Below, piece after piece: positions 1 to 64,000 of a DNA stretch of 64,000 nt (positions are counted from its first letter, which is position 1; every line of letters begins with the position of its first letter). The stretch is from Acidobacteriota bacterium (GTDB lineage: Bacteria; Acidobacteriota; Terriglobia; Terriglobales; Acidobacteriaceae), in NCBI GenBank assembly GCA_003225075.1, contig QIAP01000054.1:1-64000 (forward strand), given 5' to 3'. The translations under genes were made by a program, and so were the position numbers. A model generated the notes under the pieces. The model did not search any database and was not told where the DNA came from. It was given only the letters and a program-made list of their open reading frames with translations.

Positions 1-574
1 TTGCCTTCTGCGCCTTTTCCGATACCTGATTCCCGCAGCGCGTGCGCGCCATAATCTTGCCATCGCTGATCAGTTTCTCTCCCCGTGCCAGCCGAACTTT
101 CTTCTTTGTCCAAAAGACACGGTTGTTCATGCGGTAAGAAAGGTAGACCAGCTTCGCTTCCTCCAGTCGCACCATTCTGGCTCGTTGATAGTCGAATCCG
201 GCAAAATGCTGCGACACCAGCCGGTCCCGCACGCTAGCCCGCTCCAGTTCGTAGGAATCCTGCACTCCTCCCGGAATGACGGAGTAGGAATAGATAAGAC
301 GTCCCGGTTTTACAGCGGGGGCATGCCCTTGAGATTGTCCAGCCAGCAGAGCTAGGTTGTCGCTGGCGCTGCCCTGCAGCCACCGAGAACTCTGATTACT
401 GGCGCGAGAAACCTCGGGCCACCCGAATCGCACAGGAACGGACCGCCACGCTGCCACCGCGATCATCACCACCAGCGCGAAACCCAGCATTGCCCGTCGC
501 GCGCGGCGATGGCGACGGTGGCGGGACGTCCTCCGTCCACGCACACATTGACCTGCTGAGTAACTCAAAGACAT
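1..574 (-). CDS. Partial membrane-anchored protein of unknown function (3' end cut)
   Basis: An open reading frame on the minus strand runs off the left edge, so the C-terminus is missing. The first ~35 residues are very Arg/His rich. They are followed by one hydrophobic segment (LGFALVVMIAVAAW) and then a soluble part with the look of a periplasmic domain (YSYSVIPGG, Tyr- and Arg-rich). This is the pattern of a short cytoplasmic basic tail, one membrane anchor and an exported domain. An AGGAG sits directly against the ATG at 574 and six bases before a TTG at 568, so TTG 568 may be the true start. No family recognised; coding is supported by an uninterrupted frame of about 190 codons with a sensible topology. 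Confidence 0.6.
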   Translation of the reverse strand, partial: MSLSYSAGQCVRGRRTSRHRRHRRARRAMLGFALVVMIAVAAWRSVPVRFGWPEVSRASNQSSRWLQGSASDNLALLAGQSQGHAPAVKPGRLIYSYSVIPGGVQDSYELERASVRDRLVSQHFAGFDYQRARMVRLEEAKLVYLSYRMNNRVFWTKKKVRLARGEKLISDGKIMARTRCGNQVSEKAQKA

Positions 575-927
575 CTCCTACACACTTCGCCCTGGGATTG
601 GCAAGGGGAGCAAACCACTCCGTGCACTTGGAGTTCCACACCCCAGGACGGCCAGCCGCACCTAACCGGTAAGATCAGTTTCAGGGGAGCTGTCATCGTA
701 GCAAACTGTGAAGTAGTTTGCACTTAAAAGACTGTGGATTTCGCTACATTTCTCGGGGAACTCACTGGGGGAACCAAAATCTACAACATGGACACTGCTG
801 GCACCTGCCGAAACAGCGGCAATAGTCACAATTCGTGTCGGGTCGGCATTCGTGTCGGATCGGCTAAAACTATGAAAACTGCAAAGATTGCTGCTGCTAG
901 GAACAGGAACGGCGGACGGAATGACTC
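575..927. other. Intergenic region, no gene seen
   Basis: This 353-bp stretch holds no convincing reading frame. The only structure noticed is a 17-bp tandem duplication at 831-864. It probably carries the promoter of the minus-strand gene starting near 574. Confidence 0.5.
831..864. repeat. 17-bp tandem duplication
   Basis: Two adjacent copies of ATTCGTGTCGGRTCGGC (831-847 and 848-864) differ at one base. They lie in a non-coding stretch. They may be a chance duplication or a paired protein-binding site. Confidence 0.7.
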
Positions 928-1200
928 TTACGCGACACGCGACTTATTTACCAAGTGAAGTCCGCTAGGCCGACTACGTTCTCGAATCTGGCTTGCTGAG
1001 TGGAGTGCGCGGCCAAGCTCGGCCAGCCGGCCAAGTTCCTGCTTGATTTGTTCAAGACGCTCGTGTCTCTCGGTGTGAGCGATCTGGCTTACCATGTCCC
1101 GTTCCTTTTCACGCCGATATTGCTCATTCAATTCTTGGATTTTGGCGATTTCGGTCCTGAGACCCACAATCTTCTCTTTGAGGGCGCTTAGATGATCCAT
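928..1200 (-). CDS. Small coiled-coil protein of unknown function
   Basis: This encodes about 90 residues starting MDHLSALKEKIVG. Most of the protein shows heptad-like spacing of Leu/Ile with many Glu, Lys and Arg (LKEKIVGLRTEIAKIQELNEQ; LEQIKQELGRLAELG). It is therefore probably a soluble helical, oligomerising protein. No signal peptide or membrane segment is visible. The internal Met at 1200 is preferred because the upstream extension (to 1278) is Cys-rich and unlike a protein start. However, no Shine-Dalgarno precedes 1200, and a short hairpin (AAATCGC / GCGATTT, 1217-1240) lies just upstream. No family recognised. Confidence 0.5.
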   Translation of the reverse strand: MDHLSALKEKIVGLRTEIAKIQELNEQYRREKERDMVSQIAHTERHERLEQIKQELGRLAELGRALHSASQIRERSRPSGLHLVNKSRVA

Positions 1201-1748
1201 AGTATTAAGAATACCAAAATCGCGCGTCCCGTGGCGATTTGTGAATGGTAATGTGCAGCAACATTGCCGGACGGCCACTGGTAAGAAGCCGGGCCATTGT
1301 CACGCTAAATGTTCCAAGACTAAAAAGGCCCAAATCTTTCGCCTCGGCCCCCTATTTCTCATTTTGTGCTCGCGTCGTTCCTGGGCCGCCATTTCCTTCT
1401 GCTGACAGAATGACTACGGCACCGCGACGCCGGTTATTCCGACCAGAATTGTCAAGGTACCGATTTTTCTTATCATGTTTCCCTCCTCATAGACGGGACT
1501 CATTCTGCTGAATTACTGGCATAGCGTGCAGCAATCGCCTGCCGTTTGCCAATACCATTATCGATGTACCCGCCGGATTTTTGACCCCGTCATACGGCGG
1601 AAGGCGAATTCTTTCGCAATGCCATTTACGATAAAGAAGGAATTCAGACCTTGCTGCGACGAATCCTAGCGCCGAATCGACCTGCTGGCAAGACCGAAGC
1701 ACACAATGGAGTTCGCACGCCCGCTGCGGAGGTGAACGCCAACACCGG
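1201..1748. other. Intergenic region with one possible micro-ORF
   Basis: About 550 bp without a standard-sized gene. It contains a short hairpin at 1217-1240 and a possible 20-codon reading frame at 1414-1476 (listed separately). Nothing else was recognised. Confidence 0.45.
1414..1476 (-). CDS. Possible 20-residue peptide or broken signal-peptide gene
   Basis: An ATG at 1476 follows a near-perfect Shine-Dalgarno (GAGGAGGGAAAC-ATG). The frame reads MIRKIGTLTILVGITGVAVP and then meets a TAG. The sequence looks like the N-terminal half of a signal peptide or small membrane protein. The same frame continues for about 25 basic codons after the stop. It is either a genuine micro-peptide or the start of a secreted protein ended by a nonsense mutation. 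Only the strong ribosome-binding site supports it. Confidence 0.25.
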   Translation of the reverse strand: MIRKIGTLTILVGITGVAVP

Positions 1749-2228
1749 CTATTTGCGCCCTTGCTTTTTTTGAGCCACCACCAAGCCGCGCGGCGTGGGC
1801 AACAACACAACGGAAATGAGGCCTTCGGCCTCCAGCTTGAGAGCCGCCTCGCGTACCAGTTTCAGGTGGGAACTGGCGTCGTGCATGAGGATCAAACCAT
1901 ATGGACTTATTTGCGGCAGGAAGCGCCGTACCTCCTGCTCGCGAATCGGCAAATCACTGTCACTGAAGAACAGATCGATGGTTCCCTCGACATTCATTTC
2001 CAGGCTGGACTGGTTGCGCAGCTCGATCCATTCGGCCACACCGGAGTTTTCGATCCGTGTTTTCGCATTTGCGTACACTACGGGATCGAATTCACAGGTG
2101 ATGACTTTTCCACGCCCGTTCGCCTTGAGACCTTCTGCGATCCATAGTGTGCTGATGCCGCTGAACGTACCCGTCTCAACCACCAGCTCGGGTTTCTCGA
2201 TGATACTCCGGCTGCAACTCCTCACCAC
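1749..2228 (-). CDS. Class I SAM-dependent methyltransferase, 5' end frameshifted
   Basis: The sequence carries a clear motif I (VVETGTFSGISTLWIAEGL), an acidic residue ending strand 2 (ITCEFDP) and a motif-IV-like IDLFFSD. This matches the Rossmann-fold O-methyltransferase-like superfamily; the substrate is unknown. The frame starts abruptly only ~12 residues before motif I. A second minus-strand frame starts at ATG 2301 (MGIDLKRLFKKEKQEHRIL...) and reads into the same region, ending one frame away just past the motif I codons. The natural protein probably began at 2301, and the two frames are now separated by a +1 shift near 2190-2225. This is either gene decay or a sequencing error. Confidence 0.65.
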   Translation of the reverse strand: MVRSCSRSIIEKPELVVETGTFSGISTLWIAEGLKANGRGKVITCEFDPVVYANAKTRIENSGVAEWIELRNQSSLEMNVEGTIDLFFSDSDLPIREQEVRRFLPQISPYGLILMHDASSHLKLVREAALKLEAEGLISVVLLPTPRGLVVAQKKQGRK

Positions 2229-2446
2229 TGCGCTCCATCTGGCGCAAGATGCGATGTTCCTGTTTCTCTTTCTTGAAGAGCCGCTTCAGGTCGATCCCCA
2301 TGCAGAGGCAGTATAACGATTGCAGAAGACAGTCAGGAGTATCGAACCAACCTTTTCAGAGGATAAGGTTCTTTACTATTTTCTCCTCTGTGTCTCAGTG
2401 TCTCTGTGGCCAATTGGCCGGTCGTTGGACTTTCATTTACATTTAA

Positions 2447-3703
2447 TTGGTGCGCGAGATTTTACAGAAACGCGCCCTGCGTTTCGTCTTCGGGGCAAAC
2501 GTCATTTCCATGCTTGGCAGCGGCATGAACACTGCTGCGGTGGCCTGGTTCATCTTGCAAGCCACTCACTCTGAGATGGCGCTAGGTACGCTTACCGTAC
2601 TGCAGACCATTCCCGCGATGCTCATGCTGCCTTTCACTGGTGTCATTATTGATCGCGAGGATCGCCGCCGCCTGGTCATGATGCTGGATGCAGCTCGCGC
2701 CATCGTCATCCTCGTCGTGGCCATTCTTGCCTACCTCGGCAAGGTGCATGTCTGGCAACTCTATCTCATGAACACGCTGGTTGCGGCGGGCTTTTGGATG
2801 TTCTGGCCGACCATCACGGCGCTGATCCAGGAGCTGACTCCCGAGGGGCAGTTCGTTCAGGCAAATACTTTCTTGCTGGCTGGAATCCAAGGCGGATGGT
2901 TGATCGCCGGCTCGATGGTTGGCTTCGTATATAACCACATCGGCCTGGGAGGCGTGCTGCTCATTGACTTCGGTACCTACGTGGCCTCGTTCCTATGCTA
3001 TTTCGCGGTTCGTAAGGGACACCACGTTGTGCCCCGCCCCGCGGAATTGCGGGCGGACATCCTGGCCGCTGAGAGTCAGTTCGAGCGCTTCTGGCGCGAA
3101 CTGCGGGAGGGCATACATTTTCTGCGAGACCATCACACCGTAGTCCTCCTGGGCATCAGTTGGGCGCTGTTTCTGGGCGCGATGATGACCGGCGGCGTGG
3201 TTACGGCGCCGTTGAGCGACCGCATCTTTCACGCTGGTGCAGTTGGATATGGATGGCTCAACGCGGGATGGGGTGTGGGCGCCTTTCTGAGCGCGCTCTA
3301 CGCTCCACAAGTAATCGCCAGACTGGGCGCGCGGCGCTCTATTGCAATTTCGATGGCACTATTGGCAGTGTGCATGACGACTTCTCCGTTCTCCCGAGTG
3401 TTGGCGATAGCCGTACTGCTATACGGATTGATGGGTTCGGCGCGCGGTATCAGCGGGGTCGCCATGAATACTGGACTCATGGAACAGGTGCCTTCGCACT
3501 TTATGGGACGCGTACAGAATACCTTCTACTTTGCCGGAACACTTCTGCAAGTTGTGCTTGCATTGCTGGTCGGAACGGTCGCATACAAGTTCAGCCTGGC
3601 TGCCGGGTTCGCCATCATCGGCCTGGTTTATGTTTTAGCCTTTATTAGCGCGAGCTGGCCCGCGGGTACTGCAGCAACCGAGGTATCAGCTGCAGCCGAA
3701 TGA
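2447..3703 (+). CDS. MFS transporter, EntS/MFS_3-like exporter
   Basis: A 418-residue polytopic inner-membrane protein with about 12 hydrophobic segments. Between segments 2 and 3 lies the MFS motif-A-like loop DREDRRRLVMMLD. An extended central cytoplasmic loop (about residues 190-230, RPAELRADILAAESQFERFW) separates the two halves. This arrangement is typical of the MFS_3 branch that includes enterobactin exporter EntS and macrolide exporters, which are proton-driven efflux pumps. The substrate cannot be read from the sequence. The start is a TTG at 2447 with no strong ribosome-binding site. It stands alone, followed 138 bp later by fabI. Confidence 0.85.
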   Translation: MVREILQKRALRFVFGANVISMLGSGMNTAAVAWFILQATHSEMALGTLTVLQTIPAMLMLPFTGVIIDREDRRRLVMMLDAARAIVILVVAILAYLGKVHVWQLYLMNTLVAAGFWMFWPTITALIQELTPEGQFVQANTFLLAGIQGGWLIAGSMVGFVYNHIGLGGVLLIDFGTYVASFLCYFAVRKGHHVVPRPAELRADILAAESQFERFWRELREGIHFLRDHHTVVLLGISWALFLGAMMTGGVVTAPLSDRIFHAGAVGYGWLNAGWGVGAFLSALYAPQVIARLGARRSIAISMALLAVCMTTSPFSRVLAIAVLLYGLMGSARGISGVAMNTGLMEQVPSHFMGRVQNTFYFAGTLLQVVLALLVGTVAYKFSLAAGFAIIGLVYVLAFISASWPAGTAATEVSAAAE

Positions 3704-3841
3704 TTTCGGATTACCCGAGACGAGAAGTCAGAAGACAGAAGAGCGGCATTGCCCCAACTATACTTCTGCATTCTGCACTCTGATTTCTGCCTTCGGTGCA
3801 TTGCTGCTATCCTTTGCAGTTCCATTTTTCAGGAGATATGC

Positions 3842-4612
<771 letters not shown>

Positions 4613-4673
4613 AGGTAGTTCTCAGCGACGAGTTCTCAGCTTCCCTTGGTGCAGTCTAGCGTCGAATAGAAGT

Positions 4674-5117
4674 TCAGCGGCTGCTGATCCGGATCAGCCG
4701 TTCGTTTTCGCCCATTCTTTCCAGAGCAATCTCAACATCCCGCTCGCGCTCGAAGCGCGCAAATTTCTCTCCCCACTCAACTAAAAGGACACTGTTTTCG
4801 GCCACCAGATCATCGAGTCCCAGCGTCTCCAGTTCACGCTGCGTATCCACCCGATAGAGATCAATATGATAGAGATTTGCCCGCGGACCGCGGTACTCGT
4901 GGATGAGAGTGAAAGTAGGACTGGTGACATCCTCTTCGGAGGCGGACTGGAAACCCTCTGCAATGCCCTTGACGAGAGTAGTTTTGCCGGCGCCGAGTTC
5001 GCCGCGCAATAGAACAAGTTTGGGTGGGGCGAGGAGCTCGTATAGAGTGCGCCCGAAGGCGATCGTTTCCTCCGCCGAGTGTGTCGTAATCTCTCGCGTC
5101 GTAACCTCTCGCGTCAT
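4674..5117 (-). CDS. tsaE: tRNA threonylcarbamoyladenosine biosynthesis ATPase TsaE
   Basis: TsaE is the ATPase partner of TsaB and TsaD, which install t6A at position 37 of ANN-decoding tRNAs. The Walker A motif is GELGAGKTTLVKG. SPTFTLIHEY and the YHIDLYR strand follow, and a conserved VEWGEKF lies near the end. At ~147 residues the length is typical. The ATG at 5117 (MTREVTTREITTH) is chosen over an upstream Met at 5156, whose extension is Arg-rich and unlike the family. It lies convergent to fabI and is first of a run of minus-strand housekeeping genes. Confidence 0.95.
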   Translation of the reverse strand: MTREVTTREITTHSAEETIAFGRTLYELLAPPKLVLLRGELGAGKTTLVKGIAEGFQSASEEDVTSPTFTLIHEYRGPRANLYHIDLYRVDTQRELETLGLDDLVAENSVLLVEWGEKFARFERERDVEIALERMGENERLIRISSR

Positions 5118-5180
5118 ACCTGTCCGCAGACAAGTATAGCGAGGGCGTGCTCTCAACGCGGAAAGCGCCAGCGGCGCGGC

Positions 5181-5576
5181 CTACAGGCCTTTGTGCGCGG
5201 AAAACTGGCTCGACTGCGCTCCGAGGAAACTGCGGTCCGTCACCAAGTCCAGCGCCATGCGCAGCTTCTTATGATCGTCATCGCCCAGTGCGATGAAGCG
5301 GAACGGCTGCAGGCATCCGTTAGTGAAATGTCGCATTGGACTCAGCATCTCCGCCATGCCGTGAACCTGGCCCGAGCGCGTCTGGAATGCGACTTCGATG
5401 AAGTCGCCGTGTCCCAGCTCTTTCGCCAGCGCCAGAAGTCCACCGGTGACAGAAATGGTTTGGAGTTTGCCTCGAGCGCGTTGGCCGTCTTCTAACCGGA
5501 TGGCAGCCGCGACGGAGTCGCCAAGCTGTACCCGGGCCGCGCGCCGCTGTGGGTGCGGTTGGGGGAAGTGAGTCAT
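5181..5576 (-). CDS. PilZ-domain protein
   Basis: This is a protein of about 131 residues with the PilZ c-di-GMP-binding signature split over one domain: an Arg-rich start (QRRAARVQLGDSV), then LQTISVTGGLLAL (the D/N-x-S-x-x-G strand in degenerate form) and a later FIEVAFQTRSG strand. PilZ proteins usually bind c-di-GMP and act on motility, pili or polysaccharide export. Here the second motif reads SVTGG, where the canonical form is D(A/S)SxxG, so ligand binding is plausible but not assured. The start is uncertain: ATG 5576 is used, but in-frame starts run to 5663. It sits between tsaE and the NAD(P)HX repair gene without obvious operon partners. Confidence 0.7.
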   Translation of the reverse strand: MTHFPQPHPQRRAARVQLGDSVAAAIRLEDGQRARGKLQTISVTGGLLALAKELGHGDFIEVAFQTRSGQVHGMAEMLSPMRHFTNGCLQPFRFIALGDDDHKKLRMALDLVTDRSFLGAQSSQFSAHKGL

Positions 5577-5739
5577 AGGCACAAGCACTATGACATGCTT
5601 TTGGTGCCGGTCACAGGTTACGGAAGCGAGTGTCCGGATTCCAACTTCACAACGGTTAAGCACATGCGTAATTGCAGTCGTAGCAATCGATTCGGATGGT
5701 TAACCAACTGGTTAATGTACGCTTGGACGCTACCAGACC

Positions 5740-7314
5740 TCACCCGTTGATCCTAACGAATTTTTCCTGGGCGTCGCGCTGCACCCGCCGGAATGCTTGC
5801 GGCAGTGTTTTGACAAGATCAGTCGCCACCAGGCAGTGTTCTCCCATAATCTCACGCGCGATGTCTCCGGCAAGACCGTGTAGATAAACAGCGGCAATCA
5901 CCGATTCAAGAATCTTTGTCGAGTTTTGCGCGATCATACCCGCGATCATTCCGGTGAGTATGTCGCCCGTCCCGCCGGTGGCCATGCCTGGATTTCCCGT
6001 AGTGTTCACCCACACCGTGCCATCGGGGTGAGCGACCAGCGTGCGGTGTCCCTTAAGCACGACGATCAGTTCGTGATCACGCGCAAACGTGCATGCAATG
6101 TTAAGCCGGCCCCGCTGCACCACGGCCACAGTCGAGCCTACGAGACGCGCCATCTCGCCGGGATGCGGAGTAATCACCAGCGTCTTCCCCTGACCGTTCA
6201 ACTTTTCAGCGTGTCCTTCAAAAGCATTCAGACCGTCGGCATCAACCACCATCGGAACCTTGTACTTGCTGACGAGCGTCCGTACGAGTTCTGCCGTCTC
6301 TGCATGGCGAGAAATGCCGGGCCCGACCGCCAGCACAGTCTTGTGTTCTACCAAGGAGTCCAGGCGTCCGCCTTTCAGCGCGCGGAGCGAAATAGTTCCC
6401 GCTTCTGTTTCCTCCAGTGGTTCGGTCATCACTTCGGGATGAAAGCCAGCCACAGTAGCTAAGACTGATTTTGGCGTCGCCACCGTGGACAGGCCCGCGC
6501 CGACGTGCAACGCCGACATGCCCGCCATCGCCGCCGCACCGGCTTTTCCCACTGACCCGCCTATGACGAGCACACGCCCGAAGTTGCCTTTATTCGCAGC
6601 AAAAGGTCGCGGTCCCAGTAACCACACGATGTCCCGAGGCGTGATGGCATTCAGTCGCAATGCGGAAACAATCGCATCGTCGGGCGACCCTATGGGCGAA
6701 ATTTGAATCACACCGCTGGTCAGTCTTCCGAAGACATGCGCCGGACGAGGAGCCGTAAAGGTGACGATAGCGTCGGCCCGCGCCACCGCGCCCGCCTGCT
6801 CGCCCATCACGTCCGCGTCGGCGCCAGAAGGAATGTCCACAGCTATCACTGGTACAGAGTTCGCGTTGATACGGGCAATGGCTTCTGCGTAAACCCCGCT
6901 GACCGGCGGCCGAAAACCGGTGCCCAGGATTGCATCCACTACCACATCGCCCTGGAACATAGGAATCCCGTTATTCTTTTTCAAAGCGCTGCCGAATGTC
7001 AGGTTTATTGGCGGAACCGGCAGTTTCTTAAACATCGCCGCCGCATCGCCACGCAACTCCGCAGAATCGGCCAGTAACAGGACTCCAACCTCTCTACCTG
7101 CCTCATGTAGCTTGCGGGCAGCCACAAAACCGTCGCCCCCGTTATTACCTTTGCCGCAGACCACACTGATTTTCTGTGCCGCAGGATATTCCGCGAGCAC
7201 AAACTCCGCTACCGCCGTGCCCGCGTTCTCCATCAGCGTGAGCGAGGGGACGCCAAATCGTTCGCTGGTGATGCGATCAATCTCGCGCATTTCGGTCGCA
7301 GTAACGATTTTCAT
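5740..7314 (-). CDS. nnr: Bifunctional NAD(P)HX epimerase / ADP-dependent dehydratase
   Basis: This enzyme repairs hydrated NADH and NADPH. The N-terminal half (about residues 1-215, YjeF_N, epimerase NnrE) carries CGKGNNGGDGFVAARKL and DAILGTG. The C-terminal half (about 220-510, NnrD, a ribokinase-like fold) carries VITPHPGEMARL and the dehydratase/kinase-fold signature ATGGTGDILTGMIAGM. The 524 residues match the fused bacterial form. The gene's start codon overlaps the last bases of the upstream channel gene (ATGA at 7311-7314), so the two are probably translationally coupled. Confidence 0.95.
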   Translation of the reverse strand: MKIVTATEMREIDRITSERFGVPSLTLMENAGTAVAEFVLAEYPAAQKISVVCGKGNNGGDGFVAARKLHEAGREVGVLLLADSAELRGDAAAMFKKLPVPPINLTFGSALKKNNGIPMFQGDVVVDAILGTGFRPPVSGVYAEAIARINANSVPVIAVDIPSGADADVMGEQAGAVARADAIVTFTAPRPAHVFGRLTSGVIQISPIGSPDDAIVSALRLNAITPRDIVWLLGPRPFAANKGNFGRVLVIGGSVGKAGAAAMAGMSALHVGAGLSTVATPKSVLATVAGFHPEVMTEPLEETEAGTISLRALKGGRLDSLVEHKTVLAVGPGISRHAETAELVRTLVSKYKVPMVVDADGLNAFEGHAEKLNGQGKTLVITPHPGEMARLVGSTVAVVQRGRLNIACTFARDHELIVVLKGHRTLVAHPDGTVWVNTTGNPGMATGGTGDILTGMIAGMIAQNSTKILESVIAAVYLHGLAGDIAREIMGEHCLVATDLVKTLPQAFRRVQRDAQEKFVRING

Positions 7315-8309
7315 TTGCTGGCAGCCGCCATTTGCTCAAGCTGGCGAAGCTGGGATGGTTCCCCCATGGCGATCAGGTAGTCCCCTGGCTGAATATTGTC
7401 ATCGGGCGCGGGATTGAATCGCATTCCTGACTCACGCTTGATGGCGAGAATTATCACACCACGGTCTTGTCGAATTCGTGAGCTCTCAATAGTTTTTCCC
7501 GCGAAGCCCGAATACCGGCTAACGCAGATTTCACCAATCTCAAGATCCATGCCGAGGTGTGTGGTTGCAGTATCGAGAAAGCTGACCACGTGCGGACGAA
7601 GAAACGACTGGGCGATGCGTTGTCCGGCGAATGAATAAGGAGAGACAACCGAATCGGCGCCCGCTGTCAGCAGATGCTTCTCGGCATCTTCTTCACTAGC
7701 CCGGGCAATAATCTTCAATCGAGGATTCAAGCCCCGCGCCGTGAGGACAATGTAAAGATTGGTCGCGTCCGTGGTAGTAGCAGCGACCAGGCCCCGCGCA
7801 CGCTCAATCTGCGCCTGGCGCAGGGTCTGCTCTTGCGTCGCATCGCCTACCATGGTTAGCCAGTCGCCGCCGTAGCGCTGTGCCTTGGCTTCATTCTGCT
7901 CAATGATTACGAACGGCACCGGCCTGCGCGCCAGTTCCCGCGCCGCACTGCGCCCCACGCGGCCCGCGCCGCAGAGGATGTAATGGTCGCTGAGGCGGCC
8001 GATATCGCGTTCCATTTTGCGCCTTCCGAAGAAGTTCCGAAGTTCGAATTCTAGCAAAGCCTGGGTGAGTGCCCCGATACCGAGAAATACCAGCGAGACT
8101 CCTGCCCCGATAACGAACACATTGAAAACACGGCCCGCATGTGAGAGTGGATGGATTTCCTGATAGCCAATAGTGGTAAGCGTGGTCACCACCATGTAAA
8201 AGCCGTCAAACCACGACCAACCCTCAATGAAATGGAAACCCGCCGTGCCCGCGAGCATGACGCACGCCAGGGCCATGCCAATCAATCCCAGGTGGCGGAG
8301 AACTCTCAT
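7311..8309 (-). CDS. Two-TM potassium channel with RCK (TrkA-N/TrkA-C) domain
   Basis: The first ~100 residues form a 2-TM pore: an N-terminal helix, a pore loop TTLTTIGYQEIHPL, and a second helix (VFNVFVIGAGVSLVFLGI). A Rossmann-type RCK_N domain follows (YILCGAGRVGRSAARELA, about 107-230), then a TrkA_C domain to residue 332. This is the MthK-like layout, where a ligand such as NAD(H), nucleotide or Ca2+ gates K+ flux. The filter reads GYQE, where most K+ channels have GYGD or GFGE. A Gln or Arg there occurs in some prokaryotic channels, so selectivity is uncertain. It overlaps the nnr start by 4 bp. Confidence 0.9.
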   Translation of the reverse strand: MRVLRHLGLIGMALACVMLAGTAGFHFIEGWSWFDGFYMVVTTLTTIGYQEIHPLSHAGRVFNVFVIGAGVSLVFLGIGALTQALLEFELRNFFGRRKMERDIGRLSDHYILCGAGRVGRSAARELARRPVPFVIIEQNEAKAQRYGGDWLTMVGDATQEQTLRQAQIERARGLVAATTTDATNLYIVLTARGLNPRLKIIARASEEDAEKHLLTAGADSVVSPYSFAGQRIAQSFLRPHVVSFLDTATTHLGMDLEIGEICVSRYSGFAGKTIESSRIRQDRGVIILAIKRESGMRFNPAPDDNIQPGDYLIAMGEPSQLRQLEQMAAASK

Positions 8310-8360
8310 GAAGCTTTACCCCTTAGTTGCATTCAAAACTGCCCAACGATAACGGACTAT

Positions 8361-8394
8361 AAAACAAAAAAGCCTTCCGCGCTGCGCGGAAGGC
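8361..8394 (-). terminator. Rho-independent terminator after the APC permease
   Basis: A 10-bp perfect stem (8372-8381 with 8385-8394, GCCTTCCGCG) with a 3-nt loop is followed on the minus strand by a T-rich tract (8361-8371). It lies 25 bp past the stop of the permease gene at 8419. Confidence 0.9.
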
Positions 8395-8418
8395 CTTTTG
8401 CAGCCACATCCGGGAAAT

Positions 8419-9990
8419 TCAGTCTGCCATTACCTTTGGAGTCTTCGGTCCAGCCGTAGCCGCCGCAATCTGCACGCGGCTGTGATGGCGGCCGTAGAAG
8501 AAATACAACGCCATGCCAATGATCAACCAGATGATCAGCCGCAGCCAGGTATCGCCCGGCAGGCCGGCCATCATCAGCAATGAGATCAGCGCCCCCATGA
8601 TTGGGACAAACGGCACCATGGGCGTCTTGAAGGGGCGCGGCAGGTTGGGATCTGTACGCCGTAACATCCAAACTCCTGCGCATACGATGACAAACGCCAG
8701 GAGGGTACCGATGCTGACCAATTCGCCGAGAATGGCGATGGGAATCACCGACGCAAAAACCGCCACGAAAATTCCCACAAAAATAGATGAAATGTAGGGT
8801 GTGCGGAAGCGCGTGTGAACCGTGCTGAACCAGCCGGGCAGCAATCTGTCTTTAGACATTGAGAAGAACACGCGGGATTGGCCGAGCAACATGACCACCA
8901 TGGTGCTGGTCAGGCCGCAAATCGCTCCCAGCTTCACCAGCAGGCTGCCCCAGCGCACGCCTGTCTTATCGATGCCGACCGCGATCGGATCGGGAACGTT
9001 CAGGGTGTCGTATTTCACCAGTCCGGTAAGCACGCCTGCCACAAGAATGTAAAGAATGGTACAGATTACCAGCGATCCTAGAATACCAATCGGCATGTCG
9101 CGTTTTGGATCTTTGGCTTCCTGCGCAGCCGTAGACACCGCATCAAATCCGATATACGCGAAGAAAATTACCCCTGCAGCTCGTACCACTCCCGACCAAC
9201 CGTATTTGCCGAACTGCCCTTCATTGGGTGGCAGGAACGGAGTCCAATTGGCTACCGCCTGCCCCCAGTGTTTCATGATGTAGTTCGCGCCCAAAGCAAT
9301 GAAGATCAGAAGCACACAAACCTTGACGATAACAATCAGCGAGTTGGCGTTCGCTGATTCCTTAATGCCGATGACCAGGATGACTGTAACCAGTGTGATC
9401 CCAAGAAATGCGACCAGATTAAATACACCTGTCTGGTGCGGCAAAGTTGCAGGGTCAATATGATTGGCCGCAAGTGTCCGCGAGATCCGTCCTAACGCCT
9501 CCCAGCGTCCGTTGTACATCACGAACGGCGCGCCCGGAGTACCCGCCAGCCATGGTGGAATGTGAATCCCGAAATCCTGCAGCAGGCTGAGCACATAGCC
9601 ACTCCATCCCGAGGCAACGGTTGCGGCGCCGAATGCGTATTCGAGAATCAGGTCCCAGCCAATGATCCAGGCAAAAATCTCGCCCAGAGTCGCATATCCG
9701 TAGGTATACGCGGATCCCGCAATCGGAATCATGGAAGCGAATTCGGCATAACAGAGTCCGGCAAACACGCAGCCAATAGCCGCAAGGATGAATGAGAAAA
9801 CAATGGCGGGTCCGGCATATTGCGCCGCTGCGGCGCCGGTGAGAACGAAAATGCCGGTTCCGATGATGGCGCCGATACCCAGGGAAATTAGATTCGTGGC
9901 TCCCAGAGCGCGCTTGAGACAGTGCGCTCCAGTTTCCTGCGACTCTGCCATGATGATGCTTATCGGTTTCTTGGCTAGAAGATTAGCCAT
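8419..9990 (-). CDS. APC-superfamily amino acid permease, CAT type
   Basis: An integral membrane transporter of about 523 residues and roughly 13 hydrophobic segments. TM1 has the APC signature IGAIIGTGIFVLTG, followed by GPAIVFSFILAAIGCVFAGLCYAEFASMIP, which is typical of the cationic amino acid transporter group (CAT/YfnA-like). It probably takes up amino acids with protons; the substrate is not deducible. The ATG at 9990 is chosen because AGGAG lies 6 bases upstream; the extension to 10011 adds only MIIQENR. A second APC permease gene ends 22 bp upstream, so both may be co-transcribed and end at the terminator at 8361-8394. Confidence 0.92.
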   Translation of the reverse strand: MANLLAKKPISIIMAESQETGAHCLKRALGATNLISLGIGAIIGTGIFVLTGAAAAQYAGPAIVFSFILAAIGCVFAGLCYAEFASMIPIAGSAYTYGYATLGEIFAWIIGWDLILEYAFGAATVASGWSGYVLSLLQDFGIHIPPWLAGTPGAPFVMYNGRWEALGRISRTLAANHIDPATLPHQTGVFNLVAFLGITLVTVILVIGIKESANANSLIVIVKVCVLLIFIALGANYIMKHWGQAVANWTPFLPPNEGQFGKYGWSGVVRAAGVIFFAYIGFDAVSTAAQEAKDPKRDMPIGILGSLVICTILYILVAGVLTGLVKYDTLNVPDPIAVGIDKTGVRWGSLLVKLGAICGLTSTMVVMLLGQSRVFFSMSKDRLLPGWFSTVHTRFRTPYISSIFVGIFVAVFASVIPIAILGELVSIGTLLAFVIVCAGVWMLRRTDPNLPRPFKTPMVPFVPIMGALISLLMMAGLPGDTWLRLIIWLIIGMALYFFYGRHHSRVQIAAATAGPKTPKVMAD

Positions 9991-10032
9991 CCTGTTCTCC
10001 TGAATAATCAAATTACGATTCTTGCTCGATAC

Positions 10033-11616
10033 CTAATCGGCCAAATGCGTAGACACGCGGTCCAGGTTCGAACCTCGTGACCACAGAAAGTACACCGGTA
10101 TTCCCAGCAGAACGATGATCAGTCCCGGCCAAGTGTACTGCGGTTTATAGCGCAGTAGCACAACATCAATAAACAATGCCATCAGAATGTAAACGGCGGG
10201 CAACACCGGATAGCCAATTGCTCGATAAGGGCGGGGTACTCCCGGGCGGGTGCGCCGTAACACAAATAGTCCGAAAATTGTCAGGATGTAGAACACTAGA
10301 ACCGCAAAAATAATGTAGTCCAGCAGTTGGCCGTAACTCCCGGAGACGCACAAAACGCATGTCCAGACCATCTGGACCATCAGCGAAATCGCCGGCGTTC
10401 TGTACCTCGGATGCAGCCGCGAGACACTGCGAAAGAATAGTCTGTCTTTCGCCATAGCGTAGTAGACTCGCGCGCCCGCGAGGATAAGACCGTTGCAACA
10501 CCCGAAGGTGGAAAGCATGATGGCAATCGCCATCAACGATCCCCCCATCGACCCAAACATCTGCGTCATGGCCGCCGTGGCAACGCGATCTTCAGTGGCA
10601 TACTTGATTCCGCGCTCGAAGATAGTCGCGCCATTGGGGTTTCCATTCAATGGCAATACGTTCAGATAAATGACGTTGCACGCCACGTAAAGCGCAATGA
10701 CGATCCCTGTGCCCATTGCCAGCGACAAGGGCAGGTTGCGGCTGGGATTCTTCACTTCGCCCGCGGTGAAGGTCACGTTATTCCAGGCATCGGCAGAGAA
10801 GAGCGAACCGACTTGCGCAATTGCCAGGATAGTAAGCGTGCCTACCATTACCGCCGGCCCACCCATCCCAACCTGAATCGCATGCTGCGCGCTCAGTCCC
10901 GCGTTCCGCCAGAAATCTGTGAAGTTCGCCGCGACCGCTTGTGCATTCCGTCCGATGAATAGGCCTAAAAGAACAAACCCCAATAACGCAGAGGTCTTGG
11001 CAAAGGTAAAGATGTTCTGGATGAAGGCACCGGTTCTGATGCCGAAGATGTTGATCACCGAGAGCACTATCACCACTGCGATAGCGACCAGGTTTTGGGT
11101 GCTCAAGCCGATATCCATGTTGCCCAAAACCATTGGACCTACTTGAATGGGCGGTACCTTCCAGAAATGAACGATCCAATGGGAGGAAGCGATGGAAGGA
11201 AAGAAGATGCCGAGAAACTTGCCAAAAGCCACGCCCACCGCGGCAATCGTACCGGTCTGGATCACCAGGAACAGCGTCCAACCGTAGAGAAAACCCCACA
11301 GCGGCCCTAGCGCCTCGCGCAGATAAACATACTGTCCGCCGGCGCGGGGCATCATCGCCGCCAGTTCGCCATAGCTGAGCGCGCCCACGATGGTCAGGAA
11401 GCCGGTGACCAGCCACGCTCCGATAAGCAGCGCGGGCGAATTCACTTCGCGCGCAATTTCCGCGGAAACAATGTAGATACCTGAACCAATCATGGACCCG
11501 ATGACCAGCATGGTGGCACTGGTCAGCCCCAGTCCTTGTACTAGTTCCGTGTCCTGGACAACTTCGGTGTCTCTCAACACAGTTGGGCTGATTGGATCGT
11601 TCGTGCGAGTACTCAC
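10033..11616 (-). CDS. APC-superfamily amino acid permease, LAT-like
   Basis: The protein has 527 residues and about 12 membrane segments. It carries VIGSMIGSGIYIVSAEIAREV in TM1 and the ALSYGELAAMMPRAGGQYVYLREALGP segment, typical of the L-type amino acid transporter branch of APC. It is clearly different in sequence from the neighbouring CAT-type permease, so this is a pair of unlike transporters rather than a recent duplication. A good Shine-Dalgarno (AGAGGGACG) precedes ATG 11616. The substrate is unknown. The gene is the first of a two-permease unit. Confidence 0.92.
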   Translation of the reverse strand: MSTRTNDPISPTVLRDTEVVQDTELVQGLGLTSATMLVIGSMIGSGIYIVSAEIAREVNSPALLIGAWLVTGFLTIVGALSYGELAAMMPRAGGQYVYLREALGPLWGFLYGWTLFLVIQTGTIAAVGVAFGKFLGIFFPSIASSHWIVHFWKVPPIQVGPMVLGNMDIGLSTQNLVAIAVVIVLSVINIFGIRTGAFIQNIFTFAKTSALLGFVLLGLFIGRNAQAVAANFTDFWRNAGLSAQHAIQVGMGGPAVMVGTLTILAIAQVGSLFSADAWNNVTFTAGEVKNPSRNLPLSLAMGTGIVIALYVACNVIYLNVLPLNGNPNGATIFERGIKYATEDRVATAAMTQMFGSMGGSLMAIAIMLSTFGCCNGLILAGARVYYAMAKDRLFFRSVSRLHPRYRTPAISLMVQMVWTCVLCVSGSYGQLLDYIIFAVLVFYILTIFGLFVLRRTRPGVPRPYRAIGYPVLPAVYILMALFIDVVLLRYKPQYTWPGLIIVLLGIPVYFLWSRGSNLDRVSTHLAD

Positions 11617-11685
11617 GTCCCTCTCTTCGAAGCTCTCATTCCGCCGACGTTTGCCGGCGACCGTTTTTTTGATAGCGCCACGACT

Positions 11686-12300
11686 TTACCTCAGAACGCG
11701 AAAAAATGCCTCTGCTGATTTGCCCGGCTCTAGTAATAGATCGGATATCACCGCTACGGTGTCCGCTCCCGCTTCAATTACCGATCGGCAGTTCGACCGC
11801 GTGATTCCGCCAATGGCTACCAGCGCTTTGCGGGTCAAAGATCGTGCCTTGCGAACACCTTCCAGCCCGATCACCGGGTCCGGTCTCGCTTTGCTGGTAG
11901 TAGAAAAAACCGGACCAATGGCAAGATAGTCGGCCGAAGTGGTGTCCGCCTGACCGACTTGCTCTGGATTGTGCGTGGAGACGCCGAGCCAGAGTTTGTC
12001 GCCGATGACGCGTCGCGCGCCCTCAGGAGAAAGATCATCCTGCCCAAGGTGAACACCATCGAAATCCGCCGCGAGGCACAGATCAGCACGATCATTCATG
12101 ATCAGTTTGACACGAGATCCCGCGTGACGTCGCAGTTCCCGCGCCTGCTCGAGCATCTCGCGCGCATTGCCGACCTTGTTGCGGTATTGCAGCAGGGTGA
12201 CGCCGCCAGCGATAACTTCTTTTGTGTAGGCAATCAGGGCGACGGTGTCCGCGAAACAAGAGGCGTCTGCAATGGCGTATAGGCGGGGGAGGGCAATCAT
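11686..12300 (-). CDS. thiE: Thiamine-phosphate synthase
   Basis: ThiE joins HMP-PP and the thiazole phosphate carboxylate to make thiamine phosphate. Family motifs seen in order: GGVTLLQYRNK (QxRxK), LIMNDRADLCLAADFDGVHLGQDDL, YLAIGPVFSTTSK and VAIGGI. The ATG at 12300 gives 204 residues, the usual size. An upstream in-frame Met at 12351 would overlap accC by 32 bp and add a non-homologous leader. No other thiamine gene lies nearby; it follows accC on the same strand with a 19-bp gap and may be co-transcribed. Confidence 0.93.
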   Translation of the reverse strand: MIALPRLYAIADASCFADTVALIAYTKEVIAGGVTLLQYRNKVGNAREMLEQARELRRHAGSRVKLIMNDRADLCLAADFDGVHLGQDDLSPEGARRVIGDKLWLGVSTHNPEQVGQADTTSADYLAIGPVFSTTSKARPDPVIGLEGVRKARSLTRKALVAIGGITRSNCRSVIEAGADTVAVISDLLLEPGKSAEAFFRVLR

Positions 12301-12319
12301 GATACAGATTGAATCGCAA

Positions 12320-13687
12320 CTAAGCGGCGGACCCTTCTTTCTTTCCGGCATTCAGAAAGCGTTCGATGAACGTTGTATCCACACGCCCGACACGAAAATC
12401 AGGGTCCGCAAGAATCTTGCGGTGAAGCGGAATCGTGGTAAACACGCCCTCCACGATAAACATTTCCAGAGCCCGTGACATGCGTGAAATGGCTTCCTCG
12501 CGGTCCTTGCCGCGCACGATCAACTTGGCAATCAGCGAATCGTAATATGGCGGGATCACGCCCTCAGCATAGGCCGCAGTGTCTATGCGCACCCCTGTCC
12601 CGCCCGGCGGATGAAACGCGGTAATCCTTCCCGCCGAGGGCGTGAATTTCTCCGGATGCTCAGCATTGATGCGGCATTCAATGGCATGCCCGCGATGCGT
12701 GATGGGCCCGTGCAGAACGTTGTCCATGCGTTCGCCCATGGCGAGCAGGATCTGGCTCTTCACCAGATCCACATCGGTCACCATTTCGGTGACGGGGTGC
12801 TCCACCTGGATGCGGGTGTTCATCTCGATGAAATACAGTCGTCGCTCCTGGTCCATTAGGAACTCAACTGTTCCCGCGTTCACATAACCGATATCCGAGA
12901 GCGTTTTGCAGAGGATGCTCCCGATTTGATCGCGCAATTCGGAAGTCATTTGCGTGGAAGGCGACTCCTCCAATAACTTCTGGTGCCGGCGCTGGATGCT
13001 GCACTCGCGTTCGCCCAGGCTGACGACATTCCCATAGGCGTCGGCCAAGACCTGGAACTCGATATGACGCGGACGCTCCACAAACTTTTCCATGTAGAGG
13101 TCGCCATTGCCGAAGGCTGCCGCGGCCTCCGACTGCGCCGCCTTGAATAAGGCCGGCAACTCTTCTTCACTGCGCACGATCCGCATGCCGCGCCCACCGC
13201 CGCCCGCGGACGCTTTGATGATCACTGGAAACCCGACCTGCCGCGCCCATTCCAGCGCCTCCCCATCGGAAGCGACAATTCCCTCCGATCCCGGAAGAAT
13301 GGGCACGCCGGCTTTCTTCATTGCCGCCCGCGCTTTCTCCTTTTCTCCCATCAATCGAGTGATCTCCGGCGGAGGTCCAATGAAAGTGATTCCGCAGGTC
13401 TCGCAGACTTCCGCAAAGTTGGCGTTCTCCGCCAGCAGCCCATACCCAGGATGAATTGCCTCTACATTGGCGATTTCCGCGGCACTGATCACAGCAGGAA
13501 TATTCAAATAACTCTGCGCCAATTGCGGCGGCCCAATGCAGATGGCTTCGTCGGCAAAGCGCACAGGGAGCGAATGGCGGTCAGCCTCGCTATAGATGGC
13601 GACCGTGCGGATCCCCAATTCCTTGCAGGCGCAAATGACGCGCAGGGCTATCTCCCCGCGGTTAGCAATAAGGATCTTCTTGAACAT
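12320..13687 (-). CDS. accC: Acetyl-CoA carboxylase, biotin carboxylase subunit
   Basis: AccC carboxylates the biotin carried on AccB using ATP and bicarbonate, the first half-reaction of malonyl-CoA synthesis. The 455-residue protein has the standard three parts: the N-terminal Rossmann-like domain ([16 protein letters not shown]), an ATP-grasp domain with the glycine-rich [14 protein letters not shown] loop and the [17 protein letters not shown] signature, and the C-terminal cap. It lies directly after accB, the usual order. A strong hairpin with a T-tract stands in the 61-bp gap between the two genes. Confidence 0.97.
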
Positions 13688-13702
13688 TCTGAAATCCGCT
13701 CA

Positions 13703-13729
13703 GAAAGAAAAAGGCGCGCCAGGCGCGCC
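13703..13729 (-). terminator. Hairpin with T-tract between accB and accC
   Basis: Two copies of the self-complementary octamer GGCGCGCC (13713-13720 and 13722-13729) can form a GC-rich hairpin. On the minus strand it is followed by a T-rich run (13703-13712). It resembles an intrinsic terminator, or an attenuator that would lower accC expression relative to accB. A one-base loop is impossible, so the stem must open at its tip. Confidence 0.55.
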
Positions 13730-13748
13730 GGTCAACAAATCTCGCAAC

Positions 13749-14249
13749 TCACGTCCGCTGCCGGACGGCAAATAATTCCTGGCCATATTCGATGGGCTGG
13801 CCGTTAGTTACCAGCTTCTTCACCACTTCGCCAGCCACATCCGATTCGATTTCGTTCATTAACTTCATAGCCTCGACAATGCACAGCACCTGCCCCGCTT
13901 CCACCATATCGCCTGGCTTCACAAATGGCGGTGCCCCCGGGGATGGCGCTTCGTAAAACGTCCCAACGATCGGCGAGCGCACAATGTGGAGATTCTCCTC
14001 TACCACGGGCGCAGCTTCCTGGGTCGGAGCCGGAGCCGTCGTGGCCACGACCGGCACCGCTGGCGTGGTCGCCATTTCCGGCGTGACCGGTGGCGCCGAA
14101 TGTACCGCGAAATACCGTGTATCCGGCGCGGCGGAAGATCCGCCCCCGCGCTTAATCCGCACCTTCACATCGCCGCGCTCCAACTCGAACTCGGCGATAT
14201 CCTTTTCGATTAAGAACTCTATGAGTTCCTTGAGCTCTTTCTGGTTCAT
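13749..14249 (-). CDS. accB: Biotin carboxyl carrier protein of acetyl-CoA carboxylase
   Basis: AccB carries biotin between the carboxylase AccC and the carboxyltransferase AccAD. The 166-residue form starts MNQKELKELIEFLIEKD, the usual BCCP opening, then has an Ala/Pro/Thr/Val linker (about residues 50-85) and the C-terminal biotinyl domain with the target lysine in EAMKLMNE. The start at 14249 is preferred to 14312 because it matches the family N-terminus. It lies between pepP and accC in one minus-strand run; linkage of a prolidase-type peptidase to accBC is common in bacteria. Confidence 0.96.
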   Translation of the reverse strand: MNQKELKELIEFLIEKDIAEFELERGDVKVRIKRGGGSSAAPDTRYFAVHSAPPVTPEMATTPAVPVVATTAPAPTQEAAPVVEENLHIVRSPIVGTFYEAPSPGAPPFVKPGDMVEAGQVLCIVEAMKLMNEIESDVAGEVVKKLVTNGQPIEYGQELFAVRQRT

Positions 14250-14354
14250 GCGAGAGTTGATTCTTGGTCCTGCAGCGAGACCGCTTTCCATTTGGGGTGT
14301 GTCAGCCGCCACACTGCCGGGATTGGTTTGGGCGCACCCATCTAGTGACAGGTC

Positions 14355-15455
14355 CTAATCAATCGCTATGAATTCCTTGCTGGTGGGCGTCAGAACTTCA
14401 CACCCCTGGTCGGTAACTACGACCACATCTTCGATCCGGACTCCCCATTTTCCGGGAATATAAACTCCGGGCTCAACGGTGATGATCATGCCCGATCGCA
14501 AGACTTCGGTTTGACCAGCCGCGACCCGCGGCGCTTCATGAATCTCCAGGCCTACTCCATGACCCGTAGAATGCGTGAAGTATCGGTCTAAACCTCTCCT
14601 TTTCAGTGTCTTACGTGCCGCTCGATCTACTTCGCCAACCGCAATTCCCGGCCGCACCTGATTGATGGCTGCCTGCTGCGCTTCGCGCACAGCTTCATAA
14701 ATCTGGCGGGCCTCTTGTGTGTGATGACCCACATACACTGTGCGGGTCATATCTGAACAATAGCCAGCGAGTATAACACCGAAGTCGCAGACCACGAATC
14801 CTTCAGCTGGAATCGGTTCCGCCGAGGCTCGCCCGTGGGGCAGAGCCGACCGCGGCCCGGCAGCGACGATGGTGGGAAAGGACATCTCCTGCGCCCCCGC
14901 AAGTCGCGCGGCGTACTCGAGTTCCGCGGCCACTTCCGTTTCTTTTGTTCCCGGTCGCACTGCCGCCAGGGCTCGATTAAAGAGACTCGCACCCAGGAGA
15001 ACCGCAGCACGGATGCTGTCAATTTCCTCCGCATCCTTCAGCATCCGCAAACGCTCGACCAGCGGTGGCGCTTCCCGCAGGCGAAAAACCGGAGTCACCA
15101 CATCTGCCAACTGCTTTCGGGCTAAGACCGTCATGTGCTCGGCCTCAAATCCCAGCACACCCGCCGCTCGTGCCAGCTTCTTCCGGCGGGTAACTAACCA
15201 GCTTGCAGCCGCCAGGAGCGGAGCCTTGCGACCGATTGCCACCTTCCGGCCATCAACCTCTTCTCGAGCCTGGGAGATATAACGTCCATCGGTAAAGAAG
15301 ACACTGCCGCGTTCGTTTACCAGCAAGACTCCGGCGCTCCCGGTAAAGCCGCAGAGATATCGAATATTGGGGGCATGAGTGACGAGGAAGGAATCAAGCC
15401 GATGTCGCGAGAGCTCTTGTTGCAGCCGGCGAAGCCGGCCTTTGTGGTCCATCAA
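14355..15455 (-). CDS. M24B-family Xaa-Pro aminopeptidase
   Basis: A creatinase-fold metallopeptidase that removes an N-terminal residue preceding proline. The N-terminal creatinase-like domain (about residues 1-130) precedes the pita-bread catalytic domain. All five metal ligands are recognisable: the two Asp in CDFGVILAGYCSDMTRT, His in HSTGHGVGLEIHEAP, and Glu in ITVEPGVY and VRIEDVV. At 366 residues it is the size of the PepQ-like short aminopeptidases. It probably begins the pepP-accB-accC-thiE unit, 106 bp ahead of accB. Confidence 0.93.
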   Translation of the reverse strand: MMDHKGRLRRLQQELSRHRLDSFLVTHAPNIRYLCGFTGSAGVLLVNERGSVFFTDGRYISQAREEVDGRKVAIGRKAPLLAAASWLVTRRKKLARAAGVLGFEAEHMTVLARKQLADVVTPVFRLREAPPLVERLRMLKDAEEIDSIRAAVLLGASLFNRALAAVRPGTKETEVAAELEYAARLAGAQEMSFPTIVAAGPRSALPHGRASAEPIPAEGFVVCDFGVILAGYCSDMTRTVYVGHHTQEARQIYEAVREAQQAAINQVRPGIAVGEVDRAARKTLKRRGLDRYFTHSTGHGVGLEIHEAPRVAAGQTEVLRSGMIITVEPGVYIPGKWGVRIEDVVVVTDQGCEVLTPTSKEFIAID

Positions 15456-15566
15456 ATGAGTTTAGCAGGGAGAAGCAAGAACTTAACCGCCGCGGACGAT
15501 CGCCAATCCTGGATCAAACAAGATCGTAATCTCACCAACTGAGAAGCGAGGACTAACTTCTGTCTC

Positions 15567-15616
15567 TAAAAACAGAACCGCCGGGTTTCCTGACAGGTTC
15601 TTCAGGAAATCCGGCG
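15567..15616 (-). terminator. Intrinsic terminator after pilQ
   Basis: A 15-bp stem (15579-15593 with 15602-15616, one G-U pair) and an 8-nt loop are followed on the minus strand by TTCTGTTTTT. It lies 23 bp past the pilQ stop and so ends the pilus operon before pepP. Confidence 0.9.
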
Positions 15617-15638
15617 ACTGTTTGCTTCAACTTGTTGG

Positions 15639-16622
15639 TTATGTCTGGATGATTCGCGGAGTGATGAAGAAAATCAGCTCCTGGTTGGAGGTGCTGACCT
15701 GACGATGCTTGAACAGGTTGCCCAGAGCCGGAATGTTGCCCAGCAGCGGCACCTGGGTGATGTTAACCGAGTTCTGCGTCTGGATAACGCCACCAATCAC
15801 CACCGTGCCGCCATCAGTAACTAATACCTGCGTGGTGGCCTGCTGAGTGATCAGTGTCGGGTTGCCCTGAACCGTCCGGCCGAAGTCAGGCGTCGTGTTC
15901 TCCACGTCCACGTTCAGGAAGATCGTGCCTTCTGAGGTGATCTGTGGAACCACGGTGAGCCGCAGGAAAGCGTCCACATATGTGACTGTCGGTGGGCCGC
16001 CCAACTGCGCCTGGGTCACGATGGGGACGCGTACGCCCTGGCGAACCAGTGCTTGAATGTTGTTCTGGGTTACTACCCGCGGACGCGAGAGAATTTTCAG
16101 CAAGCCGCGCGACTCCGCCATTGTAAGAATGGCATCAATTCGTACGTTGTTGCTGGCGTTCACGAATTGCAGGCCACTGGTCGGGCTGGTGACGGGCAGG
16201 TTCGAGAACAGAGGAATCTGGGTCCCGCTTGAGCCGCTGCCGGAGACGATGTACATCGGGTTGGGGGCGACACCAGCGCCGACGGCTGTGGGAGTAGTAC
16301 CCACGCTCTGAACACCGCCCACAGCGCTGGGCTTGTTGCCCCAGCCAATGCCAAGCTGCGTACCGATATCGCGCGCGAAGCTGCGGGTCGCAGCCACTAC
16401 GCGAGCTTCAATTTCCACTTCCTGTGTCTTGCGATCCAGTTGCGTGAGCAGGCGATCAATGCCCGGCATCACATTCGGAATGTCAGAGATGATCAGCGCG
16501 TTGGTACGGTCATCCGATATAACATCTCCGCGCTGGGTAAGGAATTTCTTGATGGTGGGAACCACGTCCTTGGAGTGGGCGTAGCTCAGGAAACGTGTGA
16601 CCGTGACTTTCTGGATGGCCAT
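15639..16622 (-). CDS. pilQ: Type IV pilus secretin PilQ, C-terminal part (broken gene)
   Basis: This frame carries the end of the N3/secretin_N region (SKDVVPTIKKFL, RTNALIISDIP) and the whole secretin pore domain, ending in NQELIFFITPRIIQT. In cells with type IV pili PilQ forms the outer-membrane channel through which the pilus exits. The homologous reading continues upstream of this ATG as ...KEAESRRAQQEAEA, up to about 16670, where the N-terminal half is in another frame. As it stands this part has no signal peptide and could not reach the outer membrane. Either the gene is inactivated or the break is an assembly error. Confidence 0.85.
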   Translation of the reverse strand: MAIQKVTVTRFLSYAHSKDVVPTIKKFLTQRGDVISDDRTNALIISDIPNVMPGIDRLLTQLDRKTQEVEIEARVVAATRSFARDIGTQLGIGWGNKPSAVGGVQSVGTTPTAVGAGVAPNPMYIVSGSGSSGTQIPLFSNLPVTSPTSGLQFVNASNNVRIDAILTMAESRGLLKILSRPRVVTQNNIQALVRQGVRVPIVTQAQLGGPPTVTYVDAFLRLTVVPQITSEGTIFLNVDVENTTPDFGRTVQGNPTLITQQATTQVLVTDGGTVVIGGVIQTQNSVNITQVPLLGNIPALGNLFKHRQVSTSNQELIFFITPRIIQT

Positions 16623-17692
16623 CGCTTCCGCTTCCTGCTGAGCGCGGCGCGACTCGGCTTCCTTTGTACATTGGGGTCGAGCACCACGTTCAATCCGCTG
16701 ATCTCATGGATGAGGCGGAAGAAATCTTTCAGATCTACGTCCTTCAGGTTCACCGAGATCGGCTCTCCCGAGTACTTGGGACCGCTGCTCGCCGGCGTCT
16801 GAGACATCTGTGTTTTCTGCTCCGCCGCCATATTCACTGCCGGCTGAATCGCCGGCGTCGTGGACGCGGAAGACTGTGCTGCCTGAGGCTGCATCGCGGC
16901 ATTGGTCTTAGTGGCCAGGAGCTCCGAAGCTGGTTTATCAGCGAATCTCGCCGCTGCTTCGATCGCCCGGGCTGCGGGCTCAATTACGACAGGCTTCTTC
17001 TGTTCGGTTTCGCTCTTGGGTTTGAAAGACGGTTCGACAAATACAAAATCGTTAGCCGACGCGCGCTCCACAGGTTTCTTTTCGGTAGCTGTTACCGCAC
17101 GCGCTATCACCGTCGGCTGATTCGCCGACTTGCTTCTCGCCACCACGGGCATGCTGGCCGAACTCTCACTCTTGCTGACCGCGGGCTTTAGAATGGCGGT
17201 CCTGGGAGCAGCCGACACGGCTTTGGGAGCGGCCGTCGTGCCGGATACACCGACCGTCGCCGGGGTATGCAATTTCAACACCAGTTTGCCATCGCTGCCG
17301 GGCACCAGTTCGTAGGGGCAGGCCTGGACCAGATCGACCACCACTCGCGTAGTGGGCGGGTTCTGTCCATCCATGCCGATACGTACCGACCTGACGCCAT
17401 AGCTATCCACGCTGATGTGGTTCTGCTCGGCCGCATCCACGGTGTTGGGCAGATCCATCACCACGCGGAAGGGACGATCCAAGGTGCTCAGTTTCGGGGT
17501 CACCTGCCCGCGGGCAGTGATCTCGATGCTGATCCCATCTTCGCCATGCATCACGTCGAGCCGCTGCAATGCGGCCCGTTTAGTAGCGGCCGCGCCCGCG
17601 CTCTGCGTCTCAGCCGCTGCTGGCAATAAAACCAGAATCAGCAGCGGTAGGAAAACACCCAGCAGTTGCTTTCGCATCTCTTCTCTCCTCAC
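16586..17692 (-). CDS. pilQ: Type IV pilus secretin PilQ, N-terminal part (broken gene)
   Basis: It starts with a signal peptide (MRKQLLGVFLPLLILVLLPAAA) and then an AMIN domain (about residues 40-145), the peptidoglycan-binding module of PilQ. A long Ala/Pro/Ser/Thr/Lys linker follows (about 145-315). The frame ends in the first half of the STN/N0 domain (VDLKDFFRLIHEISGLNVVLDPNVQ). At that point the expected completion of the domain (about 40 residues in homologues) is missing and the frame changes into ...KEAESRRAQ. The last 25 residues written in this frame are non-homologous. The gene is last in the pilM-N-O-P-Q operon. Confidence 0.85.
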   Translation of the reverse strand: MRREEMRKQLLGVFLPLLILVLLPAAAETQSAGAAATKRAALQRLDVMHGEDGISIEITARGQVTPKLSTLDRPFRVVMDLPNTVDAAEQNHISVDSYGVRSVRIGMDGQNPPTTRVVVDLVQACPYELVPGSDGKLVLKLHTPATVGVSGTTAAPKAVSAAPRTAILKPAVSKSESSASMPVVARSKSANQPTVIARAVTATEKKPVERASANDFVFVEPSFKPKSETEQKKPVVIEPAARAIEAAARFADKPASELLATKTNAAMQPQAAQSSASTTPAIQPAVNMAAEQKTQMSQTPASSGPKYSGEPISVNLKDVDLKDFFRLIHEISGLNVVLDPNVQRKPSRAALSRKRKRWPSRKSRSHVS

Positions 17693-17772
17693 GCGAAGCG
17701 CTTGGCTCTCCGCGTGTGTTTCGTCTAAATCGGTTTTCTGGTCCGTGCCCGGGCACGACCACGGCCGTGCTT

Positions 17773-18684
17773 TTACACAGCCGGCGTAATGATCTTCTTG
17801 GTCACATCACGGGTAAACGATTTGCCCAGTTTGTCCTGGACCGTCTCTTTGAAGATGATCGAGTCGCCCGTGATCTTCACCACGTATCCGTTGAATACCG
17901 GATCGTTCTCGCGCAAGAAATAAGCCTTGTTAAGGGAGTTCGTAACCACCGCGATCATGCCCGCGTCCGCCCTTACCACCCCTCGCAGGTTGATCTGCCC
18001 GATGTCCAGGCACTTCTTCCCGGTGCTGCAACCCGATCCCCCGGATTGGCTGACCACTGGGCTCAGAAAGGGATCTCTCTTTCCGGTCAGGGCATACTTC
18101 TTTTCCGGCTTGTTCTCTGCATTCGCGGTGTCTGTGGTGCCCGAATTGGCGGCCACACTCGGCTTCGGTTGCGCTTTTGAAGTTTTGGAAACCACCACTG
18201 GCTTCACTTGCGGAGCGGCCGCTTTGACGGCCGGCTTGCTGGCCGATTTAGCAGCGGGCGCCCTTTGTGAGACGGGCTTCACCGTTGCTGGTTTAAGCGT
18301 AGTTTGCTTGACCGTCGCTTGCTTGACCGTGGCCGGCTTGAGGGTGGCTGGCTTGACTGAAGCCGTTTGTTCCGTCGCCGGTAGTCCGCTGGCGACCGTT
18401 ACCGGCGCTGCCTTGCTTACGCCGGCTTTGCGCGGCGAAGGCTTGGTTATTGCCGCCCTGGCTTTCTTACTGTCGGTAGCTTGGGGCGCCTGTGCCTGCT
18501 GGGTTGGTTGAGTCGGCGCAGCTTGTCCCTGCACGCCCGCCAACGCCGCGTTGGAGTCGATAGCCTTCTTCTTCTCCAGGTTCTTCATGGTGTCGCGAGT
18601 GTTTTGAATGAGGTCAGGATTCTGCGCCCAGGCGGCGCTGGCTGCCATCATCGTCAATGCGAAAATGCCTGTCGTCAGCTTCAT
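17773..18684 (-). CDS. pilP: Type IV pilus assembly lipoprotein-like PilP
   Basis: PilP links the inner-membrane PilNO complex to PilQ in the periplasm. The 303-residue protein begins with a signal peptide (MKLTTGIFALTMMAASAAWAQ). No lipobox Cys is visible, so it may be soluble. A long Ala/Lys/Pro/Thr/Val linker follows, including near-tandem repeats of KPATLKPATVKQATVK (about residues 109-137). The folded PilP domain is at the end, starting at GKRDPFLSPVV with a CSTGKKCLD pair of Cys that could form a disulfide, then INLRGVVRADAGMIAVV. Its place between pilO and pilQ supports the call. Confidence 0.88.
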   Translation of the reverse strand: MKLTTGIFALTMMAASAAWAQNPDLIQNTRDTMKNLEKKKAIDSNAALAGVQGQAAPTQPTQQAQAPQATDSKKARAAITKPSPRKAGVSKAAPVTVASGLPATEQTASVKPATLKPATVKQATVKQTTLKPATVKPVSQRAPAAKSASKPAVKAAAPQVKPVVVSKTSKAQPKPSVAANSGTTDTANAENKPEKKYALTGKRDPFLSPVVSQSGGSGCSTGKKCLDIGQINLRGVVRADAGMIAVVTNSLNKAYFLRENDPVFNGYVVKITGDSIIFKETVQDKLGKSFTRDVTKKIITPAV

Positions 18685-18693
18685 CGAATTCCC

Positions 18694-19341
18694 CTACCTT
18701 CTCACCGGCGTTGCAGCCTGTCCGGGTCTTCCTGACGTGCTGGCTACCGGCTCCATGTCATGGCTGAAGAATGTAGTCGCGGTACAGGTCGCTACCACAC
18801 TCTCGTTAGGCGCGTACTGGTATGTATGTTTGGCCTTGGCATCGCCGGGCTTGCGCGTGGAGGCCACCAGCAGACTGGACACGTTCACAATCCGCTCCAG
18901 TTTGCCGACCCGGTCAAAGAAACCCAGCACCGAGTAAAACGGACCGTCCAATTCCAATTCGAACGGAACCTCGGTATAAAAATCTTTTGCGGTAAGCCCC
19001 TTGGCGGTGTAACGGCGGATCTCTATTCCCGCCCTCTGTGCCTCGCTCTCCATCATGCGGATGAATCCGTCAACTTCCTTTTCATCGGGCACGATGCGGC
19101 GTTCGATCTCCAGTTGCTGCTTCAAACTCGCCAATTGCCGCTCGATTTCCGCCAGCTTGGGACGATAGGCTTCCAGTTCGGCATTTTCGTGCAGCTTGTC
19201 TTGCAGCTTCTGCTGCGCTACGGTGTTCTGTTCGCGCTGGCTCTTAAACATGGTGAAGTACAAACCAGCCGTCACCAGTGCGCCTCCAGCCATCACCGCC
19301 GCCCACTGCTTGAGTCCGGACATTTCGCTAAAATTCGCCAT
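18694..19341 (-). CDS. pilO: Type IV pilus inner-membrane protein PilO
   Basis: PilO forms a heterodimer with PilN in the inner membrane and contacts PilP. The 215-residue protein has one N-terminal membrane helix (WAAVMAGGALVTAGLYFTMF) and then a long coiled coil rich in Gln, Glu and Leu (about residues 35-80). The C-terminal periplasmic ferredoxin-like domain contains PFELELDGPFYSVLGFFDRVGKLERIVNV. It lies 14 bp after pilN and 9 bp before pilP. Confidence 0.9.
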   Translation of the reverse strand: MANFSEMSGLKQWAAVMAGGALVTAGLYFTMFKSQREQNTVAQQKLQDKLHENAELEAYRPKLAEIERQLASLKQQLEIERRIVPDEKEVDGFIRMMESEAQRAGIEIRRYTAKGLTAKDFYTEVPFELELDGPFYSVLGFFDRVGKLERIVNVSSLLVASTRKPGDAKAKHTYQYAPNESVVATCTATTFFSHDMEPVASTSGRPGQAATPVRR

Positions 19342-19355
19342 GATCTCCTGCCCTT

Positions 19356-19943
19356 TTAGGACTTTGCTTTCTCGCAGGTCAGCGTGAACTGAAACGCCTG
19401 CATGTCCTTGATGGTCTCATCCTGCATGGTTTCTTTGATCTCGACATTTCTGAAGTATCCGGTCTTCTGCAAATTGCTGATCAGGTTAGCCACTGCGTCC
19501 GGGGTCAGCGCCATGCCTTCGATAGCCACGCTTCCGCCTTCATCCTTCAGGTTGTTCAACCAGACGGCTTCAGTGTTGTTGACGGTTTCACCCACCATGG
19601 CCAGCAGGTTCACCGGCCCGCCCTGGCTGGCTCGCAGAGAATCGATCACATCCACCCGGCGCTTGTAGCTCTGCGCCTGGCGCTGCCGCTCCAGATAACG
19701 GGCTTTCACGTCGGCCAACTCGCGGTTCTTCTGCTCGGCTTGCGACATCTGGGTAGCGATGGATTGCTTCTCTTTGTCCAGCCGGTACCAGTAGGTCAGG
19801 TTCAGGGCTGCGGCCAAGGCCAGCACCACCAGCACCTTCATTTTCGGCGATCCTGCGTCTCCGACTTCCATCGTCGGCATCGCAGAAGATGCGCCGCGCT
19901 TGTTCTTTGCCTTGGGTGTTCCCAGCAGGTTGATTCGGATCAT
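19356..19943 (-). CDS. pilN: Type IV pilus inner-membrane protein PilN
   Basis: The cytoplasmic tail starts MIRINLLGTPKAKNKRG, matching the conserved PilN INLLP-type motif that docks into PilM. The membrane segment is about residues 33-50 (MKVLVVLALAAALNLTYWY). A coiled coil and a ferredoxin-like periplasmic domain follow (AVWLNNLKDEGGSVAIEGMALTPDAVANLISNLQ). At 195 residues it is normal size. Its ATG overlaps the pilM stop by 4 bp (19940-19943), pointing to coupled translation. Confidence 0.93.
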   Translation of the reverse strand: MIRINLLGTPKAKNKRGASSAMPTMEVGDAGSPKMKVLVVLALAAALNLTYWYRLDKEKQSIATQMSQAEQKNRELADVKARYLERQRQAQSYKRRVDVIDSLRASQGGPVNLLAMVGETVNNTEAVWLNNLKDEGGSVAIEGMALTPDAVANLISNLQKTGYFRNVEIKETMQDETIKDMQAFQFTLTCEKAKS

Positions 19944-20995
19944 AGGCCTTCAAAACTCCTCAGGGCCAAGCCCACAGCCACCGCCAGCTGTCCGGGATTA
20001 TGCTCCACTAGTTCGGCTCCTACCCCTTCCATGGGCGGCGCAATTTTCTGGAATGGGTTAAACAACTCCACCGGCATCGAAAACTCCTGCCGCAGCGACT
20101 CGACTAATCCGGGAACTTTGGACGAGCCGCCCGCCAGGTAAATCTTCTCGATATGCTCTCCCGACGAACTGGCGCGGAAGAAGTCGAATGTCTTCTGAAT
20201 TTCGAGCACGATAATCTCGGTCACCTGCTGCAGGATGGGCGCTTTGGCGTCTTCGCTCACTGTGCCCACTTTCTTGCCCAGCTTCAGTGACTCGGCATCA
20301 TCGAAGCTCAAGTCCAACTCCTTCTGCAGCGAATCTGTGTACTGGTGCCCGCCCACGCTGACATCGCGCGGGAACAAGGGCGTGGTGCCCTTGACGATGT
20401 TGATATTCATCACGCTGGCGCCCAGGTTCAACAAAGCCACCACCTGTCCCGGCGCGGGTTCGTAGTTGTATTCGTAGCAGTTCTGCAGCGCCAGGGCATC
20501 GATATCCACGATAGCCGGAGTCTTGCCCGACATCGAGAGTACGTTGGTGTAGTTGAGAATCTTGTCCTTCTTGACTGCCACCAGCAGCACGTCCATCTGA
20601 GGACTGCCGGCATCTTCGGAGAGAATCTGATAATCCAGGTTCACGTCATCCAGATCGAAGGGGATGTGCTGCGCCGCTTCCTTCTGAATGGTTTCCGACA
20701 GTTCCTGGTCGCTCATCGAAGGCAGCGAAATCTTCTTCACGATCACCGAATGTCCGCTCACCGCGGTCGCCACGTTCTTAGTCTTAATTTGGTTTTCGGT
20801 GAACAATTTCGAGATCGCGCTCGATACCGTGCCCGAGTCCACGATCATGGAATCCACCACGATATCCGGCGCTAGCGGTTCCAGTGCCAGGTGCGCCACT
20901 TCAATCCCGGCGCGCGTCCGTCTCAGCTCCACGGCCTTAATACTGGAGGAGCCCACATCCAGACCTACAATCGTCTTTGATCCGAATCCAAACAT
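19940..20995 (-). CDS. pilM: Type IV pilus actin-like ATPase PilM
   Basis: PilM is a cytoplasmic actin/FtsA-fold ATPase that binds the PilN tail and helps organise the pilus machine. Visible motifs: the phosphate-1 loop GLDVGSSSIKAVEL, the central ALLNLGASVMNINIV (phosphate 2) and the adenosine motif KIYLAGGSSKVPGLVESL. ATG 20995 is chosen because AAGGTGG precedes it at good spacing; the frame extends to 21025 but gives a poor N-terminus. It follows the HTH gene closely (10 bp). Confidence 0.95.
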   Translation of the reverse strand: MFGFGSKTIVGLDVGSSSIKAVELRRTRAGIEVAHLALEPLAPDIVVDSMIVDSGTVSSAISKLFTENQIKTKNVATAVSGHSVIVKKISLPSMSDQELSETIQKEAAQHIPFDLDDVNLDYQILSEDAGSPQMDVLLVAVKKDKILNYTNVLSMSGKTPAIVDIDALALQNCYEYNYEPAPGQVVALLNLGASVMNINIVKGTTPLFPRDVSVGGHQYTDSLQKELDLSFDDAESLKLGKKVGTVSEDAKAPILQQVTEIIVLEIQKTFDFFRASSSGEHIEKIYLAGGSSKVPGLVESLRQEFSMPVELFNPFQKIAPPMEGVGAELVEHNPGQLAVAVGLALRSFEGL

Positions 20996-21005
20996 GTGCC
21001 CACCT

Positions 21006-21242
21006 TTACTGTGACCCGGCGGCACGTGCTGCCGCCTTAGGTTTCTTTTTGCTCCTGGCCTCCATCTGGCTCGACTTCTCTTCCATCCACTGGTCCAGCT
21101 TCGATTTCTTGAAGCGCCAGCGATTGCCCAGCTTAAAGGCAGGGATCTTCTGTTCCCCGACGTACTTGTAAAGCGTGTCCGGACTCACTCCCAGGTACTG
21201 CGAAGCCTGGCGAATGTTCATGACTTCTCGCGAGTCGGCCAT
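21006..21242 (-). CDS. Excisionase/MerR-type helix-turn-helix protein
   Basis: A 78-residue DNA-binding protein with the helix_turn_helix_17 pattern: NIRQASQYLGVSPDTLYKYVGEQKIPAFKLGNRWRFKKSKLDQWM, then a Lys/Arg/Ala-rich tail. ATG 21242 is preferred because the extension upstream to 21461 is unlike a protein, and an AAGGGG stands about 10 bases before it. It is the first gene of the unit that continues into pilM 10 bp later, so it could regulate the pilus operon. No integrase or other mobile gene is near, which argues against a phage role. Confidence 0.88.
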   Translation of the reverse strand: MADSREVMNIRQASQYLGVSPDTLYKYVGEQKIPAFKLGNRWRFKKSKLDQWMEEKSSQMEARSKKKPKAAARAAGSQ

Positions 21243-21753
21243 AAGTTCAAGCCCCTTCCACAAAATCAGGCCCCGCCCAAGCCGGTATCTCCGGCCCGCA
21301 AGGCGAACTTGGGAGAAAATTCCTCGTTCAAAATTGCCTTCGAGTGAATTTTGGTGTGCTGAGCATATATCAACCCCGTACATGCGGAGGTCAAGGCGTA
21401 TTTCCGGGTTTGTTAGGGTTTTATGGGTGTTTTCTGGAAAGTGATGAGCGCGTACCTGCACACTAGTGCTATATGTTGTATATCTCTAAAGATGTGGCCC
21501 AATAGGAAGTAGTGTTTATACGAAGGGTTCGACACGCGGGTGAGAAACGTAACCAAAGTACTAGAGACGGTACGAAGGTAGCATGACGCGCGGAGATAAT
21601 CTGTGCTTAACGGCTAACTAGCGGAATCCTTCATAGGAACAACCTGCGCCCGCCGGAGCGATACCAACCGAACCACACGCTCTAGAAGACCCTCCTTCTG
21701 CAATCTACCTCGATAAGGTAACCTGTTCGCGTTCGCGCAGGAGGGAACAAAAA
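21243..21753. other. Divergent promoter region between the pil operon and doxX
   Basis: About 510 bp with no convincing gene. It must hold promoters for the minus-strand HTH-pilMNOPQ unit and the plus-strand DoxX gene. An AT-rich stretch lies at 21460-21490. A GG-N10-GC match reading on the minus strand at about 21362-21380 is too weak to call a sigma-54 promoter. Confidence 0.4.
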
Positions 21754-22185
21754 TTGCGCTACTTCGATCGCCTGCAACCATTGGCATTGCTGGCACTCCG
21801 CATCGCGCTTGGCGTCGTCATGATTGCGCACGGTTATCCAAAAGTGTTCGGTGGCACGCAGAAAGTGATTCACATGATCTCGAGCCTCGGCTTGCCGGGA
21901 TGGATGGCCTACCTGGTTGCGGGGGCAGAGTTCTTCGGGGGCATCTGCGTTCTGATTGGACTATTCACTCGCTTTGCCGCGCTCACCATTTTCATCGACA
22001 TGTCTGTGGCCATCTGGAAAGTGCACTTGAAGAATGGTTTACTCGGGCCAGGCGGCTATGACTTCCCTCTCGCGCTGGCAGCGATCGCTTTCGCTCTGAT
22101 TTTTCTGGGAGGAGGCCCCATCGCACTCGATCATATTCGCGGCGGCACCGGCAGAGGCTGGTCTGCTAAGCCCAAGAAGTCCTGA
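21754..22185 (+). CDS. DoxX family membrane protein
   Basis: A 143-residue four-helix membrane protein with the DoxX signature: LRIALGVVMIAHGYPKVFGG near the start, GAEFFGGICVLIGLFTRFAA in the middle, and FPLALAAIAFALIFLGGGPIALD at the end. DoxX proteins are linked in various bacteria to quinol or redox stress functions, but the role here is unknown. The start is a TTG at 21754, supported by a strong AGGAGGG ten bases upstream. A second small membrane-protein gene follows 34 bp later. Confidence 0.9.
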   Translation: MRYFDRLQPLALLALRIALGVVMIAHGYPKVFGGTQKVIHMISSLGLPGWMAYLVAGAEFFGGICVLIGLFTRFAALTIFIDMSVAIWKVHLKNGLLGPGGYDFPLALAAIAFALIFLGGGPIALDHIRGGTGRGWSAKPKKS

Positions 22186-22219
22186 ATCCCTAACCGATAA
22201 CACCAGCGTGTGGTGACAA

Positions 22220-22648
22220 ATGGAATATCTGATCGGCTTGATATTGGCTTTAGCTGTCGCCGGTTTGGCCGCCATCACTGGCTTGGATCGGGAGCGGGCC
22301 TTTTATCCAACTGTGCTCATCGTGATCGCCTCGTATTACGTGTTGTTTGCCGCCATGGGAGCTTCTGGCCGGACGCTCGTAATGGAGATCGTGGTTGCCA
22401 GCGGATTTTTGCTGATTGCCCTAGTCGGCTTTAAGAGAAATCTTTGGTGGGTAGTGGCTGCTCTGGTTGCGCACGGGGTCTTCGATTTTGTTCACCACGC
22501 GTTCATTGAGAACCCAGGGGTACCGCGCTGGTGGCCCGGTTTCTGTCTGATATTTGACGTGATCGTCGGCGGGTTACTGGCGATTCGTCTGATGAGATTC
22601 CCGAACGCTCCGCTCAACTCGGGCGCGCCGGATCGGCCCGCAAGTTAG
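22220..22648 (+). CDS. Small integral membrane protein, unknown function
   Basis: A 142-residue protein with about four or five hydrophobic segments, starting MEYLIGLILALAVAGLAAITG. A conserved-looking polar stretch HGVFDFVHHAFIENPGVPRWWP sits in the middle, and its His, Asp and Trp residues may line a metal or ligand site. No family was recognised. It probably shares a transcript with the DoxX gene 34 bp upstream. Confidence 0.75.
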   Translation: MEYLIGLILALAVAGLAAITGLDRERAFYPTVLIVIASYYVLFAAMGASGRTLVMEIVVASGFLLIALVGFKRNLWWVVAALVAHGVFDFVHHAFIENPGVPRWWPGFCLIFDVIVGGLLAIRLMRFPNAPLNSGAPDRPAS

Positions 22649-22654
22649 CGCGAG

Positions 22655-22687
22655 CAAAAAAGAAGGAGACGCAATTGATGCGCCTCC
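22655..22687 (-). terminator. Probable terminator after the repeat protein
   Basis: A 9-bp stem with one mismatch (22665-22673 with 22679-22687) is followed on the minus strand by a T-rich run (22656-22661). It lies just past the stop of the gene ending at 22712. Confidence 0.65.
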
Positions 22688-22711
22688 CGAAACCACAACC
22701 TGCCCAAACCA

Positions 22712-23503
22712 TTAGTGGTGATTCAGATATGCCGCTGAGGCAATCCGGTCGAACGGAACATTGGCCGGAATGTTATAACGCGCCATGATGTCCTGCATTT
22801 TGCGCGCATTCTCGTCGATGTCCTCGCGGTCGTTTTTGCGTCGCGCCTCCAGCCACTTCGCATAGTGCTTGTCGAATTTTTTCTGGTCATCCGTCGACAG
22901 CCTGGTGTACGACGCTGGTGCGCTGTAACCGTAGGCGCCGTTGCCGCCATAAGCGCCTGACGCATTGCTCGCGATCTGCTCGAACTGCACGCTGCTGGGA
23001 ATGTTGTAGCGCGCCATGATCTCCTGCATTTTGCGCGCGTTCTCGTCACTCTCTTCCCGTTTGTTCTTGCGGTTGGCCTCTACCCATTCGGAGTAATATT
23101 TGTCGAATTTCTTCTGATCATCGCGCGACAAGCGGGCCGGAGCGCCATATCCAGCATTCCCGGCATAAGGGCTCAGGGAGCCGTTCGAGGCAATCTGGTC
23201 AAATTGCACGTCGGACCGGATGTTATACCGCGCCATGATTTCCTGCATGTGGCGCGCGTTCTCCTCAACATCTTCCCGGTCGCCCTTTCGTCTTGCATCC
23301 AGCCATTTTGAATAATACTTGTCAAATTCACTCTGGTCGTCGGGAGACAGCCGGCCTGGCTGACCGTACGCCCCGCTCGGATACTGTCCATAAGCATCCT
23401 GTTGCCATGCAACGTTCAGGGTTCGTACCGAGTACGATTGCGCCACAGCGGGCAAAGTAGTCAGCCCAACCAATACAGCGAAAATTCCCAAGAATCTTTT
23501 CAT
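22712..23503 (-). CDS. Secreted protein with three 56-residue RLSxDDQ...MARYNI repeats
   Basis: A 263-residue protein with a signal peptide (MKRFLGIFAVLVGLTTLPAVAQ). Three copies of a 56-residue unit follow at about residues 51-106, 124-179 and 201-256, joined by Gly/Tyr/Ala-rich linkers. Each unit runs RLSxDDQ-xxFDKYY-xxW...RxxxxE...NARxMQ-IMARYNI-xxVxF-xIAS. The charged, helical centre and fixed length suggest a small independently folding domain. A single copy of the same unit ends the protein at 24366-25007. The start at 23503 follows a GGAGG. No known domain name could be attached; it is probably periplasmic or extracellular. Confidence 0.85.
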   Translation of the reverse strand: MKRFLGIFAVLVGLTTLPAVAQSYSVRTLNVAWQQDAYGQYPSGAYGQPGRLSPDDQSEFDKYYSKWLDARRKGDREDVEENARHMQEIMARYNIRSDVQFDQIASNGSLSPYAGNAGYGAPARLSRDDQKKFDKYYSEWVEANRKNKREESDENARKMQEIMARYNIPSSVQFEQIASNASGAYGGNGAYGYSAPASYTRLSTDDQKKFDKHYAKWLEARRKNDREDIDENARKMQDIMARYNIPANVPFDRIASAAYLNHH

Positions 23504-23600
23504 AAGTTCCTCCCGCGGAGCAATCTGGAGTACGCGGTAACCAGACTCGCCCCGCAACTAATGAGACGGAGAAATCTGAGTTGTCGGTTGGCTTGAACAT

Positions 23601-23673
23601 CGAGAATTTTGCGGATGAAACCTGGGCAACCCCAACCGCGTGACGCGGTTAGCTACCCCTCCAAAATTTCTCG
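23601..23673. promoter_or_regulatory. Candidate structured RNA or dyad element in a divergent intergenic region
   Basis: An outer stem (CGAGAATTTT at 23601-23610 with AAAATTTCTCG at 23663-23673, one bulged base) encloses GGG/CCC-rich arms and a perfect 7-bp hairpin (AACCGCG at 23634-23640 with CGCGGTT at 23644-23650). The element lies in the 308-bp gap between the divergent genes starting at 23503 and 23812. Read on the minus strand it would be in the leader of the repeat protein, about 100 nt before its start codon. No known riboswitch class could be assigned; orientation is unknown. Confidence 0.4.
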
Positions 23674-23811
23674 GCGGGTAAAAGGAGATGGACTCCCTTC
23701 CGGGGTGTGACTGTAGTCGCTAATTACATCAGCAATGTTGCCGGTTAGCGAAACGTGACTTGAAGACTAGCCGCCTTTCTTCGTACCCTACTCACGAGAG
23801 AAGGCTCCTCA

Positions 23812-24228
23812 ATGAGCACGCCTGAACGCCAGCTTCGTCTCGTGCAAGTCGCCTGCCTCCTTTTCGTTGCGGTGTGCATTTTTGTCAGGCATCTGGTGAA
23901 GCGTGAAACCCAGAGCGCTATCACCCCCACTCAGTGGCTCGTTATTGTGGCCGCGATCTGGGCTGCTGTTTCAGGGTTCACGGGGCAGCGCAGGATCGTT
24001 AGTGCCCGAACTCGGTCTCAACGAGCCTCAAGAAGATCGACACCCTTTAGCCGATGGAGGGCAGGGCACCTCATGCGGCTTTGGACTGCAACAATAGTCG
24101 CCCTGTGGGCGCTTGTTCTGCACGAAATCGGCGGTCCCTCACGGCTGGTTGATACTTTCTTTGCAGTCGGACTGCTTCTGCTGCTGGTGTGGAGGCCGGG
24201 AGCTAGTCCGACACCAACGCCGCCATGA
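23812..24228 (+). CDS. Small membrane protein, unknown function
   Basis: A 138-residue protein with four hydrophobic stretches (VQVACLLFVAVCIFV; WLVIVAAIWAAVSGF; WTATIVALWALVLHEIGG; FFAVGLLLLLVW). The second and third are separated by a very basic cytoplasmic-type loop (RRIVSARTRSQRASRRS). It ends in a Pro/Thr-rich tail. A GAGAAGG precedes the ATG. No family recognised. It is transcribed divergently from the repeat protein at 22712-23503. Confidence 0.7.
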   Translation: MSTPERQLRLVQVACLLFVAVCIFVRHLVKRETQSAITPTQWLVIVAAIWAAVSGFTGQRRIVSARTRSQRASRRSTPFSRWRAGHLMRLWTATIVALWALVLHEIGGPSRLVDTFFAVGLLLLLVWRPGASPTPTPP

Positions 24229-24309
24229 ACGTCGCGAGTCGAAGTGGAAATGCGTCGCTTTTAAAGCATCGCGGTTACCCCATGACCCTGAGCAGTCAAA
24301 GCCCGGGAC

Positions 24310-24335
24310 AAAAAAAGGCGCACCTAAGGTGCGCC
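24310..24335 (-). terminator. Intrinsic terminator
   Basis: A stem of 8-9 bp (GGCGCACC 24317-24324 with GGTGCGCC 24328-24335) and a short TAA loop is followed on the minus strand by a run of seven T (24310-24316). It terminates the secreted-protein gene ending at 24366. Confidence 0.9.
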
Positions 24336-24365
24336 CCCCAAGCTTGCAATTTCAAACAAGACTAA

Positions 24366-25007
24366 TTAGTAGCGATTAAAACTGCCGCCCTGTGAGGCAA
24401 TCTGGCTGAACGGCACGTTGCTGGGGATGTTGTAGCGTGCCATCAGGTCGCGCATACGATTCTCCATGCTCACCGCTTCACCCAGATTATTGGTCTGGCG
24501 ATACTGGCTCCAGCGTGAGTAGTAGCTATCGAAACGGTTCTGATCCTGCGGCGAAAGGCGCCCCTGATAGCCTCGGCCGTAATTTCCCCGGCCATATCCA
24601 CCATTACCGTAGCCGCCGTTGTAGCCCCCATTGTTGCGATAGCCGCCATTATTGCGGTAGCCGTCGTCGCGATCGCGGTCGCCATCCCGGTCACGGTCGC
24701 GATCTGCATCTCTGCGATGATTCCGGTTCCAGCGGTCGTGGTCACGATCCCTGTCCCGATCACGATCCCTATCTCGATCCCGATCCCGGTCTCGTCGCCG
24801 GTCGTCGTCGCGATCGCCCTGGCGGCGGTCATCATCCCGATCTTGCCAGGCTGGACTGCCGTTATAGGCAACGGTTGCGATCCCGGCGTGCTGCACGTTC
24901 GATAAAATATTACGCAGTTGGTCAGTTGACACCCCATTCGGCGACTGCGCAAGCAAAGGCATTGCCAAGCCCAGCATCGCAGCCGCAATTCCCCAAAGTC
25001 TTTTCAT
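24366..25007 (-). CDS. Secreted Asp-Arg/Gly-Tyr-rich protein with one C-terminal RLSPQDQ...MARYNI unit
   Basis: A 213-residue protein with a signal peptide (MKRLWGIAAAMLGLAMPLLAQ). The middle is low complexity: a long alternating Asp-Arg run (about residues 55-115) and then Gly/Tyr/Asn-rich repeats (RNNGGY, about 117-148). The C-terminus (about 150-205) is one copy of the 56-residue unit present three times in the protein at 22712-23503. The alternating charge pattern suggests a flexible polyampholyte linker. The start is supported by GGAGGAATC before the ATG at 25007. A set of TTTACA-type direct repeats lies 90-140 bp upstream. Function unknown. Confidence 0.8.
   Translation of the reverse strand: MKRLWGIAAAMLGLAMPLLAQSPNGVSTDQLRNILSNVQHAGIATVAYNGSPAWQDRDDDRRQGDRDDDRRRDRDRDRDRDRDRDRDRDHDRWNRNHRRDADRDRDRDGDRDRDDGYRNNGGYRNNGGYNGGYGNGGYGRGNYGRGYQGRLSPQDQNRFDSYYSRWSQYRQTNNLGEAVSMENRMRDLMARYNIPSNVPFSQIASQGGSFNRY
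24660..24835. repeat. Low-complexity GATCGx tract coding for Asp-Arg repeats
   Basis: Within the gene at 24366-25007 this stretch consists mainly of degenerate six-base units of the form GATCGN/GATCCC, giving alternating Asp and Arg codons on the minus strand. Such tracts expand and contract by slippage. Confidence 0.75.
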
Positions 25008-25098
25008 GATTCCTCCTGCAAAGGGATTCAGGCGGAGGAGCAGAATCACCCTGCCCATAGTGAGAAGGGACGCAGGACACATTGGTTGGCCTCGCCTC

Positions 25099-25146
25099 TG
25101 TAAAGGAATGTAAAGAGAAGGAACTAGAGTGTAAGAAAATGTAAAA
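25099..25146. promoter_or_regulatory. Four TTTACA-type direct repeats, candidate OmpR-family binding site
   Basis: Read on the plus strand, TGTAA begins at 25099, 25109, 25130 and 25140, giving spacings of 10, 21 and 10 bp. On the minus strand these are TTTACA-N4-TTTACA type pairs on one face of the helix. This resembles the direct-repeat boxes bound by OmpR/PhoB-class response regulators, such as the Bacillus PhoP box (TTAACA repeats). It lies 92-139 bp upstream of the secreted-protein start at 25007. The regulator is not known. Confidence 0.45.
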
Positions 25147-25162
25147 GAAATGAATCGTTACG

Positions 25163-27394
25163 CTAGAACTCCGCCAGCTTCTTCATCGCACGATACAAAT
25201 CCTCGGCTTGCGGCAGGATCGCGTTTTCGAGAATCGGCTGATACGCGACATAGGTATCTTCCGCCGCGATGCGACTCACCGGCGCATCAAGATGTTCGAA
25301 TAGATTTTCGGCAATGCGCGCCGCTATCTCCGCGCCATATCCCCAGCTAAGCGTGTCTTCATACGCGACCAGCGCCCGATTCGTTTTCCGAACTGACGCG
25401 GCAATCGCGTCCCAATCAAATGGATTGAGCGAGCGCAAATCGATCAGTTCCACTTTTACCTGATGCTCGCGTTCTAACTTTTGTGCGGCTTGCAAGGCGC
25501 GCGGCACCACGGCGCCATAAGTGATTACGGTGAGATCAGTTCCCGGCTGCACAATTTTCGCTTTCCCAAAGGGAACCATGTAATCCGGCCCGGGATAGGG
25601 CGAGCGCCCGTAAGCCTCCCGATACAAACGCTTGTGCTCCAAAAACAACACCGGGTCATCACAGCGAATTGCGGTTCGCAGCAACCCGGCAGCATCCAAC
25701 GCATTCGAGGGAAAAACTACTCGTAAACCGGGAATATGGGTGAAGATGCTCTCGCCGCATTGCGAGTGATAGATTGCCCCACCGGTGAGATATCCGCCAA
25801 TGGCCACGCGAATCACAACCGGCGCGGAGAAGGCATTATTCGATCGCCAGCGGATCAGCGGCAGTTCGTTGCGTAATTGCATCATCGCCGGCCAAATGTA
25901 GTCGAAGAACTGGATCTCGACCACCGGCTTCAACCCTCGTGTGGCCATGCCGGTCGCCCGGCCCACGATATTGGCTTCCGCCAACGGTGAATTGAAGACG
26001 CGGTCTGAGCCAAAATCGCATTGCAAGCCAGCGGTCAGCTTGAACACGCCGCCCTTACCTTTGATCATCTTCTGCTTCAAATATTCTTCGCGGCTGCAAT
26101 CTGCCACGTCTTCGCCAAAGATCACCATGCGTTCGTCGCGCCGCATTTCGTCACGCAAGGTGGCGTTGATCAAATCAGCCATGGTTTTGGGCGCAGACGC
26201 CTTAGCCGGCGTCTTCTTGTCGTCGGCGGGAGCTTCCACCTTGGCGAACACCGGTTGCGTTTCGAATGCCGACGAAGTCGGGTCCAGGTCAGGCGAATAG
26301 ATATATTTCTTAATTGAATCGGGTTGCGGAGGAGCCGCCTTCAACGCCTGATCCACCGCTACCTGAAGATCATCCTCGACCTGCTTCTCCAATTTATTGA
26401 TTCCCGCCTCGTCGAGTATGCCCTCGCGAATCAGAAACATCTGCATGCGCGAGATGGGATCGCGCGCCGCGTCGCGCTGCCGTTCGATATCCGGACGATA
26501 GAGACGCTCGTCATCCGACAACGAATGCGAATAAGGCCGGATTACGTGGAAGTGGACGAGAGCAGGGCCATGACCGGCACGGCAATAGTCGACTGCTTGC
26601 TGCAATGCGGCGTAGCTGATGACCGGGTCGGTGCCATCAACTTCGTCAAAATGGAAATTAGGGAAGCCAGCCACGAGGCGCGAGATGTTGCCTCCGGCGG
26701 TCTGCACCTCAACCGGGACGGAAATCGCGTACTCGTTATTTTCCACGCAGAACAGGACAGGAAGCTTGCTGTTTGACGCGGTATTCATCGCTTCCCAGAA
26801 CTCGCCTTCGCTGGTCGTGCCGTCGCCGAGAGAGACGTAAGTGACCTCGTCGCCGTGGAAGTTCACATCTTTGAATTGACGGTAATCTCCGCTGGCTTTC
26901 TTGGCAGCCTCCGGATGTCTGGCAAAATATCGCCCGGCTTCGGCGCAGCCCACCGCCTGGAGAATTTGGGTCCCGGTCGGAGAAGACTGAGTAACGATGT
27001 TCAGCCGCTTGTATGCCCAATGCGACGGCATCTGGCGGCCGCCGGAACTGGGATCGTCCGCTGCGCCAACTCCCTGTAGCAACATTTCGTAAGGAGTCGC
27101 GCCCAGCGCCAGACAAAGCGCGCGGTCACGATAGTAGGGATAAAACCAATCGTAGCCGGCCTTCAGGGCGAATCCGGCAGCAGCCCCGACCGCCTCATGC
27201 CCCGCGCCTGATATCTGGAAATATATCTTTTGCTGGCGCTTGAGCATGATCTCCCGGTCGTCAAGGCGACGGGAGGTGTACATAATGCGATAGGCATCAA
27301 TCAGTTGCTGGCGGGTAAGCCCTTGATAGGTTCTACCCGCCTTTTTAATGTCTGCATCGCCCGCCAGCTTGGGATCGGTTTTCGTAATCGCCAT
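25163..27394 (-). CDS. Branched-chain 2-oxoacid dehydrogenase E1, fused alpha and beta subunits
   Basis: The E1 component decarboxylates 2-oxoacids (branched-chain type most likely) on thiamine diphosphate and passes the acyl group to lipoyl-E2. The N-terminal half (about residues 1-370) is E1-alpha with [27 protein letters not shown] and the ThDP motif [14 protein letters not shown]...NN. An Ala/Lys/Pro linker (about 385-400) leads into E1-beta (about 405-743) with FGEDVAD and [13 protein letters not shown]. Many bacteria encode the two as separate genes; here they form one 743-residue chain. ATG 27394 matches the expected start. No E2 or E3 gene lies adjacent. Confidence 0.93.
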
Positions 27395-27500
27395 GCGCTT
27401 ACTTTCCGGGCAGAGGCTAACCGTGCATTGTAAATGCCAAATGCAAGATTGGGAATACAGCATTGGGAGTAGCACCAGCATCGTTTATCCTAAAAGCAAA

Positions 27501-28196
27501 ATGATCAAGTTCAACCGGCAATTCGACCCGCAGGCCATCAAGCTGCTGATCTTTGACCTCGACGGCACTCTGATCGATTCCCGGCTTGATCTCGTGCACT
27601 CGGTAAATGCCATGCTGCGCCACTTCAACCGGCCGGAGCTTCCTGCGGAAGTGATCGCGACCTACGTAGGCGATGGTGCACCCATGCTGGTGCAGCGAGC
27701 ACTGGGCGATCCCCGGGACCATGCTTATTTGAAAAAAGCTCTGGATTATTTCCTGGCGTACTACCGAGCGCACAAGCTCGATCACACCCACGTTTATGAA
27801 GGAGTAACACAAGCTCTTGCGACCCTGCGTCAGTCGCGAAATGGTATGCCACGCCAGATGGCTGTGCTTTCCAATAAGCCAGTCCATCCTTCGCGGGCGA
27901 TTGTCGAGGCGCTCGGCTTGCACGAGTATTTCGTGTCGGTCTACGGCGGCAACAGCTTTGCGACCAAAAAGCCCGATCCGCTCGGCGCCAGGACAATCCT
28001 GAACGAAACCGGTTCACATCCGCAGGAGACCGTTATCATCGGAGACTCGTCGCACGACGTGCTTACGGGCCGCAATGCTGGCCTGTGGACTTGCGGAGTA
28101 ACCTACGGCTTCGCTCCCCATACGCTGTGTGAAGCTCCGCCAGACGTGGTCGTGGACACGCCGCAGGAATTGGCGAAATTGTTTTCCCGCAAGTGA
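27501..28196 (+). CDS. gph: HAD-family phosphatase, phosphoglycolate phosphatase-like
   Basis: A 231-residue soluble hydrolase with the four HAD motifs: LLIFDLDGTLIDS (nucleophile Asp and acid/base Asp), VLSNKP (motif II Ser), the Lys in FATKKPDPL, and IIGDSSHDVLTGRNAG (motif IV). A helical cap lies between motifs I and II. The best match is phosphoglycolate phosphatase, which clears 2-phosphoglycolate formed in DNA repair. Pyrophosphatase PpaX-like activity is an alternative. ATG 27501 is used; longer in-frame starts reach into the divergent E1 promoter region. Confidence 0.88.
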   Translation: MIKFNRQFDPQAIKLLIFDLDGTLIDSRLDLVHSVNAMLRHFNRPELPAEVIATYVGDGAPMLVQRALGDPRDHAYLKKALDYFLAYYRAHKLDHTHVYEGVTQALATLRQSRNGMPRQMAVLSNKPVHPSRAIVEALGLHEYFVSVYGGNSFATKKPDPLGARTILNETGSHPQETVIIGDSSHDVLTGRNAGLWTCGVTYGFAPHTLCEAPPDVVVDTPQELAKLFSRK

Positions 28197-28500
28197 TTGA
28201 AAAACGCTAACCATGATTAGCTAATAGCTAACATACCACTGGGAGCCGATTCTAGCCTCGCGGGGATGCCAGGTAGCCCTCAGGGTCATCCGAGTGGCGA
28301 TTGTGGCTGTACGGGGCAGCCAGACCCAATTAAACGCTATTGCAGCACCGGACCGGAACCGCATTCTGGCGATTGCTGATTCCTCGCCTCACTTGTTTTC
28401 ATTAGCTTAGGGCTATGTCAATGATTCTATAGGATCAGTCATGAACTGTGACAGCAGCGAGCGGTTTTCAAGATGAGGTAAACTGCATCCCAACCACCAA
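28197..28500. other. Intergenic region, nothing recognised
   Basis: This 304-bp gap has no credible reading frame. A small hairpin is possible near 28300-28325 (GGCTG...CAGCC). It presumably holds the promoter of the downstream gene. Confidence 0.4.
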
Positions 28501-29115
28501 ATGAATACCCATCTCAGCTTCACCGCGGCGGAACTGCGCAAGCTGCGTCGCTTGAAGGACCCCCACGGCATTCAGCGATACCTCGACGCGCTGCCATATC
28601 ACCTAGCTGATACCGCGTGGTCGCCACGGCGTGTGCTTCGCGAGGGCACAGCGCATTGCCTCGAAGGCGCCATATTCGGCGCCGCCGCGCTGCGGGCCAA
28701 TGGTTTTCCGCCGCTGATTCTGGATCTTGAAGCCGACCACGACACGGATCACGTGGTCGCCATCTACCGGGTGGACAACCATTGGGGCGCAATCGCGAAG
28801 TCAAACTTCACGGGCTGCCGTTATCGCGAACCGGTGTATCGCTCGTTGCGCGAACTGGCCATGAGTTACTTCAATTTGTACTTCAACCTGAGGCGCCAGC
28901 GAACCTTGCGGACGTTTTCACGTCCGGTGAACCTGGCGCGCTTCGACCACTTGAACTGGATGACGACGGAAAAGCCGATCTGGTTCATCGTTAACTATCT
29001 CTTCGAAATCCACCACTACAAACTACTCAAGCGCGGCGTGGCACAGCGCCTGCATCGAGTAGATGAGCGCCTCTTCCGCGCGGAATGTCTGGGGCGCGCC
29101 GAAAAGAAAGGTTAG
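28501..29115 (+). CDS. Conserved hypothetical, transglutaminase/cysteine-peptidase-like
   Basis: A 204-residue soluble protein without a signal peptide. The segment GTAHCLEGAIFGAAALRANG places a Cys at the start of a helix. About 30 residues later comes DTDHVVAIYRVDNHWGAIAKSN with a His, then a Trp and Asn/Asp. This Cys...His...(Asp/Asn) order and spacing resembles the transglutaminase-like papain fold. The rest is helical and aromatic (MSYFNLYFNLRRQRTL). Whether it is a protease, an amidase or non-enzymatic cannot be told. It stands alone on the plus strand. Confidence 0.7.
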   Translation: MNTHLSFTAAELRKLRRLKDPHGIQRYLDALPYHLADTAWSPRRVLREGTAHCLEGAIFGAAALRANGFPPLILDLEADHDTDHVVAIYRVDNHWGAIAKSNFTGCRYREPVYRSLRELAMSYFNLYFNLRRQRTLRTFSRPVNLARFDHLNWMTTEKPIWFIVNYLFEIHHYKLLKRGVAQRLHRVDERLFRAECLGRAEKKG

Positions 29116-29205
29116 TCCTCAGTGCTCAACGGAGAATAATTAGGTAAGCCCACTTGAAGCGCATCTTTTGGGAACTCATTGGGTTCTAATCCCGTAGTCC
29201 ATTTT

Positions 29206-30198
29206 ATGAAGCTGATCTGCGCAAGTCTGGTTCTTCTACTTCTAACTTCGGTAGCTCGACTGGCTGTCGGCCAGGAGAATTCACCTAGACAGTCCAGCGA
29301 TTCCGATGCACCCGGCCTTCCCCCGGCCAGTGCCTCTGCTCCGAACGCACGCCCAGCCACCCCGACCACAGCAGCCACTGCTTTAACCTTCTCTCCCGGC
29401 GCGCTTTCGGGGGACCAAATCAGAGAACTCATTCAGAAAGTGGCCGACAACGATATCGAGAATGACAAGAAACAACGTAATTACACCTACATCCAGCGAG
29501 AAGAAGAGCGCAAGCTAAACCGGAAAGGCGAAGTGCAGTCGACGGAATCGAAGACGTCAGAAGTCATGATCCTGTACGGAAGCCAAGTCGAGCGCCTGAT
29601 CGCGAAGAATGATAAGCCACTCTCTGAAAAAGATGCAGCCAAGGAAGACGAGAAGATTCGCAAGATCATCGACAAGCGCAAGAACGAGACCGAAGAACAG
29701 CGCAAGAAGCGTCTGGCGCACGAAGAAAAAGACCGTGAGGAGTCACGTCAGTGGGTGCGTGAAATCAGCGACGCTTACAATTTCCGCCTGGCCGGGACAG
29801 AGAATGTCGGCGGGCGCGACTCTTATGTGGTTGACGCCGACCCGCGGCCCGGCTTCCAGCCGCACCTCAAATACGCCAACTACCTGTCCAAGTTTCGCTT
29901 CAGAGTGTGGATAGACAGAGCCGAAATGCAATTGGTGAAAATGGACGCTGAATGTATCGATACGGTTTCCTGGGGACTGTTCGTGGCGCGCATTCATAAA
30001 GGAGCCCGCATTCGGGTTGAGCAGACGCGGGTGAACGATGAAGTCTGGCTGCCCAAACACGAATCCGTGAAGCTCGATGTGCGGCTAGCTCTGCTGAAGA
30101 ATTTCAACGTCGACCAGGATACTACCTACCGTGACTACAAGAAGTTCCGTACGGATACCAAAATCGTCGGTATGGAAGAAATACAGGAACAAAAGTAA
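29206..30198 (+). CDS. Secreted protein of unknown function
   Basis: A 330-residue protein starting with a signal peptide (MKLICASLVLLLLTSVARLAVGQ). A Pro/Ala/Ser/Thr-rich stretch follows (about residues 20-60), then a charged Lys/Glu-rich helical part (about 75-185, EEQRKKRLAHEEKDREESRQW). The C-terminal half looks like beta-strands (YVVDADPRPGFQPHLKYANYL, FRFRVWIDRAEMQLVKMDAE), a pattern seen in lipoprotein-carrier-like (LolA/LolB-type) folds. That is only a suggestion. ATG 29206 is preferred because it begins the signal peptide. Secreted proteins of this type are frequent in Acidobacteriota. Confidence 0.75.
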   Translation: MKLICASLVLLLLTSVARLAVGQENSPRQSSDSDAPGLPPASASAPNARPATPTTAATALTFSPGALSGDQIRELIQKVADNDIENDKKQRNYTYIQREEERKLNRKGEVQSTESKTSEVMILYGSQVERLIAKNDKPLSEKDAAKEDEKIRKIIDKRKNETEEQRKKRLAHEEKDREESRQWVREISDAYNFRLAGTENVGGRDSYVVDADPRPGFQPHLKYANYLSKFRFRVWIDRAEMQLVKMDAECIDTVSWGLFVARIHKGARIRVEQTRVNDEVWLPKHESVKLDVRLALLKNFNVDQDTTYRDYKKFRTDTKIVGMEEIQEQK

Positions 30199-30263
30199 AT
30201 GTCCAGCTGCAGACTTCAGCATTTTTGAGCTGCTGCTTGCCCGCGTGTCCCAATCCCGCACGT

Positions 30264-30269
30264 TATAAT
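30264..30269 (+). promoter_or_regulatory. Possible -10 element upstream of uvrB
   Basis: A perfect TATAAT lies 58 bp before the uvrB start. No good -35 at normal spacing was found (TTGCCC is 21 bp away), and no LexA-type dyad was seen nearby. Confidence 0.3.
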
Positions 30270-30327
30270 AAAAAGATTGTCACTCGCCGAAATTGCGCTC
30301 TGAGAGGGCGCGCTCGAAACGCAATTT

Positions 30328-32319
<1,992 letters not shown>

Positions 32320-32351
32320 AGAAAGTCAGAAACCGGAATATAGAAGCTCTC

Positions 32352-33209
32352 TTATCTTCCCGATTTCGCAACGCTCGCCATGGATTTCTGAAAGACTGTA
32401 TAACCCGCGTCGGTTTGCGCATGCCAGCTCACATCCATCCCTGGGAGTTTTTCTCCCTGCCCCAGGAAAAGATAGCCTCCCGGTTCCAGATAAAGATGCA
32501 GGCGCTGGGCGAGCGCGATGCGCTGCGCCATGGAAAAGTGTCGCATCACGTCCATGCAGAAAATGCAATCGAAGCGTCCGATGTAGCCAGGATCAGCGAG
32601 ATTCGTCTTGGTAAAGGTCAGCAGGTTGCGCAGCCGCGGCTTGGCAAGAAAGTGCTGGCCAATCCTGGCAAAGTAAGTCTGAATGAGAGTGCTGGGCACG
32701 TGTGCCAGCGCCTGCTGCGGGTAAAGTCCGCGCTCCGCGACCGCCAGCGCCGACGGACGAATGTCGCTGCCGACGATGCGAATGTTCCAACCCTCCAGCA
32801 CCTTCGCGGTCTGGCACACTGTCATGGCAATGGAATAGGGCTCTTCGCCACTCGAGCCACCCGCGCTCCAGATGCGCAGCGGATGAGAACTTTCGTTGGA
32901 TTTGCGAGCATGGAGGTCAGGTAGTACTTTCTTTTCGAATATCTCGAATGCAGCAGGAGGGCGGAAGAATCCAGTCTCACCGTCGAGCAAAGATTCGAGC
33001 AAGGCTTCACATTCACTGTCCCGGGACTGAATCAGCTTGAGCAGGTCCGGCGCCGAATTGAGATGGCGGGACTCTAAAAACTCTGCGATTTTGGCGCTAA
33101 GGGTTTCGCAAGAACCTTCGAGCAGAATGCCGGCCCGTCGCTCCAGCAGCACACGCAGCTCAGATAACTCGTGCTCGAGAACCGCAACGCTAGTGGAAAG
33201 CTTGTGCAT
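32352..33209 (-). CDS. cheR: CheR-type protein-glutamate methyltransferase
   Basis: CheR methylates chemoreceptor glutamates with SAM. The N-terminal helical subdomain covers about residues 1-75, with LESLLDGETGFFRPPAAFEIFE as the usual N-T-E-F-F-R-like junction. The SAM site follows as RIWSAGGSSGEEPYSIAM. In most CheR this is GCSTGEEPYS, so Cys and Thr are replaced by Gly and Ser. It continues with IVGSDIRPSALAVAERG and FDCIFCMDVMRHFS. It is the second CheR of the window and ends a minus-strand unit with a pseudo-receiver protein. The start is uncertain: ATG 33209, or GTG 33251 which adds 14 residues. Confidence 0.88.
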   Translation of the reverse strand: MHKLSTSVAVLEHELSELRVLLERRAGILLEGSCETLSAKIAEFLESRHLNSAPDLLKLIQSRDSECEALLESLLDGETGFFRPPAAFEIFEKKVLPDLHARKSNESSHPLRIWSAGGSSGEEPYSIAMTVCQTAKVLEGWNIRIVGSDIRPSALAVAERGLYPQQALAHVPSTLIQTYFARIGQHFLAKPRLRNLLTFTKTNLADPGYIGRFDCIFCMDVMRHFSMAQRIALAQRLHLYLEPGGYLFLGQGEKLPGMDVSWHAQTDAGYTVFQKSMASVAKSGR

Positions 33210-33287
33210 TTCCTTCGTGTGTTTCCGGCCGCCTGCTTCCGGCCAGTACACGGGCGAGACGCCCGCGTCTACATTGCATCCTTGCGT

Positions 33288-33971
33288 TTACAAACCGACG
33301 CTCGCAACCCTTGACTTTGTATTGTTTTCTTTTTCTGCCTGGCGCTCTACAAAACTGAGTTCTTTTTCCAGGGAGGAGAAGCGCTGCAGGATTTCGTGCA
33401 TCCGCAGAGCCATATTGCGAATGGTGTCGATTTGCGAGCGCGCATTGGCTGAAAGACTGCCTGGCTCAATTAGCAATAACTCGGAATTACCCAGGACTGA
33501 TGTGAGCGCATTGTTGAGACTGTGGCGCATTTCCAGCATGTAGCGGCCGAGCGTCGCCTGGCGCTCGAGCGCGGCTCTTGCGTGCTCCGTCTTAATGGCA
33601 CGGGCAACCGCCTCGGTCCGGCGCAGGGCTTCGGTGGAAAGCAACACCAGCGCATCCAACCAGCCCTCGTGCTGCCGCAACAAAAGCACACGCGGTTGCG
33701 TGTCTCGCACGACCTGGGCAGTCTGGACATCGTTACAAACGAACACCACTGGCTTGCCAGTTGCCTCCAGCGCTTTGAGCAGTGGGGTAATGGCCCGTGG
33801 GGCAATCGCCCCCACAATCGCCAATTCAAACGCACCCGCGTCGAAACCGTGACAGAGGTCGCCACTCATCAGGGTGAATGGTGGCACACTGCGTTCAGTC
33901 TGCCAGCGGCTGGTGACCTCGCGGGAGAAGTCCGCGTCATCGGAAATGATCATTATGGTGGGCTGGTCCAC
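33288..33971 (-). CDS. Degenerate receiver plus DHp (HisKA) domain, no ATPase domain
   Basis: A 227-residue soluble protein. Residues 1-115 have the strand order of a receiver domain (IMIISDDADFSREV, FELAIVGAIAP, KPVVFVCND), but Gly stands where the phospho-accepting Asp should be and the usual conserved Lys is absent. A helical linker leads to an H-box, MLEMRHSLNNALTSVLGNSELL, with the presumed phospho-His at 150, and the second DHp helix (RSQIDTIRNMALRMHEILQ). The protein ends there without the HATPase_c domain. It could be a dimerising phosphotransfer protein phosphorylated by another kinase, or a scaffold. It lies between cheR and the unknown gene at 34006. Confidence 0.8.
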   Translation of the reverse strand: MDQPTIMIISDDADFSREVTSRWQTERSVPPFTLMSGDLCHGFDAGAFELAIVGAIAPRAITPLLKALEATGKPVVFVCNDVQTAQVVRDTQPRVLLLRQHEGWLDALVLLSTEALRRTEAVARAIKTEHARAALERQATLGRYMLEMRHSLNNALTSVLGNSELLLIEPGSLSANARSQIDTIRNMALRMHEILQRFSSLEKELSFVERQAEKENNTKSRVASVGL

Positions 33972-34005
33972 GGTTTATCGTCCTTGCCATCTTCTTCTGA
34001 AAGCG

Positions 34006-35097
34006 TCAGCCGTCGTTGTCGTCACCGGGGGATTGCTGGGGGGAAGAATCGTCCTCGTGCGCATTCCATTCCTGCGAATTACTCGCTACTTCAAACTCGG
34101 GAACTGTGGAAGCACTTGCCGCGGAATTTCTGTTGGGCTGGGCTGCTGGACCGGCCGAGGCCGTAGCTGCGCGCGCCACCTTAGAAGCTGCGCTCGCAGT
34201 TGCCGGGGTTTTGCCGACTCCGTTCTTGGCCAGCGCATCGTCCACAGCGGCACGGAGATCCACCAGCATGCGCAACGGTTGCCCAGAAGAGTATTCGGCG
34301 TGAAACATGACTTTCCAGGACTGGCAAATCATACGCAAGCGGGCGACCGGCTCTTCCGCGGAAAATTGTGCTCTCCGGCAGTCCAGCGTACTTACGCCAT
34401 GGCGCTCCAGATCCCGCAGTCCGTCAAGAATAGCGTTGAGGTCTTCATGCATCAGGTGAAAGAAGACACGCCGCATCATGAAGCTGAAACGGGTAAAGGC
34501 CACCATTGCGGCGGGCAAGAAATATTTGTCCCCGCATTGCACTTTCAGTTTTCTTCCTTGCTCGAGAATGCCGCTGTGCAGCAGCTCGCTGAGACGCCGG
34601 CAATGTTTGGCGGACTGCATTAACTGCTCCAGTGGCTTGAGCCAAGGCGGCAGCACAGAGTCGACCGCACCCAACGCCGGTTCCAGGACCTGGGCAACGT
34701 ATTCCAGATCCACATCTCCGTCATCGAGACCGGAGGGAGCGCAATGGGAAAAGAACTGCACCAGCAGAAAGTCGATCTTGTCGCGATCTGATGCCGACCT
34801 CTTCTCCTTTTGTAAGTGGTGCACCAGAATGGTCTGCAGGACTTCTTGGGTGGTGAGCGGTGTAGTTTGCAGAAACTGCCGCAACTGGTGGACCTGAATG
34901 CGTTCATCAACCTCGCGCAGCCATTGCTTGGCCAGTTCGACAGATTCTTGCGGCGGCGCTTCCACTCCGGCTTCCAGGTCACTACAGGCGGGGAGGTCGA
35001 TGACGAACTCCCGCGCCAAGGCGGAATAAATGGGAAACAGAAGGCGCGCGGTGTGCCATTCCGCAGCCAGTCCACTCAGTTGTGATGTGGCAGTCAT
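34006..35097 (-). CDS. Helical cytoplasmic protein of unknown function
   Basis: A 363-residue protein (start ATG 35097, which overlaps the upstream stop as ATGA). Residues 1-285 are rich in Leu, Gln, Glu and His with amphipathic helices (QLRQFLQTTPLTTQEVLQTILVHHLQKE; FSFMMRRVFFHLMHEDLNAILDGLRDLERHG) and no membrane segment. The last ~70 residues are a low-complexity Ala/Ser/Pro tail ending in acidic repeats (EDDSSPQQSPGDDNDG). No known domain recognised. Coupling to the PilZ-like gene upstream and its place next to the DHp-only protein and CheR suggest a role in the chemosensory pathway. Confidence 0.75.
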   Translation of the reverse strand: MTATSQLSGLAAEWHTARLLFPIYSALAREFVIDLPACSDLEAGVEAPPQESVELAKQWLREVDERIQVHQLRQFLQTTPLTTQEVLQTILVHHLQKEKRSASDRDKIDFLLVQFFSHCAPSGLDDGDVDLEYVAQVLEPALGAVDSVLPPWLKPLEQLMQSAKHCRRLSELLHSGILEQGRKLKVQCGDKYFLPAAMVAFTRFSFMMRRVFFHLMHEDLNAILDGLRDLERHGVSTLDCRRAQFSAEEPVARLRMICQSWKVMFHAEYSSGQPLRMLVDLRAAVDDALAKNGVGKTPATASAASKVARAATASAGPAAQPNRNSAASASTVPEFEVASNSQEWNAHEDDSSPQQSPGDDNDG

Positions 35098-35444
35098 GAT
35101 TTCACAATCCAATTGGGGACTTCATGGGTGAAGCGGGCGGCAACCGCCGTCTGCCCGTCGTGGTATTGCACGGCGACTACAGTAGCTTCGGCGTCGAGCG
35201 AACTGTCACGGTTCTGTAGCCGCAGGATTTCCGAAAATTCCAAAGGTATGTTGGAGACGAAGAGGACTTCGCGAGGCGTGCCAAACTCGATTATGGTGTT
35301 TTCTGTAGATGTCCCAGTTTCGCAGCCGGTGCGGGTCAATTTGATCGGAATCCGCACAGGTGTCGCTTCGGGGAAAAATTTCGCAAGCCGGCCGACGAGG
35401 CTGGGTTCGGGCGAACGCGCGCTAGCTGTGGCCTCTCTTGCCAA
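35094..35444 (-). CDS. PilZ-like domain protein
   Basis: A 116-residue protein. The order of elements fits a PilZ-type beta barrel: a polar N-terminus, PVRIPIKLTRTG, TIIEFGTPREVLFVSNIPLEFSEILRLQ, and then AEATVVAVQYHDGQTAVAARFTHEVPNW at the end. The RxxxR and D-x-S-x-x-G motifs needed for c-di-GMP binding are not clearly present, so it may be a non-binding PilZ. It is the first gene of the minus-strand signalling block. A strong -24/-12 promoter lies about 100 bp upstream, and its stop overlaps the next gene's ATG. Confidence 0.6.
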   Translation of the reverse strand: MAREATASARSPEPSLVGRLAKFFPEATPVRIPIKLTRTGCETGTSTENTIIEFGTPREVLFVSNIPLEFSEILRLQNRDSSLDAEATVVAVQYHDGQTAVAARFTHEVPNWIVKS

Positions 35445-35546
35445 GGCGTGACCTCACAAGTTGCACTTAACAGCGGTCCGACTCCCATCTTCCCGGTTAG
35501 GAAGACTGTTTAACGGGAGCCGTGGGACCGCACCGTACTTCAAGAG

Positions 35547-35562
35547 TGCACGATCACAGCCA
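35547..35562 (-). promoter_or_regulatory. Sigma-54 promoter (-24/-12) for the PilZ-like/DHp/cheR block
   Basis: On the minus strand the sequence reads TGGCTGTGATCGTGCA. The GG-N10-GC spacing is exact, with TGGC at -24 and TGCA at -12, against the consensus TGGCACG-N4-TTGCA. It lies about 100 bp ahead of the PilZ-like gene at 35444 and about 95 bp downstream of the dyad at 35657. Confidence 0.65.
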
Positions 35563-35656
35563 AAGTCCTGAAGTGATGTGCGGCGCACTAAGTTATTGAT
35601 GATTATGCGGAAGTCGGCACAATGAGGGTGGCAAGGTGAGAGATATCTTAGGCGAA

Positions 35657-35673
35657 TGTCTCACAATGAAACA
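35657..35673. promoter_or_regulatory. Enhancer-type dyad TGTCTCA-N3-TGAAACA
   Basis: A 17-bp imperfect palindrome with 7-bp arms, at typical enhancer distance from the -24/-12 promoter at 35547. A half-site (CGTCTCA) follows at 35675-35681 and a TGAGAGA at 35637-35643. The same TGTCTCA-N3-TGAGAGA pattern occurs at 41532, so a single regulator probably binds both. The NtrC-type activator encoded at 35743-37149 is the natural candidate. Confidence 0.6.
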
Positions 35674-35742
35674 CCGTCTCAAGCGGGAGCGGCTCGCAGG
35701 TCTCACGTTTTGCTCGCGAACGAAACGATTGTAGCCCCACAT

Positions 35743-37149
35743 TCACTGCAGTGCTTGACTCGAAGCTGAAGCCGCCCGTGAACCGATGTTATAGCGTTTG
35801 AGCTTGCGATAGAGGGTGGCGCGGCTGATACCTAGCATTTTGCCGGCCAGAACTTTGTCTCCCTTCACCTGCTCGAAGACGCGCTGAATCGTGGCTCGTT
35901 CGATGTCCTCCAGATCGGTCGAGGTAAGCCCGCTGGATGATTCAGCGAATAACTCCGCCACCGGGGAGGCGGAAGCGATGGCGGGTGGCAGGTCGTTTAC
36001 GTCAATGGTCTGATGGTCGCCCAAAGCGACGGCGCGTTCGATGCAGTTTTCCAGTTCGCGCACGTTCCCCGGCCAATCGTATTGCAACAACGACTTCATG
36101 GCTGAGTTAGTAACTTGAATGGCATGGTCTGGGGCATAGCGATCGAGAAACCAGTGCACCAGCATAGGAATGTCTGAGCGACGTTCCCTCAGTGCTGGCA
36201 CGTGAAGCGTCACCACGTTCAAGCGGAAATAGAGATCTTTGCGAAATGTCCCGTTGCGATATTCCGACTCGAGGTCGCGATTGCTGGCGGCGATGACACG
36301 CACGTCCACCTTAAGCTTCTGATTGCTGCCTACCGGGCGTATTTCTTTTTCCTGCAATACGCGCAACAGTTTGGCCTGCATCTCCAGCGGCAGTTCGCCG
36401 ATCTCATCGAGGAAGATGGTGCCCCCATCCGCCGTCTGAAAGAGCCCTGATTTCGACTTGAGGGCGCCCGTAAAGGCTCCTTTTTCGTAGCCAAACAATT
36501 CGCTCTCGATGAGCGTAGGCACTAACGATCCGCAGTCGACGGCTACGAAGGGGCGAGTGGCAAAGGTTCCGCGAAAGTGAATGGCGCGAGCCACAAGTTC
36601 TTTACCCGTCCCGCTCTCGCCGGTAATGAGGACGGGCGTACGGGTGTCTTTCAATCGCGAGATGAGACGCAGTACATCTTGAATTTTGGCCGACGAACCC
36701 ACAATGCCATGCAGTTTGGTTTCGGTGTCCATGCGTTCGCGAAGAAAGCGATTCTCATCCACCAGGCGGACTTTTTCCGCCATCCGCCGTAGAAACAGGC
36801 GCAACTCCTCGAGCGGCGAAAAGGGTTTGGTGATGTAGTCGTAGGCCCCCAGCTTCATGGCTTGTACGGCAGTTTCAATCGAACCATGTCCTGTCATCAC
36901 CGCCACTTCGGTACGCGGTAATAGTTTCTTGACCTTCTCCAGAAAATCCAATCCCGACATGTGAGGCATCACCATATCGGTGAGAATCATATGGGCGGGC
37001 TGGTCCTCCAGCAGGGACAGAGCGGACTCGCCATTGTCAGCTTCCAGGCAGGCGAAGCCGAGTGATTCGCCGACGGTTACGCAGAGCTTGCGGATGCTCT
37101 GCTCATCATCCACGATTAAGAGTCGGATTCGAAGATCGTCGCTGCTCAC
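35743..37149 (-). CDS. NtrC-family sigma-54-dependent response regulator
   Basis: Three domains: receiver (residues 1-120, phospho-Asp at 58 in ILTDMVMP, Lys in DYITKPF), AAA+ activator (about 145-385) with Walker A GESGTGKE, the sigma-54-contacting loop GAFTGA and Walker B GGTIFLDEIGELP, and a C-terminal Fis-type HTH (KVLAGKMLGISRATLYRKLKRY). On phosphorylation such proteins remodel sigma-54 holoenzyme. Its ATG overlaps the stop of the single-domain receiver gene upstream, which in turn overlaps the kinase gene, so the three make a coupled kinase-receiver-activator unit. The dyads at 35657 and 41462-41548 are its likely targets. Confidence 0.95.
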   Translation of the reverse strand: MSSDDLRIRLLIVDDEQSIRKLCVTVGESLGFACLEADNGESALSLLEDQPAHMILTDMVMPHMSGLDFLEKVKKLLPRTEVAVMTGHGSIETAVQAMKLGAYDYITKPFSPLEELRLFLRRMAEKVRLVDENRFLRERMDTETKLHGIVGSSAKIQDVLRLISRLKDTRTPVLITGESGTGKELVARAIHFRGTFATRPFVAVDCGSLVPTLIESELFGYEKGAFTGALKSKSGLFQTADGGTIFLDEIGELPLEMQAKLLRVLQEKEIRPVGSNQKLKVDVRVIAASNRDLESEYRNGTFRKDLYFRLNVVTLHVPALRERRSDIPMLVHWFLDRYAPDHAIQVTNSAMKSLLQYDWPGNVRELENCIERAVALGDHQTIDVNDLPPAIASASPVAELFAESSSGLTSTDLEDIERATIQRVFEQVKGDKVLAGKMLGISRATLYRKLKRYNIGSRAASASSQALQ

Positions 37150-37550
37150 AAAGCCTTCCCCATGGTTTTCTCGACAACCGAGATAAACTGGCGCACCCGA
37201 AATGGCTTTTCCACGCAGGGGGCGCCGGTCTTGCGCAGGGTCTCCACCGTCTCTTCGTTGGCGATATCCCCAGTGATGAAAACGATGCGCGATACCAATT
37301 CCGGGCGGTTCGTGGCAATCCAGGTATGAACATCCACGCCATTCACGCCTCCTGGGGTACGCATGTCGGAGACGACACCGAGAAAATCGTCGCCAGCTTC
37401 GAGCAGTTCGAGCGCTTTGATGCCCGACTCAGCGCAGACGACGGGATAACCGCTGCGCTCCAAAGTGGCGAGAACATAGGCCATTACGCCGGGTTCGTCT
37501 TCAATCAAGAGGACCGGAAGAGGCAGGGGTTTTGCGGCAGGTTGACTCAT
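37146..37550 (-). CDS. Single-domain response regulator
   Basis: A 134-residue protein with an 11-residue Pro-rich lead and one receiver domain: acidic pair in LLIEDEPG, phospho-Asp 62 in VVSDMRTPGG, Thr in IVFITGD and Lys in CVEKPF. There is no output domain. Encoded between the large kinase and the NtrC-type activator with 4-bp overlaps on both sides, it may be a phosphate sink or an intermediate. In similar operons such receivers resemble the detached receiver of a hybrid kinase. Confidence 0.93.
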   Translation of the reverse strand: MSQPAAKPLPLPVLLIEDEPGVMAYVLATLERSGYPVVCAESGIKALELLEAGDDFLGVVSDMRTPGGVNGVDVHTWIATNRPELVSRIVFITGDIANEETVETLRKTGAPCVEKPFRVRQFISVVEKTMGKAL

Positions 37551-40500
37551 CGTTGTATCACTCCGGCGGCGGCCCCCAGAGAGGCCGTTTCAGCGAGGGC
37601 AGGCAGGCGGACAATAAAAGTCGCGCCCTCTCCCCCGACGTTGTTGTGGCATAGAATCTCGCCGCCATGTTCGCGGACGATTCCGTAGCAGATGCTGAGA
37701 CCCAGGCCAGTTCCCTTCCCTACTTCTTTGGTAGTGAAGAATGGATCAAAGATGCGGTCAGGAGTGGCAATCCCCTCGCCGTTATCGCGGAACGAGACCT
37801 CGACGAAATCCCCCAGGTTTGCGGTCATGATTTCAATACGGGCCAAGCGGCCGGTTTCGCGCACCGCGTCATAGGCATTGTTAAGAATGTTGAGAAAGAC
37901 CTGCTGCAATTGATGGGAATCGCCGATCACATAAGGCAAATTCTGATCGAATAGCTCCACCACATCGATGCCATGGCTGGTGAAATCATAAGAGCGCAAT
38001 TGCACGGTGCGGATGAGAATGGTGTTGAGTTGAACAGGTTTGCGCTGTGGCGGGTTCTGGCGCGCGAAGCTGAGCAGGTTTTGCACGATTTGCTTGGTGC
38101 GCTGGGCTTCTTGAAGAATCACTCGCAGATCCTTACGGGCGCTTTCCGGGACCTCGGCATTTTCCATGAGCAGATCGGCAAATCCAAGAATGGCCGTGAG
38201 TGGATTGTTAACCTCGTGGGCGACGCCCGAAACCAGTTGGCCTACCGCTGCCATCTTCTCGGCGTGCATGAGTTTGGATTGCAACATGGCCGCGTCGGTG
38301 ATGTCGGTCATTACCACCACGATGCTGGTGACGGACCCTTGCTCATCACGCATGGGGCTGAGATTGACGGAAAACTGGCCCAACCGGCCGTCGCCACGGT
38401 AGATTTGCAGGTCAAGATTGTCTACTTGATGACCGGCCACGGTGGCATTGAGAGCATCGCTTAGGACCTGGCGGCGAGCCGGCGCCGCAAGTTCAACCAG
38501 AGGCCGTCCTAGAATTTGTTTTTGTTCATAACCGGCGTCATACCAGCGGCGATTGCCATAGCTGATCAGCCCGGCGGTATCCACGACCAGGATGAGACTC
38601 TGGGTGTGATTCAGGATCTTGCTGGAAAAATCACGTTCGCGCTGCAGTTCAGACTGAAAATTCTTCAGCCCCGTGATATCGAGCATCAGGCCGCGGTACT
38701 GGACGACTCGGCCCTGCGCGTCCAGCACGGCGAATGCGTTGATGAGCACGTGCACAGCGGAACCGTCTTTGCGTCGAAGCGTCTCCTCGTGATTGCGCAA
38801 CACCCCATGTTGCTGCATGAATTGCGCCAGCCGCTCCCGCACCTCGGGGGACGAATAGATTACGGCGTTGATATCCACTTGCAACAGCTCCTGCCGGCTG
38901 CCATAACCCAGCATGCGGACCAGCGCATCGTTCACTTCAATAAAGCGTCCTTCCGGCGTCGAGAAGAAAAGGCCCTCCTGAATGTTGTCAAACAGTTCTC
39001 GATAGCGACGCTCCGCTTCGCGGCGATCGGTGATGTCTTTGAGAACGTGAATGGTCTGAAGCCTCTCATTGTTTGCCCCATGAATACGCGAGGTCGAGAC
39101 CAGATAAGTGCGCTCCAGCACGGGATGAACAAATTCATCGGTGCCATCACCAGTTCGACAGAATGGACAAGAGTGAGGGGGAGCTTCGGTGGCCAAGGCC
39201 AGGAGCGCCCGCATATTAAGTCCCACCAGTTGAACCGGCTCGACCCCGATAAATTCCGCCAGCGAACGATTCACACGCAACACATTGTGGGCCTCGTCAT
39301 GGACCACGATGTAGTCGGAGATGGCATCGAAGATTTCCATCCAGTGCCGGTTGGCTTGATCCATGCGAGTGAAAAGGCGGGCGTTTTCCAACGCCATCGA
39401 GGCGTGGCTGGCGATGGCGTGAAGTAATTGCTGATCTTCCTGGCCGAAAGGCTGATCACGATCGGCGAGGCAAAGCACCCCGCCGAGATCTCCCGATGAA
39501 CTGGGTATGCGGACCAGCGTGCAATCCGTCCAGCCCAGGGCCGAAGTAAATTCGGAACCGAGCAACTCGGTCGCGCTGGCCCGCACGATGTCTTCGCTGC
39601 GCTCCAGCAACAGCTTAGTAAGTGCCTGGCTGAAGCGGCGCAACAAGGAGCGGTCATGGCAAACCACCCGGGTCGGACCCTGCAGAACAATCGTTTCGAG
39701 CACGCCGTCCTGCGACAGCGCGAGAGCCACACCCCGCGCGCCAGTGATGTCCGCGGCGCGCGCTGCAAAGCTTTTGGCGAAGTCAGGTAGATGGAGTAGC
39801 TTGCCCACTTCGAGGGCCAAACCCATGAGAGCTTCCGCTCCCTGGCGGTGCTGCTCAGAAAGGTCCAAGTTGCGAGTCAACTCCAGGGCGATCGCAACTT
39901 GACCCGCCAGCACGCGCGCCCGGCGGATGTCTTCCTCGGAAATGCCTTTCCGATCGAGGCGATCCAATACGCCGAACATGCCTAAGATCTGGCCGTCAGA
40001 ACCCAGCAGGGGCACGGCCACTATCTGCCGAATGGGGAGTTTGGCAATAAATTCCAGGTCTGCACCCACAATCTTGCTGGCCTCATCGGCCCAGAACACT
40101 TCTTTGGCAGCCAGGGTACGGGTGGCAACTCCCTCCGGCAAAATGTGATCCACGCGGCTGGGTTTCCCTTTGACGGTAGCCCAGCGAACATGGAAGGCGC
40201 TACGCTGCATCAAGCCAACGAAGGAAAATTCAAATCCGAGGAAGTCAGCAGCTCGCACTACGATGGCTTGCATGAATTGATCCAGCTTGCCGATGGAACC
40301 CAGCTCTGAGGAAATCTCCAGCAACTGATGCAGTTCCTGGGCGTGCGCCCGGGCAGTGCCGTAGAGTTCCGCGTTGGCGATCGCCACGGCGCCGAAGCCG
40401 GCAATCACCGAGACCAGCGACTTCTCTTCGGAGCTGAAGGTTCCCTCCTGCCGCGGATAAATCAGAAGCGCACCCTGGGTTCGTGAAGTGCGGAAAGGGG

Positions 40501-41389
40501 CGGCAATCAGCATTCCCGAGGGCACTATGTCCCCGAATGCATGCGACTCGGGATCGATAGAGACGGTGATAGGTTCGCCTGCCGCCACCGCCCGCCCAGC
40601 CAGATCAGCCGAGAAACGCAGAGCCCGACGATCATGCCGGGCACGAATGGAATTGGCGAACTGAGGCGTCTCAGCGGCCACAGCACGCAACTGGAAAGGA
40701 CCTTCCTGACGCAACAGAACGCATACCAGCCGGGTGCGCAGCAGAACCCGAATCCGATCCGCCAGCGCTTCGATGACCGCCGAGACATCCGGCGTGCCGT
40801 GCAGCGCGTGTGCCACCTCGGCGAGAATCTCGACCCGCCGATGTTCTTCGCGGGAGGCTTGAGTCAAGCGCGTGGCTTCGAGAAGGCTTCCGAGTTGCCC
40901 CGCGAGGATAGTGGCTTTAGCGGCCAGGTCTTCATTGAAGAAATTGGCGTCGGCGTCATGCAGAAACGCGGCGGCACCGATAACCTCATTAGAAACTACC
41001 AATGGAGCAGCCATCATCGAGCGGGCCTGAAATGCGGCCGCCATGGGGTAGCGGTGCGGATCCACGTAATTGACGAACACCGTGCGGCGGCTGCGAACCG
41101 CTTCCATGGCGACGGCACTTTCGTCAGCCTTGAGCCGGGCTCCGCGGAACCTTTCGGCCAGCAAGCCATCCGCTTCCGCGCCAACTAGTTCGTCGGGAGA
41201 AGCAACTTGCCAGAAATAGACCCCATTGACCTGAAAAAAATCGCGCGTGGCACGACAGAACAGTTGAATGAGAGAGTCGCCAGAAGTGCCCCGAGCGGCG
41301 GCATCGGAAATGCGCAAGAGCAACTTTTGAAAAGAGTCGCTGGACGGGGGACCAAACTCCGGAGTTATCGTCGTGTTCCCGGGCTGCAT
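37547..41389 (-). CDS. Large soluble GAF/PAS sensor histidine kinase
   Basis: A 1280-residue protein with no membrane segment. About four GAF-type domains (roughly residues 20-180, 190-345, 360-510 and 525-690) are followed by three PAS domains (about 690-810, 815-930, 945-1050). The first PAS contains a CPFC pair that could bind metal or sense redox. The catalytic core follows: HisKA with the phospho-His in VSGVAHEVNNPLTAILGF (near 1060) and HATPase_c with DPFFTTKEVGKGTGLGLSICYGIV. The NtrB-like H-box and the NtrC-type gene downstream fit a two-component pair. The multiple GAF domains point to cytoplasmic small-molecule or gas sensing; ligands unknown. Confidence 0.93.
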   Translation of the reverse strand: MQPGNTTITPEFGPPSSDSFQKLLLRISDAAARGTSGDSLIQLFCRATRDFFQVNGVYFWQVASPDELVGAEADGLLAERFRGARLKADESAVAMEAVRSRRTVFVNYVDPHRYPMAAAFQARSMMAAPLVVSNEVIGAAAFLHDADANFFNEDLAAKATILAGQLGSLLEATRLTQASREEHRRVEILAEVAHALHGTPDVSAVIEALADRIRVLLRTRLVCVLLRQEGPFQLRAVAAETPQFANSIRARHDRRALRFSADLAGRAVAAGEPITVSIDPESHAFGDIVPSGMLIAAPFRTSRTQGALLIYPRQEGTFSSEEKSLVSVIAGFGAVAIANAELYGTARAHAQELHQLLEISSELGSIGKLDQFMQAIVVRAADFLGFEFSFVGLMQRSAFHVRWATVKGKPSRVDHILPEGVATRTLAAKEVFWADEASKIVGADLEFIAKLPIRQIVAVPLLGSDGQILGMFGVLDRLDRKGISEEDIRRARVLAGQVAIALELTRNLDLSEQHRQGAEALMGLALEVGKLLHLPDFAKSFAARAADITGARGVALALSQDGVLETIVLQGPTRVVCHDRSLLRRFSQALTKLLLERSEDIVRASATELLGSEFTSALGWTDCTLVRIPSSSGDLGGVLCLADRDQPFGQEDQQLLHAIASHASMALENARLFTRMDQANRHWMEIFDAISDYIVVHDEAHNVLRVNRSLAEFIGVEPVQLVGLNMRALLALATEAPPHSCPFCRTGDGTDEFVHPVLERTYLVSTSRIHGANNERLQTIHVLKDITDRREAERRYRELFDNIQEGLFFSTPEGRFIEVNDALVRMLGYGSRQELLQVDINAVIYSSPEVRERLAQFMQQHGVLRNHEETLRRKDGSAVHVLINAFAVLDAQGRVVQYRGLMLDITGLKNFQSELQRERDFSSKILNHTQSLILVVDTAGLISYGNRRWYDAGYEQKQILGRPLVELAAPARRQVLSDALNATVAGHQVDNLDLQIYRGDGRLGQFSVNLSPMRDEQGSVTSIVVVMTDITDAAMLQSKLMHAEKMAAVGQLVSGVAHEVNNPLTAILGFADLLMENAEVPESARKDLRVILQEAQRTKQIVQNLLSFARQNPPQRKPVQLNTILIRTVQLRSYDFTSHGIDVVELFDQNLPYVIGDSHQLQQVFLNILNNAYDAVRETGRLARIEIMTANLGDFVEVSFRDNGEGIATPDRIFDPFFTTKEVGKGTGLGLSICYGIVREHGGEILCHNNVGGEGATFIVRLPALAETASLGAAAGVIQR

Positions 41390-41461
41390 GGTCAGAAGAA
41401 CACCGCCTGCTCACCTCGCTCAAACTCACAAGTGCTTGAATATAAGGGAAAAGTATCGTGC

Positions 41462-41513
41462 GATCTCATTTTGAGTCAAGCAAAATAGGGGCGGGGTGTC
41501 TAACTGTGAATCT
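41462..41513. promoter_or_regulatory. Two further NtrC-type dyads between the kinase and chemotaxis operons
   Basis: Site 1, GATCTCA-TTT-TGAGTCA (41462-41478), is a good palindrome of the TGTCTCA-N3-TGAGACA type. Site 2, TGTCTAA-CTG-TGAATCT (41497-41513), is weaker. They sit between the divergent starts at 41389 and 41729. They could serve either operon, for example autoregulating the kinase-activator unit and helping to activate the chemotaxis operon. Confidence 0.5.
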
Positions 41514-41531
41514 TAAGCGCTGGCTGTGAGG

Positions 41532-41548
41532 TGTCTCAAGATGAGAGA
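41532..41548. promoter_or_regulatory. Enhancer-type dyad TGTCTCA-N3-TGAGAGA
   Basis: A 17-bp palindrome with 7-bp arms, 130 bp upstream of the -24/-12 promoter at 41678, and matching the dyad at 35657. A further inverted pair, TGAGA-CGTT-TCTCA (41573-41586), lies 25 bp downstream with the half-sites facing the other way. Confidence 0.65.
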
Positions 41549-41677
41549 TAAAGCAAGTCAGGAACGCTTCAATGAGACGTTTCTCATGACTGGAGAGCCT
41601 CATTCTAGCTGTCTTTACTGGCTTAAGTAGTCATCGTCACAGCTAGTTAACTCACGTAACCAATCGCAGGTCGAGGC

Positions 41678-41693
41678 TGGCATCGGCATTGCT
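41678..41693 (+). promoter_or_regulatory. Sigma-54 promoter for the chemotaxis operon
   Basis: TGGCATCGGCATTGCT matches the -24/-12 consensus TGGCACG-N4-TTGCW at 10 of 12 defined positions with exact GG-N10-GC spacing. Transcription would start near 41705, about 25 bp before the GTG of the TonB-C-domain gene at 41729, leaving room for its GAGGAGGAA ribosome-binding site. Confidence 0.75.
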
Positions 41694-41728
41694 CATAAAG
41701 GGTCACTACTTTTGTCCGAGGAGGAACT

Positions 41729-42088
41729 GTGTCTTCAGCAAGGGCGCTGTGCTGGCAGACGGCAGGGGTCTTAACGATATTAGCGGGCATGACATGTGCG
41801 ATACCGCTGGCAACCGCCGCGGAAAAATCGGTTGAACTGACTCGTAAGGCCAAGACAAAAGTGGCGGCCGTCTATCCCGCTCTGGCCAAGCGAATGAACA
41901 TTACCGGCACGGTGAAAATTGAGGTTCTGGTGGCAGCGAATGGAACTGTCAAAACCGCCAAGGTATTGGGCGGACATCCCCTGCTGGCGAATGCTGCCGT
42001 AGATGCGGTCAGGAAGTGGCGTTTCGAAGCCGCATCCGAGGAAACGTCAGGGGTAGTCGAATTCAAGTTCGCCTCCGACCAGCAGTGA
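41729..42088 (+). CDS. Secreted TonB C-terminal-domain protein
   Basis: A 119-residue protein starting at GTG 41729 after a strong GAGGAGGAA. A signal peptide or N-terminal anchor (LCWQTAGVLTILAGMTCAIPLATAAE) precedes one TonB_C domain: YPALAKRMNITGTVKIEVLVAANGTVKTAKVLGGHPLLANAAVDAVRKWRFEAA. The Pro-rich spacer of true TonB is absent. Such stand-alone domains bind peptide or receptor partners in the periplasm. It is the first gene behind the sigma-54 promoter and stands 85 bp before the MCP gene, so it may be a periplasmic partner of that receptor. Confidence 0.85.
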   Translation: MSSARALCWQTAGVLTILAGMTCAIPLATAAEKSVELTRKAKTKVAAVYPALAKRMNITGTVKIEVLVAANGTVKTAKVLGGHPLLANAAVDAVRKWRFEAASEETSGVVEFKFASDQQ

Positions 42089-42173
42089 TGCAGAATTACC
42101 AATGGAGGAGTCCCGAAAGCGAGACTGAGATACAAGTGCGATCTGCGAAAAGGTACTTGATGGAGGAACAGCA

Positions 42174-44165
42174 ATGACAATCGGCAAGAAACTCTACCTT
42201 AACTTCGGAGCCGTCCTTGCGATGGTCGTGGTGCTGTTTCTGGTGAACCTCACGGCGGTGCAGCGGGAGCATTCGGCCAAAGCGGCGGCGAGCGCTTCGA
42301 TCGAGTTGGCCGATGCCACCGACGCGGTCAAGTTTCAGATGATGCAGAACCGTCTATACCTGAGTAATTACCTGTTGAGCGGGGACACCCGCGAAGTAGA
42401 GCGGATGAATGAAGGCATCCGCTTCTTGAACGAGAAATTACTCAAGGCGGAAGGCTTTTCGAATTCAGACCAGCAGAAATCGGCGCTTGAGAAGGTCCGG
42501 CAGCAGGAACAGAATTGGCTAAAAGAATTCGCCACCCCGCTGGTAGAAAAACGCAAAGATGTGGATGCCGGCAATGGTACTGTGGCTGAGCTGCAGATCT
42601 TTTATTTGCAGAAAGATGCTTCCGCCTGGGTGAAAACCTCCACCGAGTACCTGGACATGGCGGACCAGGAAAGCAAAAAGATTTTGGAGGAACGCCGCAA
42701 GTCGGACGAGACCGCCGCCACCGCAACCGTACTGGTCGCTTTATTCAGCACTCTGCTGGCACTTGGTCTGGGAATCGCAATCGCCTATCGGAGTTCCAAG
42801 ACCATCACCGAACCCCTCACCAATCTGATGATGGTGGCCAGGCAGATCGGAAATACTGGTGACCTCGACCACACCATCGACATAGAGCGCCAGGATGAAA
42901 TCGGCGAACTGGCCCGGACCTTTGGCAATATGGTGATTTATCTGAAAGAGATGGCTGCGGTTTCCGAAGCGATCGCCGGCGGCGACCTGACCGTGCAGGT
43001 GCAGCCGCGCTCCAAGCATGACACTTTGGGCAATGCGTTCTTCCGCATGGTGGAGGGACTGCGAAGCCTGGTACGCAACGTGCGAGACGCGTCCTCGCAA
43101 GTGGCCAGCGCTTCCAACCAGGTTGCAGGCGCCTCCGACGAGTCCGCCAAGATCAGCCTGCAGGCCTCCTCCGCCATTGATGAAGTCACCAGCACCATGC
43201 ACGAGATGAGTGTGAACGTGCAGAACATGGTGAAGAGCACGCAGACGCAAGCCTCGAGTGTAAGTGAAACCTCGGCTTCGATTGACCAGATGGTGGCCTC
43301 GATCCAGCGCGTGGCAGATACCGCCAAGGTATTGCTGGACATTTCCAATCGCTCGCGCGAGGAAGTGCACAGCGGCATCACCACTATGGAGAAGGCCACC
43401 GATGGCCTTAACAAGATCAACAACACCATTCACTCCTCGGGTGAAATCATTGACGCGCTGGGACATCGTGCTGATGACATTGGAAAAATCATCGAGGTCA
43501 TCGACGATCTCGCAGAACAGACCAACCTACTGGCGCTGAATGCTGCCATTGAAGCCGCCCGCGCCGGCGAGCACGGACTGGGTTTCGCGGTGGTGGCCGA
43601 CGAAGTGAGAAAGCTGGCGGAAAAATCAGCGCAATCCACCAAGGAGATTTCCGAACTGATCCAGAGTATTCAGAAGGAAGCGCGCAAGGCCGTCGAGAAC
43701 ATGGACAAAAGCACCAACATTGTGAACGAAGGCTTGAACCTGGGTCAGGAGCTGAATGCGGCGCTGCGCAAGATTTCCAACGTAGTCACCGAAGTTTACA
43801 AGTTCGCCCAGGAAATCGGGGCGGCCACCAACGAACAGTCGCACGGTTCTTCGCAGATCGCCAGGGCCACCACCCGTTTGAACGAGATCACCCACGAAAT
43901 CAATTCGGCGGTGGAGGAACAGGCGTCGGGGGCACAGGCAGTCGTAAAAGCCATGGAGCGCATGCGGGAACTGACGCAGCAATCCACCTCAGGCTCGACC
44001 GAACTCGCGGCCTCGGCCGAACAGATGTCCAAGATGTCGCGCGGACTTCTGGAATCGATGGATCGTTTCGCCTTGCGCGACGCCGACAGCGGACATGTTG
44101 CACACCGCGAAGAAAAACCGGCGGCCAAAACCGTGGCCCGTTATGCCACTGCAGGACAGAACTAG
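42174..44165 (+). CDS. Methyl-accepting chemotaxis protein
   Basis: A 663-residue receptor. TM1 is at about residues 10-30, followed by a ~150-residue helical periplasmic sensor (four-helix-bundle look, [17 protein letters not shown]) and TM2 at about 185-205 ([23 protein letters not shown]). Two HAMP-like stretches follow ([15 protein letters not shown]...; [17 protein letters not shown]...), then a long signalling coiled coil. The hairpin tip is [43 protein letters not shown]. Methylation helices have many Gln/Glu pairs. No C-terminal CheR-tethering pentapeptide is present. GGAGGAA precedes the ATG. It heads the CheW-CheR-CheA-CheB-CheY-CheX run. Confidence 0.96.
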
Positions 44166-44174
44166 CGCGAGAGC

Positions 44175-44684
44175 ATGACCCGGGAACTCCATATCGTCGG
44201 ATTCAAAGTGGGCCGGGAGACTTACGGCGTGCCCATTACGTCGCTGCATGAGATCGTGCGGGTACCGGAGATCACGGCAGTGCCGGACGCGCCCGAGTAC
44301 ATGGAGGGCGTAATTAATCTACGGGGCAAGATTGTATCGGTGATTGATTTGCGCAAGAAATTCGGCGAGAAGCAACTGGCGGTAAACCGGCGAAACCGCA
44401 TTCTGGTCGTGGAATGGAACGGTCGCCTTTCCGGATTGATTGTCGATTCAGCCTCGGAAGTGTTGAAGATTCCAGCCGGCGATGTGGAACCGGCCCCGGC
44501 GGTACTGCAAGAGGGCGGGCTGAACTGTGTGACCGGGCTGGGCAAATTCGGCGGCCGCCTGATCGTGCTGCTGGATATGAACAAGCTGCTCGAACATAGC
44601 GCCGTACGGCAAAGGAATGCCGCCGGCGAGGCCAAGAACATTGGGACGGGCAAAGCAGAGGTGCGGGGCGCCGGCGTGAAATAG
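44175..44684 (+). CDS. cheW: Chemotaxis coupling protein CheW
   Basis: CheW bridges receptors and CheA. The 169-residue protein is one CheW domain of two five-stranded barrels: VGFKVGRETYGVPITSLHEIVRVPEITAVPDAPEYMEGVINLRGKIVSVIDLRKKF, then the conserved GLIVDSASEVLKIP and LIVLLDMNKLL. A short polar tail (about residues 140-169) extends beyond the usual end. It begins 10 bp after the MCP stop. Confidence 0.96.
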   Translation: MTRELHIVGFKVGRETYGVPITSLHEIVRVPEITAVPDAPEYMEGVINLRGKIVSVIDLRKKFGEKQLAVNRRNRILVVEWNGRLSGLIVDSASEVLKIPAGDVEPAPAVLQEGGLNCVTGLGKFGGRLIVLLDMNKLLEHSAVRQRNAAGEAKNIGTGKAEVRGAGVK

Positions 44685-44711
44685 GTAGATCCAGGCAGGA
44701 TTGGACAATCC

Positions 44712-45611
44712 ATGAGCACATCAATGGCAGCCCTGACCGACGCGGAACTGAAACTACTGCAAGCGCTCGTCTACCAGGAATGCGGCATGCATTTCGACGA
44801 GCGCCGGATACACTTCCTGCAAGACCGTTTGCAGCGCCGTTTGAAAGAGTGCCAGGTCGACTCGTTCTATAGCTATTACCGCCTGCTCATCAGTCAGGAG
44901 GGCAAGGACGAACTGGCGCGCCTACTGGAAAACCTGACCGTCAACGAAACCAGTTTCTTCCGCAATAAGGCCCAACTGGAACTGTTCCACAAGTATGTGC
45001 TGGAAGATCTTCTGCGCCGCAAGCACGAGAGCCGCGATTATTCCCTGCGCATCTGGAGCGCGGGCTGTTCCACCGGTCAGGAACCGTACACGCTGGCCAT
45101 GCTGGTGGCGGACGCCCTGGCTTATTACTATCTGCGTAACCCTTTGCCCTATGAAATGCCCCTGCCCAAACCGCTGATTCCTGGCCCGTGGCGGATCGAG
45201 ATCACAGCTAGTGACATTAGTTATTCGGTACTGCGGGTGGCTCAGCAGGGCGCCTACAACGAAAACCAGATGTCCACCGTGGATTACAGCTACCGCCTGC
45301 GTTATTTCGATAAGGTGGGCGACCACTACGCGGTCAAAAAGGCGCTCAAGGAACAGGTTCACTTCGATTTCCACAATTTGAAGACGGAATATTTGCCGCA
45401 ACGCAATGATGTGATCTTCTGCCGCAACGTCATGATGTATTTCGACGAAGCTGAACAGAAACGGCTGATCGACAAGTTCTACCGCTGCCTGAACCCGGAG
45501 GGCTACGTGTTCGTGGGACATGCCGAGAGTCTGCTGGGGCTGACCGACAAATTTCAAATGGTGCACCGCAACAGTGGTACCGCATATCAGCGCGTGGAGA
45601 TCAAATCGTGA
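44712..45611 (+). CDS. cheR: Chemotaxis protein methyltransferase CheR
   Basis: The 299-residue CheR has a canonical SAM site, IWSAGCSTGQEPYTLAML, an N-terminal helical domain (LQALVYQECGMHFDERR; NLTVNETSFFRN), ITASDISYSVLRVAQQGAY, and VIFCRNVMMYFDEAEQKRLIDKFY near the end. It is the better-conserved of the two CheR proteins in the window and is the likely methylase of the MCP encoded upstream. Its stop overlaps the cheA start. Confidence 0.96.
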   Translation: MSTSMAALTDAELKLLQALVYQECGMHFDERRIHFLQDRLQRRLKECQVDSFYSYYRLLISQEGKDELARLLENLTVNETSFFRNKAQLELFHKYVLEDLLRRKHESRDYSLRIWSAGCSTGQEPYTLAMLVADALAYYYLRNPLPYEMPLPKPLIPGPWRIEITASDISYSVLRVAQQGAYNENQMSTVDYSYRLRYFDKVGDHYAVKKALKEQVHFDFHNLKTEYLPQRNDVIFCRNVMMYFDEAEQKRLIDKFYRCLNPEGYVFVGHAESLLGLTDKFQMVHRNSGTAYQRVEIKS

Positions 45612-47857
45612 GTACCGGTCGCGATGAACGGATGGCAGAACTCCGCGAGATCTTCTTCGAGAGCGCCCAGGAACTGTTGCAGGCGCTGAACGATGAAGCC
45701 TTGAAACTGGAGAAGGAACCAGGTGACGCGGAGATTGTACGCACCATCCGGCGGATTGTGCACACTCTGAAAGGCGATGCTGCGGCCTGCGGTTATCGCG
45801 AACTGAGCGAACTGGCGCACGATATGGAAGACGTCCTGGCGCTGCAAACTGCTTCCGCGCATACTTCCCTGCCCCAGGTCGCCTTCACGGCCGCAGACGT
45901 GTTTGGCGCCATCCTGACGGCTTACCGCCGCCGGGTCAAAGTGCCTTCTACCGAGCCTTTGCGGAAAATGATTCACGCTATGGCAGAGTATGCGGGGAAC
46001 GTCCCGGCCCCTAAAAAGAAGCTGGCGGGAAACAAGACATCCCGCTCGAAGACGCCCGCGACACGGGATAGCGCCGGGAACCGCCGCGAGGAATCGCGGG
46101 TGCCCGCCCGAGCTCGATTGGCAGCATGGAACGAGTACGAAAAGCTGGCTATCCAGAAGGCTCTGCGTCAGGGTAAGAAACTATATCACGTTCTGGCAGA
46201 CATCGATCTCGATTGCGGCATGCCGATTGCCGGGCGTCAACTGGTGCAAGTCGCGCTGAGCGCGATCGGCGAAATCCTGGCGATTCGACCGGAGGCAGGG
46301 GCATCGCAGGCGGAACGGCTGGTGGAATTCGCTGTGGCGAGCGACCAAACTGCGGAGCAGATCGCCGCCAGATGCCAGGTTCCGACGGTGATTTCGAAGG
46401 TCACAGTCGGGCTCATTGCAGATGCAACGGGAGCCAAAGATCCGAATTTTGCGATCCCCCACCCCATCGCGACGTTTACGAGCGAGTCGGCGGCGAAGCT
46501 AGAGCATTCTCCGGCGAGCCAGCCACTCTCAGAATCCGAAGACGATCAGCAACCAACCACGCCGTCGCACATGGCCTCGCTGGCCGACAATATATTGCGA
46601 GTAGACGCGGAGCGCATCGACAACGTGCTCAACCTGGTGGGCGAGTTGATCATCGGCAAATCCATGCTGCAGCAGACGCTGAATGATTTCGCCAAGCGCT
46701 TTCCCAAGGACCATATGCGCGGCAAATTTGCCGATGCCATGGCCTTACAGGGACGAGTACTGAATGATCTGCAGCGTTCGGTGATGAAGATCCGCATGGT
46801 GCCGGTGGAGCAACTGTTCCGCCGCTTTCCCCGCTTAATACGAGATGTAGGACGGCAATGTGGGAAACAAGTGGAGCTGGTCATAAGCGGTCAACACACA
46901 GATTTGGACAAAAGCATCCTAGATGCGATTGCGGAACCAATTACCCATCTAATTCGCAATGCGGTCAGCCACGGTATCGAGAGCGCCGAGGAACGGCAGC
47001 GGGCGGGCAAATCCCCGAATGGCACAATACGGCTTCAGGCCTACCATCAAGCCAACCAGGTGGTTGTGGAAGTCAGAGACGATGGCCAGGGCATTAATGC
47101 CGAGCGGGTAAAAACCAGAGCCGTCGAACAGGGAATGATTACTGCGGAGGCAGCCGCCCAGCTGAGCGAATCGGAAATTCTGGACTTGATCTTCCAGCCA
47201 GGGCTCAGCACTGCCGAACAAATCACTGAGGTTTCCGGGCGGGGTGTGGGTATGGATGTCGTGCAGAGTGTGTTGCGCCGCCTGAAAGGCACAGTGGAGG
47301 TAGAGACCAACCCGGGCCGCGGCACCGCCTTCCGGCTGAAACTGCCGCTGACTCTGGCAATTATCAAAGCCTTGTTGTTCCGCGTAGAACACCGGCTGTA
47401 TGCCATCGCGCTCAGCAGCGTCGCGGAAATTGCGCGAACTATCGAATCAGAAATTCACCAGGTGGACAACCGCGAGATTTTGCAGCTACGTAACCAGGTA
47501 TTACCGATGGTAAGGCTGGGAAGGCTCCCCGTTGGTGCGGATCATGGATCGCACAAAATATTCGTACTGGTGATCACATCGGGTGATAAGAAGTTTGGGC
47601 TCATCGTAGACCAACTCGAAGGCGAGCAAGAATTAGTCATCAAGGCACTGGATGACCATGCCATCTCCACCGACTTGGTGAGCGGGGCCTCCATTATGGG
47701 CGACGGCCGGGTGGTCATGATTCTGAATCTTTCGGCGGTGGTGGAACATTTCTCTCGTTCCCGCTTTAAGTCCTCCGGAGTGCTGGGATCCGGAATGCTG
47801 CTTTCTCACGAGGAGCGCTCTCCTCTGGGGCCAATTGACAGAGGAGCGCAGGCATGA
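45608..47857 (+). CDS. cheA: Chemotaxis histidine kinase CheA
   Basis: The 749-residue kinase begins at GTG 45608 inside the cheR stop. Domains: Hpt (residues 1-110, phospho-His 52 in RIVHTLKGDAAACGY), a linker with basic stretch (about 130-160), a P2-like region (about 175-270), dimerisation domain (LRVDAERIDNVLNLVGELIIGKSML), HATPase_c (IRNAVSHGIESAEERQRAGK; DDGQGINAERV; EVSGRGVGMDVV) and a C-terminal CheW-like domain (about 600-720). It transfers phosphate to CheY and CheB. The domain order is that of classical CheA, with no attached receiver. Confidence 0.96.
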   Translation: MSTGRDERMAELREIFFESAQELLQALNDEALKLEKEPGDAEIVRTIRRIVHTLKGDAAACGYRELSELAHDMEDVLALQTASAHTSLPQVAFTAADVFGAILTAYRRRVKVPSTEPLRKMIHAMAEYAGNVPAPKKKLAGNKTSRSKTPATRDSAGNRREESRVPARARLAAWNEYEKLAIQKALRQGKKLYHVLADIDLDCGMPIAGRQLVQVALSAIGEILAIRPEAGASQAERLVEFAVASDQTAEQIAARCQVPTVISKVTVGLIADATGAKDPNFAIPHPIATFTSESAAKLEHSPASQPLSESEDDQQPTTPSHMASLADNILRVDAERIDNVLNLVGELIIGKSMLQQTLNDFAKRFPKDHMRGKFADAMALQGRVLNDLQRSVMKIRMVPVEQLFRRFPRLIRDVGRQCGKQVELVISGQHTDLDKSILDAIAEPITHLIRNAVSHGIESAEERQRAGKSPNGTIRLQAYHQANQVVVEVRDDGQGINAERVKTRAVEQGMITAEAAAQLSESEILDLIFQPGLSTAEQITEVSGRGVGMDVVQSVLRRLKGTVEVETNPGRGTAFRLKLPLTLAIIKALLFRVEHRLYAIALSSVAEIARTIESEIHQVDNREILQLRNQVLPMVRLGRLPVGADHGSHKIFVLVITSGDKKFGLIVDQLEGEQELVIKALDDHAISTDLVSGASIMGDGRVVMILNLSAVVEHFSRSRFKSSGVLGSGMLLSHEERSPLGPIDRGAQA

Positions 47858-48960
47858 ACGATCCGACCCGAGTGCTGGTGGTGGATGATTCCGCACTGAT
47901 GAGGAAACTCATTCCCCAGATCCTCGCGAGTGATGACTCCATCAAAGTGGTGGGCACCGCCATGGACGGCACATTTGGATTAAAGAAGATTGCTGAGCTC
48001 AAGCCGCAGGTGGTCACGTTAGACCTCGAAATGCCGGGCTTGAGCGGCATCGACACTTTGAAGGAAATCATGCGGCGCTACCGGGTGCCAGTTATCGTGG
48101 TCAGTTCGCATAGCACGCAAGGCGCCTCGATTACGCTTCAGGCCCTGGGACTGGGTGCATTTGATTTCGTAGCCAAACCGCAAGACGTGTCGGCGCGCAT
48201 GCCTGAGATCGCAACGCAACTGATCACGAAAATCAAGGCCGCCGCTGAATGCAATGGCTCCCGAATGAAGCCGCTGCCGGAAGATGGGCGCCGCGCGGAG
48301 AAGCCTTCGTCGGTTTCTACCAATGCTCCGACCCGCGTGGTGGCAGTCGGGATCTCGACCGGCGGTCCGAACGCCTTGCAGTACATGTTGTCGCAATTGC
48401 CTGGTGATTTCCCGGGAAGCATCGTGGTGGTGCAACACATGCCCGATGGCTTTACCGACATGTTCGCTCGCCGCCTAGATGAGAGCTGTGCGATAAAAGT
48501 CAAGGAAGCAAGATCCGCTGACCTATTGTTGGCGGGACGGGTGCTGATCTGTCCCGGCAGCCGGCACATCAAGGTAAAGCGATTGCCTTTGGGAGATGTA
48601 GTGGTTCTGACCGATGATACCCGGGTCCACGGACACCGGCCATCGGCCGACGTGTTGTTCAAGAGTGTTGCCGAAGAATTTGGGTCGCGAGGCATCGCGG
48701 TGTTGATGACTGGCATGGGCGACGACGGCGCGGAGGGCATGGGGTACGTGAAAGCGGCCGGCGGCATGACCATCGCACAGAGTGAAGACTCATGCGTGGT
48801 ATTCGGGATGCCGAAAGCGGCTATCGACCGAGGATATGTGGTGCGGATCGTGTCTCTGGACGCGCTTGCGAATACTCTGCAAGCACATTGCGCGCCCGAA
48901 CGGGGACATGACCAAAGACTTGAGAGCGGCGGCAGAGCGGCAGGCGCCGGACGAGTTTGA
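47854..48960 (+). CDS. cheB: Chemotaxis response regulator protein-glutamate methylesterase CheB
   Basis: CheB removes methyl groups from, and deamidates, receptor glutamates when phosphorylated. The 368-residue protein has a receiver (phospho-Asp 57 in VTLDLEMPG) and a methylesterase domain with the Ser-His-Asp triad: GISTGGP, VVQHMPDGFT and MTGMGDDGAEGM. The tail is Arg/Gly-rich. It overlaps the cheA stop by 4 bp. It pairs with the CheR encoded at 44712 for receptor adaptation. Confidence 0.97.
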   Translation: MNDPTRVLVVDDSALMRKLIPQILASDDSIKVVGTAMDGTFGLKKIAELKPQVVTLDLEMPGLSGIDTLKEIMRRYRVPVIVVSSHSTQGASITLQALGLGAFDFVAKPQDVSARMPEIATQLITKIKAAAECNGSRMKPLPEDGRRAEKPSSVSTNAPTRVVAVGISTGGPNALQYMLSQLPGDFPGSIVVVQHMPDGFTDMFARRLDESCAIKVKEARSADLLLAGRVLICPGSRHIKVKRLPLGDVVVLTDDTRVHGHRPSADVLFKSVAEEFGSRGIAVLMTGMGDDGAEGMGYVKAAGGMTIAQSEDSCVVFGMPKAAIDRGYVVRIVSLDALANTLQAHCAPERGHDQRLESGGRAAGAGRV

Positions 48961-49018
48961 AGTTCCCGGCCGTCAACCTGACGGCCAGTGCTGAAGGTAG
49001 GTAGGAGGAGGTCGTGTT

Positions 49019-49459
49019 ATGGAACAGTTTGCGCCGGTACGACGCAGCAAGGACGGACAACCGGTCCGTTACTTAATCGTAGATGACTCGGTTTTCGCGC
49101 GTAAGAATCTGGCGCGCATGATTGAGTCATTTGGTGGGCAGGTAGCTAGCGAAGCGGGGGATGGTTTGACGGCCATCACGGAATATGACCGCACTAGTCC
49201 TGACATTGTGCTCATGGATATCACCATGCCCCAGATGGAGGGCATTGAGGCCGCGGAAAAAATCGTACAGCAGCATCCCGAGGCCCGCATTGTGATGGTG
49301 TCATCCGTGGGATATCAGGAAAACATCGTCGCCGCGCTGCAGCGAGGTGCGCGCCACTTCGTACAGAAGCCGGTCAAGCCGGATGTGCTTTACGAAGTGA
49401 TCAAATACGTACTGGGGGACGATGCCGCAGTAACTAATGCTGCCGGCGCGGGAGCCTGA
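49019..49459 (+). CDS. cheY: CheY-type response regulator
   Basis: A 146-residue single receiver with an 18-residue lead: acidic pocket YLIVDDSVFARKNL, phospho-Asp 67 in VLMDITMPQMEG, Ser-Ser in MVSSVGYQ and Lys in HFVQKPVKP. It is probably the diffusible output of the CheA encoded upstream, acting on a motor or on a type IV pilus ATPase. GGAGGAGG precedes the ATG. It lies 58 bp after cheB and 3 bp before cheX. Confidence 0.93.
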   Translation: MEQFAPVRRSKDGQPVRYLIVDDSVFARKNLARMIESFGGQVASEAGDGLTAITEYDRTSPDIVLMDITMPQMEGIEAAEKIVQQHPEARIVMVSSVGYQENIVAALQRGARHFVQKPVKPDVLYEVIKYVLGDDAAVTNAAGAGA

Positions 49460-49462
49460 TTT

Positions 49463-49960
49463 ATGAAAATGGAGTTGATTCAGCCGTTCATCAACGCGGC
49501 CGACGCCGTGCTGGCGCAGGGGCTGCAATGTACTACGTCCATTGCGAACCTCAGCATGGAGGAAGAGGCGTATCGTCGTAAGGGAATCGCCGCTTTGGTA
49601 TGGCTTACCGGAGACATCGAAGGGCGGATCATTCTTGATCTAGACCCTGAAACCGCAGTGAGGGTGGCCAGCCGTATGGCCGGCGGGGAGCTGCCGGAAT
49701 CCGATGAACTGGTGCGGGAAACCGTCTTTGAGCTGGCCAACCAGGTGATCGGCAATGCCATTACCTCGCTCAACGATCAAGGATTTCATTTCAGGGTGCA
49801 TCCCCCCGTTCTGCACACCTCGGAAGAAGGTAGCCGAAGCAGTGAAGATACCGAAGCCCTCGTCATGTGCTTCGAAACCATCAGCGGCAAGATCTTCATG
49901 AATATCGCGCTACGATATACCGGTCGCCGCCATCCCGATCGCGCGGCGGTTGCTGGATAA
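49463..49960 (+). CDS. cheX: CheX-type CheY-P phosphatase
   Basis: A 165-residue CheC/CheX/FliY-family protein. The single active-site signature E-x2-N is in ETVFELANQVIGNAITSLNDQG; the family uses these side chains to hydrolyse CheY phosphate. The beta-strand IEGRIILDLDPETAVRVASRMAGGELP is typical of CheX. It lies 3 bp after cheY and last in the operon, so it is most likely the phosphatase that ends the signal. No CheZ or CheD was found. Confidence 0.92.
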   Translation: MKMELIQPFINAADAVLAQGLQCTTSIANLSMEEEAYRRKGIAALVWLTGDIEGRIILDLDPETAVRVASRMAGGELPESDELVRETVFELANQVIGNAITSLNDQGFHFRVHPPVLHTSEEGSRSSEDTEALVMCFETISGKIFMNIALRYTGRRHPDRAAVAG

Positions 49961-50177
49961 CAATCCATCTGTTGTCGAGCCATTAAAACGAAGTAGGCAC
50001 TCGCGCCAAAGCTCATGCTGCATGCTCAAGGGGAGCTCTCACCTGCACGCGCTGGCGATCATCACTTCCCCGGATATCCCTGCTCATCCAATCAAGGCGT
50101 CTCTGCCGCTGACGACCAATGAAGTATGGGGCTCGCCAGGCTGGTATCAACAAAGAAACTGCGGAACGACGCTAAGC

Positions 50178-51539
50178 TCAGGGGCCTGCGATAACGAAAA
50201 CCGGGTTCTGGGGCGGCGGAGGTAGTCCGGGCCCGGGCGGATTTGCGGCGCTCACCGGAGCCGGCAAAGTGTATATGGTGCCGTTAGGGTTCCGCAGGGC
50301 CGTGTCATCAGATGTCCGGATGACGGCAACACTTCCCGCGTCGCAACTTGCCACATAGACTCGCGAGCTATCCCCGGAAGTCGCGGTAGAGATTCGGAAT
50401 CGGGCAGAGCCGCAACCCGTGACAACTGGCAGGCTGGCTAAGGAAATGCCTTTTGTGATGCTGTTGCTGGAAGTATTAATCACCGTGACTTGCTCTGCGA
50501 CCGAGTTTCCGCTGAGCACGAGACTGGCAATGTAAGCACGTGTCCCATCCGGCAAAGCACTCACAGTTAGTGCAGAACATCCGGCGGGGCACGGCGCGTT
50601 CGGGCCAGCGGTTAAGTCAATCGTGGCCAGCAGGTTATTCGGGGGATCCGCTGCCGCATTGAGGATGGTAACTGTTCCCGCTGTCGGGTTCGTGATATAG
50701 AGACGGTTTGAATTCTTCTCATACATCATGAAATTCGCGCCTGCGCCGGCGGAAACCGGCGTACCGGGGTTCACCAACGCATCGGTATTTGGGTCGATGA
50801 CTGCTACATCCCCGTTGCCTTGGCTCAGCACGTAAACACGGCCGCTATCAGAGCGGGCTAACGCCCACAGCGGAGAATTAATGGTCGGATCCGTAATCGT
50901 GGTGTTAACAGTTTTATTGAGAGGGTTAATGCTGGTTACCGAACTATCGCCCTGGTTCACCGCGTAGAGCTTTTTGGCGTCCGGAGTCTCAGCGAGGGCT
51001 ACAGGGTTCGTTCCGACCGGAATAATGTTGGTTACAACATTTGAAGTGATGCTAACGGCAGCAACAGTGTTGGCGCCCGAATTGGCCACATAAACGGTGC
51101 TGTTCTCAGTTGTGTGCACAAAAACCGGCACCGAGCCGGTGGGCAAACTGGTGAAGACGACGGATCCAAGACCAGTGACCGAACAGGGCAGAACTGAGCA
51201 CGGTGGCGCGGGAGAAAAACTCGCGACGGTGTCGTCCAGACTGTTAGCTACGAAAACATGAGCAGTTCCGGAGGGCTGCACAGCGGCGTGTACCGGCCCT
51301 AATCCGACTTTTGCGGTTCCGATGTTGCTATCGCCTGAAACATCGATTTGCATGCCCGTTCCCGGATTAGCCGGGCCATTGCTGTTTACTACGAAGACGG
51401 CACGGAAGTTGCTGGAATCGGGCGGCGTGACAGTGTTCGGAATCACGATCGGACGGAATGTGTCTCCGCAGCTAACGCATACCATGGTGGAAAGCAGAAC
51501 TGTGGTCACACGAGCCTTGCACAACAATGTCATCGGCAC
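50178..51539 (-). CDS. YncE-like beta-propeller lipoprotein
   Basis: A 453-residue exported protein. The N-terminus (LCKARVTTVLLSTMVCVSCGD) looks like a lipoprotein signal with the modified Cys in VSC, although the -3 position is Cys where Leu is usual. The body consists of about seven repeats of the 40-residue YVTN type (VFVANSLDDTVASFS; VYVANSGANTVAAVS; LYAVNQGDSSVTSIN; VYVASCDAGSVAVI), which fold as a beta-propeller. The C-terminus is Pro-rich. Function unknown; YncE-type propellers bind DNA or act as structural surface proteins. It is monocistronic on the minus strand. Confidence 0.85.
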   Translation of the reverse strand: MPMTLLCKARVTTVLLSTMVCVSCGDTFRPIVIPNTVTPPDSSNFRAVFVVNSNGPANPGTGMQIDVSGDSNIGTAKVGLGPVHAAVQPSGTAHVFVANSLDDTVASFSPAPPCSVLPCSVTGLGSVVFTSLPTGSVPVFVHTTENSTVYVANSGANTVAAVSITSNVVTNIIPVGTNPVALAETPDAKKLYAVNQGDSSVTSINPLNKTVNTTITDPTINSPLWALARSDSGRVYVLSQGNGDVAVIDPNTDALVNPGTPVSAGAGANFMMYEKNSNRLYITNPTAGTVTILNAAADPPNNLLATIDLTAGPNAPCPAGCSALTVSALPDGTRAYIASLVLSGNSVAEQVTVINTSSNSITKGISLASLPVVTGCGSARFRISTATSGDSSRVYVASCDAGSVAVIRTSDDTALRNPNGTIYTLPAPVSAANPPGPGLPPPPQNPVFVIAGP

Positions 51540-51707
51540 CCCGCCGCAGAAGCTCGAGTGTTCATTAATGATCCCGGAAGAGTTTCCATTCTAAACGTGA
51601 AGTGGAGGGGAGCGCCAGCGAAGCAGCCGGAATGCAAAGTGTCGAGGCCGAGAGCTGAGCGCTGAGGTGACGGTGAATGCTAAATGGCAGTGCTGAAGGC
51701 TCGCTTC

Positions 51708-52550
51708 TCACGCCTGCTTGCGACTGGATTTCCGAGCTGCAACCGCAGTCCCGCGAACTGCCGCCCTCGCTGCCGGCTTCTTGCCTTCGGTTTGCGCCAG
51801 GCTCTGCTTAAGGGCAGCCATTAGGTCCACCACTGGCGCGAGTTTCTTCGGTTTCTCTACTGCAGCAATCTCACCGCCCTCAAGTTTCGCCTCGATCAGT
51901 TTTTTCAGGTTTTCCTGAAATTCGTCGTGATATTTCTCCGGATTCCATTCGTCGGCGAGGGCTTCAATCAACTGGTGGGCAACTTTGACTTCTGCTTCTT
52001 TGAGCTCTACGTCCGGAGCGCCGAAATCTTTGACCTCGCGAACTTCTTCCGCGTAGTACATGGTATGAAGCATCATTCCGCCTTTGTGAGGGCGAAGAAA
52101 TACTGTGTACTCGCGGTTGTGCATGGTAAGTTTTGCAACGGCGACAAATTCACTTTCTTCCAAGGCTCGCGTCAGCAACGCGTAAGGGCGCCGACCGGCT
52201 TCCTCGGGAACCATGTAGTAGGACGATTCAAAGTAAACGGGATCCACTTCGGTGGACTTCACGAACTCCAGGATTTCCATGGTCTTGGCAGTTTTGGGTT
52301 CGATCTTTTTGATCTCTTCGGGTTCGATGACAACGTACTCGTCTTTGCGATATTCGTAGCCTTTGACGATCTCGCTGCGTTCAACCACGCGGTTGTCTGC
52401 CGGACAGTAGAGCTGCTGCTTGATGCGCTGCATGTCGTCACGATGAAGCATGTGAAAGGAGATAGCGGAACTGCGCGCACCGGAGAAAAGACGCACCGGC
52501 ATGGATATCAAACCGAATGTCAGGTAACCTGACCAGACTGAAGCCGCCAT
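51708..52550 (-). CDS. ku: Ku protein, non-homologous end joining
   Basis: Bacterial Ku forms a homodimeric ring on DNA double-strand ends and recruits ligase LigD. The 280-residue protein starts MAASVWSGYLTFGLISMPVRLFSGAR, the family hallmark, and contains KQQLYCPADNRVVERSEIVKGYEY and KGGMMLHTMYYAEEVREV in the core. The last ~45 residues are a basic Ala/Lys/Arg tail that in other bacterial Ku proteins binds DNA. ATG 52550 is used; the frame continues to 52601 without homology. No ligD gene is adjacent in this window. Confidence 0.96.
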   Translation of the reverse strand: MAASVWSGYLTFGLISMPVRLFSGARSSAISFHMLHRDDMQRIKQQLYCPADNRVVERSEIVKGYEYRKDEYVVIEPEEIKKIEPKTAKTMEILEFVKSTEVDPVYFESSYYMVPEEAGRRPYALLTRALEESEFVAVAKLTMHNREYTVFLRPHKGGMMLHTMYYAEEVREVKDFGAPDVELKEAEVKVAHQLIEALADEWNPEKYHDEFQENLKKLIEAKLEGGEIAAVEKPKKLAPVVDLMAALKQSLAQTEGKKPAARAAVRGTAVAARKSSRKQA

Positions 52551-52774
52551 AGTAGCCCCCGAGTCTTCACCAAGATAGAGCCGGCGCCAGAGCCACGCCA
52601 AGGTACAGAGTTTAGCCTACAACGCTCCATTTTGATGCACATTACGGGCGGGGGAATATAAACGTAAAGCACCAGAATTGGTGCAAGTCGGAACTCAAGC
52701 CCAATAACTGGTAGTTACCAGTCGGTGCCAGTCGGGGTCTTGAAAGCGCCCATGCTGGAAGGAAGATCGGCTGG

Positions 52775-53524
52775 ATGATGGCAATTGTTGGGTGGTCTAC
52801 GGGTGCCGGTTTGCAATTATGGCCTGCGTTAGCCATAACGACGGCTTTTGCCATACTTGCATGGCTGATCAAGGGGGTCAATAGGTCCGGAACTGTGGCG
52901 GGAGCGGTAGTCTCGTTCCTACTGCTCCGGAGTGCGGGGCTGGGGGCGTTCGCTGTGCTGGTTTCGGTTTTTGCTCTCACCTGGATCAGCACACGATTCG
53001 GCTACGCACGAAAACTACACCGCGGAACCGCTGAGAAGAGTAACGGCCGGAACGGATTCCAAGTACTGGCTAATTTGGGGATTGCAACATCTTGCGTAGC
53101 GCTATTCGCCATTACAGATAGACAAGTCTTCTTACTGGCTTGTGTAGCAGCATTGGCGGAAGCGGCGGCGGATACGGTTTCCAGCGAATACGGACAAGCT
53201 ACCAGCGACACGGCACTCCTGATCACCACTTTGGAGCGAGTGCCAGCAGGTACCGATGGCGGCATCAGCATGGGCGGAACGGTTGCCGGAATCATAGCCG
53301 CGATAGTGGTCAGTTTCGTTGCCCTGGTTGCCGGTCTTCTTGCCTGGCGCTGGTTGTGGGTGTCAGCTACAGCGGCAGTAGTTGGAATGTTGGCGGATAG
53401 CCTGCTGGGCGCGAGCCTGGAGCGCAAGCACGTCTTGGGCAACGATGCGGTCAATTTGCTGGGTACCCTTATTTCTGCTCTGCTCGCAGCTGGCCTATTC
53501 ATGTTCCTGAATCAAGTTTTCTGA
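52775..53524 (+). CDS. DUF92 / TMEM19-family membrane protein
   Basis: A 249-residue polytopic protein of about six or seven membrane segments. The DUF92 signatures are visible: FALTWISTRFGYARKLHRG in the first loop, ALAEAAADTVSSEYGQ with conserved acidic residues, DGGISMGGTVAGIIAA, and GMLADSLLGASLERK near the end. In plants and cyanobacteria a relative acts as phytyl-phosphate kinase (VTE6), so a prenyl-phosphate-linked role is possible but unproven here. It starts at 52775 and stands divergent from ku. Confidence 0.85.
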   Translation: MMAIVGWSTGAGLQLWPALAITTAFAILAWLIKGVNRSGTVAGAVVSFLLLRSAGLGAFAVLVSVFALTWISTRFGYARKLHRGTAEKSNGRNGFQVLANLGIATSCVALFAITDRQVFLLACVAALAEAAADTVSSEYGQATSDTALLITTLERVPAGTDGGISMGGTVAGIIAAIVVSFVALVAGLLAWRWLWVSATAAVVGMLADSLLGASLERKHVLGNDAVNLLGTLISALLAAGLFMFLNQVF

Positions 53525-53586
53525 CCGTTGTCACGTTTCCTGTCACCGTAAAGAGATTTGCGACATTTTGACCTGCACAATAAGTG

Positions 53587-53614
53587 TTGCATTTTTTGAT
53601 TTCTAGGCTAGAAT
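53587..53614 (+). promoter_or_regulatory. Candidate sigma-70 promoter
   Basis: TTGCAT (53587-53592), a 16-bp spacer and TAGAAT (53609-53614) match the consensus well. A start of transcription near 53620 would leave only a few bases before TTG 53624, or about 18 before TTG 53639. Confidence 0.5.
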
Positions 53615-53638
53615 GCCTCACCATTGATTTGTGCCACT

Positions 53639-54241
53639 TTGAGTCGAACCTATAAAGCATTAGTTGGAACAGCGCTCCTGTGGCTGGTTGCCAGCTGCCC
53701 TTTGTTGGCGCAGCGAGGGGCGCTGACGGCTCCCCGGAACGTCGCGCAGTTGGCCCAGCAGGCCGCCACGATCGTGCGCGGACAAGTGATGAGCGCGCAC
53801 GTCGAACCCCATCCCCAACTTACCAATCTCAGCACCGTGGTTGTGACCTTGCGGGTCGAGAAGAATCTGAAAGGCACCGCGACTTCCGCGCTCACGTTCC
53901 GGCAATTCATCTGGGACATCCGCGACAAATACGACGCTGCCGGCTATCGCAAGGGACAGGAACTGCTGTTGTTGCTCAATAAGACCAGCGAATACGGGCT
54001 GACGAGCCCGGCTGGCGTCGAGCAGGGTCGATTCGGAATTTCGCGCGATGCCAAAGGAAATCTCACGGCCGTTAATGGACACGGCAATGTGGGACTGTTT
54101 GCCAATTTCGCTGAGCAGATGAAGCGACCCGGCCTGAAACTTTCTCCACGAGCCTCGGCGCTGGTGGCGCGGCACCGCCAAGGCCCAGTGCCGCTCCCGG
54201 AGCTGGAGGAAATCATCAAGCAGTTCGCGGGAGCCAGGTAA
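53639..54241 (+). CDS. Secreted protein of unknown function
   Basis: A protein of about 200 residues. With TTG 53639 as start it opens with a clean signal peptide (MSRTYKALVGTALLWLVASCPLLAQ); TTG 53624 would add five residues. The mature part looks like a small beta-rich domain: AQLAQQAATIVRGQVMSAHVEPHPQL, VVVTLRVEKNLKG, LTFRQFIWDIRDKY and GQELLLLLNKTSEYGLTSP. This resembles proteins described only as conserved hypothetical in other secreted-protease contexts. It ends immediately at the ATG of the metalloprotease gene (TAA then ATG at 54242), so the two are likely co-expressed. Confidence 0.7.
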   Translation: MSRTYKALVGTALLWLVASCPLLAQRGALTAPRNVAQLAQQAATIVRGQVMSAHVEPHPQLTNLSTVVVTLRVEKNLKGTATSALTFRQFIWDIRDKYDAAGYRKGQELLLLLNKTSEYGLTSPAGVEQGRFGISRDAKGNLTAVNGHGNVGLFANFAEQMKRPGLKLSPRASALVARHRQGPVPLPELEEIIKQFAGAR

Positions 54242-55726
54242 ATGCGACGACACCACTCATTCCGGTGGCGCATGGCGGCGCCTGTTCTCGCCACGTGCTG
54301 TCTGCTGATGATTTCGCCGGTTGCGCTGCACGCCGGAGGTCCGCTTTTCGTCGGCGGCCCGACTTTTGGCGTGGATGGTCAGCCCTTTACCTGGAACCCG
54401 GCTACGATGCCGATCAAGTATCGCGTGGATGGCGGTCCCATGAGCGTCGCGCCCTCCGGCCAGGTTGTGATCAGCAATGCCCAAGGCATTACGCGGGTGC
54501 AGCAGATGCTTCAAACCTGGCAGAACGTCTCTACTGCGGCGGTCTCCTTTAGCAACGCAGGATCAATTCTGCCGGTTGCGGGTTTCAGCGATGGCGACGT
54601 GAGTAGTGCGCCGGAGTTCGCTGCCGTGGCCGGCTCGTGCCAGAGTGGCGCCCAGAGTCCAATCATCTTCGACGCCAACGGTCGCGTGCTGGCGGAATTG
54701 GGGGCCGACCCGCTCATCATTGGCTTCTCAGGGCAATGTGCTCTGAGCAAAAGCGGACAAATTATTTCTGATCTGGTTCTATTGAACGGAGCGTTTCAGG
54801 ATGGAGTAACACAACCGCAACTGGCTGCTAACCAATTCAATGAAGCCATCATTCATGAAATGGGCCACTTCCTTGGATTGGACCATTCTCAGATCAATCT
54901 GGACCTCTTTCTCAATGCTCTGAATGCGGGTCAGTTCGGCACCTGCGATCTTGATGATCTCGCTGGTTTGCCACTGATGTTTCCGATTTCTTTCTGCCAG
55001 GCACGGCTGGATGCCGGCCTGCCCCAATTGGCGCCAGATGATATGGCGTGGATTTCGAAACTCTATCCGAGCACTAACTTCGCCAAGACCTACGCAACAA
55101 TTTCGGGAACCATTTTATCTTCTGACGGGCAGACCCCGGTACAGGGAGTAAACGTCATTGCGCGGCAATTGGACGATTCCGCGACTTCCAAAGATGAATC
55201 GCGTCGCGTCGCCATGTCGGTGGTGTCGGGATACCGGTTTACGCAGAATCCAGGTCAAACTGTGACTTCGAATTATCTGCCGTGCACTCCGCCCGGACAG
55301 AGAGGTTGTCCAGTTGGCGGCTTCCTCGATGACAACAGCGCCGGCGATGTTTTCGGGTCACGCAACAGTTCGTTTATTGGTAGTTACGACATTCCTGTGC
55401 TCGCCGGGGCAAGTTACACGGTAGAAGTGGAATCTGTCTTCGGTGCATTCATAGGGGGGTCGGGGGTCGGGCCCCTGCGTTTGCCGATTGCGTTGCCCGG
55501 CGGGATTCCAGAGTTCTGGCACCAAACGGAAACTTCATTTGATGATCCCACACAGGCTGATCCGATCTCGACCAGCCCCGGACAGACAATCCCCGGCACG
55601 GACGTCATCCTTAACGGTACGCAACCGACGTTCGATCAATTCGAGGATCCCGGAGCAAACTTGTTGAGGCACGACTTGGTGCCAATGCCCCGAGAAGATG
55701 AACTGCAGCAGCGGGAGGATACATGA
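54242..55726 (+). CDS. Secreted matrixin-like zinc metalloprotease
   Basis: A 494-residue exported protein with a signal peptide (residues ~10-32, PVLATCCLLMISPVALHA). The metzincin zinc site HEMGHFLGLDHSQ (H-E-x2-H-x2-G-x2-H) lies near residue 210. The Met-turn equivalent is less clear (GLPLMFPI), and ISKLYPS follows. Matrixin-type domains cut proteins outside the cell. The region after ~280 (TYATISGTILSSDGQTPVQGVNVIARQ) looks like a carboxypeptidase-regulatory/CNA-B-like beta domain for attachment or folding. Its stop overlaps the ATG of the next gene (55723). Confidence 0.87.
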   Translation: MRRHHSFRWRMAAPVLATCCLLMISPVALHAGGPLFVGGPTFGVDGQPFTWNPATMPIKYRVDGGPMSVAPSGQVVISNAQGITRVQQMLQTWQNVSTAAVSFSNAGSILPVAGFSDGDVSSAPEFAAVAGSCQSGAQSPIIFDANGRVLAELGADPLIIGFSGQCALSKSGQIISDLVLLNGAFQDGVTQPQLAANQFNEAIIHEMGHFLGLDHSQINLDLFLNALNAGQFGTCDLDDLAGLPLMFPISFCQARLDAGLPQLAPDDMAWISKLYPSTNFAKTYATISGTILSSDGQTPVQGVNVIARQLDDSATSKDESRRVAMSVVSGYRFTQNPGQTVTSNYLPCTPPGQRGCPVGGFLDDNSAGDVFGSRNSSFIGSYDIPVLAGASYTVEVESVFGAFIGGSGVGPLRLPIALPGGIPEFWHQTETSFDDPTQADPISTSPGQTIPGTDVILNGTQPTFDQFEDPGANLLRHDLVPMPREDELQQREDT

Positions 55727-55869
55727 GGTCGAGGGCCCTCGCTGTCTCTAGTCTGGGTGTGCTGCTGCTCTTTCCGGGCTGCGGAGGAGGTGGCCAGCGG
55801 AGGTACACCGCCGTACTCCTGGACAGCAACCGGAACGCCTCAGGGTCTAACCGTAGATGCCTTGGGTAA
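55723..55869 (+). pseudogene. 5' fragment of the Ig-like lipoprotein gene (signal peptide and lipobox)
   Basis: From ATG 55723, overlapping the protease stop as ATGA, the frame reads MRSRALAVSSLGVLLLFPGCGGGG, a lipoprotein signal peptide with Cys 20. It then runs into unrelated residues and stops at 55867-55869. The Ig-like body of the protein is open in the next frame (from about 55757). The two were evidently one gene, separated by a one-base shift in the G-rich stretch near 55780-55800. Confidence 0.6.
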
Positions 55870-56743
55870 TATCATGGGACGGGCGGTGGCAAGCGGTTCG
55901 GCGTCGCTGAATGTCCAGGTAAAGGATTCCGGATCTCCGGCGCAGACAGCAAAAGGGACCGTATCGTTGACGATCGAAGCGTCGCTCCCGCTGGCAGCGC
56001 AGACCTCTGTTCTCCCCAAAGCTGCAGTAGGCCGTGTTTATAACGCTGGGCTGGCTGCAATCGGAGGCACACCACCATATGCGTGGACCCTCGGCAGCGG
56101 CACTTTACCCGCCGGACTAACATTGGATTCGCGGGGCCTGATCAGTGGCACGCCATTAGTCACAGCGGTTGGAACCGTTAGTCTTAGTTTCGTGGTTACA
56201 GATTCGGGTTCGCCCGCGCAAACCTCAAGTGCCTCTCTTAACCTTATGGTCACACAACCGCTGGGACGCAACGATTCCATCGCCACGGCTACCCTTATCA
56301 CGAATGGGACGTCTAACGCTTCCATCAGCCCTTATTCGGATCCGAGCAGCACTGGCCCGGACAGTGACTATTACAAGTTGACGGCGAACCCGGCAGCGAC
56401 TGTGAACGTAGAAATCTTCGCGGCGCGTCTCTTCCCACCTAGCCCACTGGATTCGGTGATTGAGATACTTGACGGTACCGGTAAACGCTTTACAACCTGC
56501 AAAGATCCTATCCAAGCATTCCTGGTACCGCCGGCCGTTATCGATCCGAATCCAAATGACTTTAATGATACGTGCATCAACGACGACGACCCGAACACGA
56601 ATACCACCGACTCGAGCTTAGGTTTCCAAGTACCAGGCACATCCGGCGGCCCGCCTGTCACCTTCTATGTCCACGTCTTCGACTGGCGTGGCGATGCGCG
56701 GCCCGACATGCTCTACCAAATTCAGATCAGTGGTGCCAACTAA
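55757..56743 (+). CDS. Putative Ig-like (He_PIG) repeat surface protein, frameshifted 5' end
   Basis: The frame contains two He_PIG-type modules, each with GGTPPYSWT...G.PQGL..D..G.I.G (about residues 15-75 and 100-165) and the DSGSPAQTxxxxxSL strand. A C-terminal domain of about 150 residues follows (NDSIATATLITNGTSNASISPYSDPSS...DSDYYKLTANPAATV), resembling bacterial pre-peptidase C-terminal domains that sit behind secreted proteases. As annotated from GTG 55757 it lacks the signal peptide, which is encoded just upstream in another frame. If the shift is real the product is not exported. It lies directly behind the metalloprotease. Confidence 0.75.
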   Translation: MCCCSFRAAEEVASGGTPPYSWTATGTPQGLTVDALGNIMGRAVASGSASLNVQVKDSGSPAQTAKGTVSLTIEASLPLAAQTSVLPKAAVGRVYNAGLAAIGGTPPYAWTLGSGTLPAGLTLDSRGLISGTPLVTAVGTVSLSFVVTDSGSPAQTSSASLNLMVTQPLGRNDSIATATLITNGTSNASISPYSDPSSTGPDSDYYKLTANPAATVNVEIFAARLFPPSPLDSVIEILDGTGKRFTTCKDPIQAFLVPPAVIDPNPNDFNDTCINDDDPNTNTTDSSLGFQVPGTSGGPPVTFYVHVFDWRGDARPDMLYQIQISGAN

Positions 56744-56761
56744 TCCTCAGCGACGCTGCTA

Positions 56762-57019
56762 ACTCCAGTTCCCAGGTTCCTCGGTTGGGAGAAGGCCAAT
56801 GGCCAGATTCCGCCGGGCGCGGTGGTTATGGCCCGCACGGGATGGACCTCTCGCCGGAACTCCGACAAAGAATACCGCAATGCCAACCCGAAAGGCCGAT
56901 ATCGCAAGTTTGCCCACCCACAAGATCTCGAGCGCGACACTGTCACCATTCGCAACCTGATTCCTGATTTTGTAGCTTTGACTGGAGAGCGCTTTCTGGC
57001 CACGCTCGGCCGCGTCTAG
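56762..57019 (+). pseudogene. Remnant of a cyclase-family (kynurenine formamidase-like) gene
   Basis: The frame lacks a start and begins after a stop at 56741-56743. It reads LGWEKANGQIPPGAVVMARTG and WTSRRNSDKEYRNANPKG, which resembles the middle of the metal-dependent cyclase/formamidase family. After about 45 residues the similarity ends (RYRKFAHPQDLERD...) and a stop follows at 57017. Neither the N-terminal metal-binding motif nor the C-terminus is present. Assignment rests on remembered family sequence and is tentative. Confidence 0.4.
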
Positions 57020-57111
57020 AATGTCAGCCGATTACGTCTCGCTCCTTGAGCAAAAAGCCGATTGGGAAGTTCTTCCTGTAGCCCGTTGGGCGCGAAAAAT
57101 CGCGAGGTTCG

Positions 57112-58572
57112 CTAAGCTGCGCTCACTGCCCGGGACTGCCGCACCCGCTCGTAAATCCGCACATATTCCTTGGCAGAGAAGTTCCAGGAGAAATCCTTAT
57201 TCATGCCGTTCCGCATGAGCACCTGCCATGATCCCTGATCGCGATACGCTTGTAGCGCCTGCTTGATCGTCAGCAGCAACGATTCGCCGCTATATTCCGT
57301 AAATTTGAAACCCGTGCCCTTGCCGGAGCGCGCGTCCCAGGGCTCGATGGTGTCGTCCAAACCTCCCGTGGCGCGAACGATTGGCACCGTGCCATATTTC
57401 AAGCTATAGATCTGGTTCAGCCCGCAGGGCTCATACTTCGAGGGCATGAGGAACATGTCTGCGCCCGCTTCAATCTTGTGCGCAATGGCATTGTCATAAG
57501 CAATCTTCACCGCAATCTTCTGTGGAAATTGCTTTTGCATGCGCAAGAACATCTCTTCATATTCCTTGTCGCCAGTGCCCAGAGCCACAATAATCATGTC
57601 CTCGCGCGCCAGCCGGTCCATGATCTGCGCGATCAGATCAAAACCTTTCTGGGCCGCGAAGCGCGAGACAATACCGATCACCGGTGACTTGGAATCGGCG
57701 TTCGTAACCCCGAAAGTGGCGAGCAGATCCTGCTTGCACTTTGCCTTGCCACTGAGATCCTCGGGGGAATACTTCGCGACGATGAACTTATCGGTCTGTG
57801 GGCTCCATTCATCGTTATCCACGCCATTCAGGATTCCTGTAACGGTGGATGCCCGGTCGCGCAGCACGCCCTCCAATCCAAAGCCATATTCGGTGGTCTG
57901 AATCTCCTGGCTGTACTTGCGGCTCACGGTCGTAATGAAATCGGAAAATACCAGCGCGCCTTTAAGAAAATTCACATTACCGAAAAATTCCAATTTGCTG
58001 ATGGTAAAAAGATCCCATGGCAACATAAGCAAGGGAAGAATGTCGGGCGGGAACAGCCCCTGGTAGCCCATGTTGTGAATCGTAAAGACAGTGGCAACAT
58101 CACGGAATGCCGGATCTTCTGAATACAAGGTGCGTAGCATCACCGGAACCAATGCGGATTGCCAATCGTGACAGTGAAAAACGTCGGGCACACCAAGTAT
58201 CTTGGACGCTTCTAGAAGCGCGCGGGAAAATAGAGCAAAACGCTCCGCATTGTCCGGGTAGTCGCCCGCCGAAGTACCATAAAGGGCGTCACGATCAAAA
58301 AAAGGAGGATAATCCACAAAATAAAATTTTATGCCGGAACGGTTTCCGCCCGTCACGACCGAACAGAAACGATAGCGATCGTCGAACGGAACCGTAATAC
58401 TGCGCACCACGATCTGCGCATCCGTAAGTTTGGTTTGGCGGTAGCGGGGAAGGTAGACGCTGACCTGGTGACCCGCCGCGGCCAATGCCCGCGGCAAAGC
58501 GCCCACAACGTCGGCCAAACCGCCGGTTTTGGAAAAGGGAACGCATTCCGAAGCCGCGAATGCAATATGCAT
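57112..58572 (-). CDS. glgA: Glycogen synthase (ADP-glucose)
   Basis: GlgA adds glucose from ADP-glucose to growing glycogen. The 486-residue GT5 enzyme begins MHIAFAASECVPFSKTGGLADVVGALPRAL, including the KTGGL ADP-glucose loop. It also has FHCHDWQSALVP, IVSRFAAQKGFDLIAQIM and the C-terminal EPCGLNQIYSLKYGTVPIVRATGGLDDTI motif. Length is normal. It stands divergent from rsmA. No other glycogen gene is in the window. Confidence 0.97.
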   Translation of the reverse strand: MHIAFAASECVPFSKTGGLADVVGALPRALAAAGHQVSVYLPRYRQTKLTDAQIVVRSITVPFDDRYRFCSVVTGGNRSGIKFYFVDYPPFFDRDALYGTSAGDYPDNAERFALFSRALLEASKILGVPDVFHCHDWQSALVPVMLRTLYSEDPAFRDVATVFTIHNMGYQGLFPPDILPLLMLPWDLFTISKLEFFGNVNFLKGALVFSDFITTVSRKYSQEIQTTEYGFGLEGVLRDRASTVTGILNGVDNDEWSPQTDKFIVAKYSPEDLSGKAKCKQDLLATFGVTNADSKSPVIGIVSRFAAQKGFDLIAQIMDRLAREDMIIVALGTGDKEYEEMFLRMQKQFPQKIAVKIAYDNAIAHKIEAGADMFLMPSKYEPCGLNQIYSLKYGTVPIVRATGGLDDTIEPWDARSGKGTGFKFTEYSGESLLLTIKQALQAYRDQGSWQVLMRNGMNKDFSWNFSAKEYVRIYERVRQSRAVSAA

Positions 58573-58684
58573 GAGGACACACCTCCAAGCAGAGTCCGCT
58601 GCCCGGCGCAGGCTATTATGATTACCTGCTCAGCACCTTTGATACTGCGCTGGGGAAACTAGCGGGATGAACTTGTAAGTCTAA

Positions 58685-59590
58685 ATGGCGGAGAGAAAGA
58701 GGGTCAATGTGCAGAGAGTTGTAACCGCAGAAAAAGTTCGTAGTCACAAGCCAAAATTGGGACAACATTTTCTCGCCGACGCAGCCGCCGCCACCCGCAT
58801 TGCGGACGCGCTCGGCAACATCTCACAGAGCACCGTCCTCGAAATCGGACCTGGGCGCGGTGCCCTCACTTCCCTGCTCGCCAGGCGTGCCCGCCGTTTG
58901 ATTGCCATTGAACTAGACCGCGTGATGGCGGCGCAACTGCGCATGAAATTCTCCACCACATCCAATGTGGAAATAATTGAAGGCGACATTCTTGCCATCG
59001 ACTTCCATACTCTGTTCGGACCAAAGCCGGGCTCTTCCCGTCCTGGACTGGTGCATACCCCAGAGCGGGCTCGCGTTGTCGGTAACATTCCCTACTACAT
59101 CACCTCCGACATCCTGCTCCGGCTTTTTGATTTCCGGCAGTACATTTCGACGATCGTAATTATGGTGCAACGCGAAGTCGCCGACCGAATAACTGCCAAG
59201 CCGGGCGGGAGCGAATACGGGCTCCTCTCTGCCACGGCGCAGCTCTATGCCAACGTCGAAAAGCTCTTCACTCTTCAACCGGGCGCGTTCTCCCCGCCAC
59301 CTAAGGTGCAATCATCCGTCATCCGTCTGAACATCTCTCCCAAGCTGGCCAGCTTGAAAGTCCCGGAAGACAGCTTCATTGAGTTCCTCAAATTATCTTT
59401 TGGGCAAAAGCGTAAAACTCTCTGGAATAATCTGAAGTTGAGTTACCAGCCAGAGGTGCTGAAGGTCGCACTACAGAAAACCGGAATCAAGCCCACGGTC
59501 CGAGCTGAGGCTTTAACGTTAGAAAAGAGCGCTGCTCTGTTCCGAGCTCTGAGCAGCAGCCCACCAGCGACACCGAGCAAGGCGCCGTAG
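58685..59590 (+). CDS. rsmA: 16S rRNA dimethyladenosine transferase
   Basis: RsmA (KsgA) dimethylates two adjacent adenosines in the 3' hairpin of 16S rRNA during 30S maturation. The 301-residue protein shows LGQHFLAD, SAM motif I EIGPGRGALTSLLA, the acidic IAIELDR, the catalytic NIPYYITSDILLRL (N-x-P-Y) and FSPPPKVQSSVIRL. The C-terminal small domain is normal and ends in a Ser/Pro-rich tail. Loss of this gene commonly gives kasugamycin resistance in other bacteria. Confidence 0.96.
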   Translation: MAERKRVNVQRVVTAEKVRSHKPKLGQHFLADAAAATRIADALGNISQSTVLEIGPGRGALTSLLARRARRLIAIELDRVMAAQLRMKFSTTSNVEIIEGDILAIDFHTLFGPKPGSSRPGLVHTPERARVVGNIPYYITSDILLRLFDFRQYISTIVIMVQREVADRITAKPGGSEYGLLSATAQLYANVEKLFTLQPGAFSPPPKVQSSVIRLNISPKLASLKVPEDSFIEFLKLSFGQKRKTLWNNLKLSYQPEVLKVALQKTGIKPTVRAEALTLEKSAALFRALSSSPPATPSKAP

Positions 59591-59599
59591 GAGTGCCCT

Positions 59600-60412
59600 A
59601 TGAACATGACGGTACGTCATTCAGCAGTCGCCGGTCGCTTCTATCCCGACGATCCCGTCACCCTGCTCGCCGAGGTCCAGTCCTACACAACGACGGGCAA
59701 AGAGCCGATCCCAGCTCTGGGTTGTGTGGTGCCCCACGCCGGATACATGTACTCGGGTCATGTGGCGGGGGCAGTCTATGCGCGTATGCAAGTTCCCCAA
59801 CGCTGTATCTTGATGTGTCCCAATCACACCGGTATGGGCCAGCCGCTTTCGATCATGAGCCAGGGAAGATGGCAGACGCCGTTGGGGCATGTCCCAGTTG
59901 ATTCCGAACTCTCGGCTGCGCTTAAGGAGCGGTTTTCTTTTCTTAGCGAAGACGCTGCCGCACACCGCGCCGAACATGCCGCTGAGGTCCAGCTACCATT
60001 CCTGCAAGCCTGCCAGCCTCACCTCAGTTTCGTGCCGATCGCGCTCGGTACCAGCCGGTTCGAACTGCTTGAGGGACTAGGCGAAGCCATCGCAGATGTT
60101 ATTGCCCAGCAGGACGAGTGCGTGCTCGTCATCGCCTCCAGCGACATGAATCATTACGAGTCGGACGCGGTCACCCGCGTCAAAGATCACAAAGCCATCG
60201 ACCAGATTTTGGCGCTGAATCCCCGTGGCCTGTTTGATGTTGTCATGAAAGAACAAATCAGCATGTGTGGATTCGGTCCGACCGTCGCGATGTTGACTGC
60301 TGCCAGCCGGTTGGGCGCGACCTCGGCCGAACTGGTCAGATACGCGACATCTGGTGATGTATCCGGCGACCGCGACATGGTGGTGGGATACGCGGGCGTG
60401 GCGGTGCGATAG
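59600..60412 (+). CDS. MEMO family protein (AmmeMemoRadiSam system protein B-like)
   Basis: A 270-residue cytoplasmic protein of the MEMO1 fold, related to LigB-type extradiol dioxygenases. Conserved features: AVAGRFYPDDP at the start, VVPHAGYMYSGHVAGAVY, LMCPNHTGMGQPLS, AEHAAEVQLPFLQ, SSDMNHYES and MCGFGPTVAML. The His, Asp and Cys residues probably bind a metal. In many bacteria it is genetically linked with an AMMECR1 domain and a radical-SAM protein, but neither partner is next to it here. It begins 9 bp after rsmA. Confidence 0.93.
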   Translation: MNMTVRHSAVAGRFYPDDPVTLLAEVQSYTTTGKEPIPALGCVVPHAGYMYSGHVAGAVYARMQVPQRCILMCPNHTGMGQPLSIMSQGRWQTPLGHVPVDSELSAALKERFSFLSEDAAAHRAEHAAEVQLPFLQACQPHLSFVPIALGTSRFELLEGLGEAIADVIAQQDECVLVIASSDMNHYESDAVTRVKDHKAIDQILALNPRGLFDVVMKEQISMCGFGPTVAMLTAASRLGATSAELVRYATSGDVSGDRDMVVGYAGVAVR

Positions 60413-60435
60413 ACGGATTTTAATTCCAATGCCAG

Positions 60436-60462
60436 AAAAAAAGGGCGACCCGAAGGTCGCCC
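60436..60462 (-). terminator. Intrinsic terminator
   Basis: A perfect 8-bp stem (GGGCGACC 60443-60450 with GGTCGCCC 60455-60462) and a CGAA loop is followed on the minus strand by seven T (60436-60442). It ends the FecR-domain gene at 60482 and may also serve the convergent MEMO gene. Confidence 0.9.
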
Positions 60463-60481
60463 GGACTTCTCCACCTTGAGA

Positions 60482-61819
60482 TTAACGGTGCGGAGAAGAG
60501 GACGAATGTGGCGCAGATGCATGCGGTGCCGGTGCTGACATCCGTGGCGCCGGGGCAGTGGATCGCGAACTCGTGCCACCAAAGGACCCCATATTGCGAG
60601 CACTGGGCGACATCATGGTGACTCTGGCCGGTGGCGTAGTACGAATCGTCATAGACCCCGACGTCCCGACTTGCTGCGAAACTCTCCCCAGATTGCGCAC
60701 GCTGCCACGCGGAACACCCATACCGGCCGACCCTTGGTCAATTACAAGGGTACGACGGGGCGGCGTACCCGGCGAGCTAAATGGCCCCCTGCCCACGGCA
60801 ACCGTCTGCGTCCCGCCCCTTGCAGGAGGGTGTGGCGGCGTGAATCGGACTGGCGGATTGACGACTGGTGTCACAGCAGCGAAGTTATTCCAACCGCCCG
60901 GCTGCCACAGCCATCCGTAGTTCGGGACGAACGCCCAGTTGCCATAGTGATACGGCATCCAGCCCCACGGATACGCAGATACCCACGTATAGCCGAAGCC
61001 CGGAGACCAGGCCCAGGCGCCGTTCATAAACGGATCCCATCCCGCGCCGGTGAAATACGGCTGCCAGCACAGGCCATAGCCCGGAACGTTGTAGTAATTG
61101 CCGTAGTAGTTCAGGTCGCTGACGCCGTAACTGTAAGGCATCGAGTTGCTGTATGAGTTGGCGTTCAAATAACGCTCGTGATACTGATCCTGCTGTTTGT
61201 TCCAATTGTCGTCGGGATCGGTCTCGAAATTCTTGGCTACGGTATAACGATCCTGGTCAGCGAGATCGAACGTAGCAGTTTGCTTCTTGCCGACTTCGAC
61301 CGTCCCCGACGGGCCCTCAACTTCCACGTTGCCCTTTAACACTGCGAGCGTCGCGTCTGTGTCTTCCAGATCCACACGGAAGTGAGCGGCATGCGTCACT
61401 CTCACCGTCTCGCGAGCGAAGTTTAGCGACAGTTCACTATTCTTCTGGCCGGTGAAGTTGACGTAGGCAGTGCCTTCTTCAACCTTTACGTTAGTATTTT
61501 TGGAGCCGGAATCTCGTAGCGAAAGTTGGCTGAATTCAATCTTGGTGTCAGGTGTAATGCGAACCACGCTGCCGTCCTCGAACTCCACCTCGGCGCGGCC
61601 ATCATCTTTGGCCCACAGCTTTGTGCCTTCGGTAATCGGCATATTCAGGAAGGCTTTCTCGTATCCTTGACCAGTGTTTCGATCAATCTGTACAGTGCCC
61701 TCGACGTCGCTTAGCCGCACAATGCGCGCCTGTGAATCGGCCAAAGCGGGCATGGTAAGCAGGCCACACGCCAACGCCCCTAGCATCAAAACTGTGATGC
61801 TCAGTCTACGCATGGACAT
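60482..61819 (-). CDS. FecR-domain secreted protein with aromatic-rich C-terminal region
   Basis: A 445-residue protein with a signal peptide (SITVLMLGALACGLLTMPALA). A FecR domain covers about residues 30-190 (LSDVEGTVQIDRNTGQGYEKA, EGTKLWAKDDGRAEVEFEDGSVVRITPDT, KGNVEVEGPSGTVEVGKKQTATFDL). Next comes a Trp/Tyr/Pro/Gly-rich part (about 245-315, WQPYFTGAGWDPFMNGAWAWSPGFGYTW), which resembles repeated aromatic strands. The tail is Arg/Pro/Ser/Ala-rich. Unlike iron-uptake FecR it has no sigma factor or TonB receptor next to it, so its role is probably structural or surface-associated. AGGAG precedes the ATG. Confidence 0.87.
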   Translation of the reverse strand: MSMRRLSITVLMLGALACGLLTMPALADSQARIVRLSDVEGTVQIDRNTGQGYEKAFLNMPITEGTKLWAKDDGRAEVEFEDGSVVRITPDTKIEFSQLSLRDSGSKNTNVKVEEGTAYVNFTGQKNSELSLNFARETVRVTHAAHFRVDLEDTDATLAVLKGNVEVEGPSGTVEVGKKQTATFDLADQDRYTVAKNFETDPDDNWNKQQDQYHERYLNANSYSNSMPYSYGVSDLNYYGNYYNVPGYGLCWQPYFTGAGWDPFMNGAWAWSPGFGYTWVSAYPWGWMPYHYGNWAFVPNYGWLWQPGGWNNFAAVTPVVNPPVRFTPPHPPARGGTQTVAVGRGPFSSPGTPPRRTLVIDQGSAGMGVPRGSVRNLGRVSQQVGTSGSMTIRTTPPARVTMMSPSARNMGSFGGTSSRSTAPAPRMSAPAPHASAPHSSSSPHR

Positions 61820-61978
61820 AGTTGTCTCCTGGGAGTATCCCCTACTAGATTAGAACACGAATACTCCTTCCGAGTTGCATCTTCTATTTATCGTCGGCTA
61901 CAGCAGATAGGGGCACAACAGGGTCAGCTGGCTATCCCGGCAGCCTCGCAACAAGGAAAAGGGCGGTCTAATCAGCCC

Positions 61979-62743
61979 TCAAAGACGAGGCGCCGCCCCC
62001 CCGGCTCCTGCCAGCAGGCGCTGGGCGCGCGATCGTACTACGTTGATCACGGAGGGATCGTCTGCGATCTGTCGCAGGACTTGGGCTACCGCCTGAACCT
62101 CGTACAAGCTGTGCGAATTGACCAGCTCCTCCATGCGCTTCAGTTCCTGATCGAGGGCAAGTTTTTGGTAGTGATAGTCGTAGCTCAGTCGCCGACCAAA
62201 CTCCAGCGTCGTCGACACCGTCTGGAACACAGCCGTGATCTCTTGCACCGGAGCACTGGGAGAATAGTCGAAGGTGATCTGGCCGTTCTTCGCAGCATCT
62301 TTATAGGCTAGAGTCTTCTTACCGGTCGAAGCTACCCGGTGCTTGCGGGAATCGGGCTGCTCCTGAAAGTATTTGGCGCGCGCGGCAAGATCGAAGACTT
62401 TGGCTCGCGTCGCAGCCGACAAATCGAAATCAAGTTGAAATGAATCGCGATCCTCAGAGTCAGGACTGATCCTGGCAGTGGATTCATACCTGGAGTGCCC
62501 GTTGCTATCGACTTTGAAGGAGTAATGATCGGGATCGGAACCGGGAAAATCCAGGGTAAAACTTATGCTTGGTACTTGGGTCGGAGATTCATCAGGCGAA
62601 GCGGAGGGCGTTTGCGCCCCCAGCGCGCAAAAAACAGTGCCCAGCGCCCATATGAAGATGGCGAGGAGCCTCCTCATGGCCGCCGCCCCGCGAAAACTAT
62701 CCCTGGCAGCGGATCCGTATTCGTCAACCCTTGGCAATGTCAT
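61979..62743 (-). CDS. Secreted protein of unknown function
   Basis: A 254-residue frame. ATG 62743 overlaps the ruvC stop as ATGA, but the signal peptide starts at an internal Met (62677: MRRLLAIFIWALGTVFCALGAQ), so translation may begin there. The mature part has beta-like strands (PSISFTLDFPGSDPDHYSFKVDSNGHSRYESTA; FQLDFDLSAATRAKVFDLAARAKYF) and a helical C-terminus (QVLRQIADDPSVINVVRSRAQRLL). No family recognised. It is linked to ruvC only by position. Confidence 0.7.
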   Translation of the reverse strand: MTLPRVDEYGSAARDSFRGAAAMRRLLAIFIWALGTVFCALGAQTPSASPDESPTQVPSISFTLDFPGSDPDHYSFKVDSNGHSRYESTARISPDSEDRDSFQLDFDLSAATRAKVFDLAARAKYFQEQPDSRKHRVASTGKKTLAYKDAAKNGQITFDYSPSAPVQEITAVFQTVSTTLEFGRRLSYDYHYQKLALDQELKRMEELVNSHSLYEVQAVAQVLRQIADDPSVINVVRSRAQRLLAGAGGAAPRL

Positions 62744-63240
62744 GTCGCAGCACGCTGCCGTTCGAGCGTGGCCGAAGTGTGCAGGTGGCAGATTGCGATG
62801 GCTAATGCATCGGCCGCATCGGCCGGTTCTGGGATTTCTTCCAACTCCAGAAGCTGCCTGACCATGTGTTGAACCTGGTTCTTTTCCGCCCTTCCATAGC
62901 CAACCACTGCCGACTTGATGCTGAGCGGCGAATATTCTGCCACTTCCAGTCCAGCAGTCGCCGCGGCTAGCATGGCCACTCCACGAACCTGTCCCAGCTT
63001 TAGGGCCGATTTCACATTCAGGGCGTAAAAAACATCTTCGATAGCCACGTTATCTGGTTGATGCTCGCGGATGATCTCAGCCAGCCTTTGGGAGATGCGA
63101 GACAACCGCCGTGGTAGCGGCTCGCGCGCAGAAAGCTTGATGGCACCACTGATCAGACAGACCAGCCGGCCCGAGTCCTCCAGTTCGACTACGCCGTACC
63201 CGGTGTACTCCGTGCCGCAATCAATGCCGAGAACCCGCAT
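62740..63240 (-). CDS. ruvC: Holliday junction resolvase RuvC
   Basis: RuvC cuts Holliday junctions with RuvAB. The 166-residue protein has the RNase-H-like catalytic acidic residues: Asp in GIDCGTEYTGYGVV, Glu in AIEDVFYALNVKSALKLGQVRG, and the two C-terminal Asp in PADAADALAIAICH. Length and start (MRVLGIDCGTEYTGYG) are standard. ruvA and ruvB are not in the window. Its stop overlaps the start of the unknown gene at 62743. Confidence 0.97.
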   Translation of the reverse strand: MRVLGIDCGTEYTGYGVVELEDSGRLVCLISGAIKLSAREPLPRRLSRISQRLAEIIREHQPDNVAIEDVFYALNVKSALKLGQVRGVAMLAAATAGLEVAEYSPLSIKSAVVGYGRAEKNQVQHMVRQLLELEEIPEPADAADALAIAICHLHTSATLERQRAAT

Positions 63241-63425
63241 CGGAGAAAGTTTACAGCAGCTCTGCCCACCCCGCTATTGGCATTCAGCAGTCAGCAGTTA
63301 AGCGAGGTCATAACGTGGCTCATTAAAGTCACGGCGCGGGGACGTGCCAGTGCAATGGCGGAGACAAGCTCTCATTAAATTATTCTCCCGTAAAGCTCGG
63401 GTGATTGGGCTCGAGCAGAAGGTGG

Positions 63426-64000
63426 CTAGTTTGTTTTTTGAGCAGCAGCGGCGCGTTCCTTAGCATGCGTGACCAGGGCGGCGAAGCCTGGGTCGCTGTG
63501 AAGTGTTTGGAGGTCGGGATCCTTCTCCATGTGGAGAGCAATATTAGGCGCGAGTCCGTGGTCGACTGCCTCTCGTAGTAGCGAGAGCGCCTCGGCACGT
63601 TTACCCTTATGCAGCGCGATGCCACCCAGGTTGTATGTGGACATTGCAGTGTCTGGATTGTCCGGCCCAAGGACGCGACGCTGAATGTCCTGCGTTTCGT
63701 GTTCTAATTTCTCTGCCTCGTCATAGCGGCCCTCGAGAAATAAAAGGTTAGCTAGATTGTTCATCGACATCAGGGTGTCTCGATGGTCGGGCCCGAGGAC
63801 GCGGTGCCGGATACTAAGCGTTTCGCGTAGCAGTTCCTCCGCCTCGGTGTGGCGATGTTCCTCGGCCAGAGTGGTGGCGTACCCATCCATCAACGCGAGT
63901 GTGTCGGGATGATCGGGCCCGACGACACGACGCCGAATGTCGAGGGCGTCGTGGTAAAGCTTTTCCGCCTCGCCATAGTGGCCCTCGTCAAAAAAAATGC
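63426..64000 (-). CDS. TPR protein (kinesin-light-chain-type repeats), partial
   Basis: The minus-strand frame is open to the right edge, so the N-terminus is missing. It contains at least three complete 42-residue TPR_10/12 repeats with the signature A-E-x-L-x-x-x-x-L-x-I-R-R-x-V-x-G-P-D-H-P-D-T-L, for example EAEELLRETLSIRHRVLGPDHRDTLMSM. A fourth, degenerate repeat follows (TAMSTYNLGGIALHKGKRAEALSLLREAVDHGL), then a short tail LHSDPGFAALVTHAKERAAAAQ. That tail often ends TPR proteins fused to serine/threonine kinases or adenylate cyclase domains, so a regulatory N-terminal domain may lie beyond the window. Confidence 0.88.
   Translation of the reverse strand, partial: IFFDEGHYGEAEKLYHDALDIRRRVVGPDHPDTLALMDGYATTLAEEHRHTEAEELLRETLSIRHRVLGPDHRDTLMSMNNLANLLFLEGRYDEAEKLEHETQDIQRRVLGPDNPDTAMSTYNLGGIALHKGKRAEALSLLREAVDHGLAPNIALHMEKDPDLQTLHSDPGFAALVTHAKERAAAAQKTN

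Follow-up and report, generated by a model that had tools for sequence, protein, structure and literature searches.

Two neighbouring genes of the window (the whole 64,000-nucleotide stretch of acidobacterial DNA that was analysed) carry copies of a 56-residue unit, which is modelled as an independently folding all-helical domain, earlier unnamed. The unit very probably represents a genuine domain family that the searched libraries do not contain. Exported domains restricted to one lineage and without a known function are widespread, and modules of this kind are good candidates for how these bacteria meet their surroundings. In the present case, a domain missed by annotation libraries appears in putatively exported proteins of a mostly uncultured soil bacterial family, and both a 123-unit profile and a confidently modelled fold are ready for testing.

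Units of P0001 and P0002

The gene P0001 (22712-23503, minus strand) encodes a protein of 263 amino acids without cysteine, for which the translation, the profile and the AlphaFold2 model delineate a signal peptide and three 56-residue units. The Sec-type signal peptide, read from the sequence as MKRFLGIFAVLVGLTTLPAVA / Q (23441-23503, minus strand), is followed on the same strand by unit 1 (23186-23353, 93.6 bits), unit 2 (22967-23134, 89.2 bits) and unit 3 (22736-22903, 104.5 bits), all scored with a profile without own-genome units and joined by linkers rich in Gly, Tyr, Ala, Asn and Ser. The translated P0002 gene (24366-25007, minus strand) yields 213 amino acids in the order signal peptide, Arg/Asp-rich stretch, Gly/Tyr/Asn-rich stretch and C-terminal single unit. 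Its Sec-type signal peptide reads MKRLWGIAAAMLGLAMPLLA / Q (24948-25007, minus strand), the mixed-charge Arg/Asp-rich stretch likewise read from the sequence spans residues 56-115 (24663-24842, minus strand), and the unit (24393-24560, minus strand; 95.6 bits) belongs to the subclass whose second helix contains SMExRM. The two genes are separated by 862 bp on the same strand, and terminator-like hairpins are located 3' of both P0001 (22664-22688, minus strand, read 22688-22664) and P0002 (24322-24343, minus strand, read 24343-24322). The first-pass annotation had described three units and one unit in genes about 0.9 kb apart on one strand, each with its own terminator, and these coordinates and scores bear it out. 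Two genes of the opposite strand alternate with the unit genes, a DoxX-like gene (21754-22185, plus strand), seen again in the corresponding slot of other genomes (see below), and a gene for a 138-residue membrane protein (23812-24228, plus strand).

With a scoring profile built solely from units of other genomes, the four window units reached 89-105 bits, whereas none of 10,000 shuffles of both proteins exceeded 9.8 bits. A search of the whole genome with the middle unit of P0001 returned the other window units at E-values of 9.5e-24, 2.1e-21 and 1.9e-12, together with a fifth unit of the same genome on contig C29 (E 5.5e-10). Each of the four window units comprises exactly 56 codons, and the motifs described earlier (RLSxxDQ, FDxxY, W, M...MARYNI, V.F and IAS) are all present in them. 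The fixed length claimed for the unit holds throughout the collected set of 54 proteins (some of them fragments), whose 125 units, 123 of them distinct, all have 56 residues and align gap-free. The most constant positions over the 123 units are D6, Q7, F10, D11, Y14, W17, M36, I45, P46 and A55; MARYNI itself is variable between genomes. An aromatic/aliphatic core is conserved across these units, most conserved residues are hydrophobic or cap a helix, and cysteine is present in just one unit of the collected set.

Modelled fold

The AlphaFold2 model of P0001, run with 15 sequences, places two antiparallel helices in each unit, the first of 19-20 and the second of 17 residues, separated by a tight turn; the PxxVPF loop then leads into a short helical piece. 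The predicted fold, which the first-pass annotation had proposed to model, is confidently a helical hairpin (pLDDT mostly 84-96 in the units), one and the same in every P0001 unit. The helices of P0001 were already predicted without any alignment. Given the pTM of 0.36 and the pLDDT below 50 in the linkers, the arrangement of the units relative to each other is not fixed.

Comparison with known families

Curated entries covering the unit were found in none of Pfam, NCBIfam, PHROGs, PADLOC and, by sequence, the PDB, and NCBIfam and PADLOC placed neither P0001 nor P0002. This agrees with the earlier impression of a unit outside nameable families, and the profile search that had been singled out as able to overturn it assigned the unit to no characterised family.

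The unit could, arguably, have diverged from a known helical-hairpin family such as DUF2786 (PF10979) or DUF7623 (PF24610) and been carried into exported proteins. P0001 as a whole does exceed the DUF2786 cut-off (26.4 bits vs 23.9), with MQEIMARYNI aligned to the model end, but this score is a sum over three units whose best stretch covers model positions 26-38 of 40; one unit alone reaches 13.4 bits over positions 26-38, and a single stretch that exceeds the cut-off of 23.9 bits while spanning most of the model's 40 positions was not found. The resemblance between the helical segment near the end of the DUF2786 model and MQEIMARYNI of the unit extends over just 13 residues, and the unit differs from DUF2786 in its longer first helix, in the core FxxxYxxW and in the conserved tail PxxVPFxxIAS. 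The DUF7623 model is similar in length to the unit, and one relative barely passes its cut-off as a whole protein (27.5 bits vs 27), but P0001 and P0002 were not among the Pfam matches, neither scored above 27 bits over the 64-position model, and the own genome gave no match at E<=0.01. When the own genome was searched stretch by stretch, DUF2786 was not matched at E<=0.001, and only 2 of 24 units matched DUF2786 or DUF7623 at E<=1. Membership of the unit in a known hairpin family is very unlikely.

Helix 1 of the unit begins with LSxxDQ, reminiscent of the LTxxQ motif of the LTXXQ family (PF07813; Spy, CpxP), whose members are exported, small and helical and carry L[ST]..-Q where a helix begins. 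Since the unit proteins are likewise helical, almost cysteine-free, charged and apparently exported, they might act as periplasmic helpers or chaperones of the Spy/CpxP type, binding unfolded clients. However, the motif spacing differs by one residue, and P0001 and P0002 have no LTXXQ match in Pfam at E<=10, whereas the same model detects two true members elsewhere in the own genome (57 and 34 bits); a fold match at E<=0.001 was also missing. We regard a Spy/CpxP-type function as decidedly improbable.

Further candidates were rejected. FtsK_alpha (PF17854) scored 23.9 vs 22.9 bits at the whole-protein level, but the best stretch covered 29 residues of the 101-residue domain, one of 24 units matched (E 0.2), and a motor domain is lacking. 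The annotated transglycosylase family phrog_21776 was matched by the whole protein at E 3e-7; the best single stretch of P0001 gave 15.6 bits (E 0.02) and covered model positions 36-97 of 238, no stretch was significant over most of the model, and none of 24 units matched alone. This and other PHROG, Lsr2, HSP70 and glucagon-type matches were set aside as short helical resemblances. The best E-values against PDB sequences were 0.013 for the whole protein (HSP70), 0.29 for the profile and 0.62 for one unit. A Foldseek search of the PDB with the three-unit model and its loose linkers found nothing at E<=0.001, nor did a fold search of viral models; this missing fold match says little, the hairpin being too simple and the query the whole three-unit model.

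Distribution

The search of proteomes with a profile, advised in the first-pass annotation, revealed the unit in 37 of the 398 genomes of the window's GTDB family (18 of 79 genera). Within the window's order, 10 of 200 genomes carried it, every one of them in the same family. A phylum-wide draw of 396 genomes returned the own genome, one family member and one weak partial match in G488 (E 0.006, internal stop), which was taken as chance. A pattern scan of 84,980 species detected 23 loci, all in acidobacterial metagenome-assembled genomes; its patterns were derived from a tighter set, the 24-row alignment being too varied for a pattern-based scan, and they favour the subclass KNDRDDI...MQDIMARYNI, so that outside the phylum the scan speaks for this subclass and not for the other. 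Plasmids and phages held no relatives of P0001, viral contigs held no unit, and the titles and abstracts covered by a literature search contained nothing on a 56-residue module. As far as could be searched, the domain thus appears confined to the window's GTDB family, and its earlier attribution to Acidobacteriota stands within that scope, narrowed to a single family.

Selection and expansion of the units

In four pairs of related proteins, dN/dS amounted to 0.02-0.14 in the units vs 0.04-0.26 outside them, with the units better conserved than the outside segments in each pair; the units are under strong purifying selection. The unit tree, weakly resolved with its 56 columns, contains two broad subclasses, both spanning genera, with the P0001 units in one and the P0002 unit in the other. 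In this tree unit 3 of P0001 clusters with the third units of orthologues in other genera, and the P0002 unit with those of similar one-unit proteins elsewhere. Because their units fall in different subclasses, P0001 and P0002 are best read as the likely products of an old expansion, not of a recent local copy. The module duplication by which the first-pass annotation had accounted for the neighbouring genes is contradicted as a recent local event. A genome of the same genus (G555, L079) has, adjacent to the gene of 2-oxoacid dehydrogenase E1, a gene with three units and an Arg/Asp-rich stretch, in contrast to one unit in P0002, which argues that unit number changes quickly.

Two observations concern individual unit genes. 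In G161 the gene at L078 (5581-6198, plus strand) is broken across several reading frames by decay or assembly errors. In the same-genus genome G555, near-identical unit genes with Arg/Asp- and His-rich tails were found at L080 (2379-2996, plus strand) and L081 (142-960, minus strand), one of the pair being interrupted by masked or unknown bases.

Export and architectures

By a simple rule, a signal-peptide-like N-terminus was recognised in 49 of the 54 collected proteins, and the remaining five are truncated or broken. In the window proteins the N-terminus follows the pattern MKR, hydrophobic stretch and AVA or LLA before Q; a lipobox-like match was present in only one collected protein. These N-termini strongly suggest that the unit proteins are exported via the Sec pathway, in line with their earlier description as exported.

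The commonest architecture consists of a signal peptide followed by 1-4 units with flexible linkers. In the collected proteins, 71 linkers measure 10-64 residues (median 20) and are rich in Gly, Arg, Asp, Tyr, Ala and Asn. The layout of P0002, with an Arg/Asp-rich stretch before one unit, recurs in L059, L082, L089 and L104, and in L065, L079, L092 and L096 units flank such a stretch on both sides. A unit is combined with DnaJ-like_C11_C (PF11875, DUF3395) in three proteins, namely that of the own contig C29 (L005/L100), L103 and L101, and with Inhibitor_I36/beta-gamma-crystallin (PF03995) in one protein (L090); both exported fusion partners are separate domains outside the unit.

Gene neighbourhood

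In 12 genomes including the own one, unit genes occupy a slot that has a HAD/2-oxoacid dehydrogenase E1 pair on one side and an HTH-pilMNOPQ cluster on the other, a count that includes loci where the contig holds only part of the slot surroundings. Neighbours were named from reading translations and from similarity between loci. As the unit genes in these genomes adjoin pilM and/or the E1 gene and lie just upstream of the HTH gene and pilMNOPQ, they might encode an accessory factor of the type IV pilus. However, E1 and pilM stay near neighbours without unit genes in relatives, e.g., L123, L130 and L132, and many unit genes are located elsewhere (L056-L058, L060-L064, L066-L069, L072, L076 and others); hence the slot most plausibly represents a variable site that is passed on together with its surroundings. 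Vertical inheritance of such a slot explains the gene order equally well, and the window genes have their own terminators, which renders a pilus function highly improbable. The neighbours give no functional clue beyond their shared position.

Proposed role

With the identity, spread, selection and modular reuse of the domain shown or strongly supported by these observations, we infer that the unit proteins may act by binding. The putative role that we favour, with about an even chance of being correct, is that of a multivalent, non-enzymatic binder or scaffold within the envelope or matrix. The proteins would leave the cytoplasm by the Sec pathway, as their N-termini imply, and their folded units would be spaced by flexible linkers in which Gly, Tyr, Asn, Asp and Arg abound. 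With such linkers, a protein of 1-4 units would resemble beads on a string and not a single rigid solenoid, and might serve as a multivalent binder or scaffold in the periplasm, at the cell surface or within the extracellular matrix. A non-enzymatic role is favoured because conservation lies on the helix core and caps and a catalytic-looking set of constant residues is absent from the collected units. A further reason lies in the fusion partners, exported domains that are small and apparently non-enzymatic, although themselves poorly understood.

The long Arg/Asp-rich stretches in P0002 and its relatives, together with the Gly/Tyr/Asn-rich linkers throughout, would also suit a protein that serves storage or forms a matrix or condensate, with the Arg/Asp- and Gly/Tyr-rich segments as the active parts and the hairpin units only cross-linking them. 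Yet most unit proteins are devoid of long Arg/Asp-rich segments (present in 5 of 54 by a strict rule), and the stronger conservation of the units than of the segments outside them speaks against such a division of labour; we consider it unlikely. Multivalent binding could be extended to a new domain by which soil Acidobacteriota would bind, outside the cell, a specific soil or envelope polymer, and which would be combined with Arg/Asp-rich segments into a condensed extracellular matrix; we view this as a long shot.

Fusion proteins

The L090 gene (6467-7114, plus strand), the sole fusion of its kind seen, matched Inhibitor_I36/beta-gamma-crystallin with 31.1 bits vs a cut-off of 21.1. The apparently exported proteins encoded at L100 (7304-8284, plus strand) and L103 (3484-4317, plus strand) carry one unit between two mutually similar stretches with a GDPAP motif, the second of which was scored by Pfam as DnaJ-like_C11_C. 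This domain is best known from mitochondrial DNAJC11, and its exported bacterial version merits separate study.
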